Shown here: in pieces, positions 1 to 64,000 of the stretch
Layout of the letters: each line of letters starts with the position of its first letter
Numbering within the stretch: the stretch's first letter is position 1
Assembly: GCF_028890485.2 (NCBI RefSeq)
Contig: NZ_JARCHV010000002.1
Coordinates: forward strand, 372,001 to 436,000
Reading direction: 5' to 3'
DNA from: Planococcus sp. SK3692
GTDB taxonomy: Bacteria; Bacillota; Bacilli; Bacillales_A; Planococcaceae
DNA length: 64,000 nucleotides
The notes under the pieces: model-generated
The model's database searches: none
The model's input: only the letters and a program-made list of their open reading frames with translations
Told to the model about the DNA's origin: nothing
Made by a program: the position numbers and the translations under genes

Positions 1-30
1 GTGAGAAATGCAGAATAAAGGAGGAGTCCT

Positions 31-813
31 ATGGTGAGGCATTGGGATGCTGTGAAACTGGAAATAAATGATTTCATCGGTGTAGTTACACTAGATCACC
101 AACCACTCAATGTATTAAGCGATGCAGTGTTAGAGCAATTGGAACAAGCGGTTGATGCGTTACAAGAAACGGAGGTGCGTGCGGTCGTGTTGCGCTCTTC
201 AAGCGCTAAAGCATTTGCTGCTGGGGCGGACATCAGCCAATTTCCGGAACTGTCGAAAATGAGCGGCATCGAATTGCTGGAGAAAGGAAAGCGGATTTTC
301 GACAAGCTGACGGAAGGGAAAGCCCCTGTTATCTGTGCAGTCCACGGCTTAGCGCTCGGGGCGGGGCTGGAACTGGCACTTGCCTGCGACATACGCATCG
401 CTGATCACAGTGCGAAATTCGGGCTGCCTGAAACAGGTCTTGGCATTTTGCCCGGATATGGCGGAACACAGCGGCTTTCCCGTCTGGTCGGACCCGGAAA
501 AGCTAAGGAACTTATCCTCTCAGGAGTTTGGCTCAACGGGCAGGAAGCCTACGAAGCGAAGCTTGTCGAGCGGGTGGTGGCAGAAGGGCAAGCATTTGAA
601 ACGGCTTATGCGATGGCTGAACAAATTGCAAGAAAAGGGCCGCTTGCAGTCGCTTTTGCAAAAGAAGCGATTGATGAAGGCTTGGATTTGCCGCTATCGG
701 AAGCGCAGTATTTGGAAACACGGATGTTTGCGAAGCTTGTAGGCACGGAAGATATGAGTGAAGGTGTTCAAGCCTTCATTGAAAAGCGTAAACCGAATTT
801 TACGGGAAAATGA
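31..813 (+). CDS. Enoyl-CoA hydratase (crotonase family)
   Basis: Cytosolic crotonase-fold enzyme expected to add water to a 2-enoyl-CoA, giving (S)-3-hydroxyacyl-CoA. Its 260 residues match the single-domain family. The oxyanion-hole stretch AAGADIS lies near residue 64, GAGLELALACDIRIA near 111, and the two catalytic-type glutamates are Glu114 and Glu134, 20 apart as in the well-studied mitochondrial enzyme. An AGGAGG ribosome site lies 6 nt before the ATG. The stop is 16 nt before the 3-hydroxyacyl-CoA dehydrogenase gene, the next beta-oxidation step, which supports a hydratase rather than an isomerase role. The chain length of the substrate cannot be read from sequence. Confidence 0.9.
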   Translation: MVRHWDAVKLEINDFIGVVTLDHQPLNVLSDAVLEQLEQAVDALQETEVRAVVLRSSSAKAFAAGADISQFPELSKMSGIELLEKGKRIFDKLTEGKAPVICAVHGLALGAGLELALACDIRIADHSAKFGLPETGLGILPGYGGTQRLSRLVGPGKAKELILSGVWLNGQEAYEAKLVERVVAEGQAFETAYAMAEQIARKGPLAVAFAKEAIDEGLDLPLSEAQYLETRMFAKLVGTEDMSEGVQAFIEKRKPNFTGK

Positions 814-829
814 CGAGGGGGATGAACAA

Positions 830-1675
830 ATGGAGCGATTGGCAGTGATCGGCGCAGGCACGATGGGGAATGGCATCGCGCAAGTCGGCGCGGAAGGCGG
901 CATGGACGTCATTTTATACGACCTCGACCCGGCAGGCCTGGAACGCGGGATGCAGCGCATCGACAAGACGCTGCGGCGCAACGTCGAAAAAGGGCGCATG
1001 AACGAAGAACAGCGTGAAGCTGTGTGGGAGCGAATCCGCCCCAGTACAGATATCAATGACTTGAAAGAGATGGATATCGTTATCGAAGCAATCATCGAAA
1101 AACTTGAACCGAAAAAGGAGTTATTCGCCAAGCTCAATGGTATTTGCCAAGCGAAGACGATTTTTGCAACGAATACTTCAGGCCTTAGCATTACAGAGAT
1201 GGCCGCAAGTTCAGGCCGCAGCGCACAAGTCGTCGGCATGCATTTCTTCAACCCGGTGCCGATCATGAAACTGGTTGAAATCATCCGGGCAGAACAGACG
1301 AGCGATGAAACCTTTGAGCGGGCACATGAAATTGCGCAGCGCTTTAATAAGACCGCGATTTCCGTCAAGGAAGCGCCTTTATTTGCGGTAAACCGGATCT
1401 TGACGCCCATGATCAATGAAGCGGTCTTTGTATTGATGGAAGGCATTGCTTCAGCTGAAGATATCGATAAAGGCATGGAACTCGGCGCAAATCACCCAAT
1501 CGGCCCGCTTGCTTTGGCTGATTTGATCGGCCTCGACACGATGTTGTTTGTGGCCGAAACACTTTACGAAGAAACAAAAGACTCGAAATATAGGCCGGCG
1601 CCTTTGATGAAGCAATACGTGCGCGCAGGCAAGCTCGGCAGAAAGTCCGGAGAAGGGTTTTTTAAATACGAATGA
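830..1675 (+). CDS. 3-hydroxyacyl-CoA dehydrogenase (NAD-dependent)
   Basis: Oxidises (S)-3-hydroxyacyl-CoA to 3-ketoacyl-CoA with NAD. The protein opens with the Rossmann motif GAGTMG at residues 8-13, and carries the family signature HFFNPVPIMKLVEI in the middle, where the catalytic His is found. The C-terminal half is the helical dimerisation domain. At 281 residues it is the usual size of the short stand-alone (HbdA/PaaH-like) enzymes. The ATG at 830 was chosen over an upstream in-frame start because it follows a GAGGGG site and because the Rossmann fold starts directly behind it. It follows a crotonase and is 16 nt before an acyl-CoA kinase-like gene, within one plus-strand operon. Confidence 0.92.
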   Translation: MERLAVIGAGTMGNGIAQVGAEGGMDVILYDLDPAGLERGMQRIDKTLRRNVEKGRMNEEQREAVWERIRPSTDINDLKEMDIVIEAIIEKLEPKKELFAKLNGICQAKTIFATNTSGLSITEMAASSGRSAQVVGMHFFNPVPIMKLVEIIRAEQTSDETFERAHEIAQRFNKTAISVKEAPLFAVNRILTPMINEAVFVLMEGIASAEDIDKGMELGANHPIGPLALADLIGLDTMLFVAETLYEETKDSKYRPAPLMKQYVRAGKLGRKSGEGFFKYE

Positions 1676-1691
1676 CATGGAGGGCGTCACT

Positions 1692-2744
1692 ATGAGCAAG
1701 GCAACACCGAACACGAAAAAAACACAGGAAGTCGATTGGCAGAAAGTCGAACGGTTCTTGCGAAATGCATTGCCAGACTTGCCACAAGGCGAGATGGCCG
1801 TCCGCCAATTTTCGGAAGGCTATTCGAACCTCACGTACTTGTTGCAGATTGGAGACTGGGAAGGTGTATTGAGGCGACCGCCGTTTGGGGAGATTCCGCC
1901 GAAAGCGCATGATATGGAACGTGAATTCAAGATGCTCGAAAAAGTACATCCGGTGTTTCCGTTGGCACCTGAACCATATGTATATTGTGAAGATCCCGAA
2001 GTGATGGACAAGCATTTTTACGTCATGGAGAAAAAACAAGGGCTTGTCATCGATGAACAACTTCCAGAAGTGTACGGGAACCCGGAACAAGCAGGGCCAG
2101 TCATTTCGAAAAATGTCATCTCGACATTGGTTCAGCTGCAGGCGATCGATTACAAAGAAGCCGGACTCGCAGAGATGGGCAAACCGGAAGGATTCATGGA
2201 GCGGCAAGTGAAAGGCTGGATCAAACGCTATCATCATTCAAAAACTGACGATATTGAAGGGCTTGAAGAATTGGAGAAATGGCTTACGGCAAACATTCCC
2301 GTCAATGAAGAAACGACGATCGTCCATAATGATTTCAAATTGAACAACATGGTTATTGATGAAGAAAACCCGGGGCTTGCGACAGGCGTTCTTGATTGGG
2401 AATTGTCGACAATTGGCGACCCTCTCAGCGATGTCGGCTCGACTTTGGCTTATTGGGGGCAAGCAGAAGATGCGGATATCGGCATCAATATTATCTCCAG
2501 TCAGCCAGGCTTTTACAGTCGCAAGGAGTTCGTGGACGAGTATGCGAAGCAAAGCGGCCGTGACGTCTCGAATATCAACTATTACCTAGCGTTTGGGTTT
2601 TACAAACTGGCCGGGATTTTGCAGCAAATTTTTTACCGCTGGAAAAACGGCGAAATTGAAGATGAGCGTTTCCGCCATTTGAATAAAGCCGTCGCGAACT
2701 TGATCGATATGGCGAACCGGACGCGCAGGGGAGAAGTATTATAA
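1692..2744 (+). CDS. APH-fold phosphotransferase, LvaA / ACAD10-11 kinase-like
   Basis: Protein-kinase-like phosphotransferase of the aminoglycoside-phosphotransferase superfamily, about 350 residues. The catalytic-loop motif HNDFKLNN starts at His212 (catalytic Asp214), and the metal-binding LDWE motif has Asp235; YSNLTYLL near residue 44 belongs to the nucleotide-binding lobe. In established cases this branch (Pseudomonas LvaA, the kinase part of ACAD10/11) phosphorylates 4-hydroxyacyl-CoA so that the phosphate can be eliminated. A location between acyl-CoA enzymes fits that better than antibiotic resistance. ATG 1692 was chosen because GGAGGG (1679-1684) is its ribosome site; the upstream ATG at 1677 overlaps that site. 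The substrate is an inference; no partner acyl-CoA dehydrogenase is visible in the window. Confidence 0.8.
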   Translation: MSKATPNTKKTQEVDWQKVERFLRNALPDLPQGEMAVRQFSEGYSNLTYLLQIGDWEGVLRRPPFGEIPPKAHDMEREFKMLEKVHPVFPLAPEPYVYCEDPEVMDKHFYVMEKKQGLVIDEQLPEVYGNPEQAGPVISKNVISTLVQLQAIDYKEAGLAEMGKPEGFMERQVKGWIKRYHHSKTDDIEGLEELEKWLTANIPVNEETTIVHNDFKLNNMVIDEENPGLATGVLDWELSTIGDPLSDVGSTLAYWGQAEDADIGINIISSQPGFYSRKEFVDEYAKQSGRDVSNINYYLAFGFYKLAGILQQIFYRWKNGEIEDERFRHLNKAVANLIDMANRTRRGEVL

Positions 2745-2813
2745 CAAGCAGTGATGCGTTGGTTCTCGCTAGTTGAAATGAAGCGGGCTAGCCGGAATAA
2801 GGAGGCAACAGAA

Positions 2814-3287
2814 ATGGAACAGGAATTTCATTATGCGCCGTTTCGCATAGAAGCGGGAAAAATCCGGGAGTTTGCTTTGGCGCTCGGGTTAAGGAATCCG
2901 GTTTATTTCAATAAAGAAGCAGCATTGGATGCGGGATATCCGGATATTCCGGCTCCGCCTACATACACAACAGTCATCGATTTTTGGAATGAACGGGATT
3001 TTTATCAATTATTCGCGGTCTGGGGGCTAGACCCGAATGACATACTGCACGGGGAGCAAAGTTTTGATTATGAAAAAGACATGATCAGCGGGGATATCAT
3101 TTCTGCAACGGCTGTATTGACCGGCCGATTCGATAAAAAAGACAAACGCTTTTATTTGATTGAAACCACGTACCGCAACCAAGACCATGAAGTCATCCGT
3201 ATCGGTCGGGCGACTTTAATTGAAAGGCGGGAACAGCATGGCGCAGAAATTGCCGGACATCCAAAAACAAGCTCTCGCGCCGATTGA
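2814..3287 (+). CDS. MaoC-like dehydratase, N-terminal (FAS1-like) subunit
   Basis: A 157-residue hot-dog-fold protein of the FAS1-like dehydratase / MaoC N-domain type, recognised from the opening segment with YFNKEAALDAGYPDIPAPPT and the later LHGEQSFDYEKDMISGD block. It lacks an obvious Asp-x4-His catalytic pair. Its 3' end overlaps by 50 nt a gene for a second hot-dog protein that does carry that pair, so the two probably form one heterodimeric (R)-specific enoyl-CoA hydratase, as in known two-subunit MaoC enzymes. The ATG at 2814 follows AAGGAGG with good spacing; the longer reading with an in-frame start at 2751 has no such site. Confidence 0.82.
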   Translation: MEQEFHYAPFRIEAGKIREFALALGLRNPVYFNKEAALDAGYPDIPAPPTYTTVIDFWNERDFYQLFAVWGLDPNDILHGEQSFDYEKDMISGDIISATAVLTGRFDKKDKRFYLIETTYRNQDHEVIRIGRATLIERREQHGAEIAGHPKTSSRAD

Positions 3288-3609
3288 TATGGTGCGCTAT
3301 TCAGGTGCTTCAGGTGATTTTAATGAAATTCACACGGTCCCAAAAGTCGCTCGCAGCAAAGGATTCAAGGAACCGATCGTCCATGGCATGTTCTTGATGG
3401 GATGGGCTTCCGATGCCATCGACGAATGGTTTCCAGGCAGGAAGCTGAGTAAATTCACTGTGCGTTTTATCGGCATGGCACATGCAGGAGAGGCATTTGT
3501 TATCGAAGGGATGTTGACGACGGATACTGCCGGTGAGCTGCAGATCAAAGACGGCGCCGGCATAGGAAAGCTCGTTGGAAGCTTTGAACTGGAAGAGTTG
3601 CCTGTTTAA
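3238..3609 (+). CDS. MaoC-like (R)-enoyl-CoA hydratase, catalytic subunit
   Basis: A 123-residue single hot-dog protein. The hydratase-2 motif SGDFNEIH supplies Asp27 and His32, the expected catalytic dyad, followed by the GFKEPIVHGMFLMG block that is typical of MaoC/PhaJ proteins. Expected role is reversible hydration of a 2-enoyl-CoA to the (R)-3-hydroxyacyl-CoA in the cytosol, together with the preceding non-catalytic half. It begins inside the preceding gene (50-nt overlap), which implies translational coupling and equal amounts. The ATG at 3238 is preceded by AAAGGCGGG. The next gene is an SDR dehydrogenase that could oxidise the (R)-hydroxyacyl product. Confidence 0.85.
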   Translation: MAQKLPDIQKQALAPIDMVRYSGASGDFNEIHTVPKVARSKGFKEPIVHGMFLMGWASDAIDEWFPGRKLSKFTVRFIGMAHAGEAFVIEGMLTTDTAGELQIKDGAGIGKLVGSFELEELPV

Positions 3610-3649
3610 TTAACGGAATATTTCTGCAAATAGAGAGAGGGAGATAAGA

Positions 3650-4423
3650 GTGGAGGAATTTACTTATCCAAGTTTCGACCTGGCGGGAAAAACAGCGCTC
3701 GTGACCGGGGGCAGCAAAGGTATCGGCCTGGCAATTGCAGCCGGGCTCGCCCATGCAGGTGCTAAAGTGCTCATTACCGGGCGCGATGAAACGGTGCTTA
3801 AGGAAGCGGCGGATGAAATGAACGGCCGAAATCTGGATGTTTTCTGGAAATCAGCGGATGTGACATCCAAGCAAGCTGTCGCCGAGTTATTCGAGTTCAT
3901 CGATGCCGATTTCGGGGGAGTGGACATTCTCGTCAATAATGCCGGAATGAACATCCGTAAACCTCTGGTAGAAGTGGAGGAAGAAGACTGGGACCGGGTG
4001 CTTGGTACCAATTTGAAAGGCATCTTCCTGGTCGGCCAGCAAGCTGCAAAGCGGATGATTGGCCAAAATAGCGGCTGCATCATCAATATTTCGTCCATTA
4101 TGGGGCATGTCGGAAACCCGCTCCAGACGAGCTATGCGGCAAGTAAAGGCGGGATCAATCAATTGACGAAAGTGTGGGCAGCGGAACTCGCTGAACACAA
4201 TATCCGCGTCAACGCATTGGCGCCCGCTTATATCAAAACGCCGATGACAGAACCATTCCTGAAGGATCCGGAACGGCTGGAAAAATTGGTCAGCAGAACG
4301 ATGTTGAAGCGCATGGGCGAAGCAGGCGAGATGATCGGGCCGGCTTTATTCCTGGCATCGGAAGCATCCAGCTATGTGACGGGACAGATTCTTTATGTAG
4401 ATGGCGGATGGACCGCCAATTAA
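3650..4423 (+). CDS. SDR-family NAD(P)-dependent oxidoreductase
   Basis: Classical short-chain dehydrogenase of 257 residues. It shows the cofactor motif TGGSKGIG near residue 20, NNAG near 100, and the catalytic Ser with YAASK about 13 residues later. The enzyme probably oxidises a hydroxyacyl-CoA or reduces a ketone. Its position behind a two-subunit MaoC hydratase suggests (R)-3-hydroxyacyl-CoA dehydrogenase; next to the LvaA-like kinase, a ketoacyl-CoA reductase like LvaD is the alternative. GTG start at 3650 follows AGAGAGGGAG. The stop is followed at once by the repeated start region of the carrier gene. Confidence 0.88.
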   Translation: MEEFTYPSFDLAGKTALVTGGSKGIGLAIAAGLAHAGAKVLITGRDETVLKEAADEMNGRNLDVFWKSADVTSKQAVAELFEFIDADFGGVDILVNNAGMNIRKPLVEVEEEDWDRVLGTNLKGIFLVGQQAAKRMIGQNSGCIINISSIMGHVGNPLQTSYAASKGGINQLTKVWAAELAEHNIRVNALAPAYIKTPMTEPFLKDPERLEKLVSRTMLKRMGEAGEMIGPALFLASEASSYVTGQILYVDGGWTAN

Positions 4424-4440
4424 TAGATGGGGGGAAAGAC

Positions 4441-4499
4441 GATGGCAAATGGGAGGAAAGACGATGGCAAATGGGAGGAAAGACGATGGCAAATGGGAG
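4441..4499 (+). repeat. Tandem 22-bp repeat carrying ribosome sites and ATG codons
   Basis: The unit GATGGCAAATGGGAGGAAAGAC occupies 4441-4462 and 4463-4484, and a third partial copy begins at 4485 and runs to 4499. A degenerate relative, GATGG-GGGGAAAGAC, lies just before at 4426-4440. Each unit carries an ATG-GCA-AAT start-like triplet (4442, 4464, 4486) followed by GGGAGG, which serves as the ribosome site of the next unit. Because 22 is not a multiple of three, the three ATGs are in three different frames; only 4486 opens the carrier gene. Confidence 0.95.
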
Positions 4500-5868
4500 A
4501 AACACCGAGAGAGATCCAGTTTTAGAGAAACAGCAGAACAATCCGCTCGCTAAGGTAGCAAATGTATTCGCCAAAATCGCCGAAAAATGGCTGCCGGATG
4601 CATTCGTATTCGCGGTATTGCTGACGGCGATCGCCTTTATCGCAGGCGTGCTCTTTACGGATTCCGGGCCAATCGATATGATGCGCCATTGGGGAGACGG
4701 CATGTGGGGGCTTTTAACTTTTACGGCCCAGATTATCACGACTTTCGTCTTGAGTTATGCACTGGCGTTAACGCCGACCGTTTCCAAAGCGCTTGAGAAA
4801 ATCGCCGGCATCCCTAAAGGGCCGAATTCCGCGATTTTGATGGTGACTTTCACGGCGCTTGGCGCATCTCTCATCAGCTGGGCTTTCGGCCTGGTCGTTG
4901 CGGGGATCATCGCGAAACTGGTCGCAAAGAAAGTGCGCGACGTCGATTACCGTGTGCTCGTTGCTGCAGGGTATTCAGGGTTTTTAATCTGGGAAGGCGG
5001 CTTGTCATCTTCCCCGGCACTGTTTGTCGCGACCGCAGGGCACGTGTTTGAAGGGGATATCGGGATAATCCCGATATCGGAGACATTGTTATCGGCAGTG
5101 AATATTGCCATTGTTGTTATCCTGTTCTTCACGCTTCCTTTCGTTATGCGTTTTATCCATCCACGCAATCCAGAAGACCGTTATTTGGTGGACCCCGCGC
5201 GTTTGGAAGACCCGGTTACAGAAGAAACGCCGCAAGATCATGAGGATTACCCCAATGACAAAATCGAGAAATCCCGCCTTATTCCATTGATCGGCGGATT
5301 CCTCGGCTTAAGTTATTTGATCAACCATTTCTATATGAATGGTTTCTCGCTTGATTTGAATACAGTCAACTTGATCTTCTTGACGGCCGCGCTACTTATG
5401 TTCGGAAATGTCCGGGAGCTGGCGGCAGGATTATTGAAATCCGTCAGCAGTGTCGGTCAGTTCGTGTTGCAATACCCCTTCTATGCAGGAATCATGGGCA
5501 TGCTCGGCGCATCAGGGCTGGCTGTCATGATGTCGAATTTCTTCATTGACATTTCAAATGAAACGACCTTGCCGCTCTTCACTTTCTTATCGGCAGGAAT
5601 ATTGAACATCTTTATCCCGTCAGGCGGCGGCCAATGGGCAGTTCAGGCACCGATCATGCTTCCGGCCGCGCTTGAAATGGGCGTGGATCCGGCGAAAATC
5701 GTCATGGCTGTAGCCTGGGGAGATAGTTGGACGAATATGATCCAGCCATTCTGGGCGATTCCCTTGCTCGCAATTGCAGGCTTGAAAATCCGCGACATCA
5801 TGGGCTACACGATGATCGCCTTGATTTATGGCGGGTTGGTTATCGGCGCCTGCCTGTTAATCTTCTAG
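4486..5868 (+). CDS. AtoE-type short-chain fatty acid transporter
   Basis: Integral membrane carrier of the AtoE / short-chain fatty acid transporter family, 460 residues against about 440 for the Escherichia protein. Many hydrophobic segments are visible, starting near residue 38 (LPDAFVFAVLLTAIAFIAGV). The segment IPSGGGQWAVQAPIM, followed by AVAWGDSWTNMIQPFW, is characteristic. It should bring short-chain acids such as acetoacetate, butyrate or a related acid into the cell for the acyl-CoA enzymes around it. Start 4486 was chosen as the only ATG in the tandem repeat that is in this frame with a spaced GGGAGG site (ATG 4471 is also in frame but lies before that site). A short quinone-oxidoreductase gene follows 16 nt later. 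Confidence 0.88.
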   Translation: MANGRNTERDPVLEKQQNNPLAKVANVFAKIAEKWLPDAFVFAVLLTAIAFIAGVLFTDSGPIDMMRHWGDGMWGLLTFTAQIITTFVLSYALALTPTVSKALEKIAGIPKGPNSAILMVTFTALGASLISWAFGLVVAGIIAKLVAKKVRDVDYRVLVAAGYSGFLIWEGGLSSSPALFVATAGHVFEGDIGIIPISETLLSAVNIAIVVILFFTLPFVMRFIHPRNPEDRYLVDPARLEDPVTEETPQDHEDYPNDKIEKSRLIPLIGGFLGLSYLINHFYMNGFSLDLNTVNLIFLTAALLMFGNVRELAAGLLKSVSSVGQFVLQYPFYAGIMGMLGASGLAVMMSNFFIDISNETTLPLFTFLSAGILNIFIPSGGGQWAVQAPIMLPAALEMGVDPAKIVMAVAWGDSWTNMIQPFWAIPLLAIAGLKIRDIMGYTMIALIYGGLVIGACLLIF

Positions 5869-5884
5869 GAAAAGGAGCGTTCGT

Positions 5885-6868
5885 ATGAAAGCGATTATTG
5901 CAGAAACGACCGGCCCTCCTGAAGTGCTGAAGCTCCAGGAAGCGCCGAAACCAATAGCGAAAGATCATGAAGTGCTCATCAAAGTCGAAGCGGTCAGTGT
6001 CAATTTTGCCGATATTAAAGCGCGTCTCGGACAATATCACGGCGTGGCAAACAACGAGCCGTTCACGCCGGGGCTGGATTGCGCGGGCATCGTCGAAGAA
6101 ACCGGAAGCGCAGTCACCAGTTTTTCCATAGGCGACCGCGTACGTGCTTTCCCGGCTTCCGGGTCCTATGCGGAATATGTCGTTGCTTCAGACCAGCTTG
6201 TCTACAAGATTCCCGACAGTGTCTCTTTTGAGGAAGCGGCAGCGACTTTGACTGTCGGCATCACGGCCTATAATGTGCTGCACGAAGTCGCAAGAATCCA
6301 GCCGGGTGAATCGCTGTTGATCCACGCAGCAGCTGGCGGCATCGGCACGACCGCCATTCAATTGGCGAAACTTGCCGGCATCTCGGAAATTTACGGAACG
6401 GTCGGCAGCGAAGAGAAGATGAAAGTGGTAGAAGATCTTGACGCGATTGCAATTAATTATCGGGAGCAAAACTTCGCCGAAGTCCTCACTGAATTGACCG
6501 GTGGCAAGGGGGTGGACGTCATCCTGGATACGATAGCCGGTGAAAATTTCGAGCGCAGCCTGGAAGTTCTGGCTCCTTTCGGGCGCATTGTGTCATTCGG
6601 CCACGCCAATGAAGGGTCCGTTCCGGGCAATGTTAAAACAGATGAACTTCATTCAAGTTGCCGGGCGGTGCTCGGATACAGCACTGGCACTTACCGAAAG
6701 CAGCGTCCCGAGTTTTTAAAAAATGCAGAAGCCGCCATCAGCAAACTGCTCGAACAGCGGCAGCTGAACGTCTCGATTACCGGACGCTATCCGCTTGAAC
6801 AGGCAGCGCAAGCCCATGCGCTGATGGAAAGCCGGAAAAGTACAGGGAAACTGGTATTGCTTCCTTAA
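5885..6868 (+). CDS. Quinone oxidoreductase-like MDR protein (zinc-free)
   Basis: Medium-chain dehydrogenase/reductase of 327 residues resembling NADPH:quinone reductase. The N-terminal GroES-like domain contains VNFADIKARLGQYHG; the nucleotide-binding domain carries HAAAGGIGTTAIQLAKLAG near residue 149. No catalytic-zinc cysteine/histidine pattern is visible, which fits the QOR branch. The family moves a hydride from NADPH to quinones or alpha,beta-unsaturated carbonyls, in the cytosol. In this operon it may reduce an unsaturated acyl or enone intermediate, or simply detoxify one; the substrate is unknown. AAAGGAG lies upstream of the ATG. A hairpin terminator directly follows, so this is the last gene of the first transcription block. 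Confidence 0.85.
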   Translation: MKAIIAETTGPPEVLKLQEAPKPIAKDHEVLIKVEAVSVNFADIKARLGQYHGVANNEPFTPGLDCAGIVEETGSAVTSFSIGDRVRAFPASGSYAEYVVASDQLVYKIPDSVSFEEAAATLTVGITAYNVLHEVARIQPGESLLIHAAAGGIGTTAIQLAKLAGISEIYGTVGSEEKMKVVEDLDAIAINYREQNFAEVLTELTGGKGVDVILDTIAGENFERSLEVLAPFGRIVSFGHANEGSVPGNVKTDELHSSCRAVLGYSTGTYRKQRPEFLKNAEAAISKLLEQRQLNVSITGRYPLEQAAQAHALMESRKSTGKLVLLP

Positions 6869-6873
6869 CAATA

Positions 6874-6903
6874 GAAGAAGACTCGTCCTGGGTCTTCTTT
6901 TTC
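6874..6903 (+). terminator. Rho-independent terminator after the quinone oxidoreductase gene
   Basis: AAGAAGAC pairs with GTCTTCTT across a short loop and is followed by a T-rich tract. It closes the first acyl-CoA gene block. Confidence 0.75.
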
Positions 6904-6976
6904 TCGTGATGTGCAACTAGAGTTAAACACAGCGTTAAATTTTAAATAGTAGGGAAAATATTTTTTTGCAAAGGAA

Positions 6977-6992
6977 CATACTGAACGGTATG
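6977..6992. promoter_or_regulatory. Inverted repeat, possible TetR-type operator
   Basis: CATAC-TGAACG-GTATG in the 200-bp gap before the thiolase block. Size and ACTGAAC-type core are like operators of TetR-family repressors of acyl-CoA genes. No regulator gene is adjacent, so the protein that binds is unknown. Confidence 0.35.
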
Positions 6993-7034
6993 ATTAAATA
7001 GAAATTAAATTTTCTGACAAGTTTAAAGAAAAAA

Positions 7035-7048
7035 TGTAAGCCCTTTCA
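7035..7048 (+). promoter_or_regulatory. cre-like element before the thiolase gene
   Basis: TGTAAGCCCTTTCA matches the CcpA catabolite-response consensus at 13 of 14 positions, but the single mismatch breaks the central CG. It may reflect catabolite repression of acyl-CoA oxidation; weak. Confidence 0.3.
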
Positions 7049-7075
7049 ATGGGGGCGTGAAAAGGAGAAATGGAC

Positions 7076-8257
7076 ATGAAACATGTATATCTAGTAGATG
7101 GCGCAAGAACGGCATTCGGGGCATTCGGCGGCTCGTTTGCAAATACCGATGCAACGGAACTTGGCACAGCGACAGCGGTAGAAGCGCTCAAAAGAGCGAA
7201 AGTCAAAGCGGAACACGTGGATCATGTCATTTACGGGAACGTCATCCAGTCGAATGTCAACGCAGCATATCTGGCGCGCCATATCGGGCTGAACGCAGGC
7301 GTTCCCCAGGAAGTGCCGGCTCTGACTTTGAATAGGCTATGCGGATCGGGTGCGCAGGCAGTCGTTTCCGCAGCGCAGCATATTCTGCTTGGGGAAGCGG
7401 ATATCGTCCTGGCAGGCGGTGCGGAGAATATGTCAATGTCGCCTTATGCGAACTTCACGCAGCGTTTCAGCAAAGCGAAGATGGGACCAATGCAGTTTGA
7501 AGATATGCTGCTCGCAACGCTGACTGATCAATATACCGGCAATGGCATGGGGATGACGGCCGAGAAACTGGCGGAGCAATACGATATTTCCCGTGAAGCC
7601 CAAGATGAATTCGCGGTCGAATCAAACCAGCGCGCAGCAAAAGCGGCAACCGGCGGACAGTTTGATGAAGAAATTATCGGAGTCGAAGTGAAAACGCGCA
7701 AAGGCACGGTTGTGGTCGATAAAGACGAACACATCAAACCGGATGCCAGTACAGAAGGCTTATCGAAACTGCGCCCGTCATTCAAAAAAGACGGTTCTGT
7801 AACAGCGGGCAATGCTTCAGGCATCAATGACGGAGCGGCGTCTCTTGTTGTAGCAGGGGAAGATGCAGTCAAGAAGCATGGCTTGTCGCCTGTCGCCCGC
7901 ATCGTGTCTTGGCATGTTGCCGGCGTCGATCCGACGATCATGGGCATCGGCCCGGTCCCTGCCATCCGCCGTGCGCTGGAAAAAGCGCAACTAACAATCG
8001 AAGATATTGATTTGGTCGAAGTGAACGAAGCATTCGCGGCGCAATATTTGGCGGTGGAAAAAGAGCTCGGGCTGGACCGTTCGAAAGTGAATGTTAACGG
8101 CGGCGCGATTGCATTGGGCCATCCGGTCGGTGCGAGCGGTGCGCGTATCTTACTGTCAGCAGCTTATGAACTGAAGCGCCGCGGCGGCAAATATGCGGTC
8201 GCGAGCCTATGCATCGGCGGCGGACAGGGAATTGCGGTGGTGATTGAACATGCCTAA
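7076..8257 (+). CDS. Acetyl-CoA C-acyltransferase (thiolase)
   Basis: Degradative-type thiolase of 393 residues, the normal family length. The nucleophile is Cys89 in LNRLCGSGAQA; the C-terminal catalytic blocks NGGAIALGHPVGASGAR and ASLCIGGGQG supply the His and second Cys. It cleaves 3-ketoacyl-CoA with CoA to acetyl-CoA and a shortened acyl-CoA in the cytosol, finishing the beta-oxidation turn begun by the hydratases and dehydrogenases upstream. ATG 7076 is preferred to ATG 7070 because the AAAGGAG site ends at 7067, leaving an 8-nt spacer only for 7076. Its last 8 nt overlap the next gene, indicating coupling. Confidence 0.93.
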   Translation: MKHVYLVDGARTAFGAFGGSFANTDATELGTATAVEALKRAKVKAEHVDHVIYGNVIQSNVNAAYLARHIGLNAGVPQEVPALTLNRLCGSGAQAVVSAAQHILLGEADIVLAGGAENMSMSPYANFTQRFSKAKMGPMQFEDMLLATLTDQYTGNGMGMTAEKLAEQYDISREAQDEFAVESNQRAAKAATGGQFDEEIIGVEVKTRKGTVVVDKDEHIKPDASTEGLSKLRPSFKKDGSVTAGNASGINDGAASLVVAGEDAVKKHGLSPVARIVSWHVAGVDPTIMGIGPVPAIRRALEKAQLTIEDIDLVEVNEAFAAQYLAVEKELGLDRSKVNVNGGAIALGHPVGASGARILLSAAYELKRRGGKYAVASLCIGGGQGIAVVIEHA

Positions 8258-9152
8258 ATTACCTGTTATCGTGGCGCCGATGTTCCTTGTGTCGACGCCT
8301 CAAATGGTTATTGAATCAGGGCGTGCCGGCGTCATGGGTTCCTTTCCTCTTTTGAATGCACGCCCCGCCGAAGAATGCGCGAAATGGCTCGTTGAAGTGA
8401 AAGAAGCGCTTGGCGATATTCCGTGGGCGGTCAATTTCATCAGCCATCGCGGCTCGAACAAGCGCTATGACGAAGACGTCGAATTGATCCGCGAGCATCA
8501 GCCGCCGATTGTCATCACGTCGCTTGGCTCGCCTGCAGAAGTGCTCGACATCGTCCATGCATACGGCGGCCTCGTCTATTCCGATGTGGCAAATGCGAAG
8601 CATGCGAAGAAAGCGGCACAAAGCGGCGTCGATGGATTGATCCTTGTATGCGCAGGCGCTGGCGGGCACGGGGGCACACTTAATCCGTTCGCTTTCATTG
8701 CGGCGGTCAAGAAGTTCTTTGATGGCACGATCATCTTGTCGGGTTCTTTGTCGACCGGGCAAGATGTGGCAGCTGCTTTATTAATGGGCGCAGATTATGC
8801 CTATATGGGTACGCGCTTTTTGGCGGTCGAAGAAAGCAGCGCACCGGAAGAGTACAAGCAGATGGTCATCGATTCATCGATCGAAGACATTTTATACACC
8901 GATTCGTTCAGCGGCGTGCCGGTGAATGTCCTCATCCCAAGCCTTGAAAAACAAGGCATCGATCCAAAAACCTTGAAGCCGAAAAAGGAAGTCGATCTAT
9001 CCCATCTTGTTAACGCCAAGGCATGGCGTGATATTTGGTCGGCTGGACACGGCGTGACGACGGTGACGAAGCGCGAGACGGTCAAGGAAGCCGTCGAGCA
9101 ACTGGAGCGGGAATATGAAGAGGGAGTGAATGCGCTTGTACGAAACCATTAA
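8250..9152 (+). CDS. Nitronate monooxygenase-like flavoprotein
   Basis: FMN-dependent TIM-barrel protein of the nitronate monooxygenase / 2-nitropropane dioxygenase family, 300 residues. It opens with LPVIVAPMFLVSTPQMVIESGRAG-type sequence and carries GAGGHGGTLNPFAF near residue 135, including the His-rich glycine stretch of the active site. Members oxidise alkyl nitronates, but the same fold includes enoyl reductase-like proteins, so in an acyl-CoA operon the reaction is uncertain. The ATG at 8250 lies inside the thiolase stop region (8-nt overlap), and the 3' end overlaps the next crotonase gene by 23 nt, so all three are one translationally coupled unit. Confidence 0.82.
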   Translation: MPKLPVIVAPMFLVSTPQMVIESGRAGVMGSFPLLNARPAEECAKWLVEVKEALGDIPWAVNFISHRGSNKRYDEDVELIREHQPPIVITSLGSPAEVLDIVHAYGGLVYSDVANAKHAKKAAQSGVDGLILVCAGAGGHGGTLNPFAFIAAVKKFFDGTIILSGSLSTGQDVAAALLMGADYAYMGTRFLAVEESSAPEEYKQMVIDSSIEDILYTDSFSGVPVNVLIPSLEKQGIDPKTLKPKKEVDLSHLVNAKAWRDIWSAGHGVTTVTKRETVKEAVEQLEREYEEGVNALVRNH

Positions 9153-9954
9153 AACCGAATTATCGGACGGGATTCTGACATTGACCTTGAATCGCCCTGA
9201 AAAAATGAACGCCTATACGGAACAAATGAACGAAGAATTATTGGATTTCTATCGCAAAGTGAATGATGACGACGAAGTGCGTGTCATCGTCGTGACCGGG
9301 GCAGGCCGTGCGTTTTGTGCTGGAATGGATTTATCAGACGGCGGTTCGACTTTCGCTTCCGAACAAAGCGCGGAAGAGTATAGGGATCTCGGCGGCCAGG
9401 TCAGCAACCAGGTTTACGAAGTGAACAAACCGATCATTGCCGCGATCAACGGCCCCGCGGTCGGCATCGGCATGACCATGACTTTGCCGATGGATATCCG
9501 CATCGTCAAAAAGGATGCGAAAATCGGCTTCGTCTTCGGACGCCGCGGCATCGGGCCGGAAGCTTCCTCCGGCTGGTTTTTGCCGCGCATCGTCGGCATC
9601 GGGAAAGCGCTCGAGTGGACTTTGACGGGCCGCTATATTCCGACGGCTGAAGCGGTGGAAGCGGGGCTTATGCAATATGAATCGGAAGATCCGCTTGAAA
9701 AAGCATATGAAATCGCACGGGACATTGCAGAAAATACCGCCGCTACCTCCAATAGCTTTACGCGCCAATTATTATGGAAGATGCTTGGTGCAGATCATCC
9801 GCATGAGTCGCATCTCGCGGAATCGAAGTTCCTCCACTGGGCAGGGCAAAATGCTGATGCGGATGAAGGCATTCAATCCTTTGTCGACAAGCGCAAAGCG
9901 GAGTTTCCGATGAAAGCGAGCGAGCTTCCTGATTTCTTTGATGAAAAAAAATGA
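9130..9954 (+). CDS. Enoyl-CoA hydratase/isomerase family protein
   Basis: Second crotonase of the window, 274 residues. It has LTLNRPEKMNAYTEQM at the N-terminus, AGRAFCAGMDLSDGG forming the oxyanion hole near residue 60, and INGPAVGIGMTMTLPMDIRI around residue 105. The usual first catalytic glutamate position is replaced in the GIGMTMTL segment, so a hydratase reaction is not certain; isomerase or other crotonase chemistry is possible. Glu residues in GRRGIGPEASSGWF may provide the remaining acid. The ATG lies 23 nt inside the preceding nitronate monooxygenase gene with GAAGAGGGA upstream. A strong terminator follows, so it ends the operon. Confidence 0.85.
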   Translation: MRLYETIKTELSDGILTLTLNRPEKMNAYTEQMNEELLDFYRKVNDDDEVRVIVVTGAGRAFCAGMDLSDGGSTFASEQSAEEYRDLGGQVSNQVYEVNKPIIAAINGPAVGIGMTMTLPMDIRIVKKDAKIGFVFGRRGIGPEASSGWFLPRIVGIGKALEWTLTGRYIPTAEAVEAGLMQYESEDPLEKAYEIARDIAENTAATSNSFTRQLLWKMLGADHPHESHLAESKFLHWAGQNADADEGIQSFVDKRKAEFPMKASELPDFFDEKK

Positions 9955-9963
9955 TCCGCCTTT

Positions 9964-10004
9964 AAGCTTCAAGAGTGCAGTTGCTGCCCTCTTGGAGCTT
10001 TTTT
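9964..10004 (+). terminator. Rho-independent terminator of the thiolase operon
   Basis: AAGCTTCAAGAG and CTCTTGGAGCTT pair with two internal mismatches, followed by TTTT. Confidence 0.75.
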
Positions 10005-10045
10005 AATGTGTTAAAGAAAGCCGATAAAAATGTAGAGCATATGTG

Positions 10046-10074
10046 TTTACAATTTATACCCTATGGGGTATATT
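10046..10074 (+). promoter_or_regulatory. SigA promoter overlapped by a CsoR/CstR-like operator
   Basis: TTTACA (10046-10051), 17-nt spacer, TATATT (10069-10074). An inverted repeat TATACCC-TATG-GGGTATA (10055-10072) covers the spacer and the -10. The ATACCC...GGGTAT form is that of CsoR-family sites, including CstR, which senses persulfides and controls cst operons. The downstream persulfide dioxygenase gene supports CstR rather than copper-CsoR. No csoR/cstR gene is in the window. Confidence 0.7.
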
Positions 10075-10115
10075 AAACTTAAGAAAACGAAAACAAATAA
10101 AAGGAGATTGATTCC

Positions 10116-11528
10116 ATGTTATTACGATATTTCTATGACGAAAAATTGGCTCACGCATCTTATGTAGTAGGGTGCCAAAAAACAGGCGAAGCAGTTGTCG
10201 TTGATCCGATGCGCGATATCACAGCATACGAAGAACTGGCGAAAAAAGAGAAACTGAATTTTGTCGGCGCTCTTGAAACGCATATCCATGCTGACTTTGT
10301 ATCCGGTTCACGGGAACTGAATGACCGTTTTGGCACGAAGCTCTATGTTTCGGATGAAGGTGATGCCGATTGGAAATATCAGAACCTGGATGGAATCAGC
10401 CATCAATTATTGAAAGACGGCGACCAGTTCAATATCGGCAATTTGGTCTTTGACGTGATGCATACGCCAGGGCATACGCCGGAGAGCATTTCCTTCCTAT
10501 TGACGGATAAAGGCGGCTCAGCAGACAAGCCGATGGGCATCTTCACAGGCGACTTCGTCTTTGTCGGAGACGTCGGGCGTCCGGACCTTCTGGAAAAAGC
10601 GGCAGGTATCCAAGGTACGTCCGATTCCGGAGCGGCGTCGATGTTCAAGTCTATCGAACGCTTCAAGGCGCTTCCGGATTATTTGCAAGTTTGGCCAGCG
10701 CATGGTGCCGGATCCGCTTGCGGTAAAGCGCTCGGCGCGGTGCCATCGACGACAGTCGGTTACGAAAAAGCCTTTAACTGGGCGATGCAATTCGATGATG
10801 AAACTGCCTTCAAGAAAGCTTTGCTCGAAGGACAGCCGGAACCGCCGTATTACTTCGCAGTGATGAAATCGGTCAATAAAGTCGGCCAGACATTGATCAA
10901 AGATTTGCCTGAACTGAAAGAAATCACATCAGCCTCAGCTATCGAAGCGCTTCTTGCAGAGAGCAAACAAGTACTCGATATGCGCCCGGCAGATGTTTAC
11001 AGCAAAGGCCATATCCAAGGGACAATCAATATCCCGTTCAATAATTCCTTCACGAACTGGGCAGGGTGGGTCGTTGATTACAACAAACCGCTGTACTTGC
11101 TTCTCGATACGAAAGTGCTGGATGAAGCGATGACAGCTCTCCGTTCAGTCGGAATCGATGAAGTCTACGGCTTTGCAGAAGCAGAAACTGTCCTGGCGCA
11201 AGCTGAAAATTTGGCTTCTTATGAAAACGTCTCGCCAACTGAGGCGAATGAGATGGTCGAAAAAGGCGAAGCGTACGTGCTCGATGTCCGCAATCAGACG
11301 GAATTCGATGAAGGGCATATCGATAACGCCGAGCACATCATGGTCGGTACCTTGAAAAATCGCCTGGATGAAGTGGATACAGACAAAACAATCATCGTGC
11401 AATGCCAAGCGGGTGCCCGTTCCGCAATCGCTGCAAGTGTCCTGAAAGCGAACGGCATCGATAACCTGGTCAATATGACAGGCGGCTACAGCAAATGGCA
11501 GCAAGAAGTCGCATCCGTGAAACAATAA
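10116..11528 (+). CDS. Persulfide dioxygenase-rhodanese fusion (CstB-like)
   Basis: Three-domain cytosolic protein of 470 residues. Residues 1-about 240 are a metallo-beta-lactamase fold of the ETHE1 type: T-H56-I-H58-A-D60-F, HTPGH120, TGD146. The usual final His of HxHxDH is Phe61, compatible with a mononuclear 2-His/1-Asp iron site. A first rhodanese domain (about 270-360) has no active-site Cys. The second (about 370-470) has the active loop QCQAGARS. The family oxidises low-molecular persulfide to sulfite and can form thiosulfate. An AAAGGAG site precedes the ATG, and the promoter carries a CsoR/CstR-like operator. Neighbouring genes for sulfide:quinone reductase or CstR are absent here. 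Confidence 0.85.
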   Translation: MLLRYFYDEKLAHASYVVGCQKTGEAVVVDPMRDITAYEELAKKEKLNFVGALETHIHADFVSGSRELNDRFGTKLYVSDEGDADWKYQNLDGISHQLLKDGDQFNIGNLVFDVMHTPGHTPESISFLLTDKGGSADKPMGIFTGDFVFVGDVGRPDLLEKAAGIQGTSDSGAASMFKSIERFKALPDYLQVWPAHGAGSACGKALGAVPSTTVGYEKAFNWAMQFDDETAFKKALLEGQPEPPYYFAVMKSVNKVGQTLIKDLPELKEITSASAIEALLAESKQVLDMRPADVYSKGHIQGTINIPFNNSFTNWAGWVVDYNKPLYLLLDTKVLDEAMTALRSVGIDEVYGFAEAETVLAQAENLASYENVSPTEANEMVEKGEAYVLDVRNQTEFDEGHIDNAEHIMVGTLKNRLDEVDTDKTIIVQCQAGARSAIAASVLKANGIDNLVNMTGGYSKWQQEVASVKQ

Positions 11529-11532
11529 TAGG

Positions 11533-11573
11533 AGCAAAACCGCTTAAGCATTGGCTTTAGCGGTTTTGCTTTG
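11533..11573 (+). terminator. Terminator after the persulfide dioxygenase gene
   Basis: AGCAAAACCGCT pairs with AGCGGTTTTGCT; the run of T is short, so read-through into the following rhodanese-like gene is possible. Confidence 0.7.
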
Positions 11574-11607
11574 AAAAAACATAATCCAGAAGGGGAAGAT
11601 CGAAACA

Positions 11608-11976
11608 ATGAGTATTGGCATCCCGATTGCGTTGCTGGCTCTTGCCGGCTCCAACGGTTTCTATAAACGCTATGTCACGGCCAAAGGCGTCAAGCACGAT
11701 TGTGCAGACCGCTTGAAAGAAAATGGTGATATTTTCTTGCTGGATGTGAGAGCCTATAATATTTCCTATAAAGATCCCATCGAAGGCGCATTCGAACTCC
11801 CGATCGCTTATTTCATCCGCAGCTACGAAGAAATACCAGACCGTCCGATCCACATCATCGCTTCAGATGAAATGGAGAAGAATATGGCCGTCCGCTTGCT
11901 GTGGAAAAAAGGAAAGCAAGTCATCAGTTACAGCTTAACCGAAGAAAATTGTGGCGAGCGAATACTGGCCCATTGA
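11608..11976 (+). CDS. Membrane-anchored rhodanese-like protein, no catalytic Cys
   Basis: A 122-residue protein with a hydrophobic start (IGIPIALLALAGS) that could anchor it, and a rhodanese-like remainder recognised from FLLDVRAYNISYKDPIEGAFELP and the later PIHIIASDEMEKN. Where an active rhodanese has the Cys loop, this protein has Ala-Ser-Asp, so sulfur transfer is unlikely; a binding or regulatory role is an inference. It follows the persulfide dioxygenase gene by 79 nt, beyond an imperfect terminator. A site with AAGGGG is upstream of the ATG. It is followed by its own strong terminator. Confidence 0.6.
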   Translation: MSIGIPIALLALAGSNGFYKRYVTAKGVKHDCADRLKENGDIFLLDVRAYNISYKDPIEGAFELPIAYFIRSYEEIPDRPIHIIASDEMEKNMAVRLLWKKGKQVISYSLTEENCGERILAH

Positions 11977-11983
11977 TTATGCT

Positions 11984-12015
11984 CACCCCGATATCCATTG
12001 TCGGGGTGTTTTTTT
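11984..12015 (+). terminator. Rho-independent terminator before the ribose operon
   Basis: CACCCCGA pairs with TCGGGGTG over an 9-nt loop and is followed by a T7 tract. Confidence 0.85.
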
Positions 12016-12024
12016 GTTTGTTTG

Positions 12025-12038
12025 TGGAAACGTGAACA
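12025..12038 (+). promoter_or_regulatory. cre-like catabolite response element of the ribose operon
   Basis: TGGAAACGTGAACA matches the CcpA-site consensus at 12 of 14 positions with the central CG intact. It lies about 20 nt upstream of the rbs -35. Catabolite control of rbs is known in Bacillus. Confidence 0.45.
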
Positions 12039-12058
12039 GCAACAAGTGAAAAATCGCG

Positions 12059-12108
12059 TTGACAACGAGGAAAGGACGTTTTATAGTATGTGTAACCGGT
12101 TACACATA
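12059..12108 (+). promoter_or_regulatory. rbs promoter and perfect LacI-family operator
   Basis: TTGACA (12059-12064), 17-nt spacer, TATAGT (12082-12087). A perfect 22-bp palindrome at 12087-12108, half-site TATGTGTAACC and its mirror with the central CG of LacI-family sites, begins at the end of the -10 and covers the start of transcription. It is the expected RbsR operator, placed for autoregulation of the operon. Confidence 0.85.
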
Positions 12109-12129
12109 ACCCGAGAACGGAGAAGAGCG

Positions 12130-13110
12130 ATGACAACGATCAGGGATGTAGCGAAAAAAGCAGGCGTTTCCGTTGCGACGGTTTCACGTTTTTTGAATGG
12201 CAGTGGCTATGTCAGCGCAGATGCCGCAAAAGCGGTGACGGAAGCGGTCGAGGAACTCGAATACGAACTGAATCCAGTCGCACGCTCTTTGAACACAAAA
12301 CGCTCCAATTTGATCGGGCTCATTCTGCCGGACATCACAAATCCGTTTTTCCCGGAGCTTGCGCGGGCTGTTGAGGATGTGGCGTTGAGCTACGGCTATA
12401 CAGTGATTTTGTGCAACTCTGATGAAGACCCGAAAAAAGAGAAAAATTACATCGAAACGTTGAAGAAAAAATACATTGCGGGCTTTATCGTTACCTCCAA
12501 CCAGCTGGAGGCCCCGCATTACGCCAATACTAAGCTGCCGATTGTGGCGCTTGACCGGGCGATCAATGAAAAGATTCCCGTGGTCTCATCGAATAATAAA
12601 GAAGGTGCCGTGCTTGGGACGAATGCGCTGCTCGAGCGAGGCTGTCAAAATATCCTGTTCCTGCGGGGGCCGGAAGCACTGAACCCGGCGAATGACCGTT
12701 ATGACGGATTTATGGAAGCAATCGGGCAAGCGGATGTCAATCACCGCATCGTCACGTGCCCGTTCCATTATGCGGATTCCCAAAAGATTGTCGAACGGGA
12801 ATTGCAGAACGACCCAGGAATCGACGGCATATTCGCTTCAAGCGATGTGTCGGCAGCTGGGGCTTTGAAAGCGGCTGTCCTGCTCGGCAGAAAAGTGCCG
12901 GACGATTTGCAGATTGTCGGATTTGATGGCATCGCAATGGGTGAAATGCTGTCGCCAGGACTGTCGACTGTCGCACAGGACGTTTACAAAATGGGTGCAA
13001 TCGCAACGCGCGTCTTGATCAAGCGGATCGAGAACAAGCCTGTGGAAGAAAGCTTCTACGAAATTCCAGTCAAGCTGGTCTTGCGGGGCACAACAAGGAG
13101 TGTGGAATGA
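12130..13110 (+). CDS. rbsR: LacI-family ribose operon repressor
   Basis: Transcription factor of 326 residues. The N-terminal helix-turn-helix reads TIRDVAKKAGVSVATVSRFLNG, then the hinge and a periplasmic-binding-like sugar domain from about residue 60 (LIGLILPDITNPFFPELARA). It represses ribose uptake genes until bound by ribose or a phosphorylated form. ATG 12130 was chosen because the HTH starts there; longer in-frame readings would run through the operator. A near-perfect palindromic operator precedes it. Its stop overlaps the ribokinase start (ATGA), the first link in a tight rbsRKDACB operon. Confidence 0.92.
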   Translation: MTTIRDVAKKAGVSVATVSRFLNGSGYVSADAAKAVTEAVEELEYELNPVARSLNTKRSNLIGLILPDITNPFFPELARAVEDVALSYGYTVILCNSDEDPKKEKNYIETLKKKYIAGFIVTSNQLEAPHYANTKLPIVALDRAINEKIPVVSSNNKEGAVLGTNALLERGCQNILFLRGPEALNPANDRYDGFMEAIGQADVNHRIVTCPFHYADSQKIVERELQNDPGIDGIFASSDVSAAGALKAAVLLGRKVPDDLQIVGFDGIAMGEMLSPGLSTVAQDVYKMGAIATRVLIKRIENKPVEESFYEIPVKLVLRGTTRSVE

Positions 13111-13985
13111 TGATTACTGTAGTAGGAAGCATCAATATGGATCTTGTGGTCGGAACAGAACGCTTTCCGAAGCAAGGTGAAACAGTGCTCGGGAATTTAT
13201 ATACGACCGTCCCTGGCGGAAAAGGCGCCAACCAGGCAGTCGCAGCAGCGAGGCTCGGCGATCAAGTCCATATGGTCGGTGCAGTCGGCAGCGACGCATT
13301 CGGCACACAGCTCCTCGAAGGGCTGGAAGTAGAACAGATCGATACACTAGGCGTAAAAAAAACGGACGGGGCGAGCGGAATCGCCAATATCTTGTTGTCA
13401 GAAGGCGATAACCGAATTATCGTGGTCCCAGGTGCCAACCATGAACTAACAACAGCGGATATCGATGCACAGAAAACGGTAATCGAAAAAAGTTCGATGG
13501 TCATTCTGCAGCTAGAGCTGCCGATTGCGGTCGTGGAATATACGCTGCAACTTGCCAGAGAACTCGGCGTGCAGGCCATTTTGAATCCCGCTCCAGCTGG
13601 TGGGTTCACCGAAGCAATGAAACAAGCGGACTTTTTGACACCGAATGAAACCGAAGCGGAGGAACTGTTTGGCACAAATTGGGAGCTGGAACTCGAACGC
13701 TATCCGAACCAGATGGTCGTGACGCTTGGAAAAAACGGTGCCCGCTATTTTGACGGCGAACAGCACGTAACGGTAGAAGGCTATCCGACACAAGCGGTTG
13801 ATACGACGGGCGCGGGAGACACTTTTAACGGTGCCTTGGCAGTTGCCTTAGTGGAAGGCAGCGAGTTCAAGGAAGCGGTCCGCTTCGCCAACGCCGCTGC
13901 CTCCTTATCGGTGGAGAAGTTCGGTGCTCAAGGCGGCATGCCGAGCCGTACGGAAGTCGTGTCCCGAATGGAGGCGGCAAAATGA
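13107..13985 (+). CDS. rbsK: Ribokinase
   Basis: PfkB-family kinase of 292 residues that phosphorylates D-ribose to ribose 5-phosphate with ATP in the cytosol. Signatures: GSINMDLVVG at the start, VPGGKGANQAVAAARLG near residue 36 (first PfkB signature), and DTTGAGDTFNGALAVAL near residue 232 with the catalytic Asp (GAGD). AAGGAG lies 6 nt before ATG 13107 and 9 nt before the alternative ATG 13110. Its start overlaps the rbsR stop and its end overlaps the rbsD start, indicating translational coupling in the operon. Confidence 0.94.
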   Translation: MMITVVGSINMDLVVGTERFPKQGETVLGNLYTTVPGGKGANQAVAAARLGDQVHMVGAVGSDAFGTQLLEGLEVEQIDTLGVKKTDGASGIANILLSEGDNRIIVVPGANHELTTADIDAQKTVIEKSSMVILQLELPIAVVEYTLQLARELGVQAILNPAPAGGFTEAMKQADFLTPNETEAEELFGTNWELELERYPNQMVVTLGKNGARYFDGEQHVTVEGYPTQAVDTTGAGDTFNGALAVALVEGSEFKEAVRFANAAASLSVEKFGAQGGMPSRTEVVSRMEAAK

Positions 13986-14368
13986 AAAAACAAGGCATCA
14001 TCAATCGCGACATTGCCGGCCATTTGGCACGGTTCGGGCACACGGATTTGCTTGTCATTGCCGATTGCGGACTACCGGTGCCGCAACATGTACCGTGTGT
14101 CGATTTATCGTACCGCATCGGAGAGCCTTCTTTTGAGACAGTGCTGGATGCAGTGCTTGAGGATTTTGAAGCGGAAGCGGCTTATATTGCCCGGGAAATA
14201 AGCGATCACAATAAAGGTTTGGAAGCCAGCATGCAACAGCAATTAGCGTGCCGCTATCTCAGCCACGAGGAATTAAAGGCGATGAGCCATAACGCCAAAC
14301 TGATCATCCGCACAGGGGAAGCAAGCCCTTATGCGAATGTCATTCTCCAGTCGGGCGTCATCTTTTAA
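13982..14368 (+). CDS. rbsD: D-ribose pyranase
   Basis: Small RbsD/FucU-family protein of 128 residues that converts the pyranose form of ribose to the furanose form needed by ribokinase. It opens with GIINRDIAGHLARFGHTDLLVIADCGLPVP, where the conserved His and Asp lie, and ends with the conserved ANVILQSGV-like segment. ATGA overlap with rbsK. The stop is directly followed by rbsA. Confidence 0.93.
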   Translation: MKKQGIINRDIAGHLARFGHTDLLVIADCGLPVPQHVPCVDLSYRIGEPSFETVLDAVLEDFEAEAAYIAREISDHNKGLEASMQQQLACRYLSHEELKAMSHNAKLIIRTGEASPYANVILQSGVIF

Positions 14369-14385
14369 TGAGGCAGGTGAACGAA

Positions 14386-15897
14386 ATGACCGAAATGATC
14401 AATATGACCGATATTTGCAAATCGTTCAGCGGCAATGCCGTCTTGAAAAATGTCCATTTCTCTCTTCAGAAAGGCGAAATCCACGCCTTGATGGGCGAGA
14501 ACGGAGCTGGCAAATCGACCTTGATGAAAATCATGTCCGGCATCTACACGCGTGACTCCGGAACGGTGGAAGTGAAAGGCAAAAAAGTTGAGTTCACTTC
14601 GCCGAAACAGGCAGAAGCGGAAGGGATCGCCGTCATCCACCAGGAATTGAATATCCTGCCGCACCTGTCGATTGCCGACAATCTTTTTCTTGGCCGCGAG
14701 GAAACCGTCGGGCGTACTGGCATCCTGAAGACGAAAGACATGGAGCGCAAAACGAAAAAGATCTTGGGGGATCTAGGGCTTGATATTGACCCGTCGCTTC
14801 CCGCAAGTACATTGTCTGTCGGCCAGCAGCAATTGGTGGAAATCGGCAAAGCCTTGTCGATGGATGCGGAAATGATCATCATGGACGAACCGACCGCCGC
14901 ATTAACGGACCGGGAAATCGAAACCTTATTCGTGACGATCCGCGAACTGCAAAAGCGCGGTGTGTCGTTTGTCTATATTTCACACCGCATGGAGGAAATC
15001 TTTTCGCTATGCGATCGCATCACCATTTTACGCGACGGTGAATTCGTCGGTGAACGAAAGATCAGCGAAACCAGCTTCGAAGAAATCGTCCAGTTGATGG
15101 TCGGCCGTGAACTCGGCGACCGCTTCCCGGAACGAAGCTCCGCCATCGGGGACGTGAAACTGTCGGTTAAAGGCTTAACGCGCAAAGACTGCTTTGAAGA
15201 CATATCGTTCGATATCCATAAAGGGGAAATCGTTTCGATTGCCGGACTCATGGGGGCCGGGCGAACAGAAGTGGCGCAGTCTTTATTCGGCTATAAGAAA
15301 GCGGATTCAGGAACCGTGGAGCTTGATGGCAAGCCGGCGAAGATCGATAATCCGCAAAAAGCGAAAGAGCTCGGCATCGGCTATGTGACCGAAGACCGCA
15401 AATCCGAAGGGCTGATCGTCGATTTTACAGTAGAAGAAAACATCAGCATGGCAAACTTTGAATCCATTTCCAAAAAGGGGCTGCTGTCGAAAGACAAAGA
15501 ACGCAGCCTCTACGACCGCATGGTAAAGCGCCTCGGCATTCGGACATCCGGGCCTGACCAGGCTGCCAAATCGCTCAGCGGAGGCAACCAGCAAAAAGTC
15601 GTTATCGCAAAATGGCTCGGCATCGAACCGGATGTACTCATTCTCGATGAGCCGACACGCGGAGTTGATGTCGGTGCGAAGAAAGAGATCTATTCCATCA
15701 TCAACGAATTGGCTGCTCGAGGCGTTGCGATCTTGATGATTTCTTCTGAACTTCCGGAAGTGATCGGCATGGCCGACCGCGTCCTCGTTATGCATGAAGG
15801 CAAGCTGACGGCAGATATACCAAAACAGGAAATGACGCAGGAAACAATTATGCATTATGCAACAGGAGGTGGGAAACTTGAAGCTGAAGTCCGCTAA
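14386..15897 (+). CDS. rbsA: Ribose ABC transporter ATP-binding protein (two ABC domains)
   Basis: Cytosolic ATPase with two fused ABC domains, 503 residues from this start. First domain: Walker A GENGAGKST, signature LSVGQQQLVEIGKAL, Walker B IIMDEPTAAL. Second: degenerate GLMGAGRTEV, signature LSGGNQQKVVIAKWL, Walker B LILDEPTRGVD. It powers ribose import by RbsC and RbsB. Start ATG 14386 follows AGGTG with about 6 nt; an in-frame ATG at 14368 overlaps the rbsD stop and remains possible, adding six residues. The 3' end overlaps rbsC by 20 nt. Confidence 0.93.
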   Translation: MTEMINMTDICKSFSGNAVLKNVHFSLQKGEIHALMGENGAGKSTLMKIMSGIYTRDSGTVEVKGKKVEFTSPKQAEAEGIAVIHQELNILPHLSIADNLFLGREETVGRTGILKTKDMERKTKKILGDLGLDIDPSLPASTLSVGQQQLVEIGKALSMDAEMIIMDEPTAALTDREIETLFVTIRELQKRGVSFVYISHRMEEIFSLCDRITILRDGEFVGERKISETSFEEIVQLMVGRELGDRFPERSSAIGDVKLSVKGLTRKDCFEDISFDIHKGEIVSIAGLMGAGRTEVAQSLFGYKKADSGTVELDGKPAKIDNPQKAKELGIGYVTEDRKSEGLIVDFTVEENISMANFESISKKGLLSKDKERSLYDRMVKRLGIRTSGPDQAAKSLSGGNQQKVVIAKWLGIEPDVLILDEPTRGVDVGAKKEIYSIINELAARGVAILMISSELPEVIGMADRVLVMHEGKLTADIPKQEMTQETIMHYATGGGKLEAEVR

Positions 15898-16822
15898 TAC
15901 AAGCTTGTTCCAAAAAATCGCACCGTTTATCGGGTTGATTTTAATCATTATCATCATCACCGCAATTAATCCGAGTTTTCTATCCATGAGCAATATCTTG
16001 AACGTCCTTCGGCAAGTGTCGATCAATGCATTGATCGCATTCGGCATGACCTTTGTCATCTTGACCGGCGGAATCGACTTATCGGTCGGCTCGATCTTGG
16101 CGCTTACGGGTGCTGTAACAGCCGGCATGATGGCTTCAGGAATTGACCCGATCTTGGCGATGCTGTTGGGGTTGTTCCTCGGAGCAGTTCTCGGAGCCAT
16201 CAACGGCGTCATCATCGCGAAAGGAAAAGTGGCGCCATTCATCGCGACACTTGCGACGATGACCATCTACAGGGGCTTGACGCTCGTCTATACAGAAGGC
16301 CGTCCGATTTCTGGACTAGGCGACAGTGTGGCTTTCCAGATGCTCGGAAAAGGCTATTTCCTTGGCATCCCGGTCCCAGTCGTGACAATGCTCATCAGTT
16401 TCGGGATTCTTTACTTCATTTTGAAGAAAACAACATTTGGGCGCCGGGTCTACGCCGTGGGCGGCAATGAAGAAGCTTCCGTACTTTCGGGAATCAATGC
16501 CGACCGCATCAAGATTTATGTGTATTCATTGGTTGGGGCGCTTGCTGGTTTGGCTTCGTTGATCTTGACTTCGCGTTTGAACTCAGCGCAGCCGACAGCG
16601 GGCCAGATGTTCGAACTCGATGCAATCGCAGCCGTCGTGCTCGGCGGAACGAGTTTGACTGGCGGGCGCGGATGGATTGTTGGCACTTTGATCGGTGCCT
16701 TGATCATCGGTGTCTTGAACAATGGATTGAATTTAATCGGGGTTTCTTCCTTCTTCCAGCAAGTGGTGAAGGGTGCAGTTATATTGCTTGCAGTATTGCT
16801 CGACCGTAAAAAAACAGCATAA
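15878..16822 (+). CDS. rbsC: Ribose ABC transporter permease
   Basis: Membrane-spanning permease of 314 residues (321 in Escherichia). Hydrophobic segments recur from residue 15; the family stretch ILTGGIDLSVGSILALTGA is present near residue 62 and the C-terminal GGTSLTGGRG motif near 260. The start is TTG 15878, chosen because the perfect AGGAGGT site at 15864-15870 sits 7 nt upstream; an ATG at 15857 lies before that site and would lack one. It overlaps the end of rbsA by 20 nt, implying coupling. Confidence 0.92.
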   Translation: MKLKSANTSLFQKIAPFIGLILIIIIITAINPSFLSMSNILNVLRQVSINALIAFGMTFVILTGGIDLSVGSILALTGAVTAGMMASGIDPILAMLLGLFLGAVLGAINGVIIAKGKVAPFIATLATMTIYRGLTLVYTEGRPISGLGDSVAFQMLGKGYFLGIPVPVVTMLISFGILYFILKKTTFGRRVYAVGGNEEASVLSGINADRIKIYVYSLVGALAGLASLILTSRLNSAQPTAGQMFELDAIAAVVLGGTSLTGGRGWIVGTLIGALIIGVLNNGLNLIGVSSFFQQVVKGAVILLAVLLDRKKTA

Positions 16823-16834
16823 GGAGTGGTAGAA

Positions 16835-17758
16835 ATGAAGAAGATGCTATTGATGTTCGTCCTTTTGGCAATGATGGTTTTGGCCGCATGTTCCATGGAA
16901 GCACCAGGTTCAGATTCAGAAGAAACGACAGGCGGAGAAGAAGCGAGCGGCGATTACACAATCGGTTTCTCGATCTCAACATTGAACAACCCGTTCTTCG
17001 TCACATTGAGTGAAGGGGCAGAAGCCAAAGCTTCTGAACTTGGCGCAACTCTTTCTGTAGTGGATGCACAAGACGATGCATCGAAACAGGCAAGTGATGT
17101 AGAGGACTTGATCCAACAAGGCGTGGACATGATTCTCATCAACCCGGTCGATTCCGAGGCGGTCGCTTCAGCAGTCGCTTCTGCCAATAACGCAGATATC
17201 CCGGTCATCACTGTAGACCGCAGCGCGGAAAGCGGCGAAGTCGTTTCCCACATCGCTTCCGATAACGTAGCGGGCGGTGAAATGGCAGCTGAACACCTAT
17301 TGTCACTCGTTGGTGACGGCGCGAAAGTAGCGGAACTTGAAGGCGTTCCAGGATCTTCTGCAGCACGTGAACGCGGGGAAGGTTTCAATAATATCGCAGC
17401 AGATAGTTTGGATGTAGTCGCCAAGCAAACAGCGAACTTCAACCGTGCAGAAGGCTTGTCAGTCATGGAAAACATTTTGCAAGCAAACCCTGATGTAACT
17501 GGAGTGTTTGCGCACAACGACGAAATGGCGCTCGGCGCACTTGAAGCGATTGAAGCTTCGGGCAAAGACGTTACAGTTGTCGGATTCGATGCGACAGATG
17601 ACGCGGTCGCTGCAGTGGAAGAAGGCCGCCTTGCCGGTACGATTGCCCAAAAACCGGAAATGATCGGTGAAATGGCTCTCGAAACAGCAATCCAGCACTT
17701 GGATGGCGAAGAAGTGGAAGCATCGATTCCAGTCGAATTGGAATTGATCCAGCAATAA
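16835..17758 (+). CDS. rbsB: Ribose ABC transporter substrate-binding lipoprotein
   Basis: Extracellular ribose-binding lipoprotein of 307 residues. The signal peptide ends in a lipobox with Cys19 (VLAAC), then a Ser/Glu-rich linker to about residue 45, then a two-lobe sugar-binding domain (IGFSISTLNNPFFVTLSEGA). The charged linker is typical for Firmicute binding proteins. ATG 16835 follows AAGGAG by 9 nt; the GTG at 16826 lies inside that site. It is the last gene of the rbs operon and is followed by a terminator. Confidence 0.94.
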   Translation: MKKMLLMFVLLAMMVLAACSMEAPGSDSEETTGGEEASGDYTIGFSISTLNNPFFVTLSEGAEAKASELGATLSVVDAQDDASKQASDVEDLIQQGVDMILINPVDSEAVASAVASANNADIPVITVDRSAESGEVVSHIASDNVAGGEMAAEHLLSLVGDGAKVAELEGVPGSSAARERGEGFNNIAADSLDVVAKQTANFNRAEGLSVMENILQANPDVTGVFAHNDEMALGALEAIEASGKDVTVVGFDATDDAVAAVEEGRLAGTIAQKPEMIGEMALETAIQHLDGEEVEASIPVELELIQQ

Positions 17759-17768
17759 AGTATGAAGA

Positions 17769-17801
17769 AACCGCATCGGCAATTTGCCGGTGCGGTTTTT
17801 T
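17769..17801 (+). terminator. Terminator of the rbs operon
   Basis: ACCGCATCGGC pairs with GCCGGTGCGGT (one mismatch) and is followed by T6. Confidence 0.85.
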
Positions 17802-17985
17802 GGATGGAGCTAGGCTGAAAGAACGTAGAGACAATGAATTGAAGAAAATATATAAGTTTTATTTGGATTTTTTTACTATTAATATAAAATAGTAGTAAGC
17901 CATTAGTTCTGATTATTCAGGTATCTGAAAATTCTTACTTCCGATGTGGTACATTTTTGGTAAACCACTTGGAGGAGGAAATAAA

Positions 17986-19485
17986 ATGGCGAAATTGAAT
18001 CGATGGAGAACAGCAGGATTGCTCGTGCTGGCAGGGGCTTTAGCAGCTTCTCCGCTACAGATGGGGAGTGACGGGAATATGGCAGGGGCAGACGGTGAAT
18101 ATGCAGCATTGACTGCACAAGTGAATGACATTTTACAGGATGAAAGCTTGGACGGCGCGCTGGCAGGTGTCAGCATTCGCAAAGCGGACAGTGGGGAAAA
18201 AATATACGATCATTTTGGCGACATCCGCCTGAAACCGGCTTCCAATATGAAGCTATTCACACTGGCGGCGGCACTTGAAACCTTAGGGGAAGATCATCGA
18301 TTCTCGACAGAACTACATACAGATGGAGAGCTGAAAGGCAAAGTGCTGCAAGGCAATCTTTATTTGAAAGGAAAAGGCGACCCGACATTGCTCGAGGAGG
18401 ATTTCGAACGATTTGCAAAAGAATTGAAAGCACAAGGCATACATAAAGTGAAAGACGACTTAATCGGCGACGATAGCTGGTTTGATGATGAACGCTTGTC
18501 TGAAGACATGACGTGGAAAAATGAAGTGTCGTACGTCGGGGCACAAGTATCTGCATTGACCGTCTCCCCGAATAAAGATTATGATGCCGGGTCGATCATC
18601 GTGGAAGCAAACGCCGGAGATTCGGCTGGAGACGAGGTAAGGGTAAGTTTATCGCCCGAAACGGATTATGTGACCATCACCAATAATGCCGAAACGGTCG
18701 CAGCGGGAGAACCGAAAACGCTGAACATCACGAGAGACCACGGCACGAATGAAATCATCATTGAAGGCAATATTCCGGAACAAGGCAGCCGGACGCGCGA
18801 GTGGATCGCAGTCGATGAACCATCCGGATACGCACTCAACTTGTTCGAAAAGGCACTCGACAAGGAAGGCGTCGAGCTGATTGGAAACTCAAAAACTGGC
18901 ATGGGCGTGACGCCATCGGCTAGCAAAATGCTGCTGGAGCATCAGTCAATGACGCTCGCGGAACTGTCGATCCCTTTCATGAAACTGAGCAATAACGGAC
19001 ACGGTGAAGCGTTGGCGAAACAAATGGGCCGCATAGTGAACGGGGAAGGCAGCTGGGAAGCTGGACTTGAGGTGATGGAGGCAACCGCTGGCAAGCTTGG
19101 CGTCAATATCGACACGATTCACTTGCGCGATGCTTCGGGAATGTCCCACGTCAATTTGATTCCGGCGAATGAGATTTCGCAGTTATTGGCCGGAGCACAA
19201 GGCGAGCCATGGTTCGATACATTCCTGGAGTCCTTGCCAGTAGCAGGCGCTGCGGAACGCTTTGTCGGCGGCACGCTGCGCAATCGCATGAAAGGCACAA
19301 CGGCAGAAGGCAATGTCCAGGCAAAAACCGGCAGTTTGTCTTCGGTTTCTTCTTTGGCAGGCTATGCAACGACTCAAGACGGGGAGCGGCTGATCTTCGC
19401 AATCATCCTGAATAATGACCTGGCGAATGTCACGCCGATCGAAAACGCGATTGCCGAAGCGATTGCAGGATACCGGACGGAGTAA
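17986..19485 (+). CDS. dacC: D-alanyl-D-alanine carboxypeptidase/endopeptidase, PBP4 type
   Basis: Secreted class C low-molecular-weight penicillin-binding protein, 499 residues (S13 peptidase family). A hydrophobic signal-like segment covers residues 10-25. The active-site motifs are S86-N-M-K89, S-N-N in FMKLSNNGHGEAL, and K-T-G in QAKTGSLSSVSSLAG. It trims or cleaves peptidoglycan peptides outside the membrane. A large insert between the first two motifs is typical of the PBP4 subfamily. ATG 17986 follows the strong GGAGGAGG at 17971-17978; a longer reading lacks such a site. The symbol follows the Bacillus homologue and is tentative. Confidence 0.88.
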   Translation: MAKLNRWRTAGLLVLAGALAASPLQMGSDGNMAGADGEYAALTAQVNDILQDESLDGALAGVSIRKADSGEKIYDHFGDIRLKPASNMKLFTLAAALETLGEDHRFSTELHTDGELKGKVLQGNLYLKGKGDPTLLEEDFERFAKELKAQGIHKVKDDLIGDDSWFDDERLSEDMTWKNEVSYVGAQVSALTVSPNKDYDAGSIIVEANAGDSAGDEVRVSLSPETDYVTITNNAETVAAGEPKTLNITRDHGTNEIIIEGNIPEQGSRTREWIAVDEPSGYALNLFEKALDKEGVELIGNSKTGMGVTPSASKMLLEHQSMTLAELSIPFMKLSNNGHGEALAKQMGRIVNGEGSWEAGLEVMEATAGKLGVNIDTIHLRDASGMSHVNLIPANEISQLLAGAQGEPWFDTFLESLPVAGAAERFVGGTLRNRMKGTTAEGNVQAKTGSLSSVSSLAGYATTQDGERLIFAIILNNDLANVTPIENAIAEAIAGYRTE

Positions 19486-19525
19486 TAAACAAGACCTTCA
19501 CAGGAGGACGAGAATCGGTTTTAAC

Positions 19526-19574
19526 AGAAACAGCAGCGAAAGGCTTTGCGTCTTTTGCGGGCTGTTTCTTTTTT
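19526..19574 (+). terminator. Probable terminator after the PBP4 gene
   Basis: GAAACAGC pairs with GCTGTTTC across a long, partly structured loop, followed by T6. Confidence 0.6.
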
Positions 19575-19663
19575 ATGGGAAAGATTGGATTGTTCTTTCC
19601 ATCTTGAAAAAACTTCTGTATGGTGAATATATCAAGAATTCAAACAATTTAGGAGTGATGGAA

Positions 19664-20386
19664 ATGAGACCGATCATCGGCATTACCGCGTCAAAGGAAT
19701 TGGGGAAAGATGAGTATAATGTAGAGCTTGCGGACACAGAAGCGATTGTCCGGGCTGGCGGCTTGCCCATTATGCTGCCGCATATTGAAGGGCAGGCGGA
19801 ACTGGAGGAACTTGCTGAGCACATCGATGGGTTGTTCCTTGCGGGTGGGTGGGATATTGACCCGACCTTATTCGGGGAAGAGCCGCATCCGGGCCTTGGT
19901 GTCATTATTCCTTCACGCGACCGCTTTGAGCTGGAGCTATTGGAAAAAGTGATGGAGAAGAACAAGCCGGTACTCGCGATTTGCCGAGGCGCACAGATTT
20001 TGAATATCGCAGCAGGCGGGGACATGTATCAGGATACACCGTCGCAACTGGCTGGAAATTTGCTGCAGCATCAGCAGCGTGCGCCGAAAGAGCATGGCTC
20101 GCATTTTGTCGAAGTCGCGGAAGGTTCGCTCTTGCACCGTCTGACGGATTCCCTGAAACTCAAGGTCAATAGCCGCCATCACCAGTCAAACCGCCGAGTG
20201 CCGGAGCATTATCTCGTTTCCGGCATCGCAAGCGACGGAGTCATAGAGGCGATCGAAAGCAAAGGGCATGGTTTTGCGCTTGGGCTGCAATGGCATCCGG
20301 AAAATATGGCGCGTGCGGGGGATGTTGCGTCTTTGCGCATCTTTGAAGGCTTTGTCAGCGCTTGTAAGGAAGAGGGGGATGAGTGA
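19664..20386 (+). CDS. Gamma-glutamyl-gamma-aminobutyrate hydrolase-like (peptidase C26)
   Basis: Class I glutamine-amidotransferase-like hydrolase of 240 residues. The nucleophile elbow is AICRGAQILNIAAGG, with the catalytic Cys, and LQWHPEN gives the His and Glu of the triad. PuuD-like enzymes split gamma-glutamyl amides; here its next neighbour, a dipeptidase one base after its stop, suggests joint breakdown of gamma-glutamyl or cell-wall-derived peptides. ATG 19664 follows AGGAGTG by 6 nt; ATG 19658 would be too close. No transmembrane segment; cytosolic. Confidence 0.85.
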   Translation: MRPIIGITASKELGKDEYNVELADTEAIVRAGGLPIMLPHIEGQAELEELAEHIDGLFLAGGWDIDPTLFGEEPHPGLGVIIPSRDRFELELLEKVMEKNKPVLAICRGAQILNIAAGGDMYQDTPSQLAGNLLQHQQRAPKEHGSHFVEVAEGSLLHRLTDSLKLKVNSRHHQSNRRVPEHYLVSGIASDGVIEAIESKGHGFALGLQWHPENMARAGDVASLRIFEGFVSACKEEGDE

Positions 20387-21358
20387 GTGCAGATTATCGA
20401 TACACATTGTGACGCGCTATTGAAGTTGCAAGTGGCGAAGCGCAATGAACTGTTTCGTGGCAAGCCGGTGCGCTTTTTCGATTCCGAAGAGCTCGATACC
20501 AATTTCCTGCGTTTGCAGCAAGGCGGGGTGAAAGTCCAGTTTTTCGCGGTGTTCGTGCATCCCGAACTGCCGGACAATGAAAAATGGCAGCATGCATTAG
20601 AGCAGGTCGATTTGTTCTACAGCGAAGTGCTCGCACAACCGCTCGTCAAACACATCCGCAGCTGGGAAGACATCGATGCGCTGGGCCTGGATGAAACCGG
20701 GGCGGTGCTCGCGCTCGAAGGAGCGGATGCTTTCGGAAATGATCTCACGAAACTCCGGCATCTCTACAGGCTTGGTGTGCTGTCACTCGGTCTGACGTGG
20801 AATTTCGCGAATCTTTGTGCGGATGGGGTCGGTGAACCGAGAGGCGGCGGATTGACACTGCTTGGCAAGCAAGTGGTGCAACTAAATAACGAACATCGTG
20901 TTTTCACGGACGTGTCCCATTTGTCAGTCGAGGGATTTTGGGACGTGATGGAGCTCGCTGAATATCCGATTGCGAGCCATTCCAATGCACGAGAATTATG
21001 CGATCATCCGCGGAATTTGAACGACGTACAAATCGAAGCCATGTTTTCCCGCAATGGCTTGATCGATGTCGTATTCTGTCCGGAGTTCATCAACTCCGGA
21101 AGCCAGCAGGCGACGATCGAGGATTTGTTGCGCCATATCGATCATCTTTGTACACTCGGTGGAGAGCGCCATATTGGCTTAGGATCGGATTTCGACGGGG
21201 TTTTTGACCATGTCACGAGGCTTGAACATGCTGCGGCTTATCCGAATTTAATCGAGGCTTTGCAAAAACGCTATTCGGAAACCCATGTGGAAGGATTTGC
21301 GTTTCGGAACTTCCTGAGGCATCGGCCCGGTATTGGAGAAGCAAGCAGAACAATATAA
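20387..21358 (+). CDS. Membrane dipeptidase family protein (M19)
   Basis: Zinc dipeptidase of the M19 family, 323 residues. Metal ligands are visible in order: DTHCDAL at residues 5-11, the bridging Glu in ALEGADAFG, His in DVSHLS, His in SHSNAREL, and Asp in GLGSDFDG. The family hydrolyses dipeptides, including those with D-residues. No signal peptide is apparent, so it is likely cytosolic despite the name. The GTG start follows AGAGGGGG and directly abuts the stop of the peptidase C26 gene, so the two are co-transcribed. A terminator follows. Confidence 0.88.
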   Translation: MQIIDTHCDALLKLQVAKRNELFRGKPVRFFDSEELDTNFLRLQQGGVKVQFFAVFVHPELPDNEKWQHALEQVDLFYSEVLAQPLVKHIRSWEDIDALGLDETGAVLALEGADAFGNDLTKLRHLYRLGVLSLGLTWNFANLCADGVGEPRGGGLTLLGKQVVQLNNEHRVFTDVSHLSVEGFWDVMELAEYPIASHSNARELCDHPRNLNDVQIEAMFSRNGLIDVVFCPEFINSGSQQATIEDLLRHIDHLCTLGGERHIGLGSDFDGVFDHVTRLEHAAAYPNLIEALQKRYSETHVEGFAFRNFLRHRPGIGEASRTI

Positions 21359-21395
21359 AAAAGCCATCCGCTAGTGAATCGGCGGATGGCTTTTG
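21359..21395. terminator. Bidirectional terminator between convergent genes
   Basis: AAAGCCATCCGC pairs with GCGGATGGCTTT; A and T tracts flank both sides, serving the dipeptidase gene and the opposite YihY-family gene. Confidence 0.85.
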
Positions 21396-21398
21396 GCA

Positions 21399-22289
21399 TT
21401 AATACTTATTCATAGACGACTCTGTTTCACCAGATTCGGCCATTTGCAATTTGCTTTCTTCTGAATCGCTCTTGGCATGTCTATGACGGTGCAAGATGGC
21501 ATTGATTTCAGCTCCAACGACCAGGATCAACCCTGTCAGGAAGAACCAAAGCATCAAGACGATCAATCCGCCAAGGCTGCCGTAAGTGGCTGAATAGCTT
21601 CCGAAATTCGATACATAAAACGAGAAGCCAAGGGATACAAGCTGCCATAAGACCGTAGCGATAATAGCACCGACGATAACTTCCTTGAATGGAAAATGCT
21701 TATTCGGCGCAAATTTGTAAAGCATTGCTAGGACGAGGCTCATGACCACAATTGAGATGACCCAACGCAGCACTTGGAAAATGATTTCCGTTTGCTGTGG
21801 CAAATTCAGGAACTGATTGATCATATCGATGATTGTGCCCCCAAAGATCGGCAAGACAAGTGCAACGATAACAGCAATCAGCATGAACAGCGTCAAAATA
21901 ATAGCCAATCCTTTCTTCACGAAGAAAGAACGGGTCTCTTCCACGTCATAGGCTTGGTTGGTCGCTTCCATGAATGCAGTCATCGCATTCGATGCAGACC
22001 AAAGCGTACCGAGGATACCGAAAGTCAGCAGGCCGCCTGATGGTGTCGTCACGACACTGACAATGGTATCTTCAAATGTATTCGCGACTTCACCCGGCAG
22101 GATGGTGCCGATAAAATCGACAGCCCGCTGCGGGTCGATCTGCAAATACGGCAGGATCGCCAGCAGCAAGATCAATAATGGGACAATTGCCAGTAGATAA
22201 TAATAAGCTTGGGCTGCCGCAAGTGTCGTCGCATGATCTTTTTTGAATTCTTCACCAAGTTCTTTGGCGTAAGACGTCACTTTGCTCAT
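21399..22289 (-). CDS. YihY/BrkB-family integral membrane protein
   Basis: Membrane protein of 296 residues with about six hydrophobic segments, starting with TTLAAAQAYYYLLAIVPLLI near residue 20. The family-wide YSATYGSLGGLIVLMLWFFLTG segment is near the C-terminus, followed by a charged cytosolic tail. The family was once called ribonuclease BN, a name not supported; its function is unsettled. A GGAGG site lies 9 nt before the ATG on the minus strand. It is monocistronic and converges with the dipeptidase gene. Confidence 0.85.
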   Translation of the reverse strand: MSKVTSYAKELGEEFKKDHATTLAAAQAYYYLLAIVPLLILLLAILPYLQIDPQRAVDFIGTILPGEVANTFEDTIVSVVTTPSGGLLTFGILGTLWSASNAMTAFMEATNQAYDVEETRSFFVKKGLAIILTLFMLIAVIVALVLPIFGGTIIDMINQFLNLPQQTEIIFQVLRWVISIVVMSLVLAMLYKFAPNKHFPFKEVIVGAIIATVLWQLVSLGFSFYVSNFGSYSATYGSLGGLIVLMLWFFLTGLILVVGAEINAILHRHRHAKSDSEESKLQMAESGETESSMNKY

Positions 22290-22399
22290 AACTTTATACC
22301 TCCAATTTTTTTTGTAAAGTTATTAAGTATATGCCCCATGCCGTAAAGAAATAACCTTAAAAAAGGAAATTATCCTTTTTTCCGCCTGTACAACCCGTT

Positions 22400-22759
22400 T
22401 TAATCGATTGTGCGAATGCCGATAAGGTCGTTAAAAGCAATTCGGATAACTTCGGTCCCGGATAACATCTCTATAGTTTGATTGTGCAAATCGACCGACA
22501 CGAGAGTTCCGGAGACAGCTGCGAGCCCGCCGTTCCAGTAGCGAAGTTCCGTCAGGCATTTCCGCTGATGGGCAATGCCGATTTCTTCCTGCAATAACCC
22601 GAGTTCTTCTTCGTCGAGATGGGGTTTGTGCTTGGCGGGTTCATCGGCCCGCCATTCCCGGAGCATCCGGACATGTTCCGGCAGCATCAGCGCCCCCCAT
22701 TTCAATTGCCCTCTGTCCAATACGTCCCCTTTTACCGTCAAATGCTGATTCTTTTTCAT
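22400..22759 (-). CDS. YolD-like protein
   Basis: A 119-residue YolD-family protein, recognised from DRGQLKWGALMLPEHVRMLREW after the N-terminus and the long acidic helix following it. YolD-type proteins are often encoded beside Y-family DNA polymerases (UvrX/YqjW) and induced by DNA damage; the biochemical role is not established. No polymerase is adjacent here, but a canonical LexA box overlaps its promoter. ATG 22759 is preferred: the AAGGAG site ends 9 nt before it, while ATG 22765 would be only 3 nt away. Confidence 0.8.
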   Translation of the reverse strand: MKKNQHLTVKGDVLDRGQLKWGALMLPEHVRMLREWRADEPAKHKPHLDEEELGLLQEEIGIAHQRKCLTELRYWNGGLAAVSGTLVSVDLHNQTIEMLSGTEVIRIAFNDLIGIRTID

Positions 22760-22784
22760 CTTCATCTCTCCTTTCTGAAAAAAT

Positions 22785-22829
22785 AAGAACATTTGTTCTT
22801 ATCGTAAAGAAATAATGGAGAATGGTCAA
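22785..22829 (-). promoter_or_regulatory. Promoter with LexA (SOS) box for the YolD-like gene
   Basis: On the minus strand TTGACC (22824-22829), 17-nt spacer and TACGAT (22801-22806) form a promoter. Immediately downstream, AAGAAC-N4-GTTCTT (22785-22800) contains GAAC-N4-GTTC, the core of the Bacillus LexA site. Its position at the transcription start suits repression until DNA damage. Confidence 0.8.
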
Positions 22830-22843
22830 TTACTTCTTTATCT

Positions 22844-22876
22844 AAAAAAAACAGGGCCGCCTATAGGCAGCCCTGT
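22844..22876 (-). terminator. Terminator of the CNNM/CorC-like gene
   Basis: ACAGGGC and GCCCTGT with inner GCC/GGC pairing, followed on the minus strand by a T tract. Confidence 0.85.
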
Positions 22877-24193
22877 TTATACAGTGATTTCCGGTTCTTC
22901 AAGTTTCTCAAAAGCGATTTTAAGGATATGGTGGTTTTCCATCGCAACGATTTCCCATTGGTAGCCGCCTTTTTCGAATAAATCCCCCGCTTCGGCTTCG
23001 ATGAGCTGATGCTGCATCCAGCCGGCAATGGTATCAATTTCATCGCTGTCGGTGAATTTCAGGCTGAAGCGCTCTTCCAGGTCTTTCAACAGGACGCGGC
23101 CATTTACTACATAACGGGTGTCGCTTTCTTTCACGATTTCAGCTTCCTCTTCTTCATCAAACTCATCCCGGATTTCCCCGACAATCTCCTCGAGGATATC
23201 TTCCATCGTGATCAGCCCGGATGTACCGCCGTATTCATCGATGACTAATGCGATGTGGGTACGGTCTTTCTGCATTTTCACGAGCGCCATCTGAAGCGGC
23301 GTCGTTTCGTGAAAATACGGCAGGTCATGAACAAGTTCGGTCATTTGCACATCATTATTGATCGCATAATGTGTCAGCACTTCCTTGGCATTGATAAAGC
23401 CGATTAAATCATCTTTATCGCCGTCGCGGGCAATCGGGTAACGCGTAAACCGATGCTCCCGAAGTTCAGCGAGCAATTCATCCGTGGATAAATCATCCGG
23501 AAACGCGACCATTTGCGTGCGCGGAATCATGACGTCTTTGGCGCTGCGCTCATCGAACGCAAAGATGTTCTGCATATAGGAAAGCTCTGTCTGGTTGATT
23601 TCGCCGCTTTGGAAGCTCTGCGCCATGATGATCTTCAGTTCTTCTTCTGAATGAGCTTGTTGTTCGCCGGCAGGTTCAACGCCGAACATGCGAAGCAGCA
23701 AACGGGCAGAGCCGTTCAAGACAAAAATGAACGGATACATGATTTTCCCGAAGATATAAAGCGCAGGGGCCAGCGACAAGGTCATCCGTTCCGCAAATTG
23801 CAATGCCAACGATTTTGGCGCCAATTCGCCGATGACGACATGCAAAAATGTCACCAGTGCAAAGGCGAGGGCGAACGAGACGATCGTCGAGACCGCTGAA
23901 GGGACGCCGAGCCAGTCGAATAGCGGATGGAGAAGCGTTTCGACAGTCGGTTCCCCGAGCCATCCGAGTCCAAGGGCGGTCACGGTGATGCCGAGCTGGC
24001 AGGCGGACAAATAATAATCCAAGTCACTGACGACTTTTTTCACAGTGACGGCTTGTTTATTGCCTTCCTCGATCAGCTGTTCGATGCGCGACATGCGGAC
24101 TTTGACGACAGCAAATTCCGTACCGACGAAAAATGCGGTTAATGCAATGAGTAAGGCGAGAAGAGCTAAATTCAGTAAAAGTATGGGGTCCAA
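22877..24193 (-). CDS. Hemolysin-family CNNM/CorC-type membrane protein
   Basis: Membrane protein of 438 residues. The N-terminal DUF21/CNNM domain has hydrophobic segments in residues 3-180; two CBS domains follow (about 205-330, with [13 protein letters not shown] and [16 protein letters not shown]), then a CorC/HlyC-type C-terminal domain (ARG-like [10 protein letters not shown]). Family members have been linked to magnesium or cobalt efflux. The start is TTG 24193, the only sensible start before the first membrane segment. The strong GGAGGTG lies unusually far upstream, separated by a perfect hairpin. Confidence 0.88.
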
Positions 24194-24223
24194 TAAATTC
24201 CCTTAAATAAGGGATTCACCTCC
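24194..24223 (-). promoter_or_regulatory. Shine-Dalgarno site separated from TTG start by a hairpin
   Basis: Minus strand order: GGAGGTG (24223-24217), AA, TCCCTT-ATTT-AAGGGA (24214-24199), ATTTA, TTG. The linear distance of SD to start is 23 nt, too long for normal initiation; with the 16-nt hairpin folded it becomes about 7 nt, the optimum. The AAGGGA arm could itself act as a weak site 5 nt before TTG. Confidence 0.55.
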
Positions 24224-24277
24224 GAGTTAGTTTATTCTAATTTATCATAAGTCGACCAGTCATGCCCAGGAAAGGAA

Positions 24278-24907
24278 TCAATGGGCTTCGAGCACGCGCT
24301 TTGTAATTTTACGGATATCAATCGCTGTGTCTTCTGTCATGATGTCGTCGAGTATAACATCACGGAAATAATTGACGCTTGCGGTAAGCGGAAGATCGAG
24401 GATTTTGCTGAGCGCGATCCGGTACATCTTCAAGAATTCCTTGTCGGTATTGCCGCGCTTCAGTTCCGAAAACGCTTCGTAGAATTGGTCGAGCTTATCG
24501 GCGAATTCCAATAGGCGGCCTTCTAGCGATTCGTCTTTGCCTTCTTTCATGCGGTCGAAAAATACTTCCTGGAATTCTTCCGGAATTTCTTTCAGGATGA
24601 ACTTTTCCATCATCCCTTCTTCGACTTTGGCGAGAATCTCCTTGAGTTCTGGTGAAGCATATTTCACAGGGGTTTTAATGTCCCCGATAAACACTTCGGC
24701 AAAATCGTGGTTGATGGTCCGTTCGTACAGCGATTTCCAATCGACGGGGCGCCCTTCGCGTTCTTCGATTGTGGCGAAGAACATCGCATACTGGCTAACT
24801 TTCCAGGAATGCGCAGCGACGTTATGCTCTTCAAATTTAAAACGGCCCGGTGCCCGGATGATCCGCTCCAAATCATTTAATGAGGTGAAAAAACGGTGAA
24901 TTCCCAT
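24278..24907 (-). CDS. HD-domain hydrolase, YfbR-like nucleotidase family
   Basis: HD-superfamily metal-dependent phosphohydrolase of 209 residues. Metal ligands are visible as His in EHNVAAHSWKVSQYA (residues about 25-40) and the HD pair in INHDFAEVFIGDIKTP near 70, with a later Asp in LEFADKLDQFYEAF. Closest known function is the YfbR 5'-deoxynucleotidase that removes phosphate from dNMPs; assignment to that substrate is an inference. ATG 24907 follows AAGGAG; longer readings would run into the promoter region of the divergent gene. Divergent from a YdjM-like gene 103 nt away. Confidence 0.8.
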   Translation of the reverse strand: MGIHRFFTSLNDLERIIRAPGRFKFEEHNVAAHSWKVSQYAMFFATIEEREGRPVDWKSLYERTINHDFAEVFIGDIKTPVKYASPELKEILAKVEEGMMEKFILKEIPEEFQEVFFDRMKEGKDESLEGRLLEFADKLDQFYEAFSELKRGNTDKEFLKMYRIALSKILDLPLTASVNYFRDVILDDIMTEDTAIDIRKITKRVLEAH

Positions 24908-25010
24908 GAAAAACGACTCCTTTTTGCTGATTTCGATGTCTTCAGCATAACCGAAAAACGGTATAATAGAAATTAAAGAATGATTCAAACGAAAAGGAGC
25001 GCAAACAGCT

Positions 25011-25487
25011 ATGACAGGAAAAACACACATCACGGGCGGCATCGCAGCAAGTCTGGCATTTGCGCAAGTTTCCCATTATGAGCCGGCCATCTTATTGATT
25101 GGCGGAGTAGCAGGGGCGTTGATTCCCGATATTTGCCACGGCTCAAGCAAAATCGGCAGAAGTTTGCCGATTGTATCGAAGCTGATCAGTACATTATTCG
25201 GCCACCGGACTTTTACACACAGCTTATTGTTTTTGCTGCTCATGACCGCATTGTTTCAAGCGGTGCTGCCAAATGAAGCTTTAGCGGCAGGCATTCTCGT
25301 CGGCATGATTAGCCACATCGTACTGGATATGGCGACGAAAAGAGGCGTAAAGCTATTGTTTCCGCTGCGTGTAACGGTACGCTTGCCGTTTACAACATCA
25401 ACGGGCAGCTTTGTGGAACACCTAGTGTTCGCTGCATTATCAGTCCTGTCGGTTTATTTCGGCTACGCCCTGTTCAACTTTTCATAA
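25011..25487 (+). CDS. YdjM-like metal-dependent hydrolase, membrane
   Basis: Inner-membrane protein of 158 residues of the YdjM/DUF457 family, with conserved His in KTHITGGIAASLAF at the start, HRTFTHSLLFLLLM near residue 66, and ISHIVLDMATKRGVKLLFP near 103. The last two motifs suggest metal binding at the membrane face. Function in Bacillales is unknown. A TATAAT hexamer lies at 24962-24967 without a clear -35. AAAAGGAG precedes the ATG by about 11 nt. Confidence 0.82.
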   Translation: MTGKTHITGGIAASLAFAQVSHYEPAILLIGGVAGALIPDICHGSSKIGRSLPIVSKLISTLFGHRTFTHSLLFLLLMTALFQAVLPNEALAAGILVGMISHIVLDMATKRGVKLLFPLRVTVRLPFTTSTGSFVEHLVFAALSVLSVYFGYALFNFS

Positions 25488-25490
25488 TAC

Positions 25491-25515
25491 GTTTTAAGCG
25501 GTGTTCTTAGGGAAT
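25491..25515 (+). promoter_or_regulatory. SigB-type promoter for a small hydrophilic protein
   Basis: GTTTTA (25491-25496), 13-nt spacer, GGGAAT (25510-25515), 36 nt before the start of the next gene. Both hexamers and spacer match the general-stress sigma-B class. Confidence 0.65.
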
Positions 25516-25550
25516 AGGAGGGACAAGCAGTCCAAAGAGGAGGAAACTCA

Positions 25551-25739
25551 ATGCCTAGAGACGAATTTTCCAAAAATGCCAACCCGTCAAAGAATACGGA
25601 CCGAAGAAAACGTGAAGAGTTTGAGGGAATCGATCGTGAATCACAGGAAGACGGACAGAAAATGAGAAAAGAAGGCGCTCACAGCAACACCGGCGTCGGC
25701 GATGAACGAAATCCGATTGGCGAATCGGAAAGTGAATAA
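25551..25739 (+). CDS. Small highly hydrophilic protein, putative SigB regulon
   Basis: A 62-residue protein with no hydrophobic segment, very rich in Glu, Asp, Lys and Arg (start MPRDEFSKNANPS), suggesting an intrinsically disordered stress protein. I do not recognise a family with certainty. It has a strong AGAGGAGG site, a SigB-type promoter, and its own terminator, so it is a real gene rather than a chance ORF. Two other proteins of similar composition are in the window (38411-38587 and 46647-46877). Confidence 0.75.
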   Translation: MPRDEFSKNANPSKNTDRRKREEFEGIDRESQEDGQKMRKEGAHSNTGVGDERNPIGESESE

Positions 25740-25748
25740 TAGTGTGAA

Positions 25749-25788
25749 AAGAAGCTGACGGAAATTGACCGGCAGCTTCTTTTATTTT
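25749..25788 (+). terminator. Terminator after the small hydrophilic protein gene
   Basis: AGAAGCTG-CGG pairs with CCG-CAGCTTCT, followed by TTTATTTT. Confidence 0.8.
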
Positions 25789-25895
25789 GGCTAATGCCCA
25801 ATTAAACGAAGCGATACCGGGCAGATGGAAACTGGATGAAATAACTGCAGTTTCAAAAAGACAGCAAATTCATCCGCCAAAGGCTATTGCAGCAC

Positions 25896-25924
25896 TTGTT
25901 CTGAAAAATGAAAACGGATACACT
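25896..25924 (+). promoter_or_regulatory. Promoter with overlapping cre-like element for the symporter gene
   Basis: TTGTTC (25896-25901), 17-nt spacer, TACACT (25919-25924). TGAAAACGGATACA (25909-25922) matches the CcpA-site consensus at 12 of 14 and covers the -10, a position for catabolite repression. The remaining sequence of the 230-bp gap holds an open reading frame without a ribosome site and is not called. Confidence 0.45.
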
Positions 25925-25972
25925 AAAGCGGGTGGAATAATTAAACAATTCTTTAAAATTTGGAGGGATAGT

Positions 25973-27616
25973 ATGATTTCAGCAACTTGGAACTGGATGT
26001 GGGAAAAGCACGACCAGGCAAAAGACATGCTGCGTTTTTTTGCCAAGCCCGGCTCGACTTCACCAGGGGACGACCGCGACCGTGCAGAAGACGCAGGCAC
26101 ATACGATGAACGCTTCAAAAAGAAAAGCTATAACACGCCGCAATTGATTGGGCTGATTCTCGGCCCTTTGCTGTTCATTTTGACAATGCTGTTTGTGAAT
26201 CCGGAAGGCTTAACGCCGGAAGCGAAGGCGATCTTGGCGAGTACTATATGGATCGCGACCTGGTGGATCACCGAAGCGATTCCGATTCCAGCGACTTCGC
26301 TCTTGCCGATTGTGTTATTTCCTTTAACGGGGGGCTTGGACGTTGGGGCGACCACTTCGGCTTACGGCAACGACACGATTTTCCTGTTCATGGGCGGCTT
26401 CATGATCGCTTTGACGATGGAAAAATGGAATTTGCATAAACGCATTGCATTGACCATCATTTCGGTGATCGGCACGAATACCGAACGGATCATTCTTGGT
26501 TTCATGGTGGCAACTGGGTTCTTGTCGATGTGGATTTCCAACACCGCGACTGCCATGATGATGGTGCCAATCGGCCTGGCCATTATTTATCAGGTGTCGG
26601 AAGCGCTGAAACATGACGACTCAATCGATACTTCTCAGGAAAACTTCGGATTTGGCAAAGCGCTCATGCTCGGCATTGCTTATTCCGCTTCACTCGGAGG
26701 AATCGCGACCTTGATCGGGACGCCCCCGAATACCTTGCTAGCCGGCGCTGTCAATGAAATTTACGGCATTGAAATCACGTTTGCTGAGTGGATGCTGTTC
26801 GGCGTACCGGTAGCGTGGATTTTTATCTTTGTGGCTTGGTTCTATTTGGTGAAAGTGGCGCATCCTCTAAAACTAAAAGAGTTGCCTGGAGGCAGCGCAG
26901 TCATTAAAGAGCAGAAGGCAGAGCTCGGCAAGGCTTCCTACGAGGAAAAGATCGTTTTCGCGATCTTCCTATTGGCAGCATTTTCATGGATTACCCGCTC
27001 GTTTTTGCTGGTGGAATTTTTGCCTGGCTTGAACGACGCGATGGTCGGGTTGATTGCTGCCTTGATTTTGTTCGCCATTCCTTCGAAAAACCGCAGAGGC
27101 GACAATTTGCTGGACTGGGCGACAGCTGTTAAATTGCCATGGGGCATTCTGCTGCTCTTTGGGGGCGGCTTGGCAATCGCTGCAGGCTTTACTCAATCAG
27201 GGCTTTCTGAATGGGTAGGCGGCCAGTTGATTGGCCTGCAAGGAATCAATGTCTTGATCATTGTACTGGTCGTTGCGGCATTCGTGTTGTTCTTAACAGA
27301 AATCACATCCAATACGGCTACAGCTTCGATGATGTTCCCGATTATGGCTTCGTTGGCAGTTGCGCTCGGTATCCACCCGTATGCATTGATGGTGACGGCC
27401 GCTGTCACGGCGTCTTGCGCATTTATGCTGCCGGTGGCGACACCGCCAAACGCTGTCGTTTTCGGTTCAGGCTATTTGAAAATTATTGATATGGCCCGTG
27501 CCGGATTCATCCTGAATGTTTTCGGGATTGTTTTTGTCGGGCTGGCCGTCTATTACTTCCTGCCGCTCGTCTGGGGCATAGATTTATTAAGTACCCCGGC
27601 ACAGTTCCTGGAATAA
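25973..27616 (+). CDS. DASS-family sodium:anion symporter (SLC13-like)
   Basis: Membrane carrier of 547 residues with about twelve hydrophobic segments beginning near residue 55. It has the SLC13/DASS signature SNTATAMMMVPIGLAI (first SNT) near 183 and SNTATASMMFPIMASLAV (second SNT) near 450, plus TPPNTLLAGAV and ATPPNAVVFGSGYL. It imports di- or tricarboxylates such as succinate or malate, or sulfate, with sodium; the substrate is not decided by sequence. ATG 25973 is chosen because GGAGGG lies 6 nt before it; a longer in-frame reading has no site. The hydrophilic N-terminus is probably cytosolic. Confidence 0.87.
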   Translation: MISATWNWMWEKHDQAKDMLRFFAKPGSTSPGDDRDRAEDAGTYDERFKKKSYNTPQLIGLILGPLLFILTMLFVNPEGLTPEAKAILASTIWIATWWITEAIPIPATSLLPIVLFPLTGGLDVGATTSAYGNDTIFLFMGGFMIALTMEKWNLHKRIALTIISVIGTNTERIILGFMVATGFLSMWISNTATAMMMVPIGLAIIYQVSEALKHDDSIDTSQENFGFGKALMLGIAYSASLGGIATLIGTPPNTLLAGAVNEIYGIEITFAEWMLFGVPVAWIFIFVAWFYLVKVAHPLKLKELPGGSAVIKEQKAELGKASYEEKIVFAIFLLAAFSWITRSFLLVEFLPGLNDAMVGLIAALILFAIPSKNRRGDNLLDWATAVKLPWGILLLFGGGLAIAAGFTQSGLSEWVGGQLIGLQGINVLIIVLVVAAFVLFLTEITSNTATASMMFPIMASLAVALGIHPYALMVTAAVTASCAFMLPVATPPNAVVFGSGYLKIIDMARAGFILNVFGIVFVGLAVYYFLPLVWGIDLLSTPAQFLE

Positions 27617-27618
27617 AA

Positions 27619-27656
27619 TAAAAGAGCCGCCTCATGCAATTGAGGCGGCTCTTTTT
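27619..27656. terminator. Bidirectional terminator overlapping the MFS gene's last codons
   Basis: AAAGAGCCGCCTC pairs with GAGGCGGCTCTTT, with A and T tracts on each side. The stop codon of the opposite MFS gene (27632-27634) lies inside the hairpin. Confidence 0.9.
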
Positions 27657-28828
27657 CTGTACCAAGTAACGATCATTACGTAAATCGCTGGCATCGCTGC
27701 GCAAAGAATGATCAGCACGTTCCAGCCGAAACGGGTCCAAATCGGGCTGAGCAATGAGCTTCCAGCGGCGACGCCGATATAATAGGATACGAGATATAAG
27801 CTGGATGCACTGCCTTTATGATGCGTCGCTTGCTGGCCGACAGAAGCGGCAGTCAGTGAATGGGCTGTGAAAAACCCGAGGCAAGTTATGCATAAGCCGA
27901 CTGTCAACATCCACAGTTCAGTGCCCAGTGTCATCAATACGCCAGCCGAGAAGATGAACACCCCAATGATGCGCACGCGCCTCAAGCCGAATGCTTCAGC
28001 AGCGCGCCCGGCCATAGGCGATCCGATGACACCGATGCCATAAGCGAAGAACAGATAGGAAATCGCCTGCAGTGACATGGAGAATGGCGGTGCTTCAAGG
28101 TGAAATGGCAAATAGGTCCAAACGCCGGTGAAAGCGATTTGAAGAATTGCTCCGAGGCCGAACACAACTAGCAGTGCCGGGTTTTTCAAATGGAACAGGA
28201 AGCCTTCAATGTCTTTTGAAAAGCTCAGCTGGCTCGGTTCAAAATGATGTGAAGGCGGCAACAGCAAAAAGACGGCGATGAACAAGGCGATACCGGTTAC
28301 GCCGAATGCAAAGAACGTCAACTGCCAGGAAAACGCATCTGTAAGAAATCCAGTCAAGACGCGCCCAAGCATGCCGCCGAGTGCATTGCTCGATATGTAC
28401 AAAGCGGTGGCGTAGGCGATGTTTTTCCGATCAATCTCTTCGCTGATGTAAGCAAGCGCTGCAGCTGGGACACCGGCAAGTGCAAAGCCTTGGATTAAGC
28501 GCAACACGAGAAACACAGTAAACGATTCGACAAACGGCAAAATGAAAAACGGGAGGGCAGAGCCGAGCAGCGACCAGATGATATAGGAGCGCCGCCCGTT
28601 GCGGTCGGAGAAAAAACCGAGAATGATAAGACCGGCAATCAATCCGATGATGGTCAAGGAAAGCGACAGGCTGGAAGTTGAAACCGACACCCCGAAATCC
28701 GAGACAAAGACCGGCAATAAAGGCTGGACGGCATATATATTGGCAAAAATAAATAACGAAGCCAACAGCAGGCTCGCAATGATTTTCCAGAATTCACGAT
28801 CGCGTACGGTGTAGGTACGTTTTTCCAT
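27632..28828 (-). CDS. MFS transporter, YnfM/arabinose-efflux type
   Basis: Twelve-segment major facilitator of 398 residues. The first helices read KIIASLLLASLFIFANIYAVQPLLPVF; the loop motif GFFSDRNGRRSY matches MFS motif A near residue 85. Best matches in character are YnfM-like drug/sugar exporters; substrate unknown. Its final seven codons and stop are part of the terminator stem, so the C-terminus is constrained by RNA structure. ATG 28828 follows GGAAGTGA by about 9 nt; upstream in-frame ATGs at 28870-28888 lack a ribosome site. Confidence 0.82.
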   Translation of the reverse strand: MEKRTYTVRDREFWKIIASLLLASLFIFANIYAVQPLLPVFVSDFGVSVSTSSLSLSLTIIGLIAGLIILGFFSDRNGRRSYIIWSLLGSALPFFILPFVESFTVFLVLRLIQGFALAGVPAAALAYISEEIDRKNIAYATALYISSNALGGMLGRVLTGFLTDAFSWQLTFFAFGVTGIALFIAVFLLLPPSHHFEPSQLSFSKDIEGFLFHLKNPALLVVFGLGAILQIAFTGVWTYLPFHLEAPPFSMSLQAISYLFFAYGIGVIGSPMAGRAAEAFGLRRVRIIGVFIFSAGVLMTLGTELWMLTVGLCITCLGFFTAHSLTAASVGQQATHHKGSASSLYLVSYYIGVAAGSSLLSPIWTRFGWNVLIILCAAMPAIYVMIVTWYRKRAASIA

Positions 28829-28914
28829 GGAGACAATCACTTCCGTTTCGTTAAAGCTTCTGCCATTCATTCTATCACTCATTGGCAAATAAGTGGGAGC
28901 GGCAAAAAGGGTGT

Positions 28915-28942
28915 GAAAAAGCCCGCATGAATGATGCGGGCT
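28915..28942 (-). terminator. Terminator of the hypothetical gene at 28948-29379
   Basis: AGCCCGCA pairs with TGCGGGCT over a 7-nt loop; on the minus strand a T5 tract follows. Confidence 0.8.
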
Positions 28943-28947
28943 GGTCG

Positions 28948-29379
28948 TTAAAGCTTATTGAAATACGCAAGAATTTGTTTGCGGGTAGGTTCCTGCAGGC
29001 GGTAGCGCAATTCCTTGTTTTGGGTATTCACGAGATGATAGGCCGGGTTTTCGACAACCGTAAACTTCCAATGCGGCTTCACGTTCTTTTTCTTCAATTG
29101 CAGTTCAGGAGGCATCATCTTGTCAGTAAAGCTTTCAAGTTTCGCCATTAGGAACGTATCCATATAACGGACGATGACAAATCCCTGGTGTTTCTCAGGG
29201 TCATATTTCGAGAGATTGTATTCACTTACATCAAAGCCTTTTTCGTAGCGTTGCACAGACGGAGAAAGGACGAAAAAGTCCTCATTGTAAAACACATTCG
29301 AGTTGCCGAATTGCTTGAGGCCCAATTCCTCAACCAAAAGATCCTTATTGACCAAATTCATTTCGCGCGCAGTAGCCAT
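28948..29379 (-). CDS. Conserved hypothetical protein, 143 residues
   Basis: I do not recognise this family. The protein is soluble and has no signal peptide: it opens with MATAREMNLVNKDLLVEEL and contains FVIVRYMDTFLMAKLESF around residue 85 and HWKFTVVENPAYHLV near 110. Its strong GAGGAGG site 7 nt before the ATG and its own terminator show that it is expressed as a single gene. Neighbours (MFS transporter, SRAP protein) give no clue. Confidence 0.75.
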   Translation of the reverse strand: MATAREMNLVNKDLLVEELGLKQFGNSNVFYNEDFFVLSPSVQRYEKGFDVSEYNLSKYDPEKHQGFVIVRYMDTFLMAKLESFTDKMMPPELQLKKKNVKPHWKFTVVENPAYHLVNTQNKELRYRLQEPTRKQILAYFNKL

Positions 29380-29543
29380 GCAATTCCTCCTCATTTCCTT
29401 ATAGTCTCTCCATTATAACATTCTTTTGGATTATACGCAGAAAGGGCGTACCTAAAGGAACGGACAGCAAATTACTAGAGAAGTTTGAAAAATCTGTTAT
29501 ATTGTAGTTAAGCCAATCCACTTAGAAAAAGGAGGGGATTTCA

Positions 29544-30221
29544 GTGTGCGGAAGATTTGCGTTGTATGCAGATTACGGAGCCTTGCTCGAGCGTTTTGAG
29601 ATAGAAGAAGCGGCACTTGGGCAAAATGCCTACGAAGAGAATTACAATGTGGCACCTTCCCAGCAAATCGCTGCAGTCATTAACGACGGCAAGCGCAATC
29701 GGCTGGGGACATTCCGTTGGGGGCTGATCCCGTCATGGGCCAAAGACCAGAAAATCGGCTACAAGATGATCAATGCCCGTGCGGAGACGGCCGCAGAAAA
29801 ACCGAGTTTTCGTAGCGCTTTTAAGAAAAAGCGCTGCCTGATCCCAGCGAATGCATTTTACGAATGGAAAAAAGGACAGGATGGCAAAACGCCGATGCTC
29901 ATCCATTTGGAAGGCGGCGAATTGTTTGCATTTGCAGGGCTATGGGAGTCGTGGGAATCGCCGGAGGGAGAATTGATCCATAGCTGCACGATTTTGACGA
30001 CACAGCCGAATGCATTAATGGCAGACATCCATGATCGTATGCCGGTAATCTTGTCCAGGGAAGCGGAGAAAACCTGGCTAGATCCGAATATTCAGGATCC
30101 CGAGCTGCTGCAGAAACTCATCAAGCCTTACGATTCAGAAGAGTTGGAAGCCTATGAAGTATCAGGTGCAGTCAACTCGCCGAAGAACAAAGGACAGGAA
30201 TTGATTCGAAAAATCGGATGA
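29544..30221 (+). CDS. SOS response-associated peptidase-like protein (SRAP/HMCES)
   Basis: Member of the SRAP family, 225 residues. Cys2 follows the initiating GTG; after Met removal it becomes the N-terminal nucleophile that links covalently to abasic sites in single-stranded DNA. Further motifs: NVAPSQQIAAV, MINARAET with the Asn, NAFYEWKK with the Glu, and CTILTTQPN and HDRMPVIL with the His. It protects DNA with abasic damage. AAGGAGGGG precedes the GTG by 6 nt. No LexA box was seen upstream despite the family name. Followed by a patatin-like gene after 27 nt. Confidence 0.9.
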   Translation: MCGRFALYADYGALLERFEIEEAALGQNAYEENYNVAPSQQIAAVINDGKRNRLGTFRWGLIPSWAKDQKIGYKMINARAETAAEKPSFRSAFKKKRCLIPANAFYEWKKGQDGKTPMLIHLEGGELFAFAGLWESWESPEGELIHSCTILTTQPNALMADIHDRMPVILSREAEKTWLDPNIQDPELLQKLIKPYDSEELEAYEVSGAVNSPKNKGQELIRKIG

Positions 30222-30248
30222 TCACACTTTCGTGCAAAGGGGAGGGTC

Positions 30249-31130
30249 ATGGTGAAAAGCGGATTGATTTTAGAAGGCGGAGGCATGCGTGGCGTTTATA
30301 CGGCTGGCGTGCTGCAAAAGTTTATGGAAGAAGGGGTGTTTGCGGATTATGTCATCGGCGTATCCGCCGGAGCATGCAATGCCGTGTCCTATCTTTCCCG
30401 GCAAAGTGGCAGGAACCGGACAGTGATGATCGATTATGTCACGCATCCGGATTATATTTCCATGAAGAACTTGCTGAAGAAACGAGAACTGTTCGGCATG
30501 AACTTGATCTTTAACGATATCCCGAACCGGCTGGTGCCGTTTGACTACGGTGGATTCGGCGCAGCTGCGGAAGAATTCGTTGTCGGAACGACGGATTGCA
30601 TGACCGGCGAAGCAATTTACTACCGCAAGCCGCTGCCGCCAGAAGATTTGCTGACGGTCGTGAGGGCATCGAGTTCGCTGCCATTCATGTCGCGCCCTGT
30701 GGAATATAACGGACGGCTGCTCATGGATGGAAGCCTGGCCGACCCGCTGCCAATCAAACAAGCCCTATTGGACGGCGTAACCAAGCCGATCATCGTCATG
30801 ACGCGCGAAAAGAGTTACCGCAAGCGCCAAACGCCGCTTATGCGTCTCGCGCCAACATTTGCCCGCCAGTATCCGGGTCTTGCGCGCGCGCTTGAAGAAC
30901 GGCAGCGCATCTATAACGAATCATTGGAACAGATAGAGGCGCTTGAAGCACAAGGCGCAGCCATTATCGTCCGTCCGCGAAATTTGCATAAGTTGCGCGG
31001 CATCGAGCGGGATCAGGAGCGGCTTGCCGCATTGTATGTCCAAGGGTACCGGGATGCAGAGCTGATCGTGCCCCGTGCGAAAAAATTCATCCCTCAACAA
31101 CCTGTTTTGAGATTGGAAAGGAGCTTGTGA
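30249..31130 (+). CDS. Patatin-like phospholipase family protein
   Basis: Serine lipid hydrolase of 293 residues. The oxyanion loop GGGMRGVYTAGVL lies at residues 10-22, the nucleophile elbow GVSAG puts Ser39 at the active site, and the catalytic Asp is in MDGSLADP. The family includes YjjU-like proteins that hydrolyse fatty-acyl esters; the substrate is unknown. No signal peptide. ATG 30249 is only 2-3 nt from GGAGGG but well spaced from AAGGGG; GTG 30252 is an equally good start. Ends by ATGA overlap with a GNAT gene. Confidence 0.85.
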   Translation: MVKSGLILEGGGMRGVYTAGVLQKFMEEGVFADYVIGVSAGACNAVSYLSRQSGRNRTVMIDYVTHPDYISMKNLLKKRELFGMNLIFNDIPNRLVPFDYGGFGAAAEEFVVGTTDCMTGEAIYYRKPLPPEDLLTVVRASSSLPFMSRPVEYNGRLLMDGSLADPLPIKQALLDGVTKPIIVMTREKSYRKRQTPLMRLAPTFARQYPGLARALEERQRIYNESLEQIEALEAQGAAIIVRPRNLHKLRGIERDQERLAALYVQGYRDAELIVPRAKKFIPQQPVLRLERSL

Positions 31131-31576
31131 TGATTATCGAAATAGACCAGACTGATGAGAAAATTGCGCGTGATATCCAGTCAATCCAGCGCCCCGCTTA
31201 CCGAATTGAAGCGGAACTGATGGGCTTTCACGATATTCCCCACATTTCCGAGACAGTCGACGAAATCCAGCAAAGCGAAGAGACATTCATCGGCTATCAA
31301 GAAGGCTATTTAAAAGGTTTCATTTCCTATAAAGAAGAGGGTGGAGTCGTCGATATTTACCGGCTTGTCGTGGACCCGCTCCAGTTTCGACAAGGAATTG
31401 CCCGCAGCCTAGTGGACCATCTGCTCCAGCAGAAGAATGCAGCGGAGTTCATTGTCAGTACAGGCACCGCAAATGTGCCGGCCCGGAAACTCTACGAATC
31501 ATTCGGCTTCCGGGAAGAAGAAACCTTTGAAGTTGCGCCAGGCGTCACATGCACACAGTTCCGCCTGGCTGTTTGA
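31127..31576 (+). CDS. GNAT-family N-acetyltransferase
   Basis: Acetyl-CoA-dependent acetyltransferase of 149 residues. The GNAT core is visible: VVDIYRLVVDPLQFRQGIARSLVDHLL (strand, then acetyl-CoA-binding R/Q-x-x-G-x-A loop) from about residue 73, and ANVPARKLYESFGFREEE near 115. Substrate not known. It overlaps the patatin-like gene by 4 nt (ATGA), so the two are translationally coupled, and a GGAAAGGAG site is present upstream. A terminator follows. Confidence 0.85.
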   Translation: MMIIEIDQTDEKIARDIQSIQRPAYRIEAELMGFHDIPHISETVDEIQQSEETFIGYQEGYLKGFISYKEEGGVVDIYRLVVDPLQFRQGIARSLVDHLLQQKNAAEFIVSTGTANVPARKLYESFGFREEETFEVAPGVTCTQFRLAV

Positions 31577-31585
31577 CCGTTTGCT

Positions 31586-31622
31586 GCCTGCAGTTCCTTT
31601 ACGGACTATAGGCGGTTTTTTT
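31586..31622 (+). terminator. Terminator after the GNAT gene
   Basis: GCCTGCAGTTC pairs with GGACTATAGGC (one mismatch, one wobble), followed by T7. Confidence 0.65.
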
Positions 31623-31727
31623 ATGTCTTCTGGAAGTGCAGGCACATTTATTTATTTTTAATTCGAGATAATATAAAATGAAGGAAGTGGATATGTCCCT
31701 GTCCGCACAGAAAGGAGTGCGATTCGG

Positions 31728-31937
31728 ATGATTAAGATTTTACCGCGCATTAACGAACTGGCGCAAAAAGAGCGCAGCTACGGATTGAGCTATGCGGAAA
31801 TTCGGGAGCAGCAAGTGCTCCGCCGTGAATATCTCCAGGAAATCCGTGGGCAAGTCGAGACGACTGTAACGAATATGACGGTAATTGACCCGCTTGGGGC
31901 AGATGTTACGCCAAGCAAAGTCAAAAACTCGAGATAA
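31728..31937 (+). CDS. DUF896-family protein (YnzC-like)
   Basis: Small 69-residue DUF896 protein, recognised from RINELAQKERSYGLSYAEIREQQVLRREYLQEIR and the DPLGADVTP end. YnzC of Bacillus subtilis is the known homologue; its biochemical role is not settled. AGAAAGGAG precedes the ATG. It sits alone, 39 nt before the Hsp33 gene, so the two may share a transcript. I saw no LexA box upstream, though ynzC of B. subtilis lies in an SOS operon. Confidence 0.85.
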   Translation: MIKILPRINELAQKERSYGLSYAEIREQQVLRREYLQEIRGQVETTVTNMTVIDPLGADVTPSKVKNSR

Positions 31938-31976
31938 ATAAATAACCCCAGATGATTTTAGAGAGGAAGAAAATAG

Positions 31977-32846
31977 ATGAACGATTATTTAGTGAGAGCC
32001 TTGGCTTACGATGGCCAAATCCGTGCCTTCGCAACGCGCACGACAGAAACAGTGAATGAGGCACAGCGCCGCCATTATACATGGCCTACCGCGTCTGCAG
32101 CACTTGGCCGTTCGATGACAGCAAGTGTCATGCTCGGTGCGATGTTAAAAGGCGAAGAAAAATTGACGATTAAAATCAATGGGGGCGGCCCGCTTGGCAC
32201 GATTCTCGTAGACGCCAATGCAAAAGGTGAAGTACGTGGCTATGTTTCCAATCCCCAAACCCATTTTGACTTAAACGAGCAAGGCAAACTCGATGTCCGG
32301 CGGGCAGTCGGAACAGAAGGGACACTGACTGTCTCCAAAGACATCGGCTTGCAGCATCCATATGTCGGCCAAGTACCGATCATCTCAGGCGAGCTAGGCG
32401 ACGATTTCACCCATTATATTGTAACTTCCGAACAAACGCCTTCTTCAGTCGGCGTCGGTGTTATCGTCAATCCTGACAATACCATCCTGGCTTCAGGCGG
32501 CTTCATCATCCAATTGATGCCGGGAACTGATGAAAAAGTGATCAGCGAGCTTGAACAGCGCCTAACGGAAATCCCAACCATCTCCAACATGGTGCGGGCA
32601 GGTTTGACGCCTGAAGATATTTTGGACGAAGTATTGGGCAAAGAAAATGTCAAAGCGCTCGATACGATGCCAGTGAATTTCCAATGCCAATGCTCACGTG
32701 AGCGCATTCATAATGCTATCCAAGGCCTTGGAACGGCAGAAATCGAAGATATCATCGTGACAGAAGGCAAAGCGGAAGCACAATGCCATTTCTGCAACGA
32801 AACCTATGTGTTCACGAAAGACGAATTACAGGACATGTTGTCTTAA
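31977..32846 (+). CDS. hslO: Redox-regulated chaperone Hsp33
   Basis: Cytosolic holdase chaperone of 289 residues. The N-terminal domain begins [26 protein letters not shown]; the C-terminal zinc/redox switch has the four cysteines in [10 protein letters not shown] and AQCHFCNE, matching the family's C-x-C ... C-x2-C pattern. Under oxidative stress zinc is released, disulfides form and the chaperone becomes active. AGAGAGGAAG precedes the ATG. A terminator follows, and the next gene is a quinone-stress esterase, so the local context is oxidative stress. Confidence 0.95.
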
Positions 32847-32859
32847 TTTATTTTATGTA

Positions 32860-32888
32860 AAGTCTGTGGAATATTCCACAGGCTTTTT
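32860..32888 (+). terminator. Terminator of hslO
   Basis: GTCTGTGGAATA and TATTCCACAGGC pair as a near-perfect hairpin, followed by T5. Confidence 0.8.
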
Positions 32889-32891
32889 GAT

Positions 32892-32943
32892 TTGGAAGCT
32901 TTAGATAGGTATGATATGATGTCGTTATCTCGAATTAAAGATA
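32892..32943 (+). promoter_or_regulatory. Promoter with MhqR-like operator for the esterase gene
   Basis: TTGGAA (32892-32897), 17-nt spacer, TATGAT (32915-32920). Six bases on, TATCT-CGAATTAA-AGATA (32926-32943) covers the transcription start and resembles the MhqR operator core ATCTCGAAT...AGAT known from Bacillus quinone-stress genes. mhqR is not in the window. Confidence 0.7.
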
Positions 32944-32964
32944 TTATAAATAGGAGGTTTTTAC

Positions 32965-33570
32965 ATGATGAAACATATTTACAACCCACCGGCGGATGCA
33001 TCCAAGCCGACATTCCTGCTATTGCACGGAACAGGTGGAACGGAGACAGATTTGCTGCCGGCAGCAGGACACATTGATCCGGAAGCGGGCGTGCTGAGCG
33101 TTCGAGGCAATGTATCGGAAAACGGCATGCCGCGCTTTTTCAAACGTTTATCTGAAGGAGTCTTCGATATGGAAGATTTGCGCGAACGAACAGAAGAACT
33201 GCATGCATTTATCGGCCAGGCAGCTGATGAATATGGATTTGACCGCAACAACGTTATTGCGCTCGGCTATTCAAACGGCGCAAATATTGCCGCAAACCTA
33301 TTATTCTCGTATAAAGATGCATTGAAAGCGGCAATCTTGCATCACCCGATGGTGCCGGACCGCAATAAGGAATTGCCAAATTTGGAAGGCACGCGCGTGT
33401 TCATCGCTGCTGGCACCAACGACCCGATCTGCCCGAAAGAAGAATCGGAAGATCTTGACAAGCTTTTGAGCGCAGCGGGAGCCGCCGTCGAGTTGCATTG
33501 GGAAAACAAAGGCCATCAGCTGACGATGGACGAATTGGTTGCAGCGAAAGTTTGGTATGAAAAAGTATAA
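32965..33570 (+). CDS. MhqD-like carboxylesterase (alpha/beta hydrolase)
   Basis: Alpha/beta hydrolase of 201 residues, the size of MhqD of Bacillus subtilis. Motifs: FLLLHGTGGTETDLLP at the oxyanion hole, GYSNGAN with the nucleophile Ser near residue 101, NDPICP with Asp and GHQLTMDE with the catalytic His. It is expected to hydrolyse an ester in the detoxification of quinones or aromatics; the exact substrate is not known. AGGAGG lies 7 nt before ATG 32965. Upstream MhqR-like operator supports the assignment. A terminator follows. Confidence 0.8.
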   Translation: MMKHIYNPPADASKPTFLLLHGTGGTETDLLPAAGHIDPEAGVLSVRGNVSENGMPRFFKRLSEGVFDMEDLRERTEELHAFIGQAADEYGFDRNNVIALGYSNGANIAANLLFSYKDALKAAILHHPMVPDRNKELPNLEGTRVFIAAGTNDPICPKEESEDLDKLLSAAGAAVELHWENKGHQLTMDELVAAKVWYEKV

Positions 33571-33576
33571 ACAAGG

Positions 33577-33604
33577 CTCCTCCACTTCTGGAGGAGTTTT
33601 TTCT
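33577..33604 (+). terminator. Terminator after the esterase gene
   Basis: CTCCTCCA pairs with TGGAGGAG over a 4-nt loop, followed by T6. Confidence 0.9.
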
Positions 33605-33629
33605 TTCGTCTGATTCCGTTCCGCAAGCT

Positions 33630-33660
33630 TTGACAATCATGATATGCTTCGGTCATGATT
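33630..33660 (+). promoter_or_regulatory. Glutaminase promoter with inverted repeat
   Basis: TTGACA (33630-33635), 18-nt spacer, CATGAT (33654-33659). AATCATGA (33635-33642) and TCATGATT (33653-33660) are perfect inverted repeats separated by 10 nt that span the promoter, so a dimeric regulator may bind. The regulator is unknown. Confidence 0.45.
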
Positions 33661-33689
33661 ATATGAAACGAATCGAAGGAGGGATGACG

Positions 33690-34655
33690 GTGCAAAACAA
33701 TCCGCGCATCACCGAGCAGCTTGAAGCTTGGGTGAAAGAAAACAAAGGGCATGCCGTTCTCGGTACCACAGCCCAGTACATACCTGCACTGGGCAAAGTC
33801 GACCCGGGTAAACTCGGGATCTGCATGATCGATGAAGACGGCCATTATTATTGTGCAGGGGACACTGACACCGAGTTCACTCTGCAAAGCATCTCCAAAG
33901 CGCTGACATTTGTCGCGCTCAGCTGCCATTATGGACTGGACTTCGTGTTGGAGCGGGTGGATGTCGAGCCGACGGGTGAAGCGTTCAACTCCATTGTACC
34001 ATTTGAAATCCACCGGCCAAACAAGCCGTTCAATCCGTTCATCAACGCAGGAGCCATTACAATCTCATCGCTGCTGCCAGGGCGGAATGCGCAAAAAAAG
34101 TTTGAGTTTTTGAAAGGTTTTCTGGAAGAACTGCTTGGCCATCCGATCGAAATTGACAAGGAAGTCTATGATTCGGAATGGGGGACGTCACACCGCAACC
34201 GGGCGCTTGCTTATTATTTGAAGGAAGCGAACTTCCTAGAACTTGAAGTGGAAGAAGCGCTCGATATCTACATCAGCCAATGCTCCATCAAAGTATCAGT
34301 GAAAGATTTGGCGTTGCTTGGCTTGATCCTTGCTTATGACGGCTACAATCCGATCACGAAAGTGAAACATTTTTCCGAAGAAATTGCACAAGTGACGAAA
34401 GTGTTGATGGTCACTTGCGGGATGTATAATTCATCCGGAAATTTCGCGGCGCACGTCGGCATTCCGGCAAAGAGCGGCGTTTCGGGCGGCATTATGGCAG
34501 CCGTCCCACCGAAGTTGCATTCGCAAACTTATGAATTCCGCGCAGGAGCGGGCATCGGCGTCTACGGGCCGGCAATTGACGTGCAAGGAAACAGCGCTGC
34601 CGGAACGATGATGCTGCGGCAAATTTCAAAAGAGTGGGATTTAAGCATTTTCTAA
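33690..34655 (+). CDS. glsA: Glutaminase
   Basis: Serine-dependent glutaminase of the GlsA family, about 321 residues, deamidating glutamine to glutamate and ammonia in the cytosol. The nucleophile motif is LQSISKALTF (Ser-x-x-Lys); later blocks RPNKPFNPFINAGAITI and CGMYNSSGNFAAHVGIPAKSGVSGGI carry the remaining active-site Tyr, Asn and Lys/Ser residues. GTG 33690 is chosen because AAGGAGG ends 6 nt before it; ATG 33684 would leave no spacer. It is monocistronic and followed by a strong terminator. Confidence 0.92.
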   Translation: MQNNPRITEQLEAWVKENKGHAVLGTTAQYIPALGKVDPGKLGICMIDEDGHYYCAGDTDTEFTLQSISKALTFVALSCHYGLDFVLERVDVEPTGEAFNSIVPFEIHRPNKPFNPFINAGAITISSLLPGRNAQKKFEFLKGFLEELLGHPIEIDKEVYDSEWGTSHRNRALAYYLKEANFLELEVEEALDIYISQCSIKVSVKDLALLGLILAYDGYNPITKVKHFSEEIAQVTKVLMVTCGMYNSSGNFAAHVGIPAKSGVSGGIMAAVPPKLHSQTYEFRAGAGIGVYGPAIDVQGNSAAGTMMLRQISKEWDLSIF

Positions 34656-34675
34656 GTCCCAAATATGGCTAGCCC

Positions 34676-34716
34676 AAGGCCTTGCAATGAAACCAATACA
34701 TTGCAAGGCCTTTTTT
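34676..34716 (+). terminator. Terminator of the glutaminase gene
   Basis: AAGGCCTTGCAATG pairs with CATTGCAAGGCCTT, perfect 14-bp stem, followed by T6. Confidence 0.95.
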
Positions 34717-34745
34717 CGCGTTTTTTATGATTTTTCCATTAATTT

Positions 34746-34770
34746 GTTTCTAAGTTGAGTGAAGGGGTAG
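34746..34770 (+). promoter_or_regulatory. SigB-type promoter of the catalase gene
   Basis: GTTTCT (34746-34751), 13-nt spacer, GGGTAG (34765-34770). This is consistent with sigma-B control, as known for katE of Bacillus subtilis. Confidence 0.65.
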
Positions 34771-34810
34771 AGAAGGAATAATGTAAGAAATTAGAAAGAG
34801 GAGTGAGACG

Positions 34811-36859
34811 ATGTCGAAAGATAATAAAAAAGTCGATGAAAACAGCAAGAATGAGCAATTGGAGCAATTCCGTTCAGACGATAGCGGCAAGGATTTGACG
34901 ACCAATCAAGGCTTGAAATTATCGGAGGACGAGTTTTCCTTAAAAGCGGGTGAACGCGGACCGACCTTGATGGAGGATTTTCATTTCCGTGAAAAAATGA
35001 CCCATTTCGACCATGAACGCATTCCTGAGCGCGTGGTCCATGCACGTGGATTCGCAGCGCACGGCGAATTTGAAGCTTATGAATCGCTTGAGCATTTGAC
35101 GAAAGCGAAATTCCTTTCGGAAAAGGGTAAGAAGACTCCGGTTTTCGTCCGCTTTTCTACAGTAGCAGGGTCTCGCGGTTCTGCAGAAACTGTACGCGAT
35201 GCACGCGGCTTTTCGACGAAGTTCTATACAGAAGAAGGCAACTACGATTTGGTTGGCAATAACATTCCGGTGTTCTTTATTCAAGATGCCATTAAGTTCC
35301 CTGACCTGGTTCATGCGATTAAGCCAGAGCCGCATAACGAGATTCCGCAAGCGGCAACAGCCCACGATACATTCTGGGATTTTGTTGCGAACAACCAGGA
35401 ATCGGCTCATATGGTCATGTGGACAATGTCAGACCGCGCCATTCCAAGAAGCTTGCGTACAATGGATGGATTCGGCGTCCACGCCTTCCGCTTCGTCAAT
35501 GCGGAAGGAAAATCCCATTTCGTGAAATTCAATTGGAAATCGACGCTCGGCGTCCATTCTCTCGTGTGGGACGAAGCCCAGAAGATCAACGGCAAAAACC
35601 CTGACTTCCACCGGGCAGACCTGCATGAAGCCATTGAAAGCGGCGATTATCCGGAATACGAGCTGGGTGTCCAAATCGTCCCGGAAGAAGACGAGCACAA
35701 ATTCGATTTTGATTTGCTCGATGCGACGAAAATGTGGCCGCAAGAAGAGATTCCGATTCACATCGTCGGCAAGATGACCTTGAACCGCAATGTCGATAAC
35801 GTCTTTGCGGAAGCCGAGCAAGTGGCATTTCATCCAGGGCATGTAGTACCGGGAATCGATTTTTCAAACGACCCGCTGCTCCAAGGGCGCCTGTTCTCGT
35901 ATACGGATACGCAATTGATTCGCTTGGGCGGCCCGAATTTCCATGAGCTGCCGATCAACCGTCCGGTGTGCCCGTTCCATAACAATCAGCGCGACGGCTA
36001 TGGCCGCCAGACAATCAATAAAGGAAAAGTATCTTATCAGAAGAGTTCCTTCACCAACCATACACCTGCACCGGTTAGCGAAGCGGATGGCGGGTATGTC
36101 CATTACCAGGAGAAAGTGGAAGGCCGCAAAGTGCGCAAGCGCAGCAATAGCTTTAAGGACCACTTCTCGCAAGCGACGATGTTCTGGAATAGCATGAGCG
36201 ATGCTGAACAACAGCATATTATTGAAGCGTTCAGCTTTGAGCTGGGCAAATGCGACAGCATCGATATCCGCCAACAAGTCGTGGATATGTATGCGAATGT
36301 CAATCTCAAACTGGCACAGGAAATTGCCGACAATATCGGCGTTAAAGCTCCTGAAACAGGGAACACCGATACCAGCAAAAAATCACCGGCATTGAGCCAG
36401 GAAAATACGGTGAAATCCGCGAAGACGCGCAAAGTCGGCGTTATCGTGGCACCGGACTTTAACGGCAAGGAAGTCATGGAAGTGCTGGACCAGCTCAAAT
36501 CCAAAGGGCTGCAGTATGAAATCATCAGTGAAAAGCAAGGGAAATTGGATGCTGGAAACGGCAAGCAATTGAAAATCGACCATACGTTTACCACTGCGGA
36601 TCCGGTATTGTTCGATGCGATCTACGCAGTCGGCGGGCCGGATGTCAGCAAAAAATTTGCGCGTAACGCTGCTTATTACGTAACGGAAGCATTCGGTCAT
36701 TTTAAACCGATCGGTGCTACGCATGACGGTAAGAAGTGGCTGGATGCCAATGGCTACACAGGCGAACCAGGCGTTGTGACAGGCGACTCGATGAAGGGCT
36801 TCGCAGACAGCTTTGTCGATGCCATCGCTGCACATCGCCATTGGAACCGTGAAATTTAA
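34811..36859 (+). CDS. katE: Large-subunit (clade 2) catalase with C-terminal DJ-1-like domain
   Basis: Heme catalase of 682 residues breaking down hydrogen peroxide. The catalytic His is in RVVHARGFAAHGEF, the Asn in LVGNNIPVFFIQDAIKFPD, and the proximal heme Tyr in RLFSYTDTQLIRLG. Residues from about 530 (KVGVIVAPDFNGKEVMEVL) form the DJ-1/PfpI-like domain that marks large-subunit enzymes; B. subtilis KatE is similar in length. The N-terminal 40 residues are highly charged. AGAGGAG lies before the ATG. A SigB-type promoter precedes it, so it is expected in the general stress response. Confidence 0.93.
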   Translation: MSKDNKKVDENSKNEQLEQFRSDDSGKDLTTNQGLKLSEDEFSLKAGERGPTLMEDFHFREKMTHFDHERIPERVVHARGFAAHGEFEAYESLEHLTKAKFLSEKGKKTPVFVRFSTVAGSRGSAETVRDARGFSTKFYTEEGNYDLVGNNIPVFFIQDAIKFPDLVHAIKPEPHNEIPQAATAHDTFWDFVANNQESAHMVMWTMSDRAIPRSLRTMDGFGVHAFRFVNAEGKSHFVKFNWKSTLGVHSLVWDEAQKINGKNPDFHRADLHEAIESGDYPEYELGVQIVPEEDEHKFDFDLLDATKMWPQEEIPIHIVGKMTLNRNVDNVFAEAEQVAFHPGHVVPGIDFSNDPLLQGRLFSYTDTQLIRLGGPNFHELPINRPVCPFHNNQRDGYGRQTINKGKVSYQKSSFTNHTPAPVSEADGGYVHYQEKVEGRKVRKRSNSFKDHFSQATMFWNSMSDAEQQHIIEAFSFELGKCDSIDIRQQVVDMYANVNLKLAQEIADNIGVKAPETGNTDTSKKSPALSQENTVKSAKTRKVGVIVAPDFNGKEVMEVLDQLKSKGLQYEIISEKQGKLDAGNGKQLKIDHTFTTADPVLFDAIYAVGGPDVSKKFARNAAYYVTEAFGHFKPIGATHDGKKWLDANGYTGEPGVVTGDSMKGFADSFVDAIAAHRHWNREI

Positions 36860-36907
36860 TAAAATATGGTTTAAAAGTAGTATTTTGGCACATTTCGATT
36901 TGAAAAT

Positions 36908-36932
36908 GTTTAATAACATATTCGAGGGGTAA
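36908..36932 (+). promoter_or_regulatory. SigB-type promoter of the GSP17M/YsnF gene
   Basis: GTTTAA (36908-36913), 13-nt spacer, GGGTAA (36927-36932): an almost ideal sigma-B promoter. Confidence 0.8.
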
Positions 36933-36981
36933 TTTCAACACTAGAAAGCAAAAAACTTCTCAAAAAATGGAGGAATTTGAA

Positions 36982-38100
36982 ATGGCTAACAATAAATTCA
37001 TGGGAACATTCGACACAGAAACAGAAGTACTGAAAAAGATCGAAGACATGAAAGCGCAAGGCTCACGTGAAGAAGACATGTATGTGATGGCTCGCAACGA
37101 AGACCAGATTTCAATGGTACGCGGCCGCACAGATGTGGATTACAAATCGTCCGAAGGCAATTGGATGGATAAATTCATGGGCTTCCTATCCGGAAATGAA
37201 CCGACGCGCGAAGCCTTCTCCAATATGGGTGTAGACCAAGCAGAAGCAGATCGCTATTACAACGATGTCCAAAACGGCAAAATCCTCTTGTTTGTCGACC
37301 GTGAATTCGGCGCGAATTACGAAGGAGCAGCGCCATATGACAATACTGGCTACGGCAATGTAGATAGCACAACAAGTTCAGGAACTGTCGATAGCACCAA
37401 CAGCCAGAGAACGGTCGATAACTCGGCAGTGGCTCGCGATGGTTTGACAGTCGACACGAATGATGAAAACGATGTAGCGTATAACACGGAGCGCGACGCA
37501 TTGGGCTCCGAAACTGCAGGTGTTGATAGAGGTCGCGGCACTGGATTTGGCCTTGGAGCTGAAGACCGTGCGACAGATGATGACCATACGACAGGCACTA
37601 ATCGTGCGACTTCTGATTTCAATGACGGCGCGACTAACCGCACAGTCGAAGATATCGACCGTGACTTAGACCGTGCAGGAACTGAAGAAGAGCGCCTGCG
37701 CTTGCACGAGGAGCGCTTGCAAGTCAATAAAGAACGCGTCCAAACGGGCGAAGTCCATGTCGACAAGCATGTCGTCGAGGAAGAACAAACACTTGAAGTA
37801 CCGGTTGAACGTGAAGAAGTATATGTTGAACGCCGCCCAGTGAACGAAGAAACTACAACTGGCACGCATAACTATACAGAAGGCGAAGATATCCATGTAC
37901 CGGTTTCTGAAGAACGCGTCGACGTTACGAAAAAAGACGTGGTATCTGAAGAAATCTCCATTGGTAAGAACAAGGTGCAGGATACGGAGCATGTCAGCGA
38001 AACAGTCCGCAAGGAACAAGCTGATATTCATAAAGATGGTGACTTGGTCGAAGAAGACGAGTTTGACCGCAAAGACCGTACAGACCGCGACAGATTATAA
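36982..38100 (+). CDS. General stress protein: GSP17M (YflT)-like and YsnF (DUF2382) domains
   Basis: A 372-residue cytosolic protein. Residues 5-105 match the general stress protein 17M (YflT) domain (FMGTFDTETEVLKKIEDMKAQG). An acidic, Thr/Asp-rich low-complexity linker follows to about 215. The C-terminal part (RTVEDIDRDLDRAGTEEERL onwards) is of the YsnF/AvaK DUF2382 type, with repeated pairs such as ERLQVNKERVQTGEVHVDKHVV and SEERVDVTKKDVV. Both domains are known in sigma-B general stress proteins. ATG 36982 is chosen because GGAGG at 36969-36973 is its ribosome site. Exact role unknown. Confidence 0.85.
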   Translation: MANNKFMGTFDTETEVLKKIEDMKAQGSREEDMYVMARNEDQISMVRGRTDVDYKSSEGNWMDKFMGFLSGNEPTREAFSNMGVDQAEADRYYNDVQNGKILLFVDREFGANYEGAAPYDNTGYGNVDSTTSSGTVDSTNSQRTVDNSAVARDGLTVDTNDENDVAYNTERDALGSETAGVDRGRGTGFGLGAEDRATDDDHTTGTNRATSDFNDGATNRTVEDIDRDLDRAGTEEERLRLHEERLQVNKERVQTGEVHVDKHVVEEEQTLEVPVEREEVYVERRPVNEETTTGTHNYTEGEDIHVPVSEERVDVTKKDVVSEEISIGKNKVQDTEHVSETVRKEQADIHKDGDLVEEDEFDRKDRTDRDRL

Positions 38101-38112
38101 GCAAGTTGAGTG

Positions 38113-38143
38113 AAAAGCGGGGGGCTGTTCCCTCCGCTTTTTT
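38113..38143 (+). terminator. Terminator of the GSP17M/YsnF gene
   Basis: AAAAGCGG-GGG pairs with CCC-CCGCTTTT, followed by T6. Confidence 0.85.
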
Positions 38144-38170
38144 GTATGGCCAGGGCAATTCGATTATAAT
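38142..38170 (+). promoter_or_regulatory. SigA promoter of the ywbE-like gene
   Basis: TTGTAT (38142-38147), 17-nt spacer, TATAAT (38165-38170). The -35 shares bases with the preceding terminator's T tract. Confidence 0.65.
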
Positions 38171-38194
38171 GGAAACAAGCTTGGAGGGATGAAA

Positions 38195-38395
38195 ATGGAC
38201 GGAAAAAAAAGAAGCGATGTAAAACCAGGGCTTGAAGTGAACGTAATCTTAAAAAAAGACCAGCGAACCGGCAAGAAAACGAAAGGCGTCGTTAAAGATT
38301 TGTTAACGAACTCTGCGACGCATCCTCACGGCATTAAAGTACGCCTAGAAGACGGGCAAGTGGGGCGTGTTTGTGAAATTCTAACTGGCAAGTGA
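38195..38395 (+). CDS. ywbE: YwbE-family protein
   Basis: Basic 66-residue protein matching YwbE: RSDVKPGLEVNVILKKDQRTGKKTKGVVKDLLTNSATHPHGIKVRLEDG. The fold suggests a small beta-barrel that could bind nucleic acid; no function is established. ATG 38195 is chosen over 38189 because GGAGGG ends directly before the latter. It is followed 15 nt later by a short hydrophilic ORF. Confidence 0.88.
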   Translation: MDGKKRSDVKPGLEVNVILKKDQRTGKKTKGVVKDLLTNSATHPHGIKVRLEDGQVGRVCEILTGK

Positions 38396-38410
38396 AAGGA
38401 CGGGATTTGC

Positions 38411-38587
38411 ATGAGCGATCAGCGCAAGCAAGACGACTTACACTCATCGGACCCGAGAAGAATCGGGGCGAATCGCACGAGCAAAGAGCAGGACGAAAAA
38501 GAGCGTGTCCATGAAGATTTGGCAACGAGAAAAGACAAGCGCCAAACAAGCGATCCCGCCAAGCCCCAGGAGCGTAATTTTATTTGA
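38411..38587 (+). CDS. Small hydrophilic protein, 58 residues
   Basis: Reads MSDQRKQDDLHSSDPRRIG and continues rich in Asp, Glu, Lys, Arg and Gln up to the stop at 38587, without hydrophobic stretches. AAAGGA (38396-38401) sits 9 nt before the ATG, and a terminator lies directly after the stop, so it is plausible as the second gene of the ywbE transcript. Family unknown. It resembles in composition the small proteins at 25551 and 46647; a disordered stress protein is an inference. Confidence 0.6.
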   Translation: MSDQRKQDDLHSSDPRRIGANRTSKEQDEKERVHEDLATRKDKRQTSDPAKPQERNFI

Positions 38588-38590
38588 ATG

Positions 38591-38622
38591 AAAAGCAGGC
38601 CGCTTAAATTGGCCTGCTTTTG
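38591..38622 (+). terminator. Terminator of the ywbE transcript
   Basis: AAAGCAGGCC pairs with GGCCTGCTTT over a 9-nt loop, followed by TTTGTG. Confidence 0.8.
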
Positions 38623-38664
38623 TGCTATTATGAAAGAGATTGCCAACGTAAAAAGGAGTCTACC

Positions 38665-40794
38665 ATGAGCGATTTTTTTGAACGAAAAAAACAAGAGCTC
38701 GGTGTCGAGCTGAATAAAATACAGAAAAAAGCGGTGACCAAGACAGAAGGCCCGCTATTGCTTCTCGCCTGCCCAGGTTCCGGGAAAACGACGACCACGA
38801 TCATGAGAATCGGCTATTTAATTGAAGAAAAATCCGTCCATCCGAGGCGCATCAAAGCAATTACGTTCAGCAAAGCATCGGCGACTGACATGCTCGAACG
38901 CTATGCGCGGTTCTTTCCTGGCCTTGCGCCAGTAGATTTTTCAACGATACATAGCCTGGCTTTTCAAATTACGAGGGACTATCTGTCGGCAGACGATTAC
39001 GTAATGATCGAAGGAGGCGATTCGAATCGCCTCAATAAAAAACGCTTGTTGAAAGACATTTACGCCCGTGAGAATGACGAGCCGATCACCGACGATCTAT
39101 TGGAAGAATTGGTGTCATTCATCAGTTTCGTAAAAAACAAGATGGTGCCGAAGAGAAAATGGAAGACACTCGATGAACCATTCCCGAGCGCTATCGATAT
39201 TCTAACAATTTACGAAGAGTTCAAGGAGAACCATGAGCCGAGGCTTGTGGATTTCGACGATATGCTGACGATCGCTTTTGAGGTGCTGACTACAGACCGC
39301 AAGCTGCTGGAAAAATACCAGCAGCGCTGGGATTATGTCATGACCGATGAAAGCCAAGACACGTCCATGGTTCAGCATGCCATAGTTGAAAAACTGGTCG
39401 AGCGCCACCGCAATTTATGCGTCGTGGCGGATGACGACCAGTCCATTTATACGTGGCGGGCGGCGGAGCCGAGCTATTTGCTCAAATTCCGCCAAGTGTA
39501 CCCGGATGCCTACATCATGAAAATGGAGCGCAATTACCGCTCGTCAGGCACCATCGTCAGCACGGCCAACCAATTCATTAAAGCGAATAAATTGCGCCAT
39601 GATAAAAACATGTTTACTGATAAGCCAGAAGGAGAGCCAATCGTCATCCGGCGCCTTGCCTCACAAGAAGCTCAATTGAAGTATTTACTGAAAGAACTTT
39701 CTACTCTTGAGGAATATGGAAATGTCGCGGTTTTGTACCGCAACAACTCTTCTTCGACTTTATTGATGGATGAGCTGGACCGCCTTGGCATCCCGTTTTA
39801 TATGAAAGATGCGGACAACCGCTTTTTCAGCCACTGGATTGTCCAAGATATCTTGAACTTCATGAGATTCAGCCTACGTCCGGAACGGGTGGATTTATAT
39901 TCCAAGATCGCTTCGAAGACGAACGCCTATTGGTCCGCCTCCCAGCTCAAACAATTAGGGAGGTTGCAACCGACGAAGCAGCATGCATTCGAAGAAATCT
40001 CTCTGGCCATCACGATGAAGGACTACCAGCTTCGGCTCATTGCGGATCAGCGGAAATCGATGGATGCACTGAAGGACATGGCGCCTTTGAAAGTGATCCA
40101 GACCATACGCCGCGAGATGGGCTATGACCAGATGCTCAAAAGCCGTGCCGAAAAATTCGGCATGAAGCTCGATTATTTGCAGCAGATCCTCAGCACACTC
40201 GAACAAATCGCCGAACCGCTTCCGACAATGATGGATTTCGCGAAACGTTTGAAACAGCTGGAGGAAGTGACGAAGCAGGCCAAGACCGAAAAGACAGACG
40301 ATATGTTGACCTTATCCACGCTGCACAGCTCAAAGGGCTTGGAGTTTGACCGGGTTTATTTGATCGATTTGGTCGAAGGGACTGTGCCGACAGAAGAGGA
40401 CGCCGATGATCCTGCTTTGCTGGAGGAAGCAAGGCGCTTGTTCTATGTCGGCATGACACGGGCAAAGCGCCATCTGGAATTGCTCAGCTATGACAAGGAA
40501 TCACGGTTTGTGGAAGAAGTGCGGCGCATCGCCTTGCCGAAAATGAAGCAAGCAGCAATCGCCAAACCGTCCGCGCCAAAAGCCCCGAAAGCTAAAATTA
40601 CTGTGCCGGATAATCCTGATGCAGTGCGTGGCGTTGAGGAATTGCAGGTGGGGGCGAATATACGTCACCGCGTCTTCGGAAATGGCCGGATTACGGATTT
40701 GGACGAAGAGAAAGTGGGCATCCAGTTTGCCAAAGAGCATAAAGAGTTTCTATTGGAAATTTGCCTGCAATATCAATTGCTCGAACTGGTATAA
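38665..40794 (+). CDS. UvrD/PcrA-like ATP-dependent DNA helicase (YjcD type)
   Basis: Superfamily 1A helicase of 709 residues. Walker A is PGSGKTTTTIMRIGYL near residue 37; motif II DESQDTSM, motif III DDDQSIYTWRAAEPS, motif IV ERNYRSSGTIV and motif VI YVGMTRAKRHLEL follow, with ATPase and 3'-5' helicase activity implied. The C-terminal 60 residues (GANIRHRVFGNGRITDLDEEKVGIQF) resemble a Tudor-like RNA polymerase/DNA-binding end of PcrA-like proteins. It is shorter than PcrA and most like YjcD of Bacillus. AAAAGGAG precedes ATG 38665. Next gene, an MFS transporter, begins 30 nt after. Confidence 0.88.
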   Translation: MSDFFERKKQELGVELNKIQKKAVTKTEGPLLLLACPGSGKTTTTIMRIGYLIEEKSVHPRRIKAITFSKASATDMLERYARFFPGLAPVDFSTIHSLAFQITRDYLSADDYVMIEGGDSNRLNKKRLLKDIYARENDEPITDDLLEELVSFISFVKNKMVPKRKWKTLDEPFPSAIDILTIYEEFKENHEPRLVDFDDMLTIAFEVLTTDRKLLEKYQQRWDYVMTDESQDTSMVQHAIVEKLVERHRNLCVVADDDQSIYTWRAAEPSYLLKFRQVYPDAYIMKMERNYRSSGTIVSTANQFIKANKLRHDKNMFTDKPEGEPIVIRRLASQEAQLKYLLKELSTLEEYGNVAVLYRNNSSSTLLMDELDRLGIPFYMKDADNRFFSHWIVQDILNFMRFSLRPERVDLYSKIASKTNAYWSASQLKQLGRLQPTKQHAFEEISLAITMKDYQLRLIADQRKSMDALKDMAPLKVIQTIRREMGYDQMLKSRAEKFGMKLDYLQQILSTLEQIAEPLPTMMDFAKRLKQLEEVTKQAKTEKTDDMLTLSTLHSSKGLEFDRVYLIDLVEGTVPTEEDADDPALLEEARRLFYVGMTRAKRHLELLSYDKESRFVEEVRRIALPKMKQAAIAKPSAPKAPKAKITVPDNPDAVRGVEELQVGANIRHRVFGNGRITDLDEEKVGIQFAKEHKEFLLEICLQYQLLELV

Positions 40795-40824
40795 CAAAGC
40801 AGACGCAGAAGCGAGGCAGTATAG

Positions 40825-42099
40825 ATGAAGATCAGGGATTGGAACCGCAGCCTGAAAGTCCGGCTGGTGGGCGAGTTTTTCATGAATACAAGTTTTTGGA
40901 TGGTGTTCCCATTCTTGGCGATTTACTTCGCGGAAGAATTCGGGAAAGGGATGGCGGGGCTCTTATTGATCGTCTCCCAAATGTTTTCAGTGGCTGCCAA
41001 TTTATTTGGCGGCTATTTTGCTGACCGTTTCGGACGCAAGCGCATGCTCGTTTCAGCAGCAATAGCGCAAGGGTTTGCCTTCTTGCTGTTCGCTACGGCA
41101 AACTCGCCGTGGCTCAGTTCTCCTGAGCTCAGTTTCGTAGCATTCACTTTAGCTGGCATGTGTGGCTCGTTATACTGGCCAGCGAGCCAGGCGATGATTG
41201 CAGACGTCATTCCGGAAAAATACCGGAGTGATGTATTTGCGGTGTTTTACACAACCTTGAACATTGCCGTCGTCATCGGGCCTTTGTTCGGTGCGGTGTT
41301 ATTCTTCTCTTACCGTTTCGAATTGCTGTTGGCAGTGGCCGTCATTTCGATGCTGCTTGGATTATTATTACGCCTTTACACAGAAGAGACCCTGTCGGCT
41401 GCAGTGATGGATAAATGGAAAGAGGGAAATACGACTGGCTGGAGAGGAGCAGTGCTGACACAAGTAAAAGACTACGGCATCATCTTGAAAGACCGTGTCT
41501 TTTTACTGTTTGTTATTGCGGGTGTCATGGGGGCACAAACCTTCATGCAATTGGACCTCGTCATCCCGGTTTATTTGAAGGAGACAATCGACCGCCAAAC
41601 GATTCTCGATTTTCTCGGGCGTGAGTGGTCCGTGACAGGCGAAACTTCTTTTGGCATTTTGCTTGCGCAAAACGGCTTGATTGTGGCACTTCTGACAGTT
41701 GTCATTACGCGTTGGATGACCAAATTCCCGGAGAAATGGGTGTTTTTCTTCTCGGCCATGTTATTCGGCTTGTCGATGGCGATTTTCCCGATGACTTCGT
41801 GGTTTTGGATATTCTTCGTGGCGATGGCGGTCTTCACATTTGCTGAATTGATGATCGTCGGGCTGCAGCAAAGCTTTATTTCCAAACTGGCACCCGAATC
41901 GATGCGCGGCCAGTATTTCGCCGCAGCCAGCCTGCGCTATACGATCGGACGCATGATTGCGCCGATTTCGATCCCGATGACCGCTTGGTTCGGGTTCGGC
42001 TGGACCTTTATCATTCTCGGCACATTTGCGGTATTGAGCGGCTTCGTTTATTTATGGATGTTCCATTTATATGAAAAAAGAGCGGTTGCCAGTGTATAA
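40825..42099 (+). CDS. MFS transporter
   Basis: Major facilitator of 424 residues with about twelve hydrophobic segments. Motif A is YFADRFGRKRMLV around residue 67, and the central loop between helices 6 and 7 is near 195. An insertion from about 245-275 (IDRQTILDFLGREWSV) is unusual but still consistent. It may be a multidrug exporter of the MdtH type; substrate unknown. GAGGCAG precedes the ATG by about 8 nt. It is 30 nt from a helicase gene, and a shared bidirectional terminator closes it. Confidence 0.82.
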   Translation: MKIRDWNRSLKVRLVGEFFMNTSFWMVFPFLAIYFAEEFGKGMAGLLLIVSQMFSVAANLFGGYFADRFGRKRMLVSAAIAQGFAFLLFATANSPWLSSPELSFVAFTLAGMCGSLYWPASQAMIADVIPEKYRSDVFAVFYTTLNIAVVIGPLFGAVLFFSYRFELLLAVAVISMLLGLLLRLYTEETLSAAVMDKWKEGNTTGWRGAVLTQVKDYGIILKDRVFLLFVIAGVMGAQTFMQLDLVIPVYLKETIDRQTILDFLGREWSVTGETSFGILLAQNGLIVALLTVVITRWMTKFPEKWVFFFSAMLFGLSMAIFPMTSWFWIFFVAMAVFTFAELMIVGLQQSFISKLAPESMRGQYFAAASLRYTIGRMIAPISIPMTAWFGFGWTFIILGTFAVLSGFVYLWMFHLYEKRAVASV

Positions 42100-42107
42100 C
42101 TGGACAT

Positions 42108-42141
42108 AAAAAAAGCCTGAGCGGTTAAGCTCAGGCTTTTT
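42108..42141. terminator. Bidirectional terminator between MFS and DUF3243 genes
   Basis: AAAAGCCTGAGC pairs with GCTCAGGCTTTT; T tracts on both strands. Confidence 0.9.
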
Positions 42142-42147
42142 GCATGG

Positions 42148-42459
42148 TCAGTTTTGTTCTTTTGCCAATTTCACTAGCATATGTGCAAGCATGTGCTGCT
42201 CTTCTTTGTCGCCTACTTGCCACAAGCGTTGCAATAGATACTCTTCGCTATTTTTCGGATCTTCTTTTTTCGCTAGGTAGTCAGCTACTTTGGATGCTAG
42301 CTGCGCGATGCGCTCTTCGCTTAAGCCCATTTTCTCGCCCATCGCTACTTTATCGCCTAAATAATCGATGAAAGTCGAGAATTCGGCCAAAATTTGTTCT
42401 TTCTTTTTACTATCCGTATTGCTCAATTTTTCTTCTACTTTTTTATCAACGTTTTCCAT
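42148..42459 (-). CDS. DUF3243-family protein (YmfJ-like)
   Basis: Soluble helical protein of 103 residues with the DUF3243 hallmark: a sequence such as FIDYLGDKVAMGEKMGLSEE, then IAQLASKVADYLAKKEDPKN, and a C-terminal LQRLWQVGDKEEQHMLAHMLVKLA. Function is unknown. ATG 42459 follows GAGGAGTGA at a normal distance; the ATG 42480 lies before that site. It has a SigB-like promoter on the minus strand, divergent from another SigB promoter serving the VLRF1 gene. Confidence 0.82.
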   Translation of the reverse strand: MENVDKKVEEKLSNTDSKKKEQILAEFSTFIDYLGDKVAMGEKMGLSEERIAQLASKVADYLAKKEDPKNSEEYLLQRLWQVGDKEEQHMLAHMLVKLAKEQN

Positions 42460-42500
42460 GTATAATTCACTCCTCGTCATTTTTTGTTGCTAATTAGTGT

Positions 42501-42525
42501 TTACCACAGTCTGGAAAATTTAAAC
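42501..42525 (-). promoter_or_regulatory. SigB-type promoter of the DUF3243 gene
   Basis: Minus strand GTTTAA (42525-42520), 13-nt spacer, TGGTAA (42506-42501). One base differs from the GGGTAA form. Confidence 0.55.
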
Positions 42526-42558
42526 GTTAGAATATTGAAAAAGAAAAAGCTGGCTGCC

Positions 42559-42583
42559 GTTTAAGCAGGGGCGGTTGGGGTAT
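42559..42583 (+). promoter_or_regulatory. SigB-type promoter of the VLRF1-like gene
   Basis: GTTTAA (42559-42564), 13-nt spacer, GGGTAT (42578-42583): an exact match to the sigma-B consensus. Confidence 0.8.
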
Positions 42584-42622
42584 TCAGATAACAAGTAAGG
42601 ATTAAAGGAGGATGATGGGTGA

Positions 42623-43486
42623 ATGACATTATACGACGAAATCCAAGAACTGAAACAATTCGAATGTGAGGACCGCTGTGTGCTGAGTGTCTATCTCAAT
42701 ACGAATCCAGCAGACCGTGAAGCGCAGAACGGGGCCTGGAAAATCCAGCTGAAGAATGGGCTGAAGCGCCTCGACGAATACTTAACCGCCTCAAAAGATG
42801 AAAAAGAGTTGAAAGCCTACAAGGAATTGCGCAAGAAAGTCGAAAAGGAAATAACGGATAATCAAGGCGACCTCCAGAAGGGTGTCGTTATTTTTGCATC
42901 GACTCAAAACGATTTGTTTTGGGTGAAGCATTTGCAGATTTCTGTCAAAACCGATTTCCAATGGGAAAATAAACCAGCGCTTGACCAATTGCGCTATATC
43001 TACAAAGCGTACCCATATGCAGGCGTGGTCCTGCCGAGCTTTAAAGGCATCCGTGTGCTGGATACTTCTGTCGGCATCGTCAATGAAGAAGTCTATTATG
43101 AATTCGACGCAGGCCTGGAAGTATGGACTGAACAAAAAGGCGTTAGAAGCTCAGGGCGCATCCAAGGGCGCAGCGGCGCCGGGTCGACTGGCGGCGGTGC
43201 TGCCGGTGGAAACAGCCCAGTTATCGGAGGCAGCGGCGGCGGAAGCCCGACCGACGAACTGGACCATCGCCTAAAAGAAAACTTGGACCGCTTCTATAAA
43301 GACATGGGCTCGAAAATCGAGAAGCTGAAAAAAGAGCGGCGCTGGGAAGAAATTCACGTCATCGGTGAAGCTGAACATGCCCAGTCATTTTCCAAAGTGC
43401 TCCATAAAAAGCCAAACAGCTGCATCCACAAAAACCTGATCAATAATAGTGCAGATAAGATCTTGCACGAAGTATTCGAGAAATAA
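42623..43486 (+). CDS. VLRF1/baeRF-type aeRF1-like release factor homologue
   Basis: A 287-residue protein of the bacterial aeRF1-like group called VLRF1 (related to the Vms1 peptidyl-tRNA hydrolase), recognised from the N-terminal SVYLNTNPADREAQ, the GVVIFASTQNDLFWVKHLQISV core, and the glycine-rich active-site loop. Here the loop is SSGRIQGRSGAGSTGG, with Gln181 a candidate catalytic Gln, followed by a longer Gly/Ser tract up to about 210. The family is thought to release stalled nascent chains by hydrolysing peptidyl-tRNA; that is a family-based prediction. AAAGGAGGAT precedes the ATG. A consensus SigB promoter is upstream, and a terminator follows. Confidence 0.75.
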   Translation: MTLYDEIQELKQFECEDRCVLSVYLNTNPADREAQNGAWKIQLKNGLKRLDEYLTASKDEKELKAYKELRKKVEKEITDNQGDLQKGVVIFASTQNDLFWVKHLQISVKTDFQWENKPALDQLRYIYKAYPYAGVVLPSFKGIRVLDTSVGIVNEEVYYEFDAGLEVWTEQKGVRSSGRIQGRSGAGSTGGGAAGGNSPVIGGSGGGSPTDELDHRLKENLDRFYKDMGSKIEKLKKERRWEEIHVIGEAEHAQSFSKVLHKKPNSCIHKNLINNSADKILHEVFEK

Positions 43487-43487
43487 T

Positions 43488-43521
43488 AAAAAAGCTCCGG
43501 CGATGATGCCGGAGCTTTTTT
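43488..43521. terminator. Bidirectional terminator between VLRF1 and FhuF-like genes
   Basis: AAAAAGCTCCGGC pairs with GCCGGAGCTTTTT. Confidence 0.95.
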
Positions 43522-44200
43522 AATTGGGCTGCGGGCAGAACGTGCAAGTGCCAAACGCAGGCAACTCTTTATACAAGCAGCAGGTTTTTCGCATCGGCCC
43601 GGAAACTGCCCGTTCCAGCGGCGTGGCGCCGATGAAATTTCGCCAGGGAGATTTGCGCAGCGGTTCCCAATTCCGGTCATCCATCAGCCATTCGGTATCT
43701 TCAGCAGCGACTCGTGGATGCTGCTGTTGGAGAGTGGCGTAGTACCAGGCAAGTGAACCGAGAACGTTCTCCCAGCACATAATCGGGGAAACTTTTGCGT
43801 GGCGGCGCAGCAGCTCGAGCAAGGCATTTGTTTGCCCTATCAATACATAGCGGAAAGCTTCGCTTCTATGCGCAGCAGGTACTTCGACAAAATCTGCAGA
43901 ATCGACGTGAAATGAAATGAGCGGCAAGCCGTAATTTTGAATCCGGCCAAAGCTCAGGTTTTCAGGGGATGTCTTAAAATAGCCTCCATGCTGATGGATT
44001 AAAGTGAATTGGGCGGTTACAAACAAAGCGATTTGGCGAAAAAAATAAGAAACTGCGACTCCGTTGTTTTCGGTATCGCACCAAGCCTTTAACTCTTCAA
44101 TCAATATTTCAGGATTAGAAGAAAAGGGATGGGCAGAACGACGGTCAACGATGACCGATTGCATTAAAAGCGATTGTCTAGCAGCCATAGGCAAATGCAT
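43520..44200 (-). CDS. FhuF-like ferric siderophore reductase (2Fe-2S)
   Basis: A 226-residue protein ending in the FhuF-type iron-sulfur motif: KTCCLYKELPAFGTCTFC, giving C-C-x10-C-x2-C. Such proteins bind a 2Fe-2S cluster with unusual geometry and reduce ferric siderophore in the cytosol. The N-terminal part has no signal peptide. GGGGGAA is upstream of the ATG. I looked for a Fur box upstream and did not see one. Monocistronic; it faces the VLRF1 gene and lies upstream of the hmp gene end. Confidence 0.75.
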   Translation of the reverse strand: MHLPMAARQSLLMQSVIVDRRSAHPFSSNPEILIEELKAWCDTENNGVAVSYFFRQIALFVTAQFTLIHQHGGYFKTSPENLSFGRIQNYGLPLISFHVDSADFVEVPAAHRSEAFRYVLIGQTNALLELLRRHAKVSPIMCWENVLGSLAWYYATLQQQHPRVAAEDTEWLMDDRNWEPLRKSPWRNFIGATPLERAVSGPMRKTCCLYKELPAFGTCTFCPQPN

Positions 44201-44254
44201 CTCAATTCCCCCTTTCTTTCATGCTACCCGAAGAGCAGTAGGCTGCCAAGCATC

Positions 44255-44289
44255 AAAAAGCACTCCCCGATTTCGGGAAGCGCTTTTTG
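44255..44289 (-). terminator. Terminator of hmp
   Basis: AAAAAGCACTCCCCGA pairs imperfectly with TCGGGAAGCGCTTTTT, followed by T tract on the minus strand. Confidence 0.75.
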
Positions 44290-44293
44290 GCAA

Positions 44294-45475
44294 TTAAACG
44301 GATTGCAGGGCGACAGCAGGGCCAAAGAATTCATAATGGATCTGCTCATCGGACATGCCGAGTGCGCGCAATTCGCTGATCATTCTTTCCATGAATGGCA
44401 CCGGACCACAAACATAGACTTCGCCGCTTGCATCGACCATGTCTTCTAAGATGTCGCGGGTAATATAGCCTTGCGGTTCATCGGAATACAAAGTTTTGTA
44501 TTTGGCATTGTCCATTGTTGCGATATATTTTTGGACGTCTTTATCGAATGCATGCAAAGTTTCGTTGCGTGCTGCGTGTAGGAACGAAACTGGGCGTTGT
44601 GGTGTTTGGGTTGCCACCGTTTCGAACATGCTCATCATCGGTGTGATGCCCACGCCGCCGCTGACGAAAGCGACAGGCGTATCGCGTTTTGTATCGAGCA
44701 CGAATTCTCCGGCAGGCGCGCTGACTTCAATGCAATCGCCTTCGTTCATGTTTTCGTGCAGATAGACGGATACTAAGCCATTCGGGTCATTATCGGCTTC
44801 GCGTTTGACAGAAATACGGAACTCATCCGGACGCGATGCTTGTGACAGGCTGTATTGGCGGTTGAAAAGGAATTCTTCTCCAGGAATTTCCAGGCGGACC
44901 GTGATGTATTGTCCAGCTTCGTAGCTTGGCACATTCTTGCCATCAGCCGGTTTTAAATAGAAGGAAGTGATGTTTTCGCTTTCTTTCACTTTTCGTGCAA
45001 TCGTGAAGTCTTTGAAGAAGCTCCAGCCGTTTTCCTGAGTTTCCGATTTTTCGTACATGCCGTTCTCGATGCTGATGAAGACATCGGCAATGACGCCGTA
45101 TGCTTCTGACCAGGCGTTGATGACGTCGTCTGTTGCGGCATCGCCAAGCACTTCTTTGATTGCTTTCAGCAAGTATTCCCCGACGATGGGGTAATGCTCG
45201 GCTTTAACGCCGAGGCTGACATGTTTATTGGCAATTTGGACAACTGCCGGAAGGATCGCTTCGAGATTATCGATGTGCACGGCAGCGGCATAGACCGTAT
45301 TGGCAAGTGCGGTTTGTTGGCGTCCTTGTTTTTGGTTGGCTTGGTTAAAAATATTTAAGAGTTCCGGATGCGCTTCAAACATATTGCTGTAAAAAACGGT
45401 TGTGATGGTTTTTCCATGTTCAGCTAGTACAGGGGCAGTGGATTTGACAATGGTTTTTGTTTGTTCGGATAACAT
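44294..45475 (-). CDS. hmp: Flavohemoprotein, nitric oxide dioxygenase
   Basis: Three-domain enzyme of 393 residues converting NO and O2 to nitrate with NAD(P)H. A globin domain covers about 1-140 (proximal His in LGVKAEHYPIVGEYLL), an FAD domain about 150-255 (RQYSLSQA and GLVSVYLH), and an NAD-binding domain to the end (GGVGITPMMSMF, YVCGPVPFMERM). ATG 45475 follows the AGGAGAG site; TTG 45481 is too close. The divergent promoter region carries a canonical NsrR palindrome, and the next gene is nsrR itself. Confidence 0.95.
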   Translation of the reverse strand: MLSEQTKTIVKSTAPVLAEHGKTITTVFYSNMFEAHPELLNIFNQANQKQGRQQTALANTVYAAAVHIDNLEAILPAVVQIANKHVSLGVKAEHYPIVGEYLLKAIKEVLGDAATDDVINAWSEAYGVIADVFISIENGMYEKSETQENGWSFFKDFTIARKVKESENITSFYLKPADGKNVPSYEAGQYITVRLEIPGEEFLFNRQYSLSQASRPDEFRISVKREADNDPNGLVSVYLHENMNEGDCIEVSAPAGEFVLDTKRDTPVAFVSGGVGITPMMSMFETVATQTPQRPVSFLHAARNETLHAFDKDVQKYIATMDNAKYKTLYSDEPQGYITRDILEDMVDASGEVYVCGPVPFMERMISELRALGMSDEQIHYEFFGPAVALQSV

Positions 45476-45526
45476 AGTCAATCTCTCCTTTTGTTTTCTA
45501 TAATCCCACTATAAACCGAAAGAAGT

Positions 45527-45557
45527 TTTAAAGATATATTTAAAATACATCTTTAAA
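45527..45557 (-). promoter_or_regulatory. NsrR operator and hmp promoter region
   Basis: A 31-bp near-perfect palindrome: arms TTTAAAGATATATTT and AAATACATCTTTAAA around one central A. It contains the AAGATGTATTT-type half-sites of NsrR boxes with one mismatch. On the minus strand it covers the -35 region of the hmp promoter (-10 TATAGT further on), so NsrR would block hmp unless NO is present. Confidence 0.85.
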
Positions 45558-45638
45558 ATTTAGACACAATTCATTTCACAGAAAAGTCACACATGGAATA
45601 TAAGCTCAAAAAAGCCCGTCTGCGGCAGATGCGTTTCC

Positions 45639-45667
45639 TTTCCAGAAATTATGGCTGCGCGTATAAT
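45639..45667 (+). promoter_or_regulatory. nsrR promoter
   Basis: TTTCCA (45639-45644), 17-nt spacer, TATAAT (45662-45667), 25 nt before the nsrR start. Confidence 0.55.
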
Positions 45668-45691
45668 AAATGTGCAGGGAAGGTGAAATCA

Positions 45692-46126
45692 ATGAGATTG
45701 ACGATGTATACGGATTATTCATTGCGCGTACTCATCTATTTAGGAACAAAAGGAGACGGCAAGCTGACAACTATACAGGAAATTTCTGATGCTTATAATA
45801 TATCCAAAAACCATTTGATGAAAGTGACGTTCGAACTTGGCAAAGCGGGATTTATCGAAACGGTCCGGGGCAGGGGAGGCGGTATTCGGTTGGCAGATCT
45901 CCCAGAGAATATCAATGTTGGGAAAGTCGTTCGCCAAATGGAGGAAGACTTCCACTTAGTAGAGTGTTTCAACCCAGAGACCAATATGTGCCCGATCTCG
46001 CCGATCTGCGGGCTGCGCGGTGTTCTCGGTAAAGCCTTGCATGCCTATTTATCGGTATTGGATGAATACAATCTGCAAGATCTGTTATTTAATAAAGAAG
46101 GGTTGCGCGATTTATTGCGCACATAA
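45692..46126 (+). CDS. nsrR: Rrf2-family nitric-oxide-sensitive repressor
   Basis: Transcription factor of 144 residues with N-terminal winged helix (YTDYSLRVLIYLGTKG, EISDAYNISKNHLMKV) and a cluster-binding loop with Cys92, Cys100 and Cys106, the same spacing as NsrR of Bacillus subtilis. The cluster is destroyed by NO, which releases DNA. ATG 45692 follows AAGGTG with 6 nt; a longer reading upstream is not supported. It lies divergent to hmp with the operator between, and it is followed by a bidirectional terminator. Confidence 0.93.
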   Translation: MRLTMYTDYSLRVLIYLGTKGDGKLTTIQEISDAYNISKNHLMKVTFELGKAGFIETVRGRGGGIRLADLPENINVGKVVRQMEEDFHLVECFNPETNMCPISPICGLRGVLGKALHAYLSVLDEYNLQDLLFNKEGLRDLLRT

Positions 46127-46155
46127 AAAAGCCTCCGCTGCTGGAGGCTTTTTTG
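46125..46155. terminator. Bidirectional terminator between nsrR and the PNPOx-like gene
   Basis: AAAAGCCTCC pairs with GGAGGCTTTT, T tracts on both strands. Confidence 0.9.
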
Positions 46156-46157
46156 TT

Positions 46158-46580
46158 TTACAATTCAATTGTTTGTGGATCTTTGCCTTTGCGGTTCATC
46201 AGGCGGACGCGCGACGGCGTAATGGCCAGGATGATCAAGTTCGGATCCTCAGGGCCGTCGAACCAACCGGTCAAGTGTTCATTCCACACTTTGTCGATCA
46301 TTTCGCGATCATCCCGAAGTGACATTTGCCCTTCGATTTCGAGGAAGCTATCACCGACGCCTTCGCCTTCATAGCCGAGCAGGATATGAGCGTTCGGGTT
46401 CTTCTCGAGTTCGTCGACTTTTTGCGTCTGCTTGCTTGTCGCCGTATATAGAGTAAACTCGTCATTAAAAAATGTCATATAACGGGAATGTGGCTTATTG
46501 TCTTTGATCGTCGCCAAAGTTCCGATCATGCTATCTTCCAAAATTTTTAATGCTTGCTGTTTCAATTCTTGTTGTGCCAT
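46158..46580 (-). CDS. Pyridoxamine 5'-phosphate oxidase-like general stress protein
   Basis: Small FMN-binding split-barrel protein of 140 residues, similar to general stress protein 26 (YdaG). The opening SMIGTLATIKDNKPHSRYMTFFNDEFTLYTATS and the HILLGYEGEG stretch match the barrel core. It is unlikely to make pyridoxal phosphate; family members bind flavin or act as unknown stress reductases. GGAGAG precedes the ATG. A SigB promoter was not seen directly upstream; a terminator of the preceding gene lies between. Confidence 0.82.
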   Translation of the reverse strand: MAQQELKQQALKILEDSMIGTLATIKDNKPHSRYMTFFNDEFTLYTATSKQTQKVDELEKNPNAHILLGYEGEGVGDSFLEIEGQMSLRDDREMIDKVWNEHLTGWFDGPEDPNLIILAITPSRVRLMNRKGKDPQTIEL

Positions 46581-46614
46581 TCAACTCTCTCCTTTTTGGT
46601 AATATTGTCTGTCA

Positions 46615-46640
46615 GAAAAACTGCGGGCAAAAGCCCGCAG
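46615..46640 (-). terminator. Terminator of the small hydrophilic gene at 46647-46877
   Basis: CTGCGGGC pairs with GCCCGCAG over 4 nt, followed by T5 on the minus strand. Confidence 0.85.
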
Positions 46641-46646
46641 GAAAAG

Positions 46647-46877
46647 TCATTCTGGATGTTTTTCCTCGCTTGCTGAATTACCTTTTGTGCCGCGGGGATT
46701 CTTTTCATCTTTCATATCCTGCTTCAAGTCTTCCAACGGGATGGAATCCACGTTCATTTCTTCTTCGTGCATTTCTGTCATGGTTTCTTTATCTGTCTTC
46801 ACTTGCTCAGGGTTGTCCATAGGAGCTCCGTCGCTAGTTTTTCGTTCCTTTTCGTTGAAACGTTCTTTTTCTGCCAT
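46647..46877 (-). CDS. Small acidic hydrophilic protein, 76 residues
   Basis: Starts MAEKERFNEKERKTSDG and is almost entirely charged or polar; no hydrophobic segment. I do not recognise a family. Its GGAGAGG site, its own hairpin terminator and the upstream SigB-like promoter support a real gene. ATG 46877 is preferred to the GTG at 46886, which overlaps the ribosome site. Possible role as a disordered stress protein is an inference. Confidence 0.72.
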   Translation of the reverse strand: MAEKERFNEKERKTSDGAPMDNPEQVKTDKETMTEMHEEEMNVDSIPLEDLKQDMKDEKNPRGTKGNSASEEKHPE

Positions 46878-46912
46878 CGTTAGCACCTCTCCTTTAGCGT
46901 TCTTGTCTATCT

Positions 46913-46938
46913 ATTCCTTAATTGGTGTGCTTTAAAAC
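46913..46938 (-). promoter_or_regulatory. SigB-like promoter of the small acidic protein gene
   Basis: Minus strand GTTTTA (46938-46933), 14-nt spacer, AGGAAT (46918-46913). Weaker match than the others. Confidence 0.45.
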
Positions 46939-47093
46939 ATTTACGCTTGCTGGGCTTCCATGCTGGATAATCAATCGGCAACACAAAATACACGCTTTTT
47001 TCTAAAAGAAACTGGATAAAAATAAAGAGAAAAAACTATTTTGTATATTGAGATTTTTCCTTTTAACTGGTAAGCTTTAGGAGAACTATACAT

Positions 47094-47250
47094 AGCTGAC
47101 CACTGGGGGAGCCGGGATTGACTGGCTGAGACGAGCGAATGCTTGGACCCCTTGAACCTGATCTGGACCATGCCAGCGTAGGGAAGTGGTACGTATGCTT
47201 CCTTTTGTCTGCATACACCGCTTCCCCATGGGAAAGCGGTGTTTTTTTTA
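47094..47250 (+). promoter_or_regulatory. TPP riboswitch with antiterminator/terminator before lipM-lipA
   Basis: Complete THI-box aptamer at about 47099-47190: P1 arms ACCACT (47099-47104) and AGTGGT (47185-47190); conserved GGCTGAGA, ACCTGATCTGG and ATGCCAGCGTAGGGA are intact. Downstream, GGGAAGTGGT (47181-47190) can pair with ACCGCTTCCC (47217-47226) to make an antiterminator that excludes P1. The alternative hairpin ACACCGCTT.../...AAGCGGTGT (47215-47242) plus T8 is the terminator. TPP binding should favour termination. The first gene after it is lipM. Confidence 0.92.
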
Positions 47251-47293
47251 TGGGCTTTGGAGTCATGCATAAGCTGAGAGGAGTTGAGATATT

Positions 47294-48130
47294 TTGGAGG
47301 AAACATGGGGCTATATGGAGTCGGGGCTTTGCACGCCGGCGCACAATATGGCAATGGACGAAGCATTGATGAACTGGCAGCGCAAGACCAGCATGAAGCC
47401 TGTGCTCAGGTTTTACGGATGGGCGCCAGCTGGAGTATCAGTGGGGTTTTTTCAGAAACTGAATGGCAGCATCGATCTCGAAAAAGCTGCGCAAATGGGC
47501 ATTCCTTTGGTCAGGAGGCAGACCGGCGGGAAAGCCGTACTTCATGATCAGGAATTGACTTACAGCGTGGTGATTCCGGAACATCATCCATCCATGCCGA
47601 AATCAGTAAAGGAAGCGTATTTGGTGATTTCCAGAGGCTTGCTTGAAGGCTACCGCAATCTCGGGATTCATGCACAATTGGCTGCTGAAGCCAAGCGGTC
47701 GAAAGAATCTTCGGCGGTATGTTTTGAAGAACCGTCCTGGCATGAACTGACTGTTGAAGGCAGGAAAGCGGCAGGAAGCGCACAGACAAGAAAACAAGGC
47801 ATCATTTTGCAGCACGGTTCGATTCCGCTGCAGCTTGATGAAAACCGTTTGTTCGAATTGTTCGTCTATCCGAGTGAAGCGGTGAAGGAAAGGGCGCGCC
47901 AAGCTTTTCGCACACGCGCCGTCGCGATCAACGAGCTAATGCCACAGCCAGCAAGTTTAGAAGAAGTCCAGCAGGCATTCAAGGATGGATTTGAAACGGG
48001 GCTTGGCATCCGTTTGGAAAAATTCGAACCGCCAGCTGAATTGCTGGAAGAAGTACGTGTGCTCGAAGCCAAATACGCAAGCGAAGAATGGAACCACCGA
48101 CGAGAAGAGAAAGGGGAACTTATGCGATGA
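47294..48130 (+). CDS. lipM: Octanoyltransferase LipM (lipoyl biosynthesis)
   Basis: Cofactor-transferase-fold enzyme of 278 residues moving octanoyl from acyl carrier protein to GcvH in lipoyl assembly. Compared with LipM of Bacillus, it has ETWGYMESG at the start, [19 protein letters not shown] near residue 74, Cys143 ([19 protein letters not shown]), and [16 protein letters not shown]. Cys143 is the acyl-enzyme thiol. TTG 47294 is chosen because it gives the conserved N-terminus; GAGAGGAG lies 10 nt upstream. An out-of-frame ATG at 47304 behind a GGAGG is not used. The gene follows a TPP riboswitch and ends by ATGA overlap with lipA. Confidence 0.88.
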
Positions 48131-49071
48131 CAAAAACCAAGCAGCGTGAACGTAAACCCGAATGGCTGAAAGTGAAATTGAACACGAACGAAACGTATAA
48201 TGATCTGAAGAAATTGATGCGTGAGAAAAACTTGAACACGGTATGCGAAGAAGCAAAATGCCCGAATATCCATGAATGCTGGAGTGAACGCCGCACCGCG
48301 ACTTTCATGATCCTTGGAGATACGTGCACAAGAGCGTGCCGGTTTTGCGCCGTCAAAACCGGCTTGCCGAACGAACTCGATTGGGGCGAGCCGGAGCGCG
48401 TAGCGGAATCGACGGAAATCATGAACTTGAAGCATGTCGTCGTTACAGCGGTGGCCCGCGATGATTTGAAAGACGGCGGGGCTGCAGTTTTTGCGGAAAC
48501 CGTCCGTGCTATCCACCGGAAAATGCCGGAAACGACGGTTGAAATTTTGCCGTCCGATATGAAAGGCGATTACGAGAGCCTTCATATGTTGATGAGCAGC
48601 GAGCCGGATATCTTCAACCACAATATTGAAACAGTACGCCGCTTGACGAAACGCGTCCGGGCAAAAGCGACATATGACCGCTCGCTGGAATTGCTGCTGC
48701 GAGTCAAGGAGATCGCGCCGCATGTGCCGACCAAGTCGAGTATTATGGTCGGGCTCGGCGAAACGAAAGAAGAGATTATCGAAGCGATGGACGATCTGTT
48801 GGCACACAAAGTCGACATCATGACGATCGGCCAATATCTGCAGCCGACGTTGAAGCATCTAGACGTTGTCCGTTATTACCATCCGGATGAATTCCAGGAA
48901 TTAAAGGAAATTGCATTAGCGAAAGGCTTCAAACATTGCGAGGCTGGCCCAATGGTGCGTTCTTCTTATCACGCGGATGAACAAGTGAACGAAACCGCTG
49001 TCCAAAAACGCATCAAATACATGAAAGGCGTCGAATCCACAGGCGCAAAAATCGATCGCATCGAGTTCTGA
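48127..49071 (+). CDS. lipA: Lipoyl synthase
   Basis: Radical-SAM enzyme of 314 residues that inserts two sulfurs into protein-bound octanoyl to give lipoyl. The auxiliary cluster Cys are Cys40, Cys45 and Cys51 ([13 protein letters not shown]) and the radical-SAM motif is Cys67, Cys71, Cys74 (CTRACRFC). The later GLGETKEEI and MTIGQYLQP are typical. ATG 48127 is inside the lipM stop (ATGA), so coupled; it is followed 42 nt later by a DUF4825 lipoprotein gene. The octanoyl precursor is made by lipM, so the two genes form one pathway. Confidence 0.95.
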
Positions 49072-49113
49072 GGTAGAACAGGTATCTGAAAATGTCTTAG
49101 AGGAGGGCTTGCA

Positions 49114-49611
49114 TTGAGAACAACACTGGCTGCGGCGATGCTGTCATTTACTGCGCTATTTATCACGAGCGCCTGCAGCCCATTGCTGGCATCAGAACAA
49201 CCAGACCTCTTTGAATACGAAGGGGCGGAAGTTGGAAATAACAGCGCTGTCTTTAACACCCTTAATCGCCTCACGGGTGCACAGCATTTTAATGGGTTTG
49301 AACTGGAGACAAAACAACGGCCATATGGAATCATCGCTTCGTACGATTGGGCAGAAGCTGAGTCATCGAACAAGGAAGCTGCGGTTCACAATGCGACTTA
49401 CTTGTTTACGCTGATCGACAACGTGGAGTGGATTCAATTTGACTTCGACACAGGAGCAGGCGTGGAACAGTATCGGTTGTCAAGAGAACAATTACAAGAT
49501 TGGTACGAGCTTGATTTGACCGGAATTGATGAGCAAAAGAAATTGGAAGAGCTGCTCAAAGAGCATTTGGATGAAGATCAAAAAATCGATGAACTATTAA
49601 CAGAATCCTAA
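49114..49611 (+). CDS. DUF4825-family lipoprotein
   Basis: A 165-residue exported lipoprotein: signal peptide with lipobox FITSAC (Cys21), then a domain with YEGAEVGNNSAVFNTLNRLTG and a KPYG-like QRPYGIIASYDW stretch, typical of DUF4825. Function unknown. The start is TTG 49114, 6 nt after AGAGGAGGG. It may be co-transcribed with lipMA, but the spacing of 42 nt is not conclusive. A terminator follows. Confidence 0.78.
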   Translation: MRTTLAAAMLSFTALFITSACSPLLASEQPDLFEYEGAEVGNNSAVFNTLNRLTGAQHFNGFELETKQRPYGIIASYDWAEAESSNKEAAVHNATYLFTLIDNVEWIQFDFDTGAGVEQYRLSREQLQDWYELDLTGIDEQKKLEELLKEHLDEDQKIDELLTES

Positions 49612-49625
49612 AAACTGCATGAAAC

Positions 49626-49659
49626 AAAAAAAGCAGCGGCCTAATGCCGCTGCTTTTTT
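49626..49659. terminator. Terminator after the DUF4825 gene
   Basis: AAAAGCAGCGGC pairs with GCCGCTGCTTTT; T tracts on both strands, so it can also stop the opposite pepT transcript 50 nt further on. Confidence 0.9.
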
Positions 49660-49710
49660 GGATAGGATGGTGCTGAACCGATTTCCCAGGAAATAGACAG
49701 GGCAAACCAG

Positions 49711-50928
49711 TTATTTTGCAATTTTAGCGACTTCCACAATCACTTGAGTCGCTTTTTCCATATTTTCAGCAGAAATGAACTCGAATTTTCCGTGGTAGTT
49801 TTCGCCGCCTGTGAAAATATTGGGTGTTGGCAAGCCCATATAAGATAATTGCGATCCGTCTGTACCGCCGCGAATAGGGAGGATAGCAGGTGAAAGCCCC
49901 AATGTCTTCATCGCTTGTTCGGCTTGGTCGACGATGTCCATTACCGGCTCGATTTTCTCGCGCATATTGTAATATTGGTCTTCGAGCTCGAGTTCAATCG
50001 CTTCTTCGCCAAATTCCTTTTGCAATGCAGCAGCCACTTGTTCCATATGGCGCTTTTTCGCTTCGAATTTGTCCTTGTCGAAATCACGCACGATGTACTG
50101 AAGCACTGCTTGTTCGACGGAACCATTGAAGTTGTTCAAATGAATAAAGCCTTCATAGCCTTCCGTTTTTTCAGGCACTTCATCAGATGGCATTTCAGCC
50201 TGGAAGCGTGTCGCGACCGTAATGGCGTTGACCATCTTGTCTTTGGCAGAACCAGGGTGGACGCTTGTTCCGTGAACAGTCAATTTCGCGCTCGCAGCAT
50301 TGAAACTCTCATATTGAAGTTCGCCAAGAGGCCCGCCGTCCATTGTATACGCATAATCGGCACCGAAACGGGCGACATCGAATTTATGCGGGCCACGTCC
50401 GATTTCTTCATCAGGTGTGAAGCCGACGCGGATTTTGCCGTGTTCAATTTCAGGATGGGAGACTAAATATTCCATCGCCGTCATGATTTCGGCAATTCCG
50501 GCTTTGTTGTCGGCTCCGAGCAATGTCGTGCCGTCCGTCGTGATCAAAGTATGGCCGACATAGTTTTGCAAAGCCGGAAAATCAGCCGTTTTCATCGTCA
50601 CTTTATCGTTCAGTGAAATGTCTTGTCCGTCGTAATTTTCGATGCGCTGCGGGTTGACGCCTTTTCCGGTAAAGTCGGTTGCCGTGTCGACATGTGCCAG
50701 GAAACCGATAACAGGGCGCTGTTCTTCCGTATTCGCCGGCAATGTGCCGAATAAATAGCCGTGCTCGTCCACTTCAACTTCCTCTAGACCGATGTTCTTC
50801 ATTTCTTTTTCTAATTCAGTAAGTAAATCCCATTGTCCAGGGGTAGAAGGGGTTGTGTCATTTTCAAAATCGGATTGCGTATTGATTTTGGCGTAGCGAA
50901 TCAGGCGTTCGATCAAGTTTTCGATCAT
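49711..50928 (-). CDS. pepT: Peptidase T (tripeptidase)
   Basis: Zinc aminotripeptidase of the M20B family, 405 residues, cleaving the N-terminal residue from tripeptides in the cytosol. Motifs: [11 protein letters not shown] (His and Asp of the metal site), [29 protein letters not shown] (catalytic Glu pair), and the C-terminal [21 protein letters not shown] with its late metal ligands. GGAGG lies 7 nt before the ATG. Single gene; the upstream region holds a duplicated terminator and a 310-bp element. Confidence 0.93.
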
Positions 50929-50986
50929 GGTAGAGCCTCCTATGTATGTAATGACTCCATTTTAACACGAAATTCGAAATACATAG

Positions 50987-51015
50987 AAAAACCAGCGCAA
51001 GGGCGCTGGTTTTTA
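50987..51015 (-). terminator. Copy 1 of a duplicated 29-bp terminator hairpin
   Basis: ACCAGCGC and GCGCTGGT with flanking A5 and T5. The 29 bp are identical to 51326-51354. This copy has no gene ending at it; it lies 58 bp upstream of the pepT start. Confidence 0.85.
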
Positions 51016-51325
51016 CAGGCTGTCGAGAAAGTAAAGTAGTTGTATTTCCCGAAGCTTATTGCTCGTTTTCCGTGGGGCGGGAATCGAGCCTCCTCGTTCG
51101 CTGTGCTCACTGTGGGGTCTCTCAAACTCGCTAGTCCCGCAGGAAAGATAAGGTCGAGCTATGTGAGAGCTTATCTTTGCGAAGTAATGCGCAGCATTAT
51201 TGAGCAGAAGGTTTTACGAGCAAACGCTTCTCCAAATACTTAAACAGGTCATTGATTTTTGAATGTCGAAAAGATGGTCAGCTTTTAATTTAATATCGGT
51301 CTAACAGACTTCTTCAACACTCTGA
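51016..51325. other. 310-bp intergenic element between duplicated terminators
   Basis: No ORF with a ribosome site is visible. The ends CAGGCTGTCGAGAAAGT and (inverted) CAGAGTGTTGAAGAAGT are imperfect inverted repeats. Inside are AAAGATAAG (51144-51152) / CTTATCTTT (51170-51178) and GCGGGA (51077-51082) / TCCCGC (51135-51140), which pair. The text between them (with GTGGGGTCTC) resembles intergenic repeats common in Bacillaceae. It may be a non-autonomous mobile element or a decayed insertion sequence; unproven. Confidence 0.5.
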
Positions 51326-51354
51326 AAAAACCAGCGCAAGGGCGCTGGTTTTTA
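51326..51354 (-). terminator. Copy 2 of the duplicated terminator, ending the M20 gene
   Basis: Identical to 50987-51015. On the minus strand its stem follows and overlaps the stop codon (51352-51354) of the M20 amidohydrolase, so this is the true terminator of the met operon. Confidence 0.9.
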
Positions 51355-52557
51355 GTCTTGTTGTTTGGTGGCAAGAGACCGGATATGGGCTTGTTTGACT
51401 TGCGCCAATAAAGCGTGTTCAGTCAGCAAACGATAGCCGGTTTGTGCTAATGCTTTTGCGCCTTTAATCAAGGCTTCGTCGCCTGCTTTTGAACGGGCGG
51501 CTTCCCGGAATTCTTCGGTATGGGCAATCAAGCTTTCAGGCCCGATTTTGATATAGCCGTGTGCAGTTGGCACTTCATAACTGATATTGCCGGCATCGGT
51601 TGATCCGAGCCCCGAAATGCGCGAGTCGGCTACTTTGTCGCCCAGTGTTTCAAGTTCGGCTTTAAGGATTTCATCGAGCTCAGGCGTGACGACTAAGTCT
51701 TTCACTTCGTTCTGGAAACGTTCGATTTCGACCCTTGCACCTGTTGCGAGGGCAGCGCCTTCAGCGATGGCACGCACTTTTTTGGCCGTCTCGGCAGTTT
51801 TTTTCCAAGAATCGCCGCGGATGTAGAAGCGTGCAGACGCGTATTCTGGAATGATATTCGGTGCATCGCCTCCGTGCGTGATGATGCCGTGGACCCGTGC
51901 GTCATCCGGCAATTGCTGGCGGAGGGCGTTGATGCCATTGAACAATTGAAGCACGGCATCGAGTGCATTAATGCCTTTTTCGGGAGACCCTGCAGCATGG
52001 GCCGGCTTGCCGTAAAAATGAAAACTCAAGGGATCGACGGCAAGTGATGGGCCAGTCACAGCCGAATTACCTGAAGGGTGGAGCATCAATGCAGCATCGA
52101 TTTTTTCGAGCAAACCGTGTTTGACGAAACTGCCTTTCGCGCTGCCATTCGGCCCGCCCTCTTCAGCGGGGGTGCCGAGGACGACGACACGCCCCCCGGT
52201 CAATTCCAATGTTTTGCTAAGCGCAATCGCAGCTGCGACACTGGTCGTGCCGATAATATTGTGGCCGCATGCATGGCCGATGCCCGGCAATGCGTCGTAT
52301 TCAGCAAGAAAAGCGATGGTCGGGCCCGGCTTTTGGCTGTCGCGGATAGCGTAAAAAGCGGTGTGATGGCCAGCGACCCCGTCTTCAACCTGGAATCCGG
52401 CTTCTTCGAGCAATCCGGTCAAGAGCCCGCTTGCAAATACTTCTTCATTGCCGATTTCCGGATTTTCATGGATAGCATGGCTGATACGTAAATATTGTGC
52501 ACGGTTTTTGTCGATCGATTCAGTGATCGTCTCGCGCGCTTCGCTAATGATGGTCAT
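51352..52557 (-). CDS. M20-family amidohydrolase (N-acyl amino acid hydrolase type)
   Basis: Dinuclear metalloenzyme of 401 residues. Metal-binding stretches are AFLAEYDALPGIGHACGHNIIGT near residue 85 and GTPAEEGGPNGSAKG near 135; FHFYGKPAHAAGSPEKG near 185 belongs to the dimerisation domain. It resembles the AbgB/YxeP-type amidohydrolases, which deacylate N-acyl amino acids. Position downstream of metNPQ suggests it deacylates imported N-acyl-methionine or a related sulfur compound, an inference. GGGGGA lies 7 nt before ATG 52557; it is the last gene of the met operon. Confidence 0.82.
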   Translation of the reverse strand: MTIISEARETITESIDKNRAQYLRISHAIHENPEIGNEEVFASGLLTGLLEEAGFQVEDGVAGHHTAFYAIRDSQKPGPTIAFLAEYDALPGIGHACGHNIIGTTSVAAAIALSKTLELTGGRVVVLGTPAEEGGPNGSAKGSFVKHGLLEKIDAALMLHPSGNSAVTGPSLAVDPLSFHFYGKPAHAAGSPEKGINALDAVLQLFNGINALRQQLPDDARVHGIITHGGDAPNIIPEYASARFYIRGDSWKKTAETAKKVRAIAEGAALATGARVEIERFQNEVKDLVVTPELDEILKAELETLGDKVADSRISGLGSTDAGNISYEVPTAHGYIKIGPESLIAHTEEFREAARSKAGDEALIKGAKALAQTGYRLLTEHALLAQVKQAHIRSLATKQQD

Positions 52558-52621
52558 GTAATCGTCCCCCTCGAATGGAATTTCATTTATTACGGCATGC
52601 AATTGCAGTTCAGTGGTTTTC

Positions 52622-53455
52622 TTATTGATAATCGACTAATTCCTCAACCGAAACAAAAGTCGGGATTTGGGCGCCTTCGGTATGTTCAATGACAAATTCA
52701 GCAGTATCTTCTTCTTGGTACAATTCGACGATGCGCTGATACGCTTCGTTATCTTCCTGGCCAGCTTGTGCGGCAATCAAATTGATATATGGTTTTGCCG
52801 TATCGCTTTCACGAGCAATCGGATCTTCTGTCGGGTTCAATCCAGCGTCGACTGCGATGCCGTTATTGACGATGGAAGCAGCGACATCAGCCATGGCGCG
52901 TGGAGTGTGAGCGGAAGTCATTGGGACGACTTCGATGTTTTTCGGGTTGTCGATGATGTCTTCTTCTGTTCCAGTCAAACCGGCGTCATCGGACAACGTG
53001 ATGAGCCCGGATTCATGGAGCAAGAGAAGTGCGCGGCCCATGTTGGTCGCTTCGTTCGGCATCGCAATCTGGGCGCCTTCTGGAAGTTCTTCGATCGATT
53101 CGTATTTATCGGAATACAAGCCCATCGGTGCAATGACGGTAGAGCCGATCGGAACGATATCGACATTATGCTCTTCGACAAATTCATCGAAATACGAGAT
53201 GGTCTGGAAAGCATTCAAATCGAGTTCACCTTCAGCGAGTGCTAAATTCGGTGCCACATAATCCGAGAAGGTGATAATGTCGAGCTCGATGCCTTCTTCT
53301 GCGGCTTTATCGCCGACATAATCCCAGATTGTTGTATCCGATCCGCTAATGCCAAGTGTTACTTTCGTCGTGTCTCCGGCTGAGCTGTCATCTCCACATG
53401 CGGCGAGAAGTGTAGCTAGTCCTGCTGTAGCTAAAAGTGCTGTCAGTTTTTTCAT
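52622..53455 (-). CDS. metQ: Methionine ABC transporter substrate-binding lipoprotein
   Basis: NlpA-family methionine-binding lipoprotein of 277 residues. Signal peptide with lipobox TLLAAC, Cys20, then the binding domain KVTLGISGSDTTIWDYVGDKAAEEGIELDIITF. It delivers methionine to MetP/MetN outside the membrane. ATG 53455 follows GGAGGA; the TTG at 53470 overlaps that site. It lies behind metP in the minus-strand operon metN-metP-metQ, followed by the M20 amidohydrolase 64 nt on. Confidence 0.92.
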   Translation of the reverse strand: MKKLTALLATAGLATLLAACGDDSSAGDTTKVTLGISGSDTTIWDYVGDKAAEEGIELDIITFSDYVAPNLALAEGELDLNAFQTISYFDEFVEEHNVDIVPIGSTVIAPMGLYSDKYESIEELPEGAQIAMPNEATNMGRALLLLHESGLITLSDDAGLTGTEEDIIDNPKNIEVVPMTSAHTPRAMADVAASIVNNGIAVDAGLNPTEDPIARESDTAKPYINLIAAQAGQEDNEAYQRIVELYQEEDTAEFVIEHTEGAQIPTFVSVEELVDYQ

Positions 53456-53542
53456 GATGAAATCCTCCAATGGGTTTTTAAAGTAAGTGAATTGATTGAT
53501 GAATGTGTTCAGTGAAAAATATAGCGATGTGCATGAATGAAT

Positions 53543-54193
53543 TTAACTGCGGCGAACTCTTCTGGACATGAGATTGCCGAGCGATTGGACGCCTTGGACA
53601 AGGACAACGAGAATGGCGACAGTCAAGAGCATGACCACTGTGTCGAAGCGTTGATAGCCATAAGTGATGGCCAAGTCGCCGAGCCCGCCGCCTCCAATCG
53701 CACCAGCCATGGCAGATGCGCCGATCAGGCCGACGATGGCGATGGTCAATGCCAAGACAAGTGAGCTGAGCGCTTCCGGGATAAGGAAGCGGAAAATGAT
53801 CTGGCCAGGAGAAGCGCCCATCGCTTGAGCAGCTTCGATGACACCTTTATCGACTTCAAGTAAAGAGTTTTCAATGAGACGGGCGATATAGGGCCCTGCG
53901 TAAAATACCAAAGGAACGATGGCTGCAGCGGTGCCGATCGACGTCCCGACAATGACGCGCGTCAATGGGATGATGGCGACCATCAAAATGATGAACGGAA
54001 CCGAACGGAAGATGTTGATGACGATGTTCAACACGTTGAAGACCGCTACATTCTCAAGCAGATGCCCTTTTCTTGTGACGACCAGCAAGATGCCAAGCGG
54101 CAAGCCAATGAAGAGCGAGAACACGAATGAAGCGCCCGTCATGTATAGCGTCTCCCATAAAGCTTCTAAAATTTGTGATTGATCAACCTGCAT
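53543..54193 (-). CDS. metP: Methionine ABC transporter permease
   Basis: Membrane permease of 216 residues with five hydrophobic segments; it shows the EAA-like loop LLEVDKGVIEAAQAMGASPGQIIFRFLIPEAL near residue 115, where the ATPase docks. The ATG lies inside the metN end (11-nt overlap) with GAGGAGGTG a few nt before it. MetI is the name in other bacteria. Function: methionine import with MetN and MetQ. Confidence 0.93.
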   Translation of the reverse strand: MQVDQSQILEALWETLYMTGASFVFSLFIGLPLGILLVVTRKGHLLENVAVFNVLNIVINIFRSVPFIILMVAIIPLTRVIVGTSIGTAAAIVPLVFYAGPYIARLIENSLLEVDKGVIEAAQAMGASPGQIIFRFLIPEALSSLVLALTIAIVGLIGASAMAGAIGGGGLGDLAITYGYQRFDTVVMLLTVAILVVLVQGVQSLGNLMSRRVRRS

Positions 54194-55214
54194 GTTGCTG
54201 CACCTCCTCTACTTGAATATTGTCGTTCCGGATCGATGCGAGTGCGCGATCGATTTCTGGAAGCGCTCCGTCGAATTCCACAATCAAGTTGCCGTATGGA
54301 ATGCCTTGGAGTTCGGTAATATTACCAAACAGCACATTCAAATCGAGCTGGAATTCACGTGACACTCTCGACATGAATGGCTGGCCAACTGAATTCCCGG
54401 TAAACTGCACACGGTAGATCGGGCGCGTGCCGTCGTTGAGGCGAATCTGTTCAAGCAGTGAGTCAGGCAATTCGTCGTTCATGACAGAACGGACGAAACG
54501 CTTCGTCGTCGCGTGCTGGGGATTGGTGAAGACTTCAAATACGCTGCCTTGTTCAATGACGCGTCCTTCTTCAAGGACGGCCACTTTGTCGCAGATTTCC
54601 CGGATAACGCCCATTTCGTGTGTGATGAGCAAAATGGTGATGTTGTATTCCTGGTTGATGCGGCGCAGCAGATCCAAAATCGATTGAGTCGTTTGAGGGT
54701 CGAGTGCCGACGTCGCTTCATCGCATAACAGTATTGATGGGTTTGTGGCGAGTGCCCGCGCAATGCCGATGCGTTGTTTCTGTCCGCCGGATAGTTGGTC
54801 AGGGTATTTTTTGGCTTGGTCAGCAAGCCCGACAAACTCCAATAGTTCTGCAACTTTCCGGTCAATTTCCGCTTTCGGGGTTTTGGCCAGAAGCAGCGGC
54901 ATCGCGATATTATGGTGTACGGTCTTCGAGTTCAGCAAATTGAAATGCTGGAAGATCATCCCGATGTCTTTTCGCGTATCGCGGATTTTGCGTGCGCTTA
55001 AAGTGGAAATATCTTCTCCGTGGATGAGCACGCGGCCTGTCGATGGGCGCTCGAGCAAATTCACCGTGCGGATCAGCGAGCTTTTCCCCGCACCGCTAAA
55101 TCCGATCACGCCATAAATTTCGCCGGTTTCGACGGTCAAATCGATGCCGTTGAGCGCATGGACTTCCTGCTTTCCGGATACATAAGTTTTCTTGACTGCT
55201 TCAAATTGAATCAT
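54183..55214 (-). CDS. metN: Methionine ABC transporter ATP-binding protein
   Basis: ABC ATPase of 343 residues. Walker A GFSGAGKSSLIR near residue 38, signature LSGGQKQRIGIARAL, Walker B ILLCDEATSALDP, and a C-terminal NIL domain from about residue 265 that in other bacteria binds methionine for trans-inhibition. ATG 55214 is chosen because AGGAGGG lies 7 nt upstream; a longer in-frame reading runs into the riboswitch. First gene of metNPQ-M20, all under the upstream SAM riboswitch. Confidence 0.95.
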   Translation of the reverse strand: MIQFEAVKKTYVSGKQEVHALNGIDLTVETGEIYGVIGFSGAGKSSLIRTVNLLERPSTGRVLIHGEDISTLSARKIRDTRKDIGMIFQHFNLLNSKTVHHNIAMPLLLAKTPKAEIDRKVAELLEFVGLADQAKKYPDQLSGGQKQRIGIARALATNPSILLCDEATSALDPQTTQSILDLLRRINQEYNITILLITHEMGVIREICDKVAVLEEGRVIEQGSVFEVFTNPQHATTKRFVRSVMNDELPDSLLEQIRLNDGTRPIYRVQFTGNSVGQPFMSRVSREFQLDLNVLFGNITELQGIPYGNLIVEFDGALPEIDRALASIRNDNIQVEEVQQHAG

Positions 55215-55283
55215 GATGTCCCTCCTGTGGCTGCAAATAACGATTCGAATGAGTGCAAACGAACACTTTCTTGAAATAACAAC

Positions 55284-55458
55284 AAAAAGCCCTCTTTTTT
55301 TCTTATACGCAAGAAAAAAGAGGGCTCCAAAATATGAAACCATCTCATTCTCATCTTCCAAATGCTGATGCATTTGCAGGAATTAGCACAGTTTTCGCTG
55401 ATTTGCGAATCTGCTGCCGAAATGTCATAGGGCCTGTCCCTCGATTTCTCTGGATAAG
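55284..55458 (-). promoter_or_regulatory. SAM-I riboswitch (S-box) before metN, minus strand
   Basis: Minus strand opens CTTATCC-AGAG at 55458 and shows GAGGGAC-AGGCCCTATGA, GTGCTAATTCCTGCA, and a terminator with AGCCCTC arms and T5 (55326-55284). The part usually reading CCCGGCAACC is altered to TTCGGCAGC, but the remaining conserved segments are present. SAM should terminate transcription of the metNPQ operon. Promoter: TTGACT (55520-55515), 17-nt spacer, TAGAGT (55497-55492). Confidence 0.9.
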
Positions 55459-55590
55459 AAAGTGATGTAAGCTATTCAATTCGTGATTCCTACTCTATTT
55501 CGAAATAGGGAAAAAGTCAACAGCTTTGGTGAAAAAACTTTTAGGTTCAACTGGCACTTAATAGTAGTTAAAATTTTTTGACAAATACAC

Positions 55591-55620
55591 TTGACATTAA
55601 ACGGCGCTGTCCCCTATACT
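55591..55620 (+). promoter_or_regulatory. Promoter of the metY-metX transcript
   Basis: TTGACA (55591-55596), 18-nt spacer, TATACT (55615-55620), 29 nt before the S-box starts. Confidence 0.75.
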
Positions 55621-55648
55621 TTTCCTCAAGCAAAAAAATAACTGAATA

Positions 55649-55814
55649 CTCTTATCACGAGAGGCGGAGGGAATAGGCCCTACGATGCCCGGCAACCAAC
55701 AGGCTCATGTCTGGAAAGGTGCTAAATCCTACAGCGCGCATTTGCGTCGCTGAAAGATAAGAGGAGGCAAATCCGTATATGACGGCCCTCTTCTTTCTGA
55801 AGAGGGTCTTTTTG
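55649..55814 (+). promoter_or_regulatory. SAM-I riboswitch (S-box) before metY, with terminator
   Basis: P1 arms CTCTTATC (55649-55656) and GATAAGAG (55756-55763). Conserved core includes GAGGCGGAGGGA, GGCCCTACGATGCCCGGCAA and GGTGCTAAATCC. The terminator hairpin CCCTCTTC (55786-55793) / GAAGAGGG (55799-55806) with T5 follows. SAM excess should stop transcription of metY-metX. Confidence 0.95.
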
Positions 55815-55863
55815 TGTCCTCCTCAAACCGAACAAAACTATTAGAAAACAGGAGGAATTGATA

Positions 55864-57153
55864 ATGACAAACTTCAAACCAGAAACTCTTCTATTACACG
55901 GCGGCCAAGAACCAGATCCAGTGACAGGCGCTCGCGGCGTACCGGTCCATAAAACGACTTCTTATGTATTCAAAGATACCGAGCACGCTCAAAATCTATT
56001 CGGCTTGAAAGAGACAGGCAATATCTATTCGCGCATCATGAATCCGACAGTCGATGTATTTGAACAGCGCGTCGCTCTTCTTGAAGGCGGGACCGCTGCA
56101 GTGGCTTTGTCATCAGGAATGGCAGCCATTGCATTCTCGGTGTTGAATATAGCTGAAGCGGGAGATGAAATTGTCGCTGATAGCAATTTGTATGGCGGAA
56201 CATACAACTTATTCGCCAACACATTGCCACGCTACGGCATTAACGTAAAATTCGTCGATGCGACCGATCCTGAAAATTTCCGTGCAGCGATTACCGACAA
56301 GACGAAAGCCTTATTCGGTGAAATCATCGGGAATCCAAGTTTGAATGTGTTCGACGTCGAGCGGGTAGCTAATATCGCACACGAAAATGGCGTGCCGCTG
56401 TTGATTGATAATACATTCGCGTCACCTTTCGTCAGCAACCCAATCGAATTCGGTGCAGACGTAGTCATCCATTCCGCCACGAAATGGATCGGCGGGCATG
56501 GGACGACAATCGGCGGCGTAGCGGTTGACGCTGGACGTTTCAACTGGGACAACCCGCGCTTCCCGAATTACACGGAACCGGATGAAACTTACCACGGCAT
56601 TCGCTTCGGAATTGATGTGCCAGAAGCCGCATTCGCGACGAAATTACGCGTTCAACTATTGCGTGATTTCGGCCCGTCGCTCAGTGCGGACAGCGCCCAC
56701 GCATTGCTGCAAGGACTTGAAACTTTGCATCTCCGGATTCCACGCCACGCGACGAATGCACAGAAAGTCGCGGAATATTTGGAAGGCCATCCGCAAATCG
56801 AGTGGGTCAATTACCTTGGCCTTGAGGGACATCCATCCAAGACACTGGCTGATAAATATTTGAAAGACAGCTATGGTTCGATCGTCAACTTTGGCATTAA
56901 AGGCGGGCGGGAAGCTGGCCGCAAAGTAATCGACGGCGTCAATCTCTGGTCTCATGTGGCGAATGTCGGCGATGCGAAATCATTGATCATTCATCCGGCA
57001 TCCACGACACATCAGCAATTAACAGCGGAAGAACTGAAAAATTCAGGCGTTACGGAAGAATTGATCCGGTTGTCTGTAGGGTTGGAAAACCACGAAGACT
57101 TAATCGCTGACTTGGAGCAAGCAATCCAAGCGGCGGTACTCGAGAACGCGTAA
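55864..57153 (+). CDS. metY: O-acetylhomoserine sulfhydrylase
   Basis: PLP enzyme of 429 residues in the Cys/Met metabolism family. It joins O-acetylhomoserine with sulfide to make homocysteine. The PLP lysine is in SATKWIGGHGTTIGG; the start shows TLLLHGGQEPDPVTGARGVP and NPTVDVFEQRVALLEGG. ATG 55864 follows AGGAGG by 8 nt; TTG 55858 is too near. Its length fits MetY rather than the shorter MetB/MetC, and it precedes metX by 12 nt in a SAM-controlled operon. Confidence 0.93.
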   Translation: MTNFKPETLLLHGGQEPDPVTGARGVPVHKTTSYVFKDTEHAQNLFGLKETGNIYSRIMNPTVDVFEQRVALLEGGTAAVALSSGMAAIAFSVLNIAEAGDEIVADSNLYGGTYNLFANTLPRYGINVKFVDATDPENFRAAITDKTKALFGEIIGNPSLNVFDVERVANIAHENGVPLLIDNTFASPFVSNPIEFGADVVIHSATKWIGGHGTTIGGVAVDAGRFNWDNPRFPNYTEPDETYHGIRFGIDVPEAAFATKLRVQLLRDFGPSLSADSAHALLQGLETLHLRIPRHATNAQKVAEYLEGHPQIEWVNYLGLEGHPSKTLADKYLKDSYGSIVNFGIKGGREAGRKVIDGVNLWSHVANVGDAKSLIIHPASTTHQQLTAEELKNSGVTEELIRLSVGLENHEDLIADLEQAIQAAVLENA

Positions 57154-57165
57154 GGAGGGATTGGG

Positions 57166-58185
57166 ATGACGACAGTATCCATCGGCCAGCTGACACTTGA
57201 ATCAAATCAACTATTGCCTGAAGTGGAATTGGCGTATGAACGTGTCGGAGACAGTTCTGCACCGGCGATTCTGGTTTGCCACGCATTGACGGGTGATCAA
57301 TTTGCAGTGGGAACTGCAGATCAACCGGGCTGGTGGGCAGGGCTGATCGGCCCGGGCAAAGCGGTGGATACCGGGCAATTCCAAGTCATCACTTTTAATG
57401 TGCTCGGCGGCTGCAGCGGCTCGACTGGTCCACTTTCAGTCAACCCGGAAACCGGTAAGCCTTACCGGGCGTCATTTCCTGAACTGACCATCCGGGATAT
57501 GGTGAAAGCGGAGCGGAAAGCATTGGAAGTATTAGGAATCGACCACCTCGCTGCGGTAATCGGCGGTTCTCTCGGCGGCATGAAAACCTTGGAATGGGCA
57601 AGGCTGTATCCGGAATTTCTGGACACGGCAATTGCACTCGCCGTCACGCCTTATTACGGAGATTATGGTGTGGCGTTCAATCATATCGGCATCCAGGCGA
57701 TCGAAAACGATCCTGAGTTCCAGTTAGGTGATTACCATCCGAAAACCAGGCTGAAAGGATTTGAAATCGCCCGCATGGCCGGCATGGTGACATACCGCAG
57801 CAGCCAATTATTCAATGGGCGTTTCGGCCGTGCACGCTGCGGTGAGGAATTCGAAGTTCAATCCTATCTGGATTATCAAGGGCGCAAATTGGCAGGGCGC
57901 TTTGACCCGAATAGCTATCTTATTTTGCTGAAAGCGATGAATACACATGATGTAGAAGATGCCAAAGTAGCTACTGAACTTCTATCGATTTCCTATAGCC
58001 ACGATTTATTGTATCCAGGAGAGCTGATGATTCCTTGGGTCGAAAATCAATCCAATGCCAAATGGGAGAAAATCGAAACAGATTTTGGCCACGATGGATT
58101 TTTGGTGGAATTTGAGAAATGGGCCCATCACGTACAAGCCCAATTACAGAAAACGGTGAATGCCAAAAGCCATGTATTAGCATAA
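57166..58185 (+). CDS. metX: Homoserine O-acetyltransferase MetX
   Basis: Alpha/beta-hydrolase-fold acyltransferase of 339 residues that acetylates homoserine. The nucleophile elbow is VIGGSLGGMKTLEW (Ser at about 131), the acid is in SYSHDLLYPGE, and the His in GHDGFLVE. It supplies O-acetylhomoserine to metY just upstream; both are under one S-box. TAAGGAGGG precedes the ATG. MetX can also be a succinyltransferase in some bacteria; sequence alone does not settle it, but metY suggests acetyl. Confidence 0.92.
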   Translation: MTTVSIGQLTLESNQLLPEVELAYERVGDSSAPAILVCHALTGDQFAVGTADQPGWWAGLIGPGKAVDTGQFQVITFNVLGGCSGSTGPLSVNPETGKPYRASFPELTIRDMVKAERKALEVLGIDHLAAVIGGSLGGMKTLEWARLYPEFLDTAIALAVTPYYGDYGVAFNHIGIQAIENDPEFQLGDYHPKTRLKGFEIARMAGMVTYRSSQLFNGRFGRARCGEEFEVQSYLDYQGRKLAGRFDPNSYLILLKAMNTHDVEDAKVATELLSISYSHDLLYPGELMIPWVENQSNAKWEKIETDFGHDGFLVEFEKWAHHVQAQLQKTVNAKSHVLA

Positions 58186-58196
58186 ACCTGGTCATC

Positions 58197-58233
58197 AAAA
58201 AAGATCGAAGCCGTTTAGGCTTCGATCTTTTTT
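58197..58233. terminator. Bidirectional terminator between metX and the small HTH gene
   Basis: AAAAGATCGAAGCC pairs with GGCTTCGATCTTTT; T tracts on both sides. Confidence 0.95.
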
Positions 58234-58241
58234 TCGTTTCG

Positions 58242-58472
58242 TCAATCCTCGTCTTTAATCTCGATATCATCGGGGATTGGCGTAGCGCGCCACTCTTCCA
58301 GCTCCAGTTTGGCAATTTCCAGCTGTTGGAAATGGCTTTCGAATTGGGAGGTGTTGATCAAGTATTGTTCTCCGTCATGGACTGCGCGAATCCGGCCTTC
58401 AAGTACGTAGCGGTTGACTTGCTCTTCCGGCATCGACAAAAAAACGGCAGTTTCCGGGACTGTCATATACAT
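58242..58472 (-). CDS. Small excisionase-like helix-turn-helix protein
   Basis: A 76-residue protein with an N-terminal MerR/excisionase-type HTH: YMTVPETAVFLSMPEEQVNRYVLEGRI followed by a wing-like AVHDGEQYLINTSQF. It could bind DNA or act as a small regulator. GAGGAGG lies 7 nt before the ATG. It has its own SigA promoter on the minus strand. No integrase or other mobile gene is near, so the excisionase name reflects fold only. Confidence 0.75.
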   Translation of the reverse strand: MYMTVPETAVFLSMPEEQVNRYVLEGRIRAVHDGEQYLINTSQFESHFQQLEIAKLELEEWRATPIPDDIEIKDED

Positions 58473-58497
58473 GCGATCGCCTCCTCTTTTTCTTTCT

Positions 58498-58526
58498 ATT
58501 ATAAAGCTATTTGAACCCTATCTCAA
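58498..58526 (-). promoter_or_regulatory. Promoter of the small HTH gene
   Basis: Minus strand TTGAGA (58526-58521), 17-nt spacer, TATAAT (58503-58498). Confidence 0.75.
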
Positions 58527-58582
58527 ACCATCCGTGCCGTGGTATGTTTAGAAGAGTGAACGAATTTTCCATAATTTAGTAC

Positions 58583-58609
58583 AAGCATGGACATTTTCCA
58601 GCCATGCTT
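58583..58609. repeat. Inverted repeat before the EamA gene
   Basis: AAGCATGG (58583-58590) and CCATGCTT (58602-58609) could form a stem. No T tract follows; it could be an operator. Confidence 0.4.
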
Positions 58610-58651
58610 TAAAGCATTTAAAAATTTACAGAGAGAAAGTGGTGGAAGCTG

Positions 58652-59515
58652 ATGCAAATCAAGGCATACATATGGGTGATATTCGCGGCAATGCTTTGGG
58701 GGACGACAGGGACAGCGCAGACTTTTCTAGTGGGAGAAGCCCATCCGTTGACGATCGGGGCAGCGCGCCTTGCAATCGGTGGTTTTGGCCTTCTAATCTT
58801 TGTGTGGATTTCAGGCCAGTTAAAGGGCGCACAGCTTCCGTGGCTTTGGGTCGGGCTTTCGGCATTGTGCATGGCCTTGTTCCAGCCGTTCTTTTTTTCG
58901 GCCGTCCAATTGACGGGAGTTGCGATCGGAACCGTCGTGGCAATCGGCAGTGCGCCCGCTTTTTCGGGAATATTGGAAGCGCTCCTATTAAAACGCAAAC
59001 CAGAGCGTGTGTGGGTGTTTTCAAGTGTCTTGTCGGTCGCCGGCTGTATTTTGCTTTTTGCGAACCGAGACAGTTATATCGTCGATCCACTCGGCGTGTT
59101 GCTGGGCTTGCTAGCAGGATTGGCATTTGCAGGTTACGCCATGTTCAGCAAAAATGTCTTAGGTCTCATGGAAGTCGTGCCTGCAGTTGCGGTGATTTTT
59201 TCGCTTAGCGGCCTCGGTTTAGTGCCGTTCCTGTTTTTCCTGGATACCGGCTATTTAGCGTTGCCGCAAAACTTGGTGATTGTGGCTTATTTGGGCCTTG
59301 CTGCAACGAGCCTCGCTTATTTATTGTTTTCGGGCGGATTGAAAGCCATTCCTTCTTCTTCTGCGGTCACTCTATCATTAGTAGAGCCACTGACAGCTTC
59401 AGTTTTGGGCGTTGCCGTAGTCGGTGAAGCGTTAAGCGGACAATCTTGGATCGGGGTTGCTTTGTTGATCGGCGGCATCGTGCTGCTGGCATTCGGCAAA
59501 AACCGCAAAGCTTAA
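58652..59515 (+). CDS. EamA-family (DMT) transporter
   Basis: Drug/metabolite transporter of 287 residues with ten hydrophobic segments, two EamA repeats (about 5-135 and 148-283). Repeats open with IWVIFAAMLWGTTGTAQTFLVGEAHP and FAGYAMFSKNVLGLMEVVPAV. Substrate unknown; exporters of amino acids or metabolites are common in the family. The ribosome site GGTGG is weak. Its stop lies inside the first of a series of repeats that precede the response regulator, so the two genes are close but probably separately regulated. Confidence 0.85.
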   Translation: MQIKAYIWVIFAAMLWGTTGTAQTFLVGEAHPLTIGAARLAIGGFGLLIFVWISGQLKGAQLPWLWVGLSALCMALFQPFFFSAVQLTGVAIGTVVAIGSAPAFSGILEALLLKRKPERVWVFSSVLSVAGCILLFANRDSYIVDPLGVLLGLLAGLAFAGYAMFSKNVLGLMEVVPAVAVIFSLSGLGLVPFLFFLDTGYLALPQNLVIVAYLGLAATSLAYLLFSGGLKAIPSSSAVTLSLVEPLTASVLGVAVVGEALSGQSWIGVALLIGGIVLLAFGKNRKA

Positions 59516-59570
59516 GAATTTCTTCAGAATTTGAGTGGGCTCCGCTTAAGAATTTCACATTATACTTAAG
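59511..59570 (+). promoter_or_regulatory. Direct repeats upstream of the response-regulator gene
   Basis: CTTAAGAATTTC at 59511-59522 and 59545-59556, CTTCAGAATTT at 59522-59532 and CTTAAG at 59565-59570; two copies are 11 bp apart. TATACT (59561-59566) is a good -10 without a proper -35. This layout (11-bp-spaced direct repeats upstream of a poor -35) fits an OmpR/PhoP-type regulator activating its own operon. Confidence 0.55.
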
Positions 59571-59595
59571 CCAGAAATGGAAAGAGGTGGAACGT

Positions 59596-60288
59596 GTGGA
59601 ACAACTGACAGTTATGGTGGCAGATGATGACCAGGAAATCCGGGAAGGTATCAGCATCTATTTGAAAAATGAAGGCTTTCTAGTGGTAGGGGCAGCAGAT
59701 GGCCAGGAAGCACTCGATTTGCTGGAAACGACGCAAGTGCATCTGGTCATCATGGATATTATGATGCCGAAGCTTGACGGCATTCATTCAACATTCAAGA
59801 TTCGCGAGAAACGAAACATCCCGATCATCATGTTGAGTGCCAGGAGCGAGGATTCTGATAAAATCCATGGGTTGTCGATCGGTGCGGATGATTATGTAAC
59901 TAAGCCTTTTCATCCGATGGAATTGATGGCGCGGGTAAAGTCTCAACTCAGACGTTACGTGACTCTTGGGGATTATGGGCAGTCGGGCCATGCACTTGAA
60001 ATCGACGGGTTAAGGCTGGATTCGGAGTCGAAGACGGTCACGGTGGACGGTGTAGAAATTCGCATGACACCGACGGAATTTAACATAACCGAGTTGTTGA
60101 TGCAGCATCCTGGCCGTGTCTTTTCCATTGGAGAAATCTACGAGCGGGTCTGGCGGGAGCCGGCGTACAATGCAGAGAACATTGTCGCTGTACATATCCG
60201 GAAAATCCGGGAGAAGATCGAAGCGGATCCGAAAAATCCAAGGTATGTGAAGGTGGTGTGGGGCATTGGCTACAAAATGGAAAAATGA
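59596..60288 (+). CDS. OmpR/PhoB-family response regulator
   Basis: Two-domain DNA-binding regulator of 230 residues. Receiver domain at 1-120 with acidic pocket Asp10-Asp12 region and phospho-acceptor Asp54 in VIMDIMMPKLDG, and GADDYVTKPFHPMELMARV with the conserved Lys. C-terminal winged helix from about 135 (RMTPTEFNITELLMQHPGRVFSIGEIYERVW). Starts at GTG 59596 after AGAGGTGG; the first GTG 59587 overlaps that site. Downstream a small membrane ORF and the sensor kinase follow. Target genes are unknown. Confidence 0.9.
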   Translation: MEQLTVMVADDDQEIREGISIYLKNEGFLVVGAADGQEALDLLETTQVHLVIMDIMMPKLDGIHSTFKIREKRNIPIIMLSARSEDSDKIHGLSIGADDYVTKPFHPMELMARVKSQLRRYVTLGDYGQSGHALEIDGLRLDSESKTVTVDGVEIRMTPTEFNITELLMQHPGRVFSIGEIYERVWREPAYNAENIVAVHIRKIREKIEADPKNPRYVKVVWGIGYKMEK

Positions 60289-60424
60289 TCTTTGGTCGGT
60301 CGCTGCTATCGCTGTGGCTGCGATATGCCTTGCCTACTGCTCTTCTTTTATTTTGGACTTTGTCATCAAATCACCGGAAGACTTGCTTGCCACGCTTCGC
60401 CACTTAACAAAAGGAGACTTATAA
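60266..60424 (+). CDS. Small membrane ORF between regulator and kinase (52 residues)
   Basis: Starting at TTG 60266 within the end of the regulator gene (23-nt overlap) and stopping 1 nt before the kinase ATG, this frame codes one strong membrane helix (about residues 10-34: WSVAAIAVAAICLAYCSSF) and an amphipathic tail ending in TLRHLTKGDL. AAGGTGG lies 9 nt before the TTG. It fills the whole regulator-kinase gap and is tightly spaced, so it may be a real small protein tuning the sensor; it may also be chance. Not a recognised family. Confidence 0.45.
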   Translation: MATKWKNDLWSVAAIAVAAICLAYCSSFILDFVIKSPEDLLATLRHLTKGDL

Positions 60425-60425
60425 T

Positions 60426-62573
60426 ATGAAGAAATGGATGTGGCTTGCAGGACTTTCCTTGTTGCTCTTATGTGTATGGACCGTTATAGAAAAAGGGTCG
60501 GGGTATTTCGGCAAGAGTTATACGGATACAGTAGCATTTCACGATGATTTTGCCAGGTTTACGGAAGGGCTGCTGTTGTTTGAACTGGCCCCGCCGAAAT
60601 CCACTGTCGATCAATCGGTCGCTTCCTGGGAAATCGACCAGTACCGCATGGATAATAACTCCCTGACTGACCAGATCCAGATGGTTCGGGATCAATATGC
60701 GGATGCAATTTCAGCAGCAGAGGAAGAAGGCGATAACTCTTTAGTGGAAGAATTGGAAGAGCAGCGCGGAGAGGAAATTTTATCTGTGCGTGAAAACTTT
60801 TCCGACGACGAAGCAGCGAAAAAAGCGATTATCGAACAACGCGAAGCGGATTACGAGGAAGCGCTGGAGCAACTGGCTTCACAAAAGGCCCAATTTGAAG
60901 GCCAGGCTGCGGGCTATGTCTATCAATTAAGGGATTTGGACAGCGGTGAAGTATTCACCAAAGGAACAATCAACGATGAGCCCTTTTTCGAACAAGTGTA
61001 TTCTGCACAAGAGCCGCTTTATTTCAGCAATGGCTATTGGAGTTTTGACTTTCCATACGACGATGCCAACAGTACGCTGGCTGATAACCGGTTTTCAGGG
61101 GTCATCCAAATACCGGAAAAAGGAGTAGCAGGTGCTTCGGTGATCAGCGGGATAAACCAATTCCGACTGCTCAAGTTCTTTCTGTATTTCCTATTGGCAG
61201 TAGTAGCAGCCGGTGCATGGTGGCTAGTCAAAAAGCGGCCGGTCCGGACAGCGTGGTATACCGGATTAACGAGCTATCACAAATGGCAAAAACTTGCGGT
61301 CGAGTGGAAGCTTATCGGGTTCACCGTATCGGCGATGCTCGCCTTGGCCGCTGCGAACCATTTCGCGGCAGTGTTGACAAGGCCGTGGGAAAGCGGGAGC
61401 GGCTCTTTCCTGGAAGTCTTTATCGCACTGGCACTCGCAGTGCTGTTCTGGTCGCTAAGTATATTGCAGGCAATTTGGCTATGGCAGCATTTTGGTAAAT
61501 GGAGCTACTTAAAAGAAGAACTTCAAAAAAGTTTCACTGCCTCCCAAGCTTACTCGGCGAAAGATGCATTTCTCAACCGCACCCTCGGCTTCCAGATGAG
61601 TTGGGTGCTCGCAGTGGTGTTTTTATGGGGCGCGGGGACTGCGCTCATGGTGTTTCAACCAGTCGCAGTCATTATTTGGCTACCGGCTACATTATTAATT
61701 GGGCTGCCGTCGTTATTGTTTTTAATGACGCGTTTTGGTTATTTGAACCGGCTGCTTCAAGGAACTGAACAGCTGGCTGCCGGAAGCTTGGGAGCGGAGT
61801 TGAAAGTGAAAGGCAAGTCACCACTCAGCAGACATGCCCAACATTTGAATGTGTTGCGGGAAGGCTTTAAGTCGTCGGTATCTGAACGGGCAAAAAGCGA
61901 ACGCTTGAAAACCGAGTTGATCACCAATGTCAGCCACGATCTTCGCACGCCGCTCACTTCGATCATCACCTATACGGATCTATTGAAGAACGAGGATCTC
62001 GCAGACGAAGAACGGCGCAAATACGTCGACATACTGGACCGGAAATCAGAGCGGTTGAAAGTCCTTATCGAAGATTTGTTCGAAGTCTCAAAAATGGCAA
62101 GCGGAAACGCAGAATTGACAAAACAGCGCTTGGATATGAAACAACTGGTCACACAAGCTTTGGCGGAGCATGAGGAAGCTGTGGTAGAAGCGGAACTCGA
62201 TGTCCGTATCACAGCGCCGGATCAACCTGTGTATGCGGCGGTGGATGGCCAGAAGTGGTGGCGGCTTCTAGATAATTTGATCTTGAATGCCACCAAGTAT
62301 TCATTGCCGGGGAGCCGTGTCTATATTGGGCTGACACAAGGAGCCGGTGAACTGGCCATGACGATGAAAAATGTCACGCGCTATGAGCTGGGCGATAACA
62401 CCGAAGAATTGCTCGAGCGCTTTAAACGCGGAGATACTGCGCGCAAGACGCAAGGCTCAGGGCTCGGACTTGCTATCGCCCAGTCCATCGTGGATCTTCA
62501 TGGCGGGCAGATGAAATTGGAGGTGGACGGAGATTTATTCAAAGTAACCGTCCTGTTGCCGAATCAGCAATAA
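60426..62573 (+). CDS. Sensor histidine kinase, multi-spanning
   Basis: Kinase of 715 residues. One membrane helix at 4-22, an extracytoplasmic domain of about 220 residues with a charged coiled coil (about 75-165), then five further hydrophobic segments (about 247-440). The kinase core follows: His504 in NVSHDLRTPLTSIITYTDLL, N box in DNLILNATKYS, and G box GSGLGLAIAQSI near the end. It should phosphorylate the OmpR-type regulator two genes upstream in answer to a signal at the envelope; the signal is unknown. AAAGGAG is 9 nt before ATG 60426. Terminator follows. Confidence 0.88.
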   Translation: MKKWMWLAGLSLLLLCVWTVIEKGSGYFGKSYTDTVAFHDDFARFTEGLLLFELAPPKSTVDQSVASWEIDQYRMDNNSLTDQIQMVRDQYADAISAAEEEGDNSLVEELEEQRGEEILSVRENFSDDEAAKKAIIEQREADYEEALEQLASQKAQFEGQAAGYVYQLRDLDSGEVFTKGTINDEPFFEQVYSAQEPLYFSNGYWSFDFPYDDANSTLADNRFSGVIQIPEKGVAGASVISGINQFRLLKFFLYFLLAVVAAGAWWLVKKRPVRTAWYTGLTSYHKWQKLAVEWKLIGFTVSAMLALAAANHFAAVLTRPWESGSGSFLEVFIALALAVLFWSLSILQAIWLWQHFGKWSYLKEELQKSFTASQAYSAKDAFLNRTLGFQMSWVLAVVFLWGAGTALMVFQPVAVIIWLPATLLIGLPSLLFLMTRFGYLNRLLQGTEQLAAGSLGAELKVKGKSPLSRHAQHLNVLREGFKSSVSERAKSERLKTELITNVSHDLRTPLTSIITYTDLLKNEDLADEERRKYVDILDRKSERLKVLIEDLFEVSKMASGNAELTKQRLDMKQLVTQALAEHEEAVVEAELDVRITAPDQPVYAAVDGQKWWRLLDNLILNATKYSLPGSRVYIGLTQGAGELAMTMKNVTRYELGDNTEELLERFKRGDTARKTQGSGLGLAIAQSIVDLHGGQMKLEVDGDLFKVTVLLPNQQ

Positions 62574-62582
62574 ACGAATAAA

Positions 62583-62622
62583 CAAAAAAACCGCCGATGG
62601 GAATCCCGCTGGCGGTTTTTTG
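62583..62622 (+). terminator. Terminator of the two-component operon
   Basis: AAAACCGCC pairs with GGCGGTTTT; the loop holds a second small stem (GGGA-TCCC), T6 follows. Confidence 0.85.
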
Positions 62623-62727
62623 ACAAGCTCAGGCGAATCTACATTATCATTTAAAAAATATATTAGGATTGGGGACGGAATGGCGCCACATTGCGTTTAG
62701 GAAAAAATATAAGGGGGGATACTAAAA

Positions 62728-62739
62728 ATGAACCATTAA
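62728..62739 (+). other. Three-codon mini-ORF upstream of the channel gene
   Basis: ATG-AAC-CAT-TAA preceded at 62711-62720 by the strong site AAGGGGGGAT. It ends 21 nt before the true start. Could be a leader that affects ribosome loading, or chance. Confidence 0.35.
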
Positions 62740-62760
62740 ATTGTAAAGGAGATGACACAT

Positions 62761-64000
62761 TTGAATGATGTAACCAATTCATTCCAGAATGTCGGGAATA
62801 CGATCATCAATTACATCCCGAACATTCTCGGTGCCCTGTTATTGCTTGTTGTCGCGTGGCTTGTCGCTACGATCGTCAAAGCGATTTTCTCGAAAGGGTT
62901 GAAAAAACTCGGTGCTGACAACGCCATGGTGAAAGGCCATATGGCCAAGACAAAGGAAGATGCGGATGACAAACTGGACTCTATCGGAAAAATTCTTTAT
63001 TATTTGATTTTCATCCTGTTTATTCCAAGTGTATTGCAAGCGCTCGACATGCATAATGTCGCCCAGCCAATCTCGAACATGATGGACAAGTTCCTGGCAT
63101 TCCTGCCGAACCTGTTCATGGCGCTCCTGATCTTGGTCATTGGCTACTTTATCGCGAAGTTTGTCAAAAAATTAGTGGAAAGTTTATTGGCCACGATGAA
63201 CATCGACAAATGGTTCAATAAAATGACCAATAAATCGGGTACGAACGAGCGGGTGGCTCCAAGCGATCAAAACACGCTCGCTAAAGTGTTGGCGAATGTA
63301 GTCTTTGTCATCGTACTGATCCCGATCGTAACGGTAGCGCTTGAAACTTTGAACATCGAATCGATTTCACAACCGATCGTATCGATGCTCAACCAAGTGC
63401 TGGGCATGATCCCGAACATCTTTGTCGGCATCATTCTCATCCTTGCCGGTGTCTTCATTGCCAAATTTGTTGCAGACTTACTAATTGGACTATTGAACGG
63501 CACAGGGATCAACCGCTTCTCTTCGTATTTGAACCCTGACAAGAACAAAGAGCCATCGTTTGATATCGCCCAGATTATCGGTAAAGTTGTCCAGGCGATC
63601 ATCATCATCTTCTTCGTGGTCGAAGCCATGAATGTCTTGAAACTCGATGTCTTGAATTCCATCGGCAGTGCCATCATCGCGTACTTGCCGCTATTGATCA
63701 GCTCGTTGATCATCCTTGGGCTTGGGCTCATCGGAGGCAGCATGCTCGGGAATTATGTCACGCGCTCTTCGGGCAATAGATTGTTCGGCGGCATCGTAAA
63801 ATATGCGATCTTCATCATTGCGATTTTCATGACGCTCGACCAACTGAACTTCGCTTCGAACATTGTCAACTTGGCCTTCCTGTTCATCATTGCAGGCCTT
63901 GCAGTTGCTTTCGCCATCGCATTCGGAATTGGCGGCCGCGACTTTGCGAAAAACCAATTGGCTAAAATGGAAAAGAAATTGAAAGAAGAAGACAATAAAC
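62761..64000 (+). CDS. Mechanosensitive channel-like membrane protein (partial, cut by window end)
   Basis: A long membrane protein opening MNDVTNSFQNVGNTIINYIP; 413 residues are seen and no stop is reached. It contains repeated units of the pattern membrane helix then FLAFLPNLFMALLILVIGYFIAKFV, MIPNIFVGIILILAGVFIAKFV and AYLPLLISSLIILGLGLIGG, similar to the transmembrane repeats of CmpX/YnaI-like mechanosensitive channel proteins. The start is TTG 62761 because AAAGGAG lies 8 nt before it. It may contribute to osmotic stress protection; this is by family only. Confidence 0.75.
   Translation, partial: MNDVTNSFQNVGNTIINYIPNILGALLLLVVAWLVATIVKAIFSKGLKKLGADNAMVKGHMAKTKEDADDKLDSIGKILYYLIFILFIPSVLQALDMHNVAQPISNMMDKFLAFLPNLFMALLILVIGYFIAKFVKKLVESLLATMNIDKWFNKMTNKSGTNERVAPSDQNTLAKVLANVVFVIVLIPIVTVALETLNIESISQPIVSMLNQVLGMIPNIFVGIILILAGVFIAKFVADLLIGLLNGTGINRFSSYLNPDKNKEPSFDIAQIIGKVVQAIIIIFFVVEAMNVLKLDVLNSIGSAIIAYLPLLISSLIILGLGLIGGSMLGNYVTRSSGNRLFGGIVKYAIFIIAIFMTLDQLNFASNIVNLAFLFIIAGLAVAFAIAFGIGGRDFAKNQLAKMEKKLKEEDNK

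Follow-up and report, generated by a model that had tools for sequence, protein, structure and literature searches.

The window (the whole 64,000-nucleotide stretch of DNA analysed here) carries, on its plus strand, a TPP (THI-box) riboswitch aptamer followed directly by two genes of lipoate assembly, lipM and lipA. In a covariance-model search RF00059 matched at 47095-47201 (+) with 78.3 bits against a gathering score of 54.3 (E 9.4e-14), and the alignment runs end to end, over model positions 1-105 of 105. The initial annotation of this DNA, made from the sequence alone, had called a complete THI-box aptamer here, and the covariance search that it had proposed bears this out. The P1 helix that it had described, ACCACT with AGTGGT, was likewise found by sequence and constrained folding, with the 5' strand at 47099-47104 (+) and the 3' strand at 47185-47190.

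P1 is coupled to the expression platform, in that its 3' strand lies inside the 5' arm of an antiterminator (47181-47198, +) to which a terminator is the alternative. The 3' arm of the antiterminator (47211-47226, +) overlaps the 5' arm of the terminator, as judged by folding and by pairing in homologues. The core of the antiterminator pairs GGGAAGTGGT at 47181-47190 with ACCGCTTCCC at 47217-47226 through 9 Watson-Crick pairs and 1 G-U pair, and it is extended by six more pairs between GTATGC (47193-47198) and GCATAC (47211-47216); the ten pairs had been annotated correctly, and the actual antiterminator is longer than was claimed. The intrinsic terminator (47215-47249, +; fold and homologue pairing) consists of a stem at 47215-47242 and a U run at 47243-47249. 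Here the annotated stem stands and the annotated run of eight T residues does not, as the run comprises seven and the eighth is the last base of the stem. (Note that a simple terminator scan gave no call for this terminator, the stem of which holds a bulged A.) Energy folding gave -17.9 kcal/mol for the terminator hairpin and -23.8 kcal/mol for the antiterminator fold. For the complete leader, the computed energies of the antiterminator (-60.7 kcal/mol) and of P1 plus terminator (-59.2 kcal/mol) are nearly balanced. For a leader lacking the 3' arm of the terminator, the free fold is the antiterminator, at -52.0 kcal/mol, and forcing P1 gives -45.1 kcal/mol, a cost of ~7 kcal/mol.

The lipM-lipA operon and its genome

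The first gene of the operon, a lipM-like octanoyltransferase gene at 47294-48130 (+), begins with a TTG codon, in agreement with the ATG or TTG starts of its homologues, and encodes a protein of 278 aa that matches Pfam LplA-B_cat with 130.7 bits and BPL_LplA_LipB with 70.8 bits. NCBIfam matches include no LipM equivalog (the best is LplA_large, with 117.3 against 480), and the nearest solved structures are lipoate-protein ligases. A SAVCF-type cysteine motif was present in 53 of 53 LipM rows read, a set drawn from 57 rows (46 by a first pattern and 7 with lysine for proline); we take this cysteine to be the active site of LipM and its role to be that of an octanoyltransferase, as in B. subtilis LipM. 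From the LplA-B_cat domain and the SAVCF motif, we assign the gene as LipM. The second gene, lipA (48127-49071, +), encodes lipoyl synthase (TIGR00510, 403 bits against a cut-off of 310.25). Its ATG at 48127 overlaps the lipM stop by 4 bases, and a longer lipA frame from 48088 also exists. The LipA translation contains CX4CX5C and CX3CX2C clusters, the latter in CTRACRFC, which presumably have the roles such clusters have in other LipA proteins. This lipA is the sole copy in the genome over the TIGR00510 cut-off, the other match reaching 30 bits. That octanoyltransferase and lipoyl synthase genes follow the leader with no thiamine gene intervening is confirmed: no gene lies between the leader and lipM-lipA. 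A canonical member of the TPP regulon has a gene of thiamine synthesis, salvage or transport downstream, and here lipM-lipA stand directly downstream instead. (A DUF4825 gene at 49114-49611 begins 42 bases past lipA, and there is no such frame at the matching place in genomes G015 and G036.)

The source genome (3.54 Mb) has named close relatives that include Planococcus citreus, P. maitriensis and P. maritimus, in which LipM is 95%, 94% and 88% identical, respectively, to that of the window (the named P. citreus relative is DSM 20549). It contains five TPP sites, among them the lipM leader. One (G000:C5:638085-638186) precedes a tenA-thiM-thiD-thiE-thiW operon; the remaining three lie before thiT, before a YkoF-family gene, and before an NMT1-type ABC transporter, beside which is an MTH1187-like protein (49.2 bits, under the cut-off of 54.7). 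Elsewhere in the genome are a lipoate ligase (TIGR00545, 465.8 bits, cut-off 280) and a LipL-like amidotransferase (407.7 bits, cut-off 400). Since these are present together with lipM-lipA, salvage and synthesis of lipoate are both possible. The window also holds two divergent SAM riboswitches, at 55348-55460 (-) and 55649-55763 (+), ~190 bases apart and each above its gathering score; the minus-strand one faces an ABC transporter set of a NIL-domain ATPase, a permease and an NlpA lipoprotein, as in methionine transporters.

Distribution and conservation of the TPP-lipM-lipA arrangement

LipM searches covered 46 genomes of the genus and 250 genomes of the family, 247 of which matched at 1e-40. 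The TPP-lipM group comprises 28 genomes, 26 from the genus (of 46) together with G074 and G056, the two genomes sampled from another genus, with LipM proteins 53-100% identical to that of the window. At every one of the 28 loci of this LipM lineage (17 + 11) the aptamer is above the RF00059 gathering score by covariance model, the THI-box core lies <190 bases 5' of the lipM start, and lipA is directly 3' of lipM. The operon occurs in at least five different neighbourhoods among the 15 of the 28 genomes looked at. In one of the 28 genomes (G019) the lipA of the TPP operon (G019:C1:2684393-2685273) is split into two overlapping frames, by a frameshift or a sequencing error, and in another (G034, L120 2034-8246) a separate TPP site and gene run lie ~3 kb before TPP-lipM-lipA, the run encoding TMP synthase-type, DAO-type oxidase, ThiG, ThiF, PRK08642-type reductase and luciferase-like proteins.

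The ordinary lipM and lipA of the Bacillales specify the same enzymes as the TPP operon, but the two genes are unlinked and, at the loci examined, without a TPP site. They lie apart in 19 of the 20 remaining genus members; in the twentieth (G045), which has lipM, no lipA was found (best match 23 bits, in a 74-aa frame), possibly reflecting a lipoate-dependent species or an assembly gap. In the ordinary arrangement of G006, gcvT-gcvPA-gcvPB and then an opposite-strand rhodanese gene come before lipM, and lipA is elsewhere. (At this locus, L130 1307-6990, a glycine riboswitch precedes gcvT-gcvPA-gcvPB and lipM comes further on, on the same strand; with the opposite-strand rhodanese gene between them, lipM need not share the glycine riboswitch.) A TPP aptamer was found at 0 of the 41 ordinary LipM loci examined in the family (0 of 20 in the genus and 0 of 21 in other genera). 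Scans of ~900 bases upstream gave no RNA family at its gathering score for 16 ordinary genus lipM genes and 4 loci of the family f41 (described below), nor for 19 ordinary lipM loci from 12 other genera and 1 f41 locus, and there was no TPP match at 4 further genus lipM loci, at G242 or G070, or at 7 ordinary lipA loci. This upstream RNA comparison covers 69 of the 247 LipM matches of the family sample. A loose THI-box pattern occurred at 6 of 22 loci from other Bacilli, with 0 within 400 bases upstream of lipM; the covariance model was applied to a minority of these loci. A comparison of lipM upstream regions across the Planococcaceae, which had been suggested along with the initial annotation, thus places the aptamer at 28 of 28 loci in one lineage and at 0 of 41 examined in the other. 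Together with the anatomy of the leader, the 28 related loci support the main claim of that annotation, that a TPP riboswitch stands before lipM-lipA rather than before a thiamine gene.

The leader bears signs of selection. Aptamers compared across seven genomes of different clades share 72-90% identity, whereas the 105 bases upstream share 47-64% (48-54% when shuffled). Pairing and covariation were read from 12 leaders of the main platform type, which is found in 21 genomes, the other 9 leaders being near-identical to that of the window. In these 12 homologues 96.5% of terminator cells are paired, against 91.6% in shuffles, and the terminator covariation score is 0.247 against 0.151; in both cases 0 of 500 shuffles were as high, with the note that ancestry remains in the control. 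Two-sided changes occur at 3 of 12 terminator pairs, and 357 of 500 shuffles show as many; pair types are fewer than in shuffles, all 500 of which reach as many. Of the three pairs changed on both sides, two go from A-U to G-C, each in one and the same set of four related leaders, and the third does not pair in 4 of the 12 leaders. In the antiterminator 95.8% of cells are paired in the 12 homologues and covariation is unremarkable (69 of 500 shuffles as high). The evidence from terminator covariation is thus thin, and for this reason the retained aptamer is the main argument for selection and the terminator the second. In 7 of the 28 genomes the platform is different: the terminator folds at -10.7 to -15.9 kcal/mol and the antiterminator is harder to discern.

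Origin of the operon and its leader

Across 398 genomes sampled from the class, the highest LipM score outside the family was in the family f41, and a search of 159 f41 genomes gave 35 LipM matches at 1e-90. The lipM-lipA operon of f41 (G509 and relatives) is of the same lineage as the TPP operon, with LipM 53-64% and LipA 77-84% identical to the window proteins and lipA directly after lipM in 30 of 30 loci read. Unlike the TPP operon, the f41 operon lacks a TPP match at 34 of its 35 loci over the stretch examined (for G631, ~300 bases upstream). Ordinary LipA proteins of eight Planococcus genomes are 72-74% identical to window LipA. Trees group the TPP operons with the f41 operons at 100/100, apart from ordinary Planococcus genes, and in the LipM tree ordinary Planococcus LipM falls among the LipM of other Bacilli. 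In the 26 TPP-lip genus members neither an ordinary LipM nor a second lipA over the cut-off was detected. These findings suggest that an f41-type lipM-lipA operon was transferred and displaced the ordinary unlinked genes in part of Planococcus and in another genus. A single origin of the TPP-lipM-lipA clade, imposed by holding its 16 TPP rows as one clade, is not rejected (p-AU 0.093). The free tree places f41 between two parts of the TPP clade (97/96), another tree leaves the parts separate in a polytomy, and a LipM-only tree joins them at 85/49. (Plasmid carriage was considered as a route of spread and set aside: 72,556 plasmid records contain no LipM match at 1e-30.)

In aptamer and in terminator region the lipM leader is most like that of the tenA-thiM-thiD-thiE-thiW operon of the same genome, the difference being that the tenA leader controls thiamine salvage genes. 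In a tree of 46 aptamers (FastTree, without support values), 17 lipM aptamers fall with the tenA-leader class, a class that a model places before tenA in this genome, in G040 and in G026. When 10 lipM leaders were compared with 12 TPP sites, the ten lipM aptamers were 71-85% identical to six tenA-class aptamers of the genus and 57-70% identical to other sites. The 110 bases downstream of the lipM aptamers gave local scores of 14-34 to the tenA class, 7-20 to other sites and 8-10 when shuffled; the 110 bases upstream showed no clear match to the tenA class in the same comparison. To some extent this downstream similarity is unavoidable, since an antiterminator has to be complementary to the conserved GGGAAG end of the aptamer; one non-tenA site that shares this end scores 10-20 downstream. 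The simplest account is that the lipM leader is probably a copy, by duplication, of the leader of the tenA-thiamine operon, so that the present arrangement would consist of such a copy joined to a horizontally acquired lipM-lipA operon. (A lipoate-binding aptamer, that is, a new ligand class, is ruled out, as the RNA is a standard RF00059 aptamer 71-85% identical to the tenA class.)

One f41 genome (G690; L164, 3427 down to 544, minus strand) has a TPP riboswitch, a PRK08642-type reductase gene, lipM and lipA in that order, with a gap of 39 bases between the reductase gene and lipM. As an ancestor this arrangement is disfavoured: its aptamer is 64-69% identical to the lipM aptamers and does not group with them, and holding G690 with the 16 TPP-lipM rows as a clade is rejected (p-AU 0.017). 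By these comparisons the TPP-lip association of G690 is apparently independent of the Planococcus one.

TPP and the probable control of lipoate assembly

We consider it likely that a TPP-responsive OFF riboswitch, acting via transcription termination, governs lipM-lipA, the genes of de novo lipoate assembly. TPP binding stabilises P1, and OFF is the ordinary logic of TPP leaders in Bacillota. When TPP is absent, 47181-47198, which holds the 3' strand of P1, would pair with 47211-47226 and the terminator would be blocked. A TPP-bound aptamer would lock P1 and free 47215-47226 to form the terminator hairpin, and transcription would end before lipM. Because the antiterminator and P1-plus-terminator energies are nearly balanced, TPP stabilising P1 would tip the RNA to termination. 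We infer the OFF polarity from this base pairing, from which it follows that lipoate assembly should go up when TPP is scarce.

The reason for this regulation is far less firm than the regulation itself. The thiamine pyrimidine synthase ThiC was found in 0 of the 46 genus genomes (13 of 14 control genomes matched), and with ThiC lacking, TPP may report outside vitamin supply. At low TPP lipoate would be made de novo, and at high TPP synthesis would be lowered, lipoate then being salvageable by the lipoate ligase. The reason that we find most likely, though we put it forward tentatively, is that TPP stands for outside vitamin supply in the absence of ThiC and that the cell makes less lipoate de novo when it can probably salvage it. 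Full-length ThiG was present in 9 of the 46 genus genomes, 6 of the 26 with the TPP-lip arrangement versus 3 of the 20 others. (ThiG was counted only above 350 bits; a 23-bit cut-off would give 46 of 46 through weak partial matches. This genome has no full-length ThiG, the best match being a 29.1-bit partial one over model positions 174-224.) The lip genes of the 20 other genus members, which lack ThiC as well, have no TPP site. Thus, thiamine dependence does not predict the arrangement, and a link between thiamine auxotrophy and the TPP-lip arrangement, which we considered, finds no support. Moreover, a cell with no lipoate from outside would be harmed by shut-off of its only lipA, unless control were incomplete.

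Several other explanations were weighed against selected control of lipM-lipA by TPP. The initial annotation had offered as a fallback that the riboswitch is left over from a lost thiamine gene, which would then have stood between aptamer and lipM. The gene order of G690 indicates that such an intermediate can exist, but the G690 aptamer lies outside the lipM aptamer group, and with the THI-box core <190 bases before lipM there is no room for a gene in any of the 28 loci. Moreover, since the tenA leader is still present elsewhere in the genome and is the closest likeness, a copy is likelier than a leftover at lipM, and the fact that the aptamer stayed alike where the upstream sequence mostly did not argues against an idle remnant. 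We do not favour this explanation, which seems to us decidedly unlikely, and note that a copied thiamine gene may have been lost following duplication of the leader. It could also be that the copied tenA leader gave lipM-lipA a promoter and that TPP control is tolerated without a selected role, as the resemblance of the two leaders and the failure of thiamine dependence in the genus to predict leader presence would allow. A promoter donor need not keep its aptamer, however, yet RF00059 is above its gathering score in 28 of 28 loci, and it is the 105 upstream bases, where a promoter must lie, that are mostly near shuffled identity between clades, which the aptamer is not. We regard a borrowed promoter as very unlikely.

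A further explanation accepts the regulation and assigns it another purpose. The same 2-oxoacid dehydrogenases use both TPP and lipoate, and a shortage of TPP might call for more lipoylated E2 or GcvH so that flux is held. This accords with the established biochemistry of the complexes and has the same regulatory anatomy, but extra lipoyl groups would be no relief for a shortage of the E1 cofactor, and the polarity is opposite to a simple rule of co-supply; we think it unlikely. The riboswitch might, on the other hand, be skipped, with lipM-lipA transcribed mainly from another promoter, as would be understandable for the sole lipA over the cut-off, the full shut-off of which is risky. A consensus scan shows no promoter-like site between the terminator and lipM, but it shows none upstream of the aptamer either, so that this negative says little. 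We judge such a bypass to be highly improbable.

Returning to TPP as a report of outside vitamin supply, we can outline, as a tentative proposal, a circuit across vitamins. Bacteria that depend on imported thiamine or its precursors would gauge the outside supply of B vitamins by TPP, and a copied thiamine riboswitch would switch their only lipoyl synthase on for de novo lipoate assembly when vitamins are scarce and down in favour of salvage when they are plentiful. TPP sites and lipM-lipA would have come together at least twice, once in Planococcaceae, where the leader would have been duplicated, and once in another family, by way of a TPP-reductase unit. The arrangement suggests that the supply of one vitamin (B1, as TPP) sets the production of another cofactor, lipoate.

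TPP riboswitches belong to the best-studied regulators made of RNA, and thiamine genes are what they are taken to control. Conserved, selected-looking TPP control over how another cofactor is assembled would bring lipoate into the TPP regulon, would give a handle on the balancing of 2-oxoacid dehydrogenase cofactors, and would exemplify riboswitch duplication onto a transferred operon. The lipM leader shares with the TPP riboswitch before B. subtilis tenA the full aptamer, the logic of P1, antiterminator and terminator and, by anatomy, the OFF polarity. In the open-licence literature, no link between a TPP riboswitch and lip genes appears among the matches listed, with which the novelty claimed in the initial annotation for lipoate assembly as a target is consistent; an unremarked entry in the RegPrecise or Rfam tables is possible. 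Excerpts of PMC2848557, PMC10409787 and PMC12452182 mention both topics, unrelated to each other. An excerpt of the review PMC10043782 places lipoic acid among the universal coenzymes lacking a validated riboswitch class, and here the lipoate genes stand under a riboswitch for a different coenzyme. The main text of PMC3766115, additional files apart, gives thiamine synthesis and transport as the targets of TPP riboswitches and has no word beginning 'lipo' or 'lipA'. Thus, TPP riboswitches as described have targets in thiamine synthesis and transport, whereas here the target is lipoate assembly.
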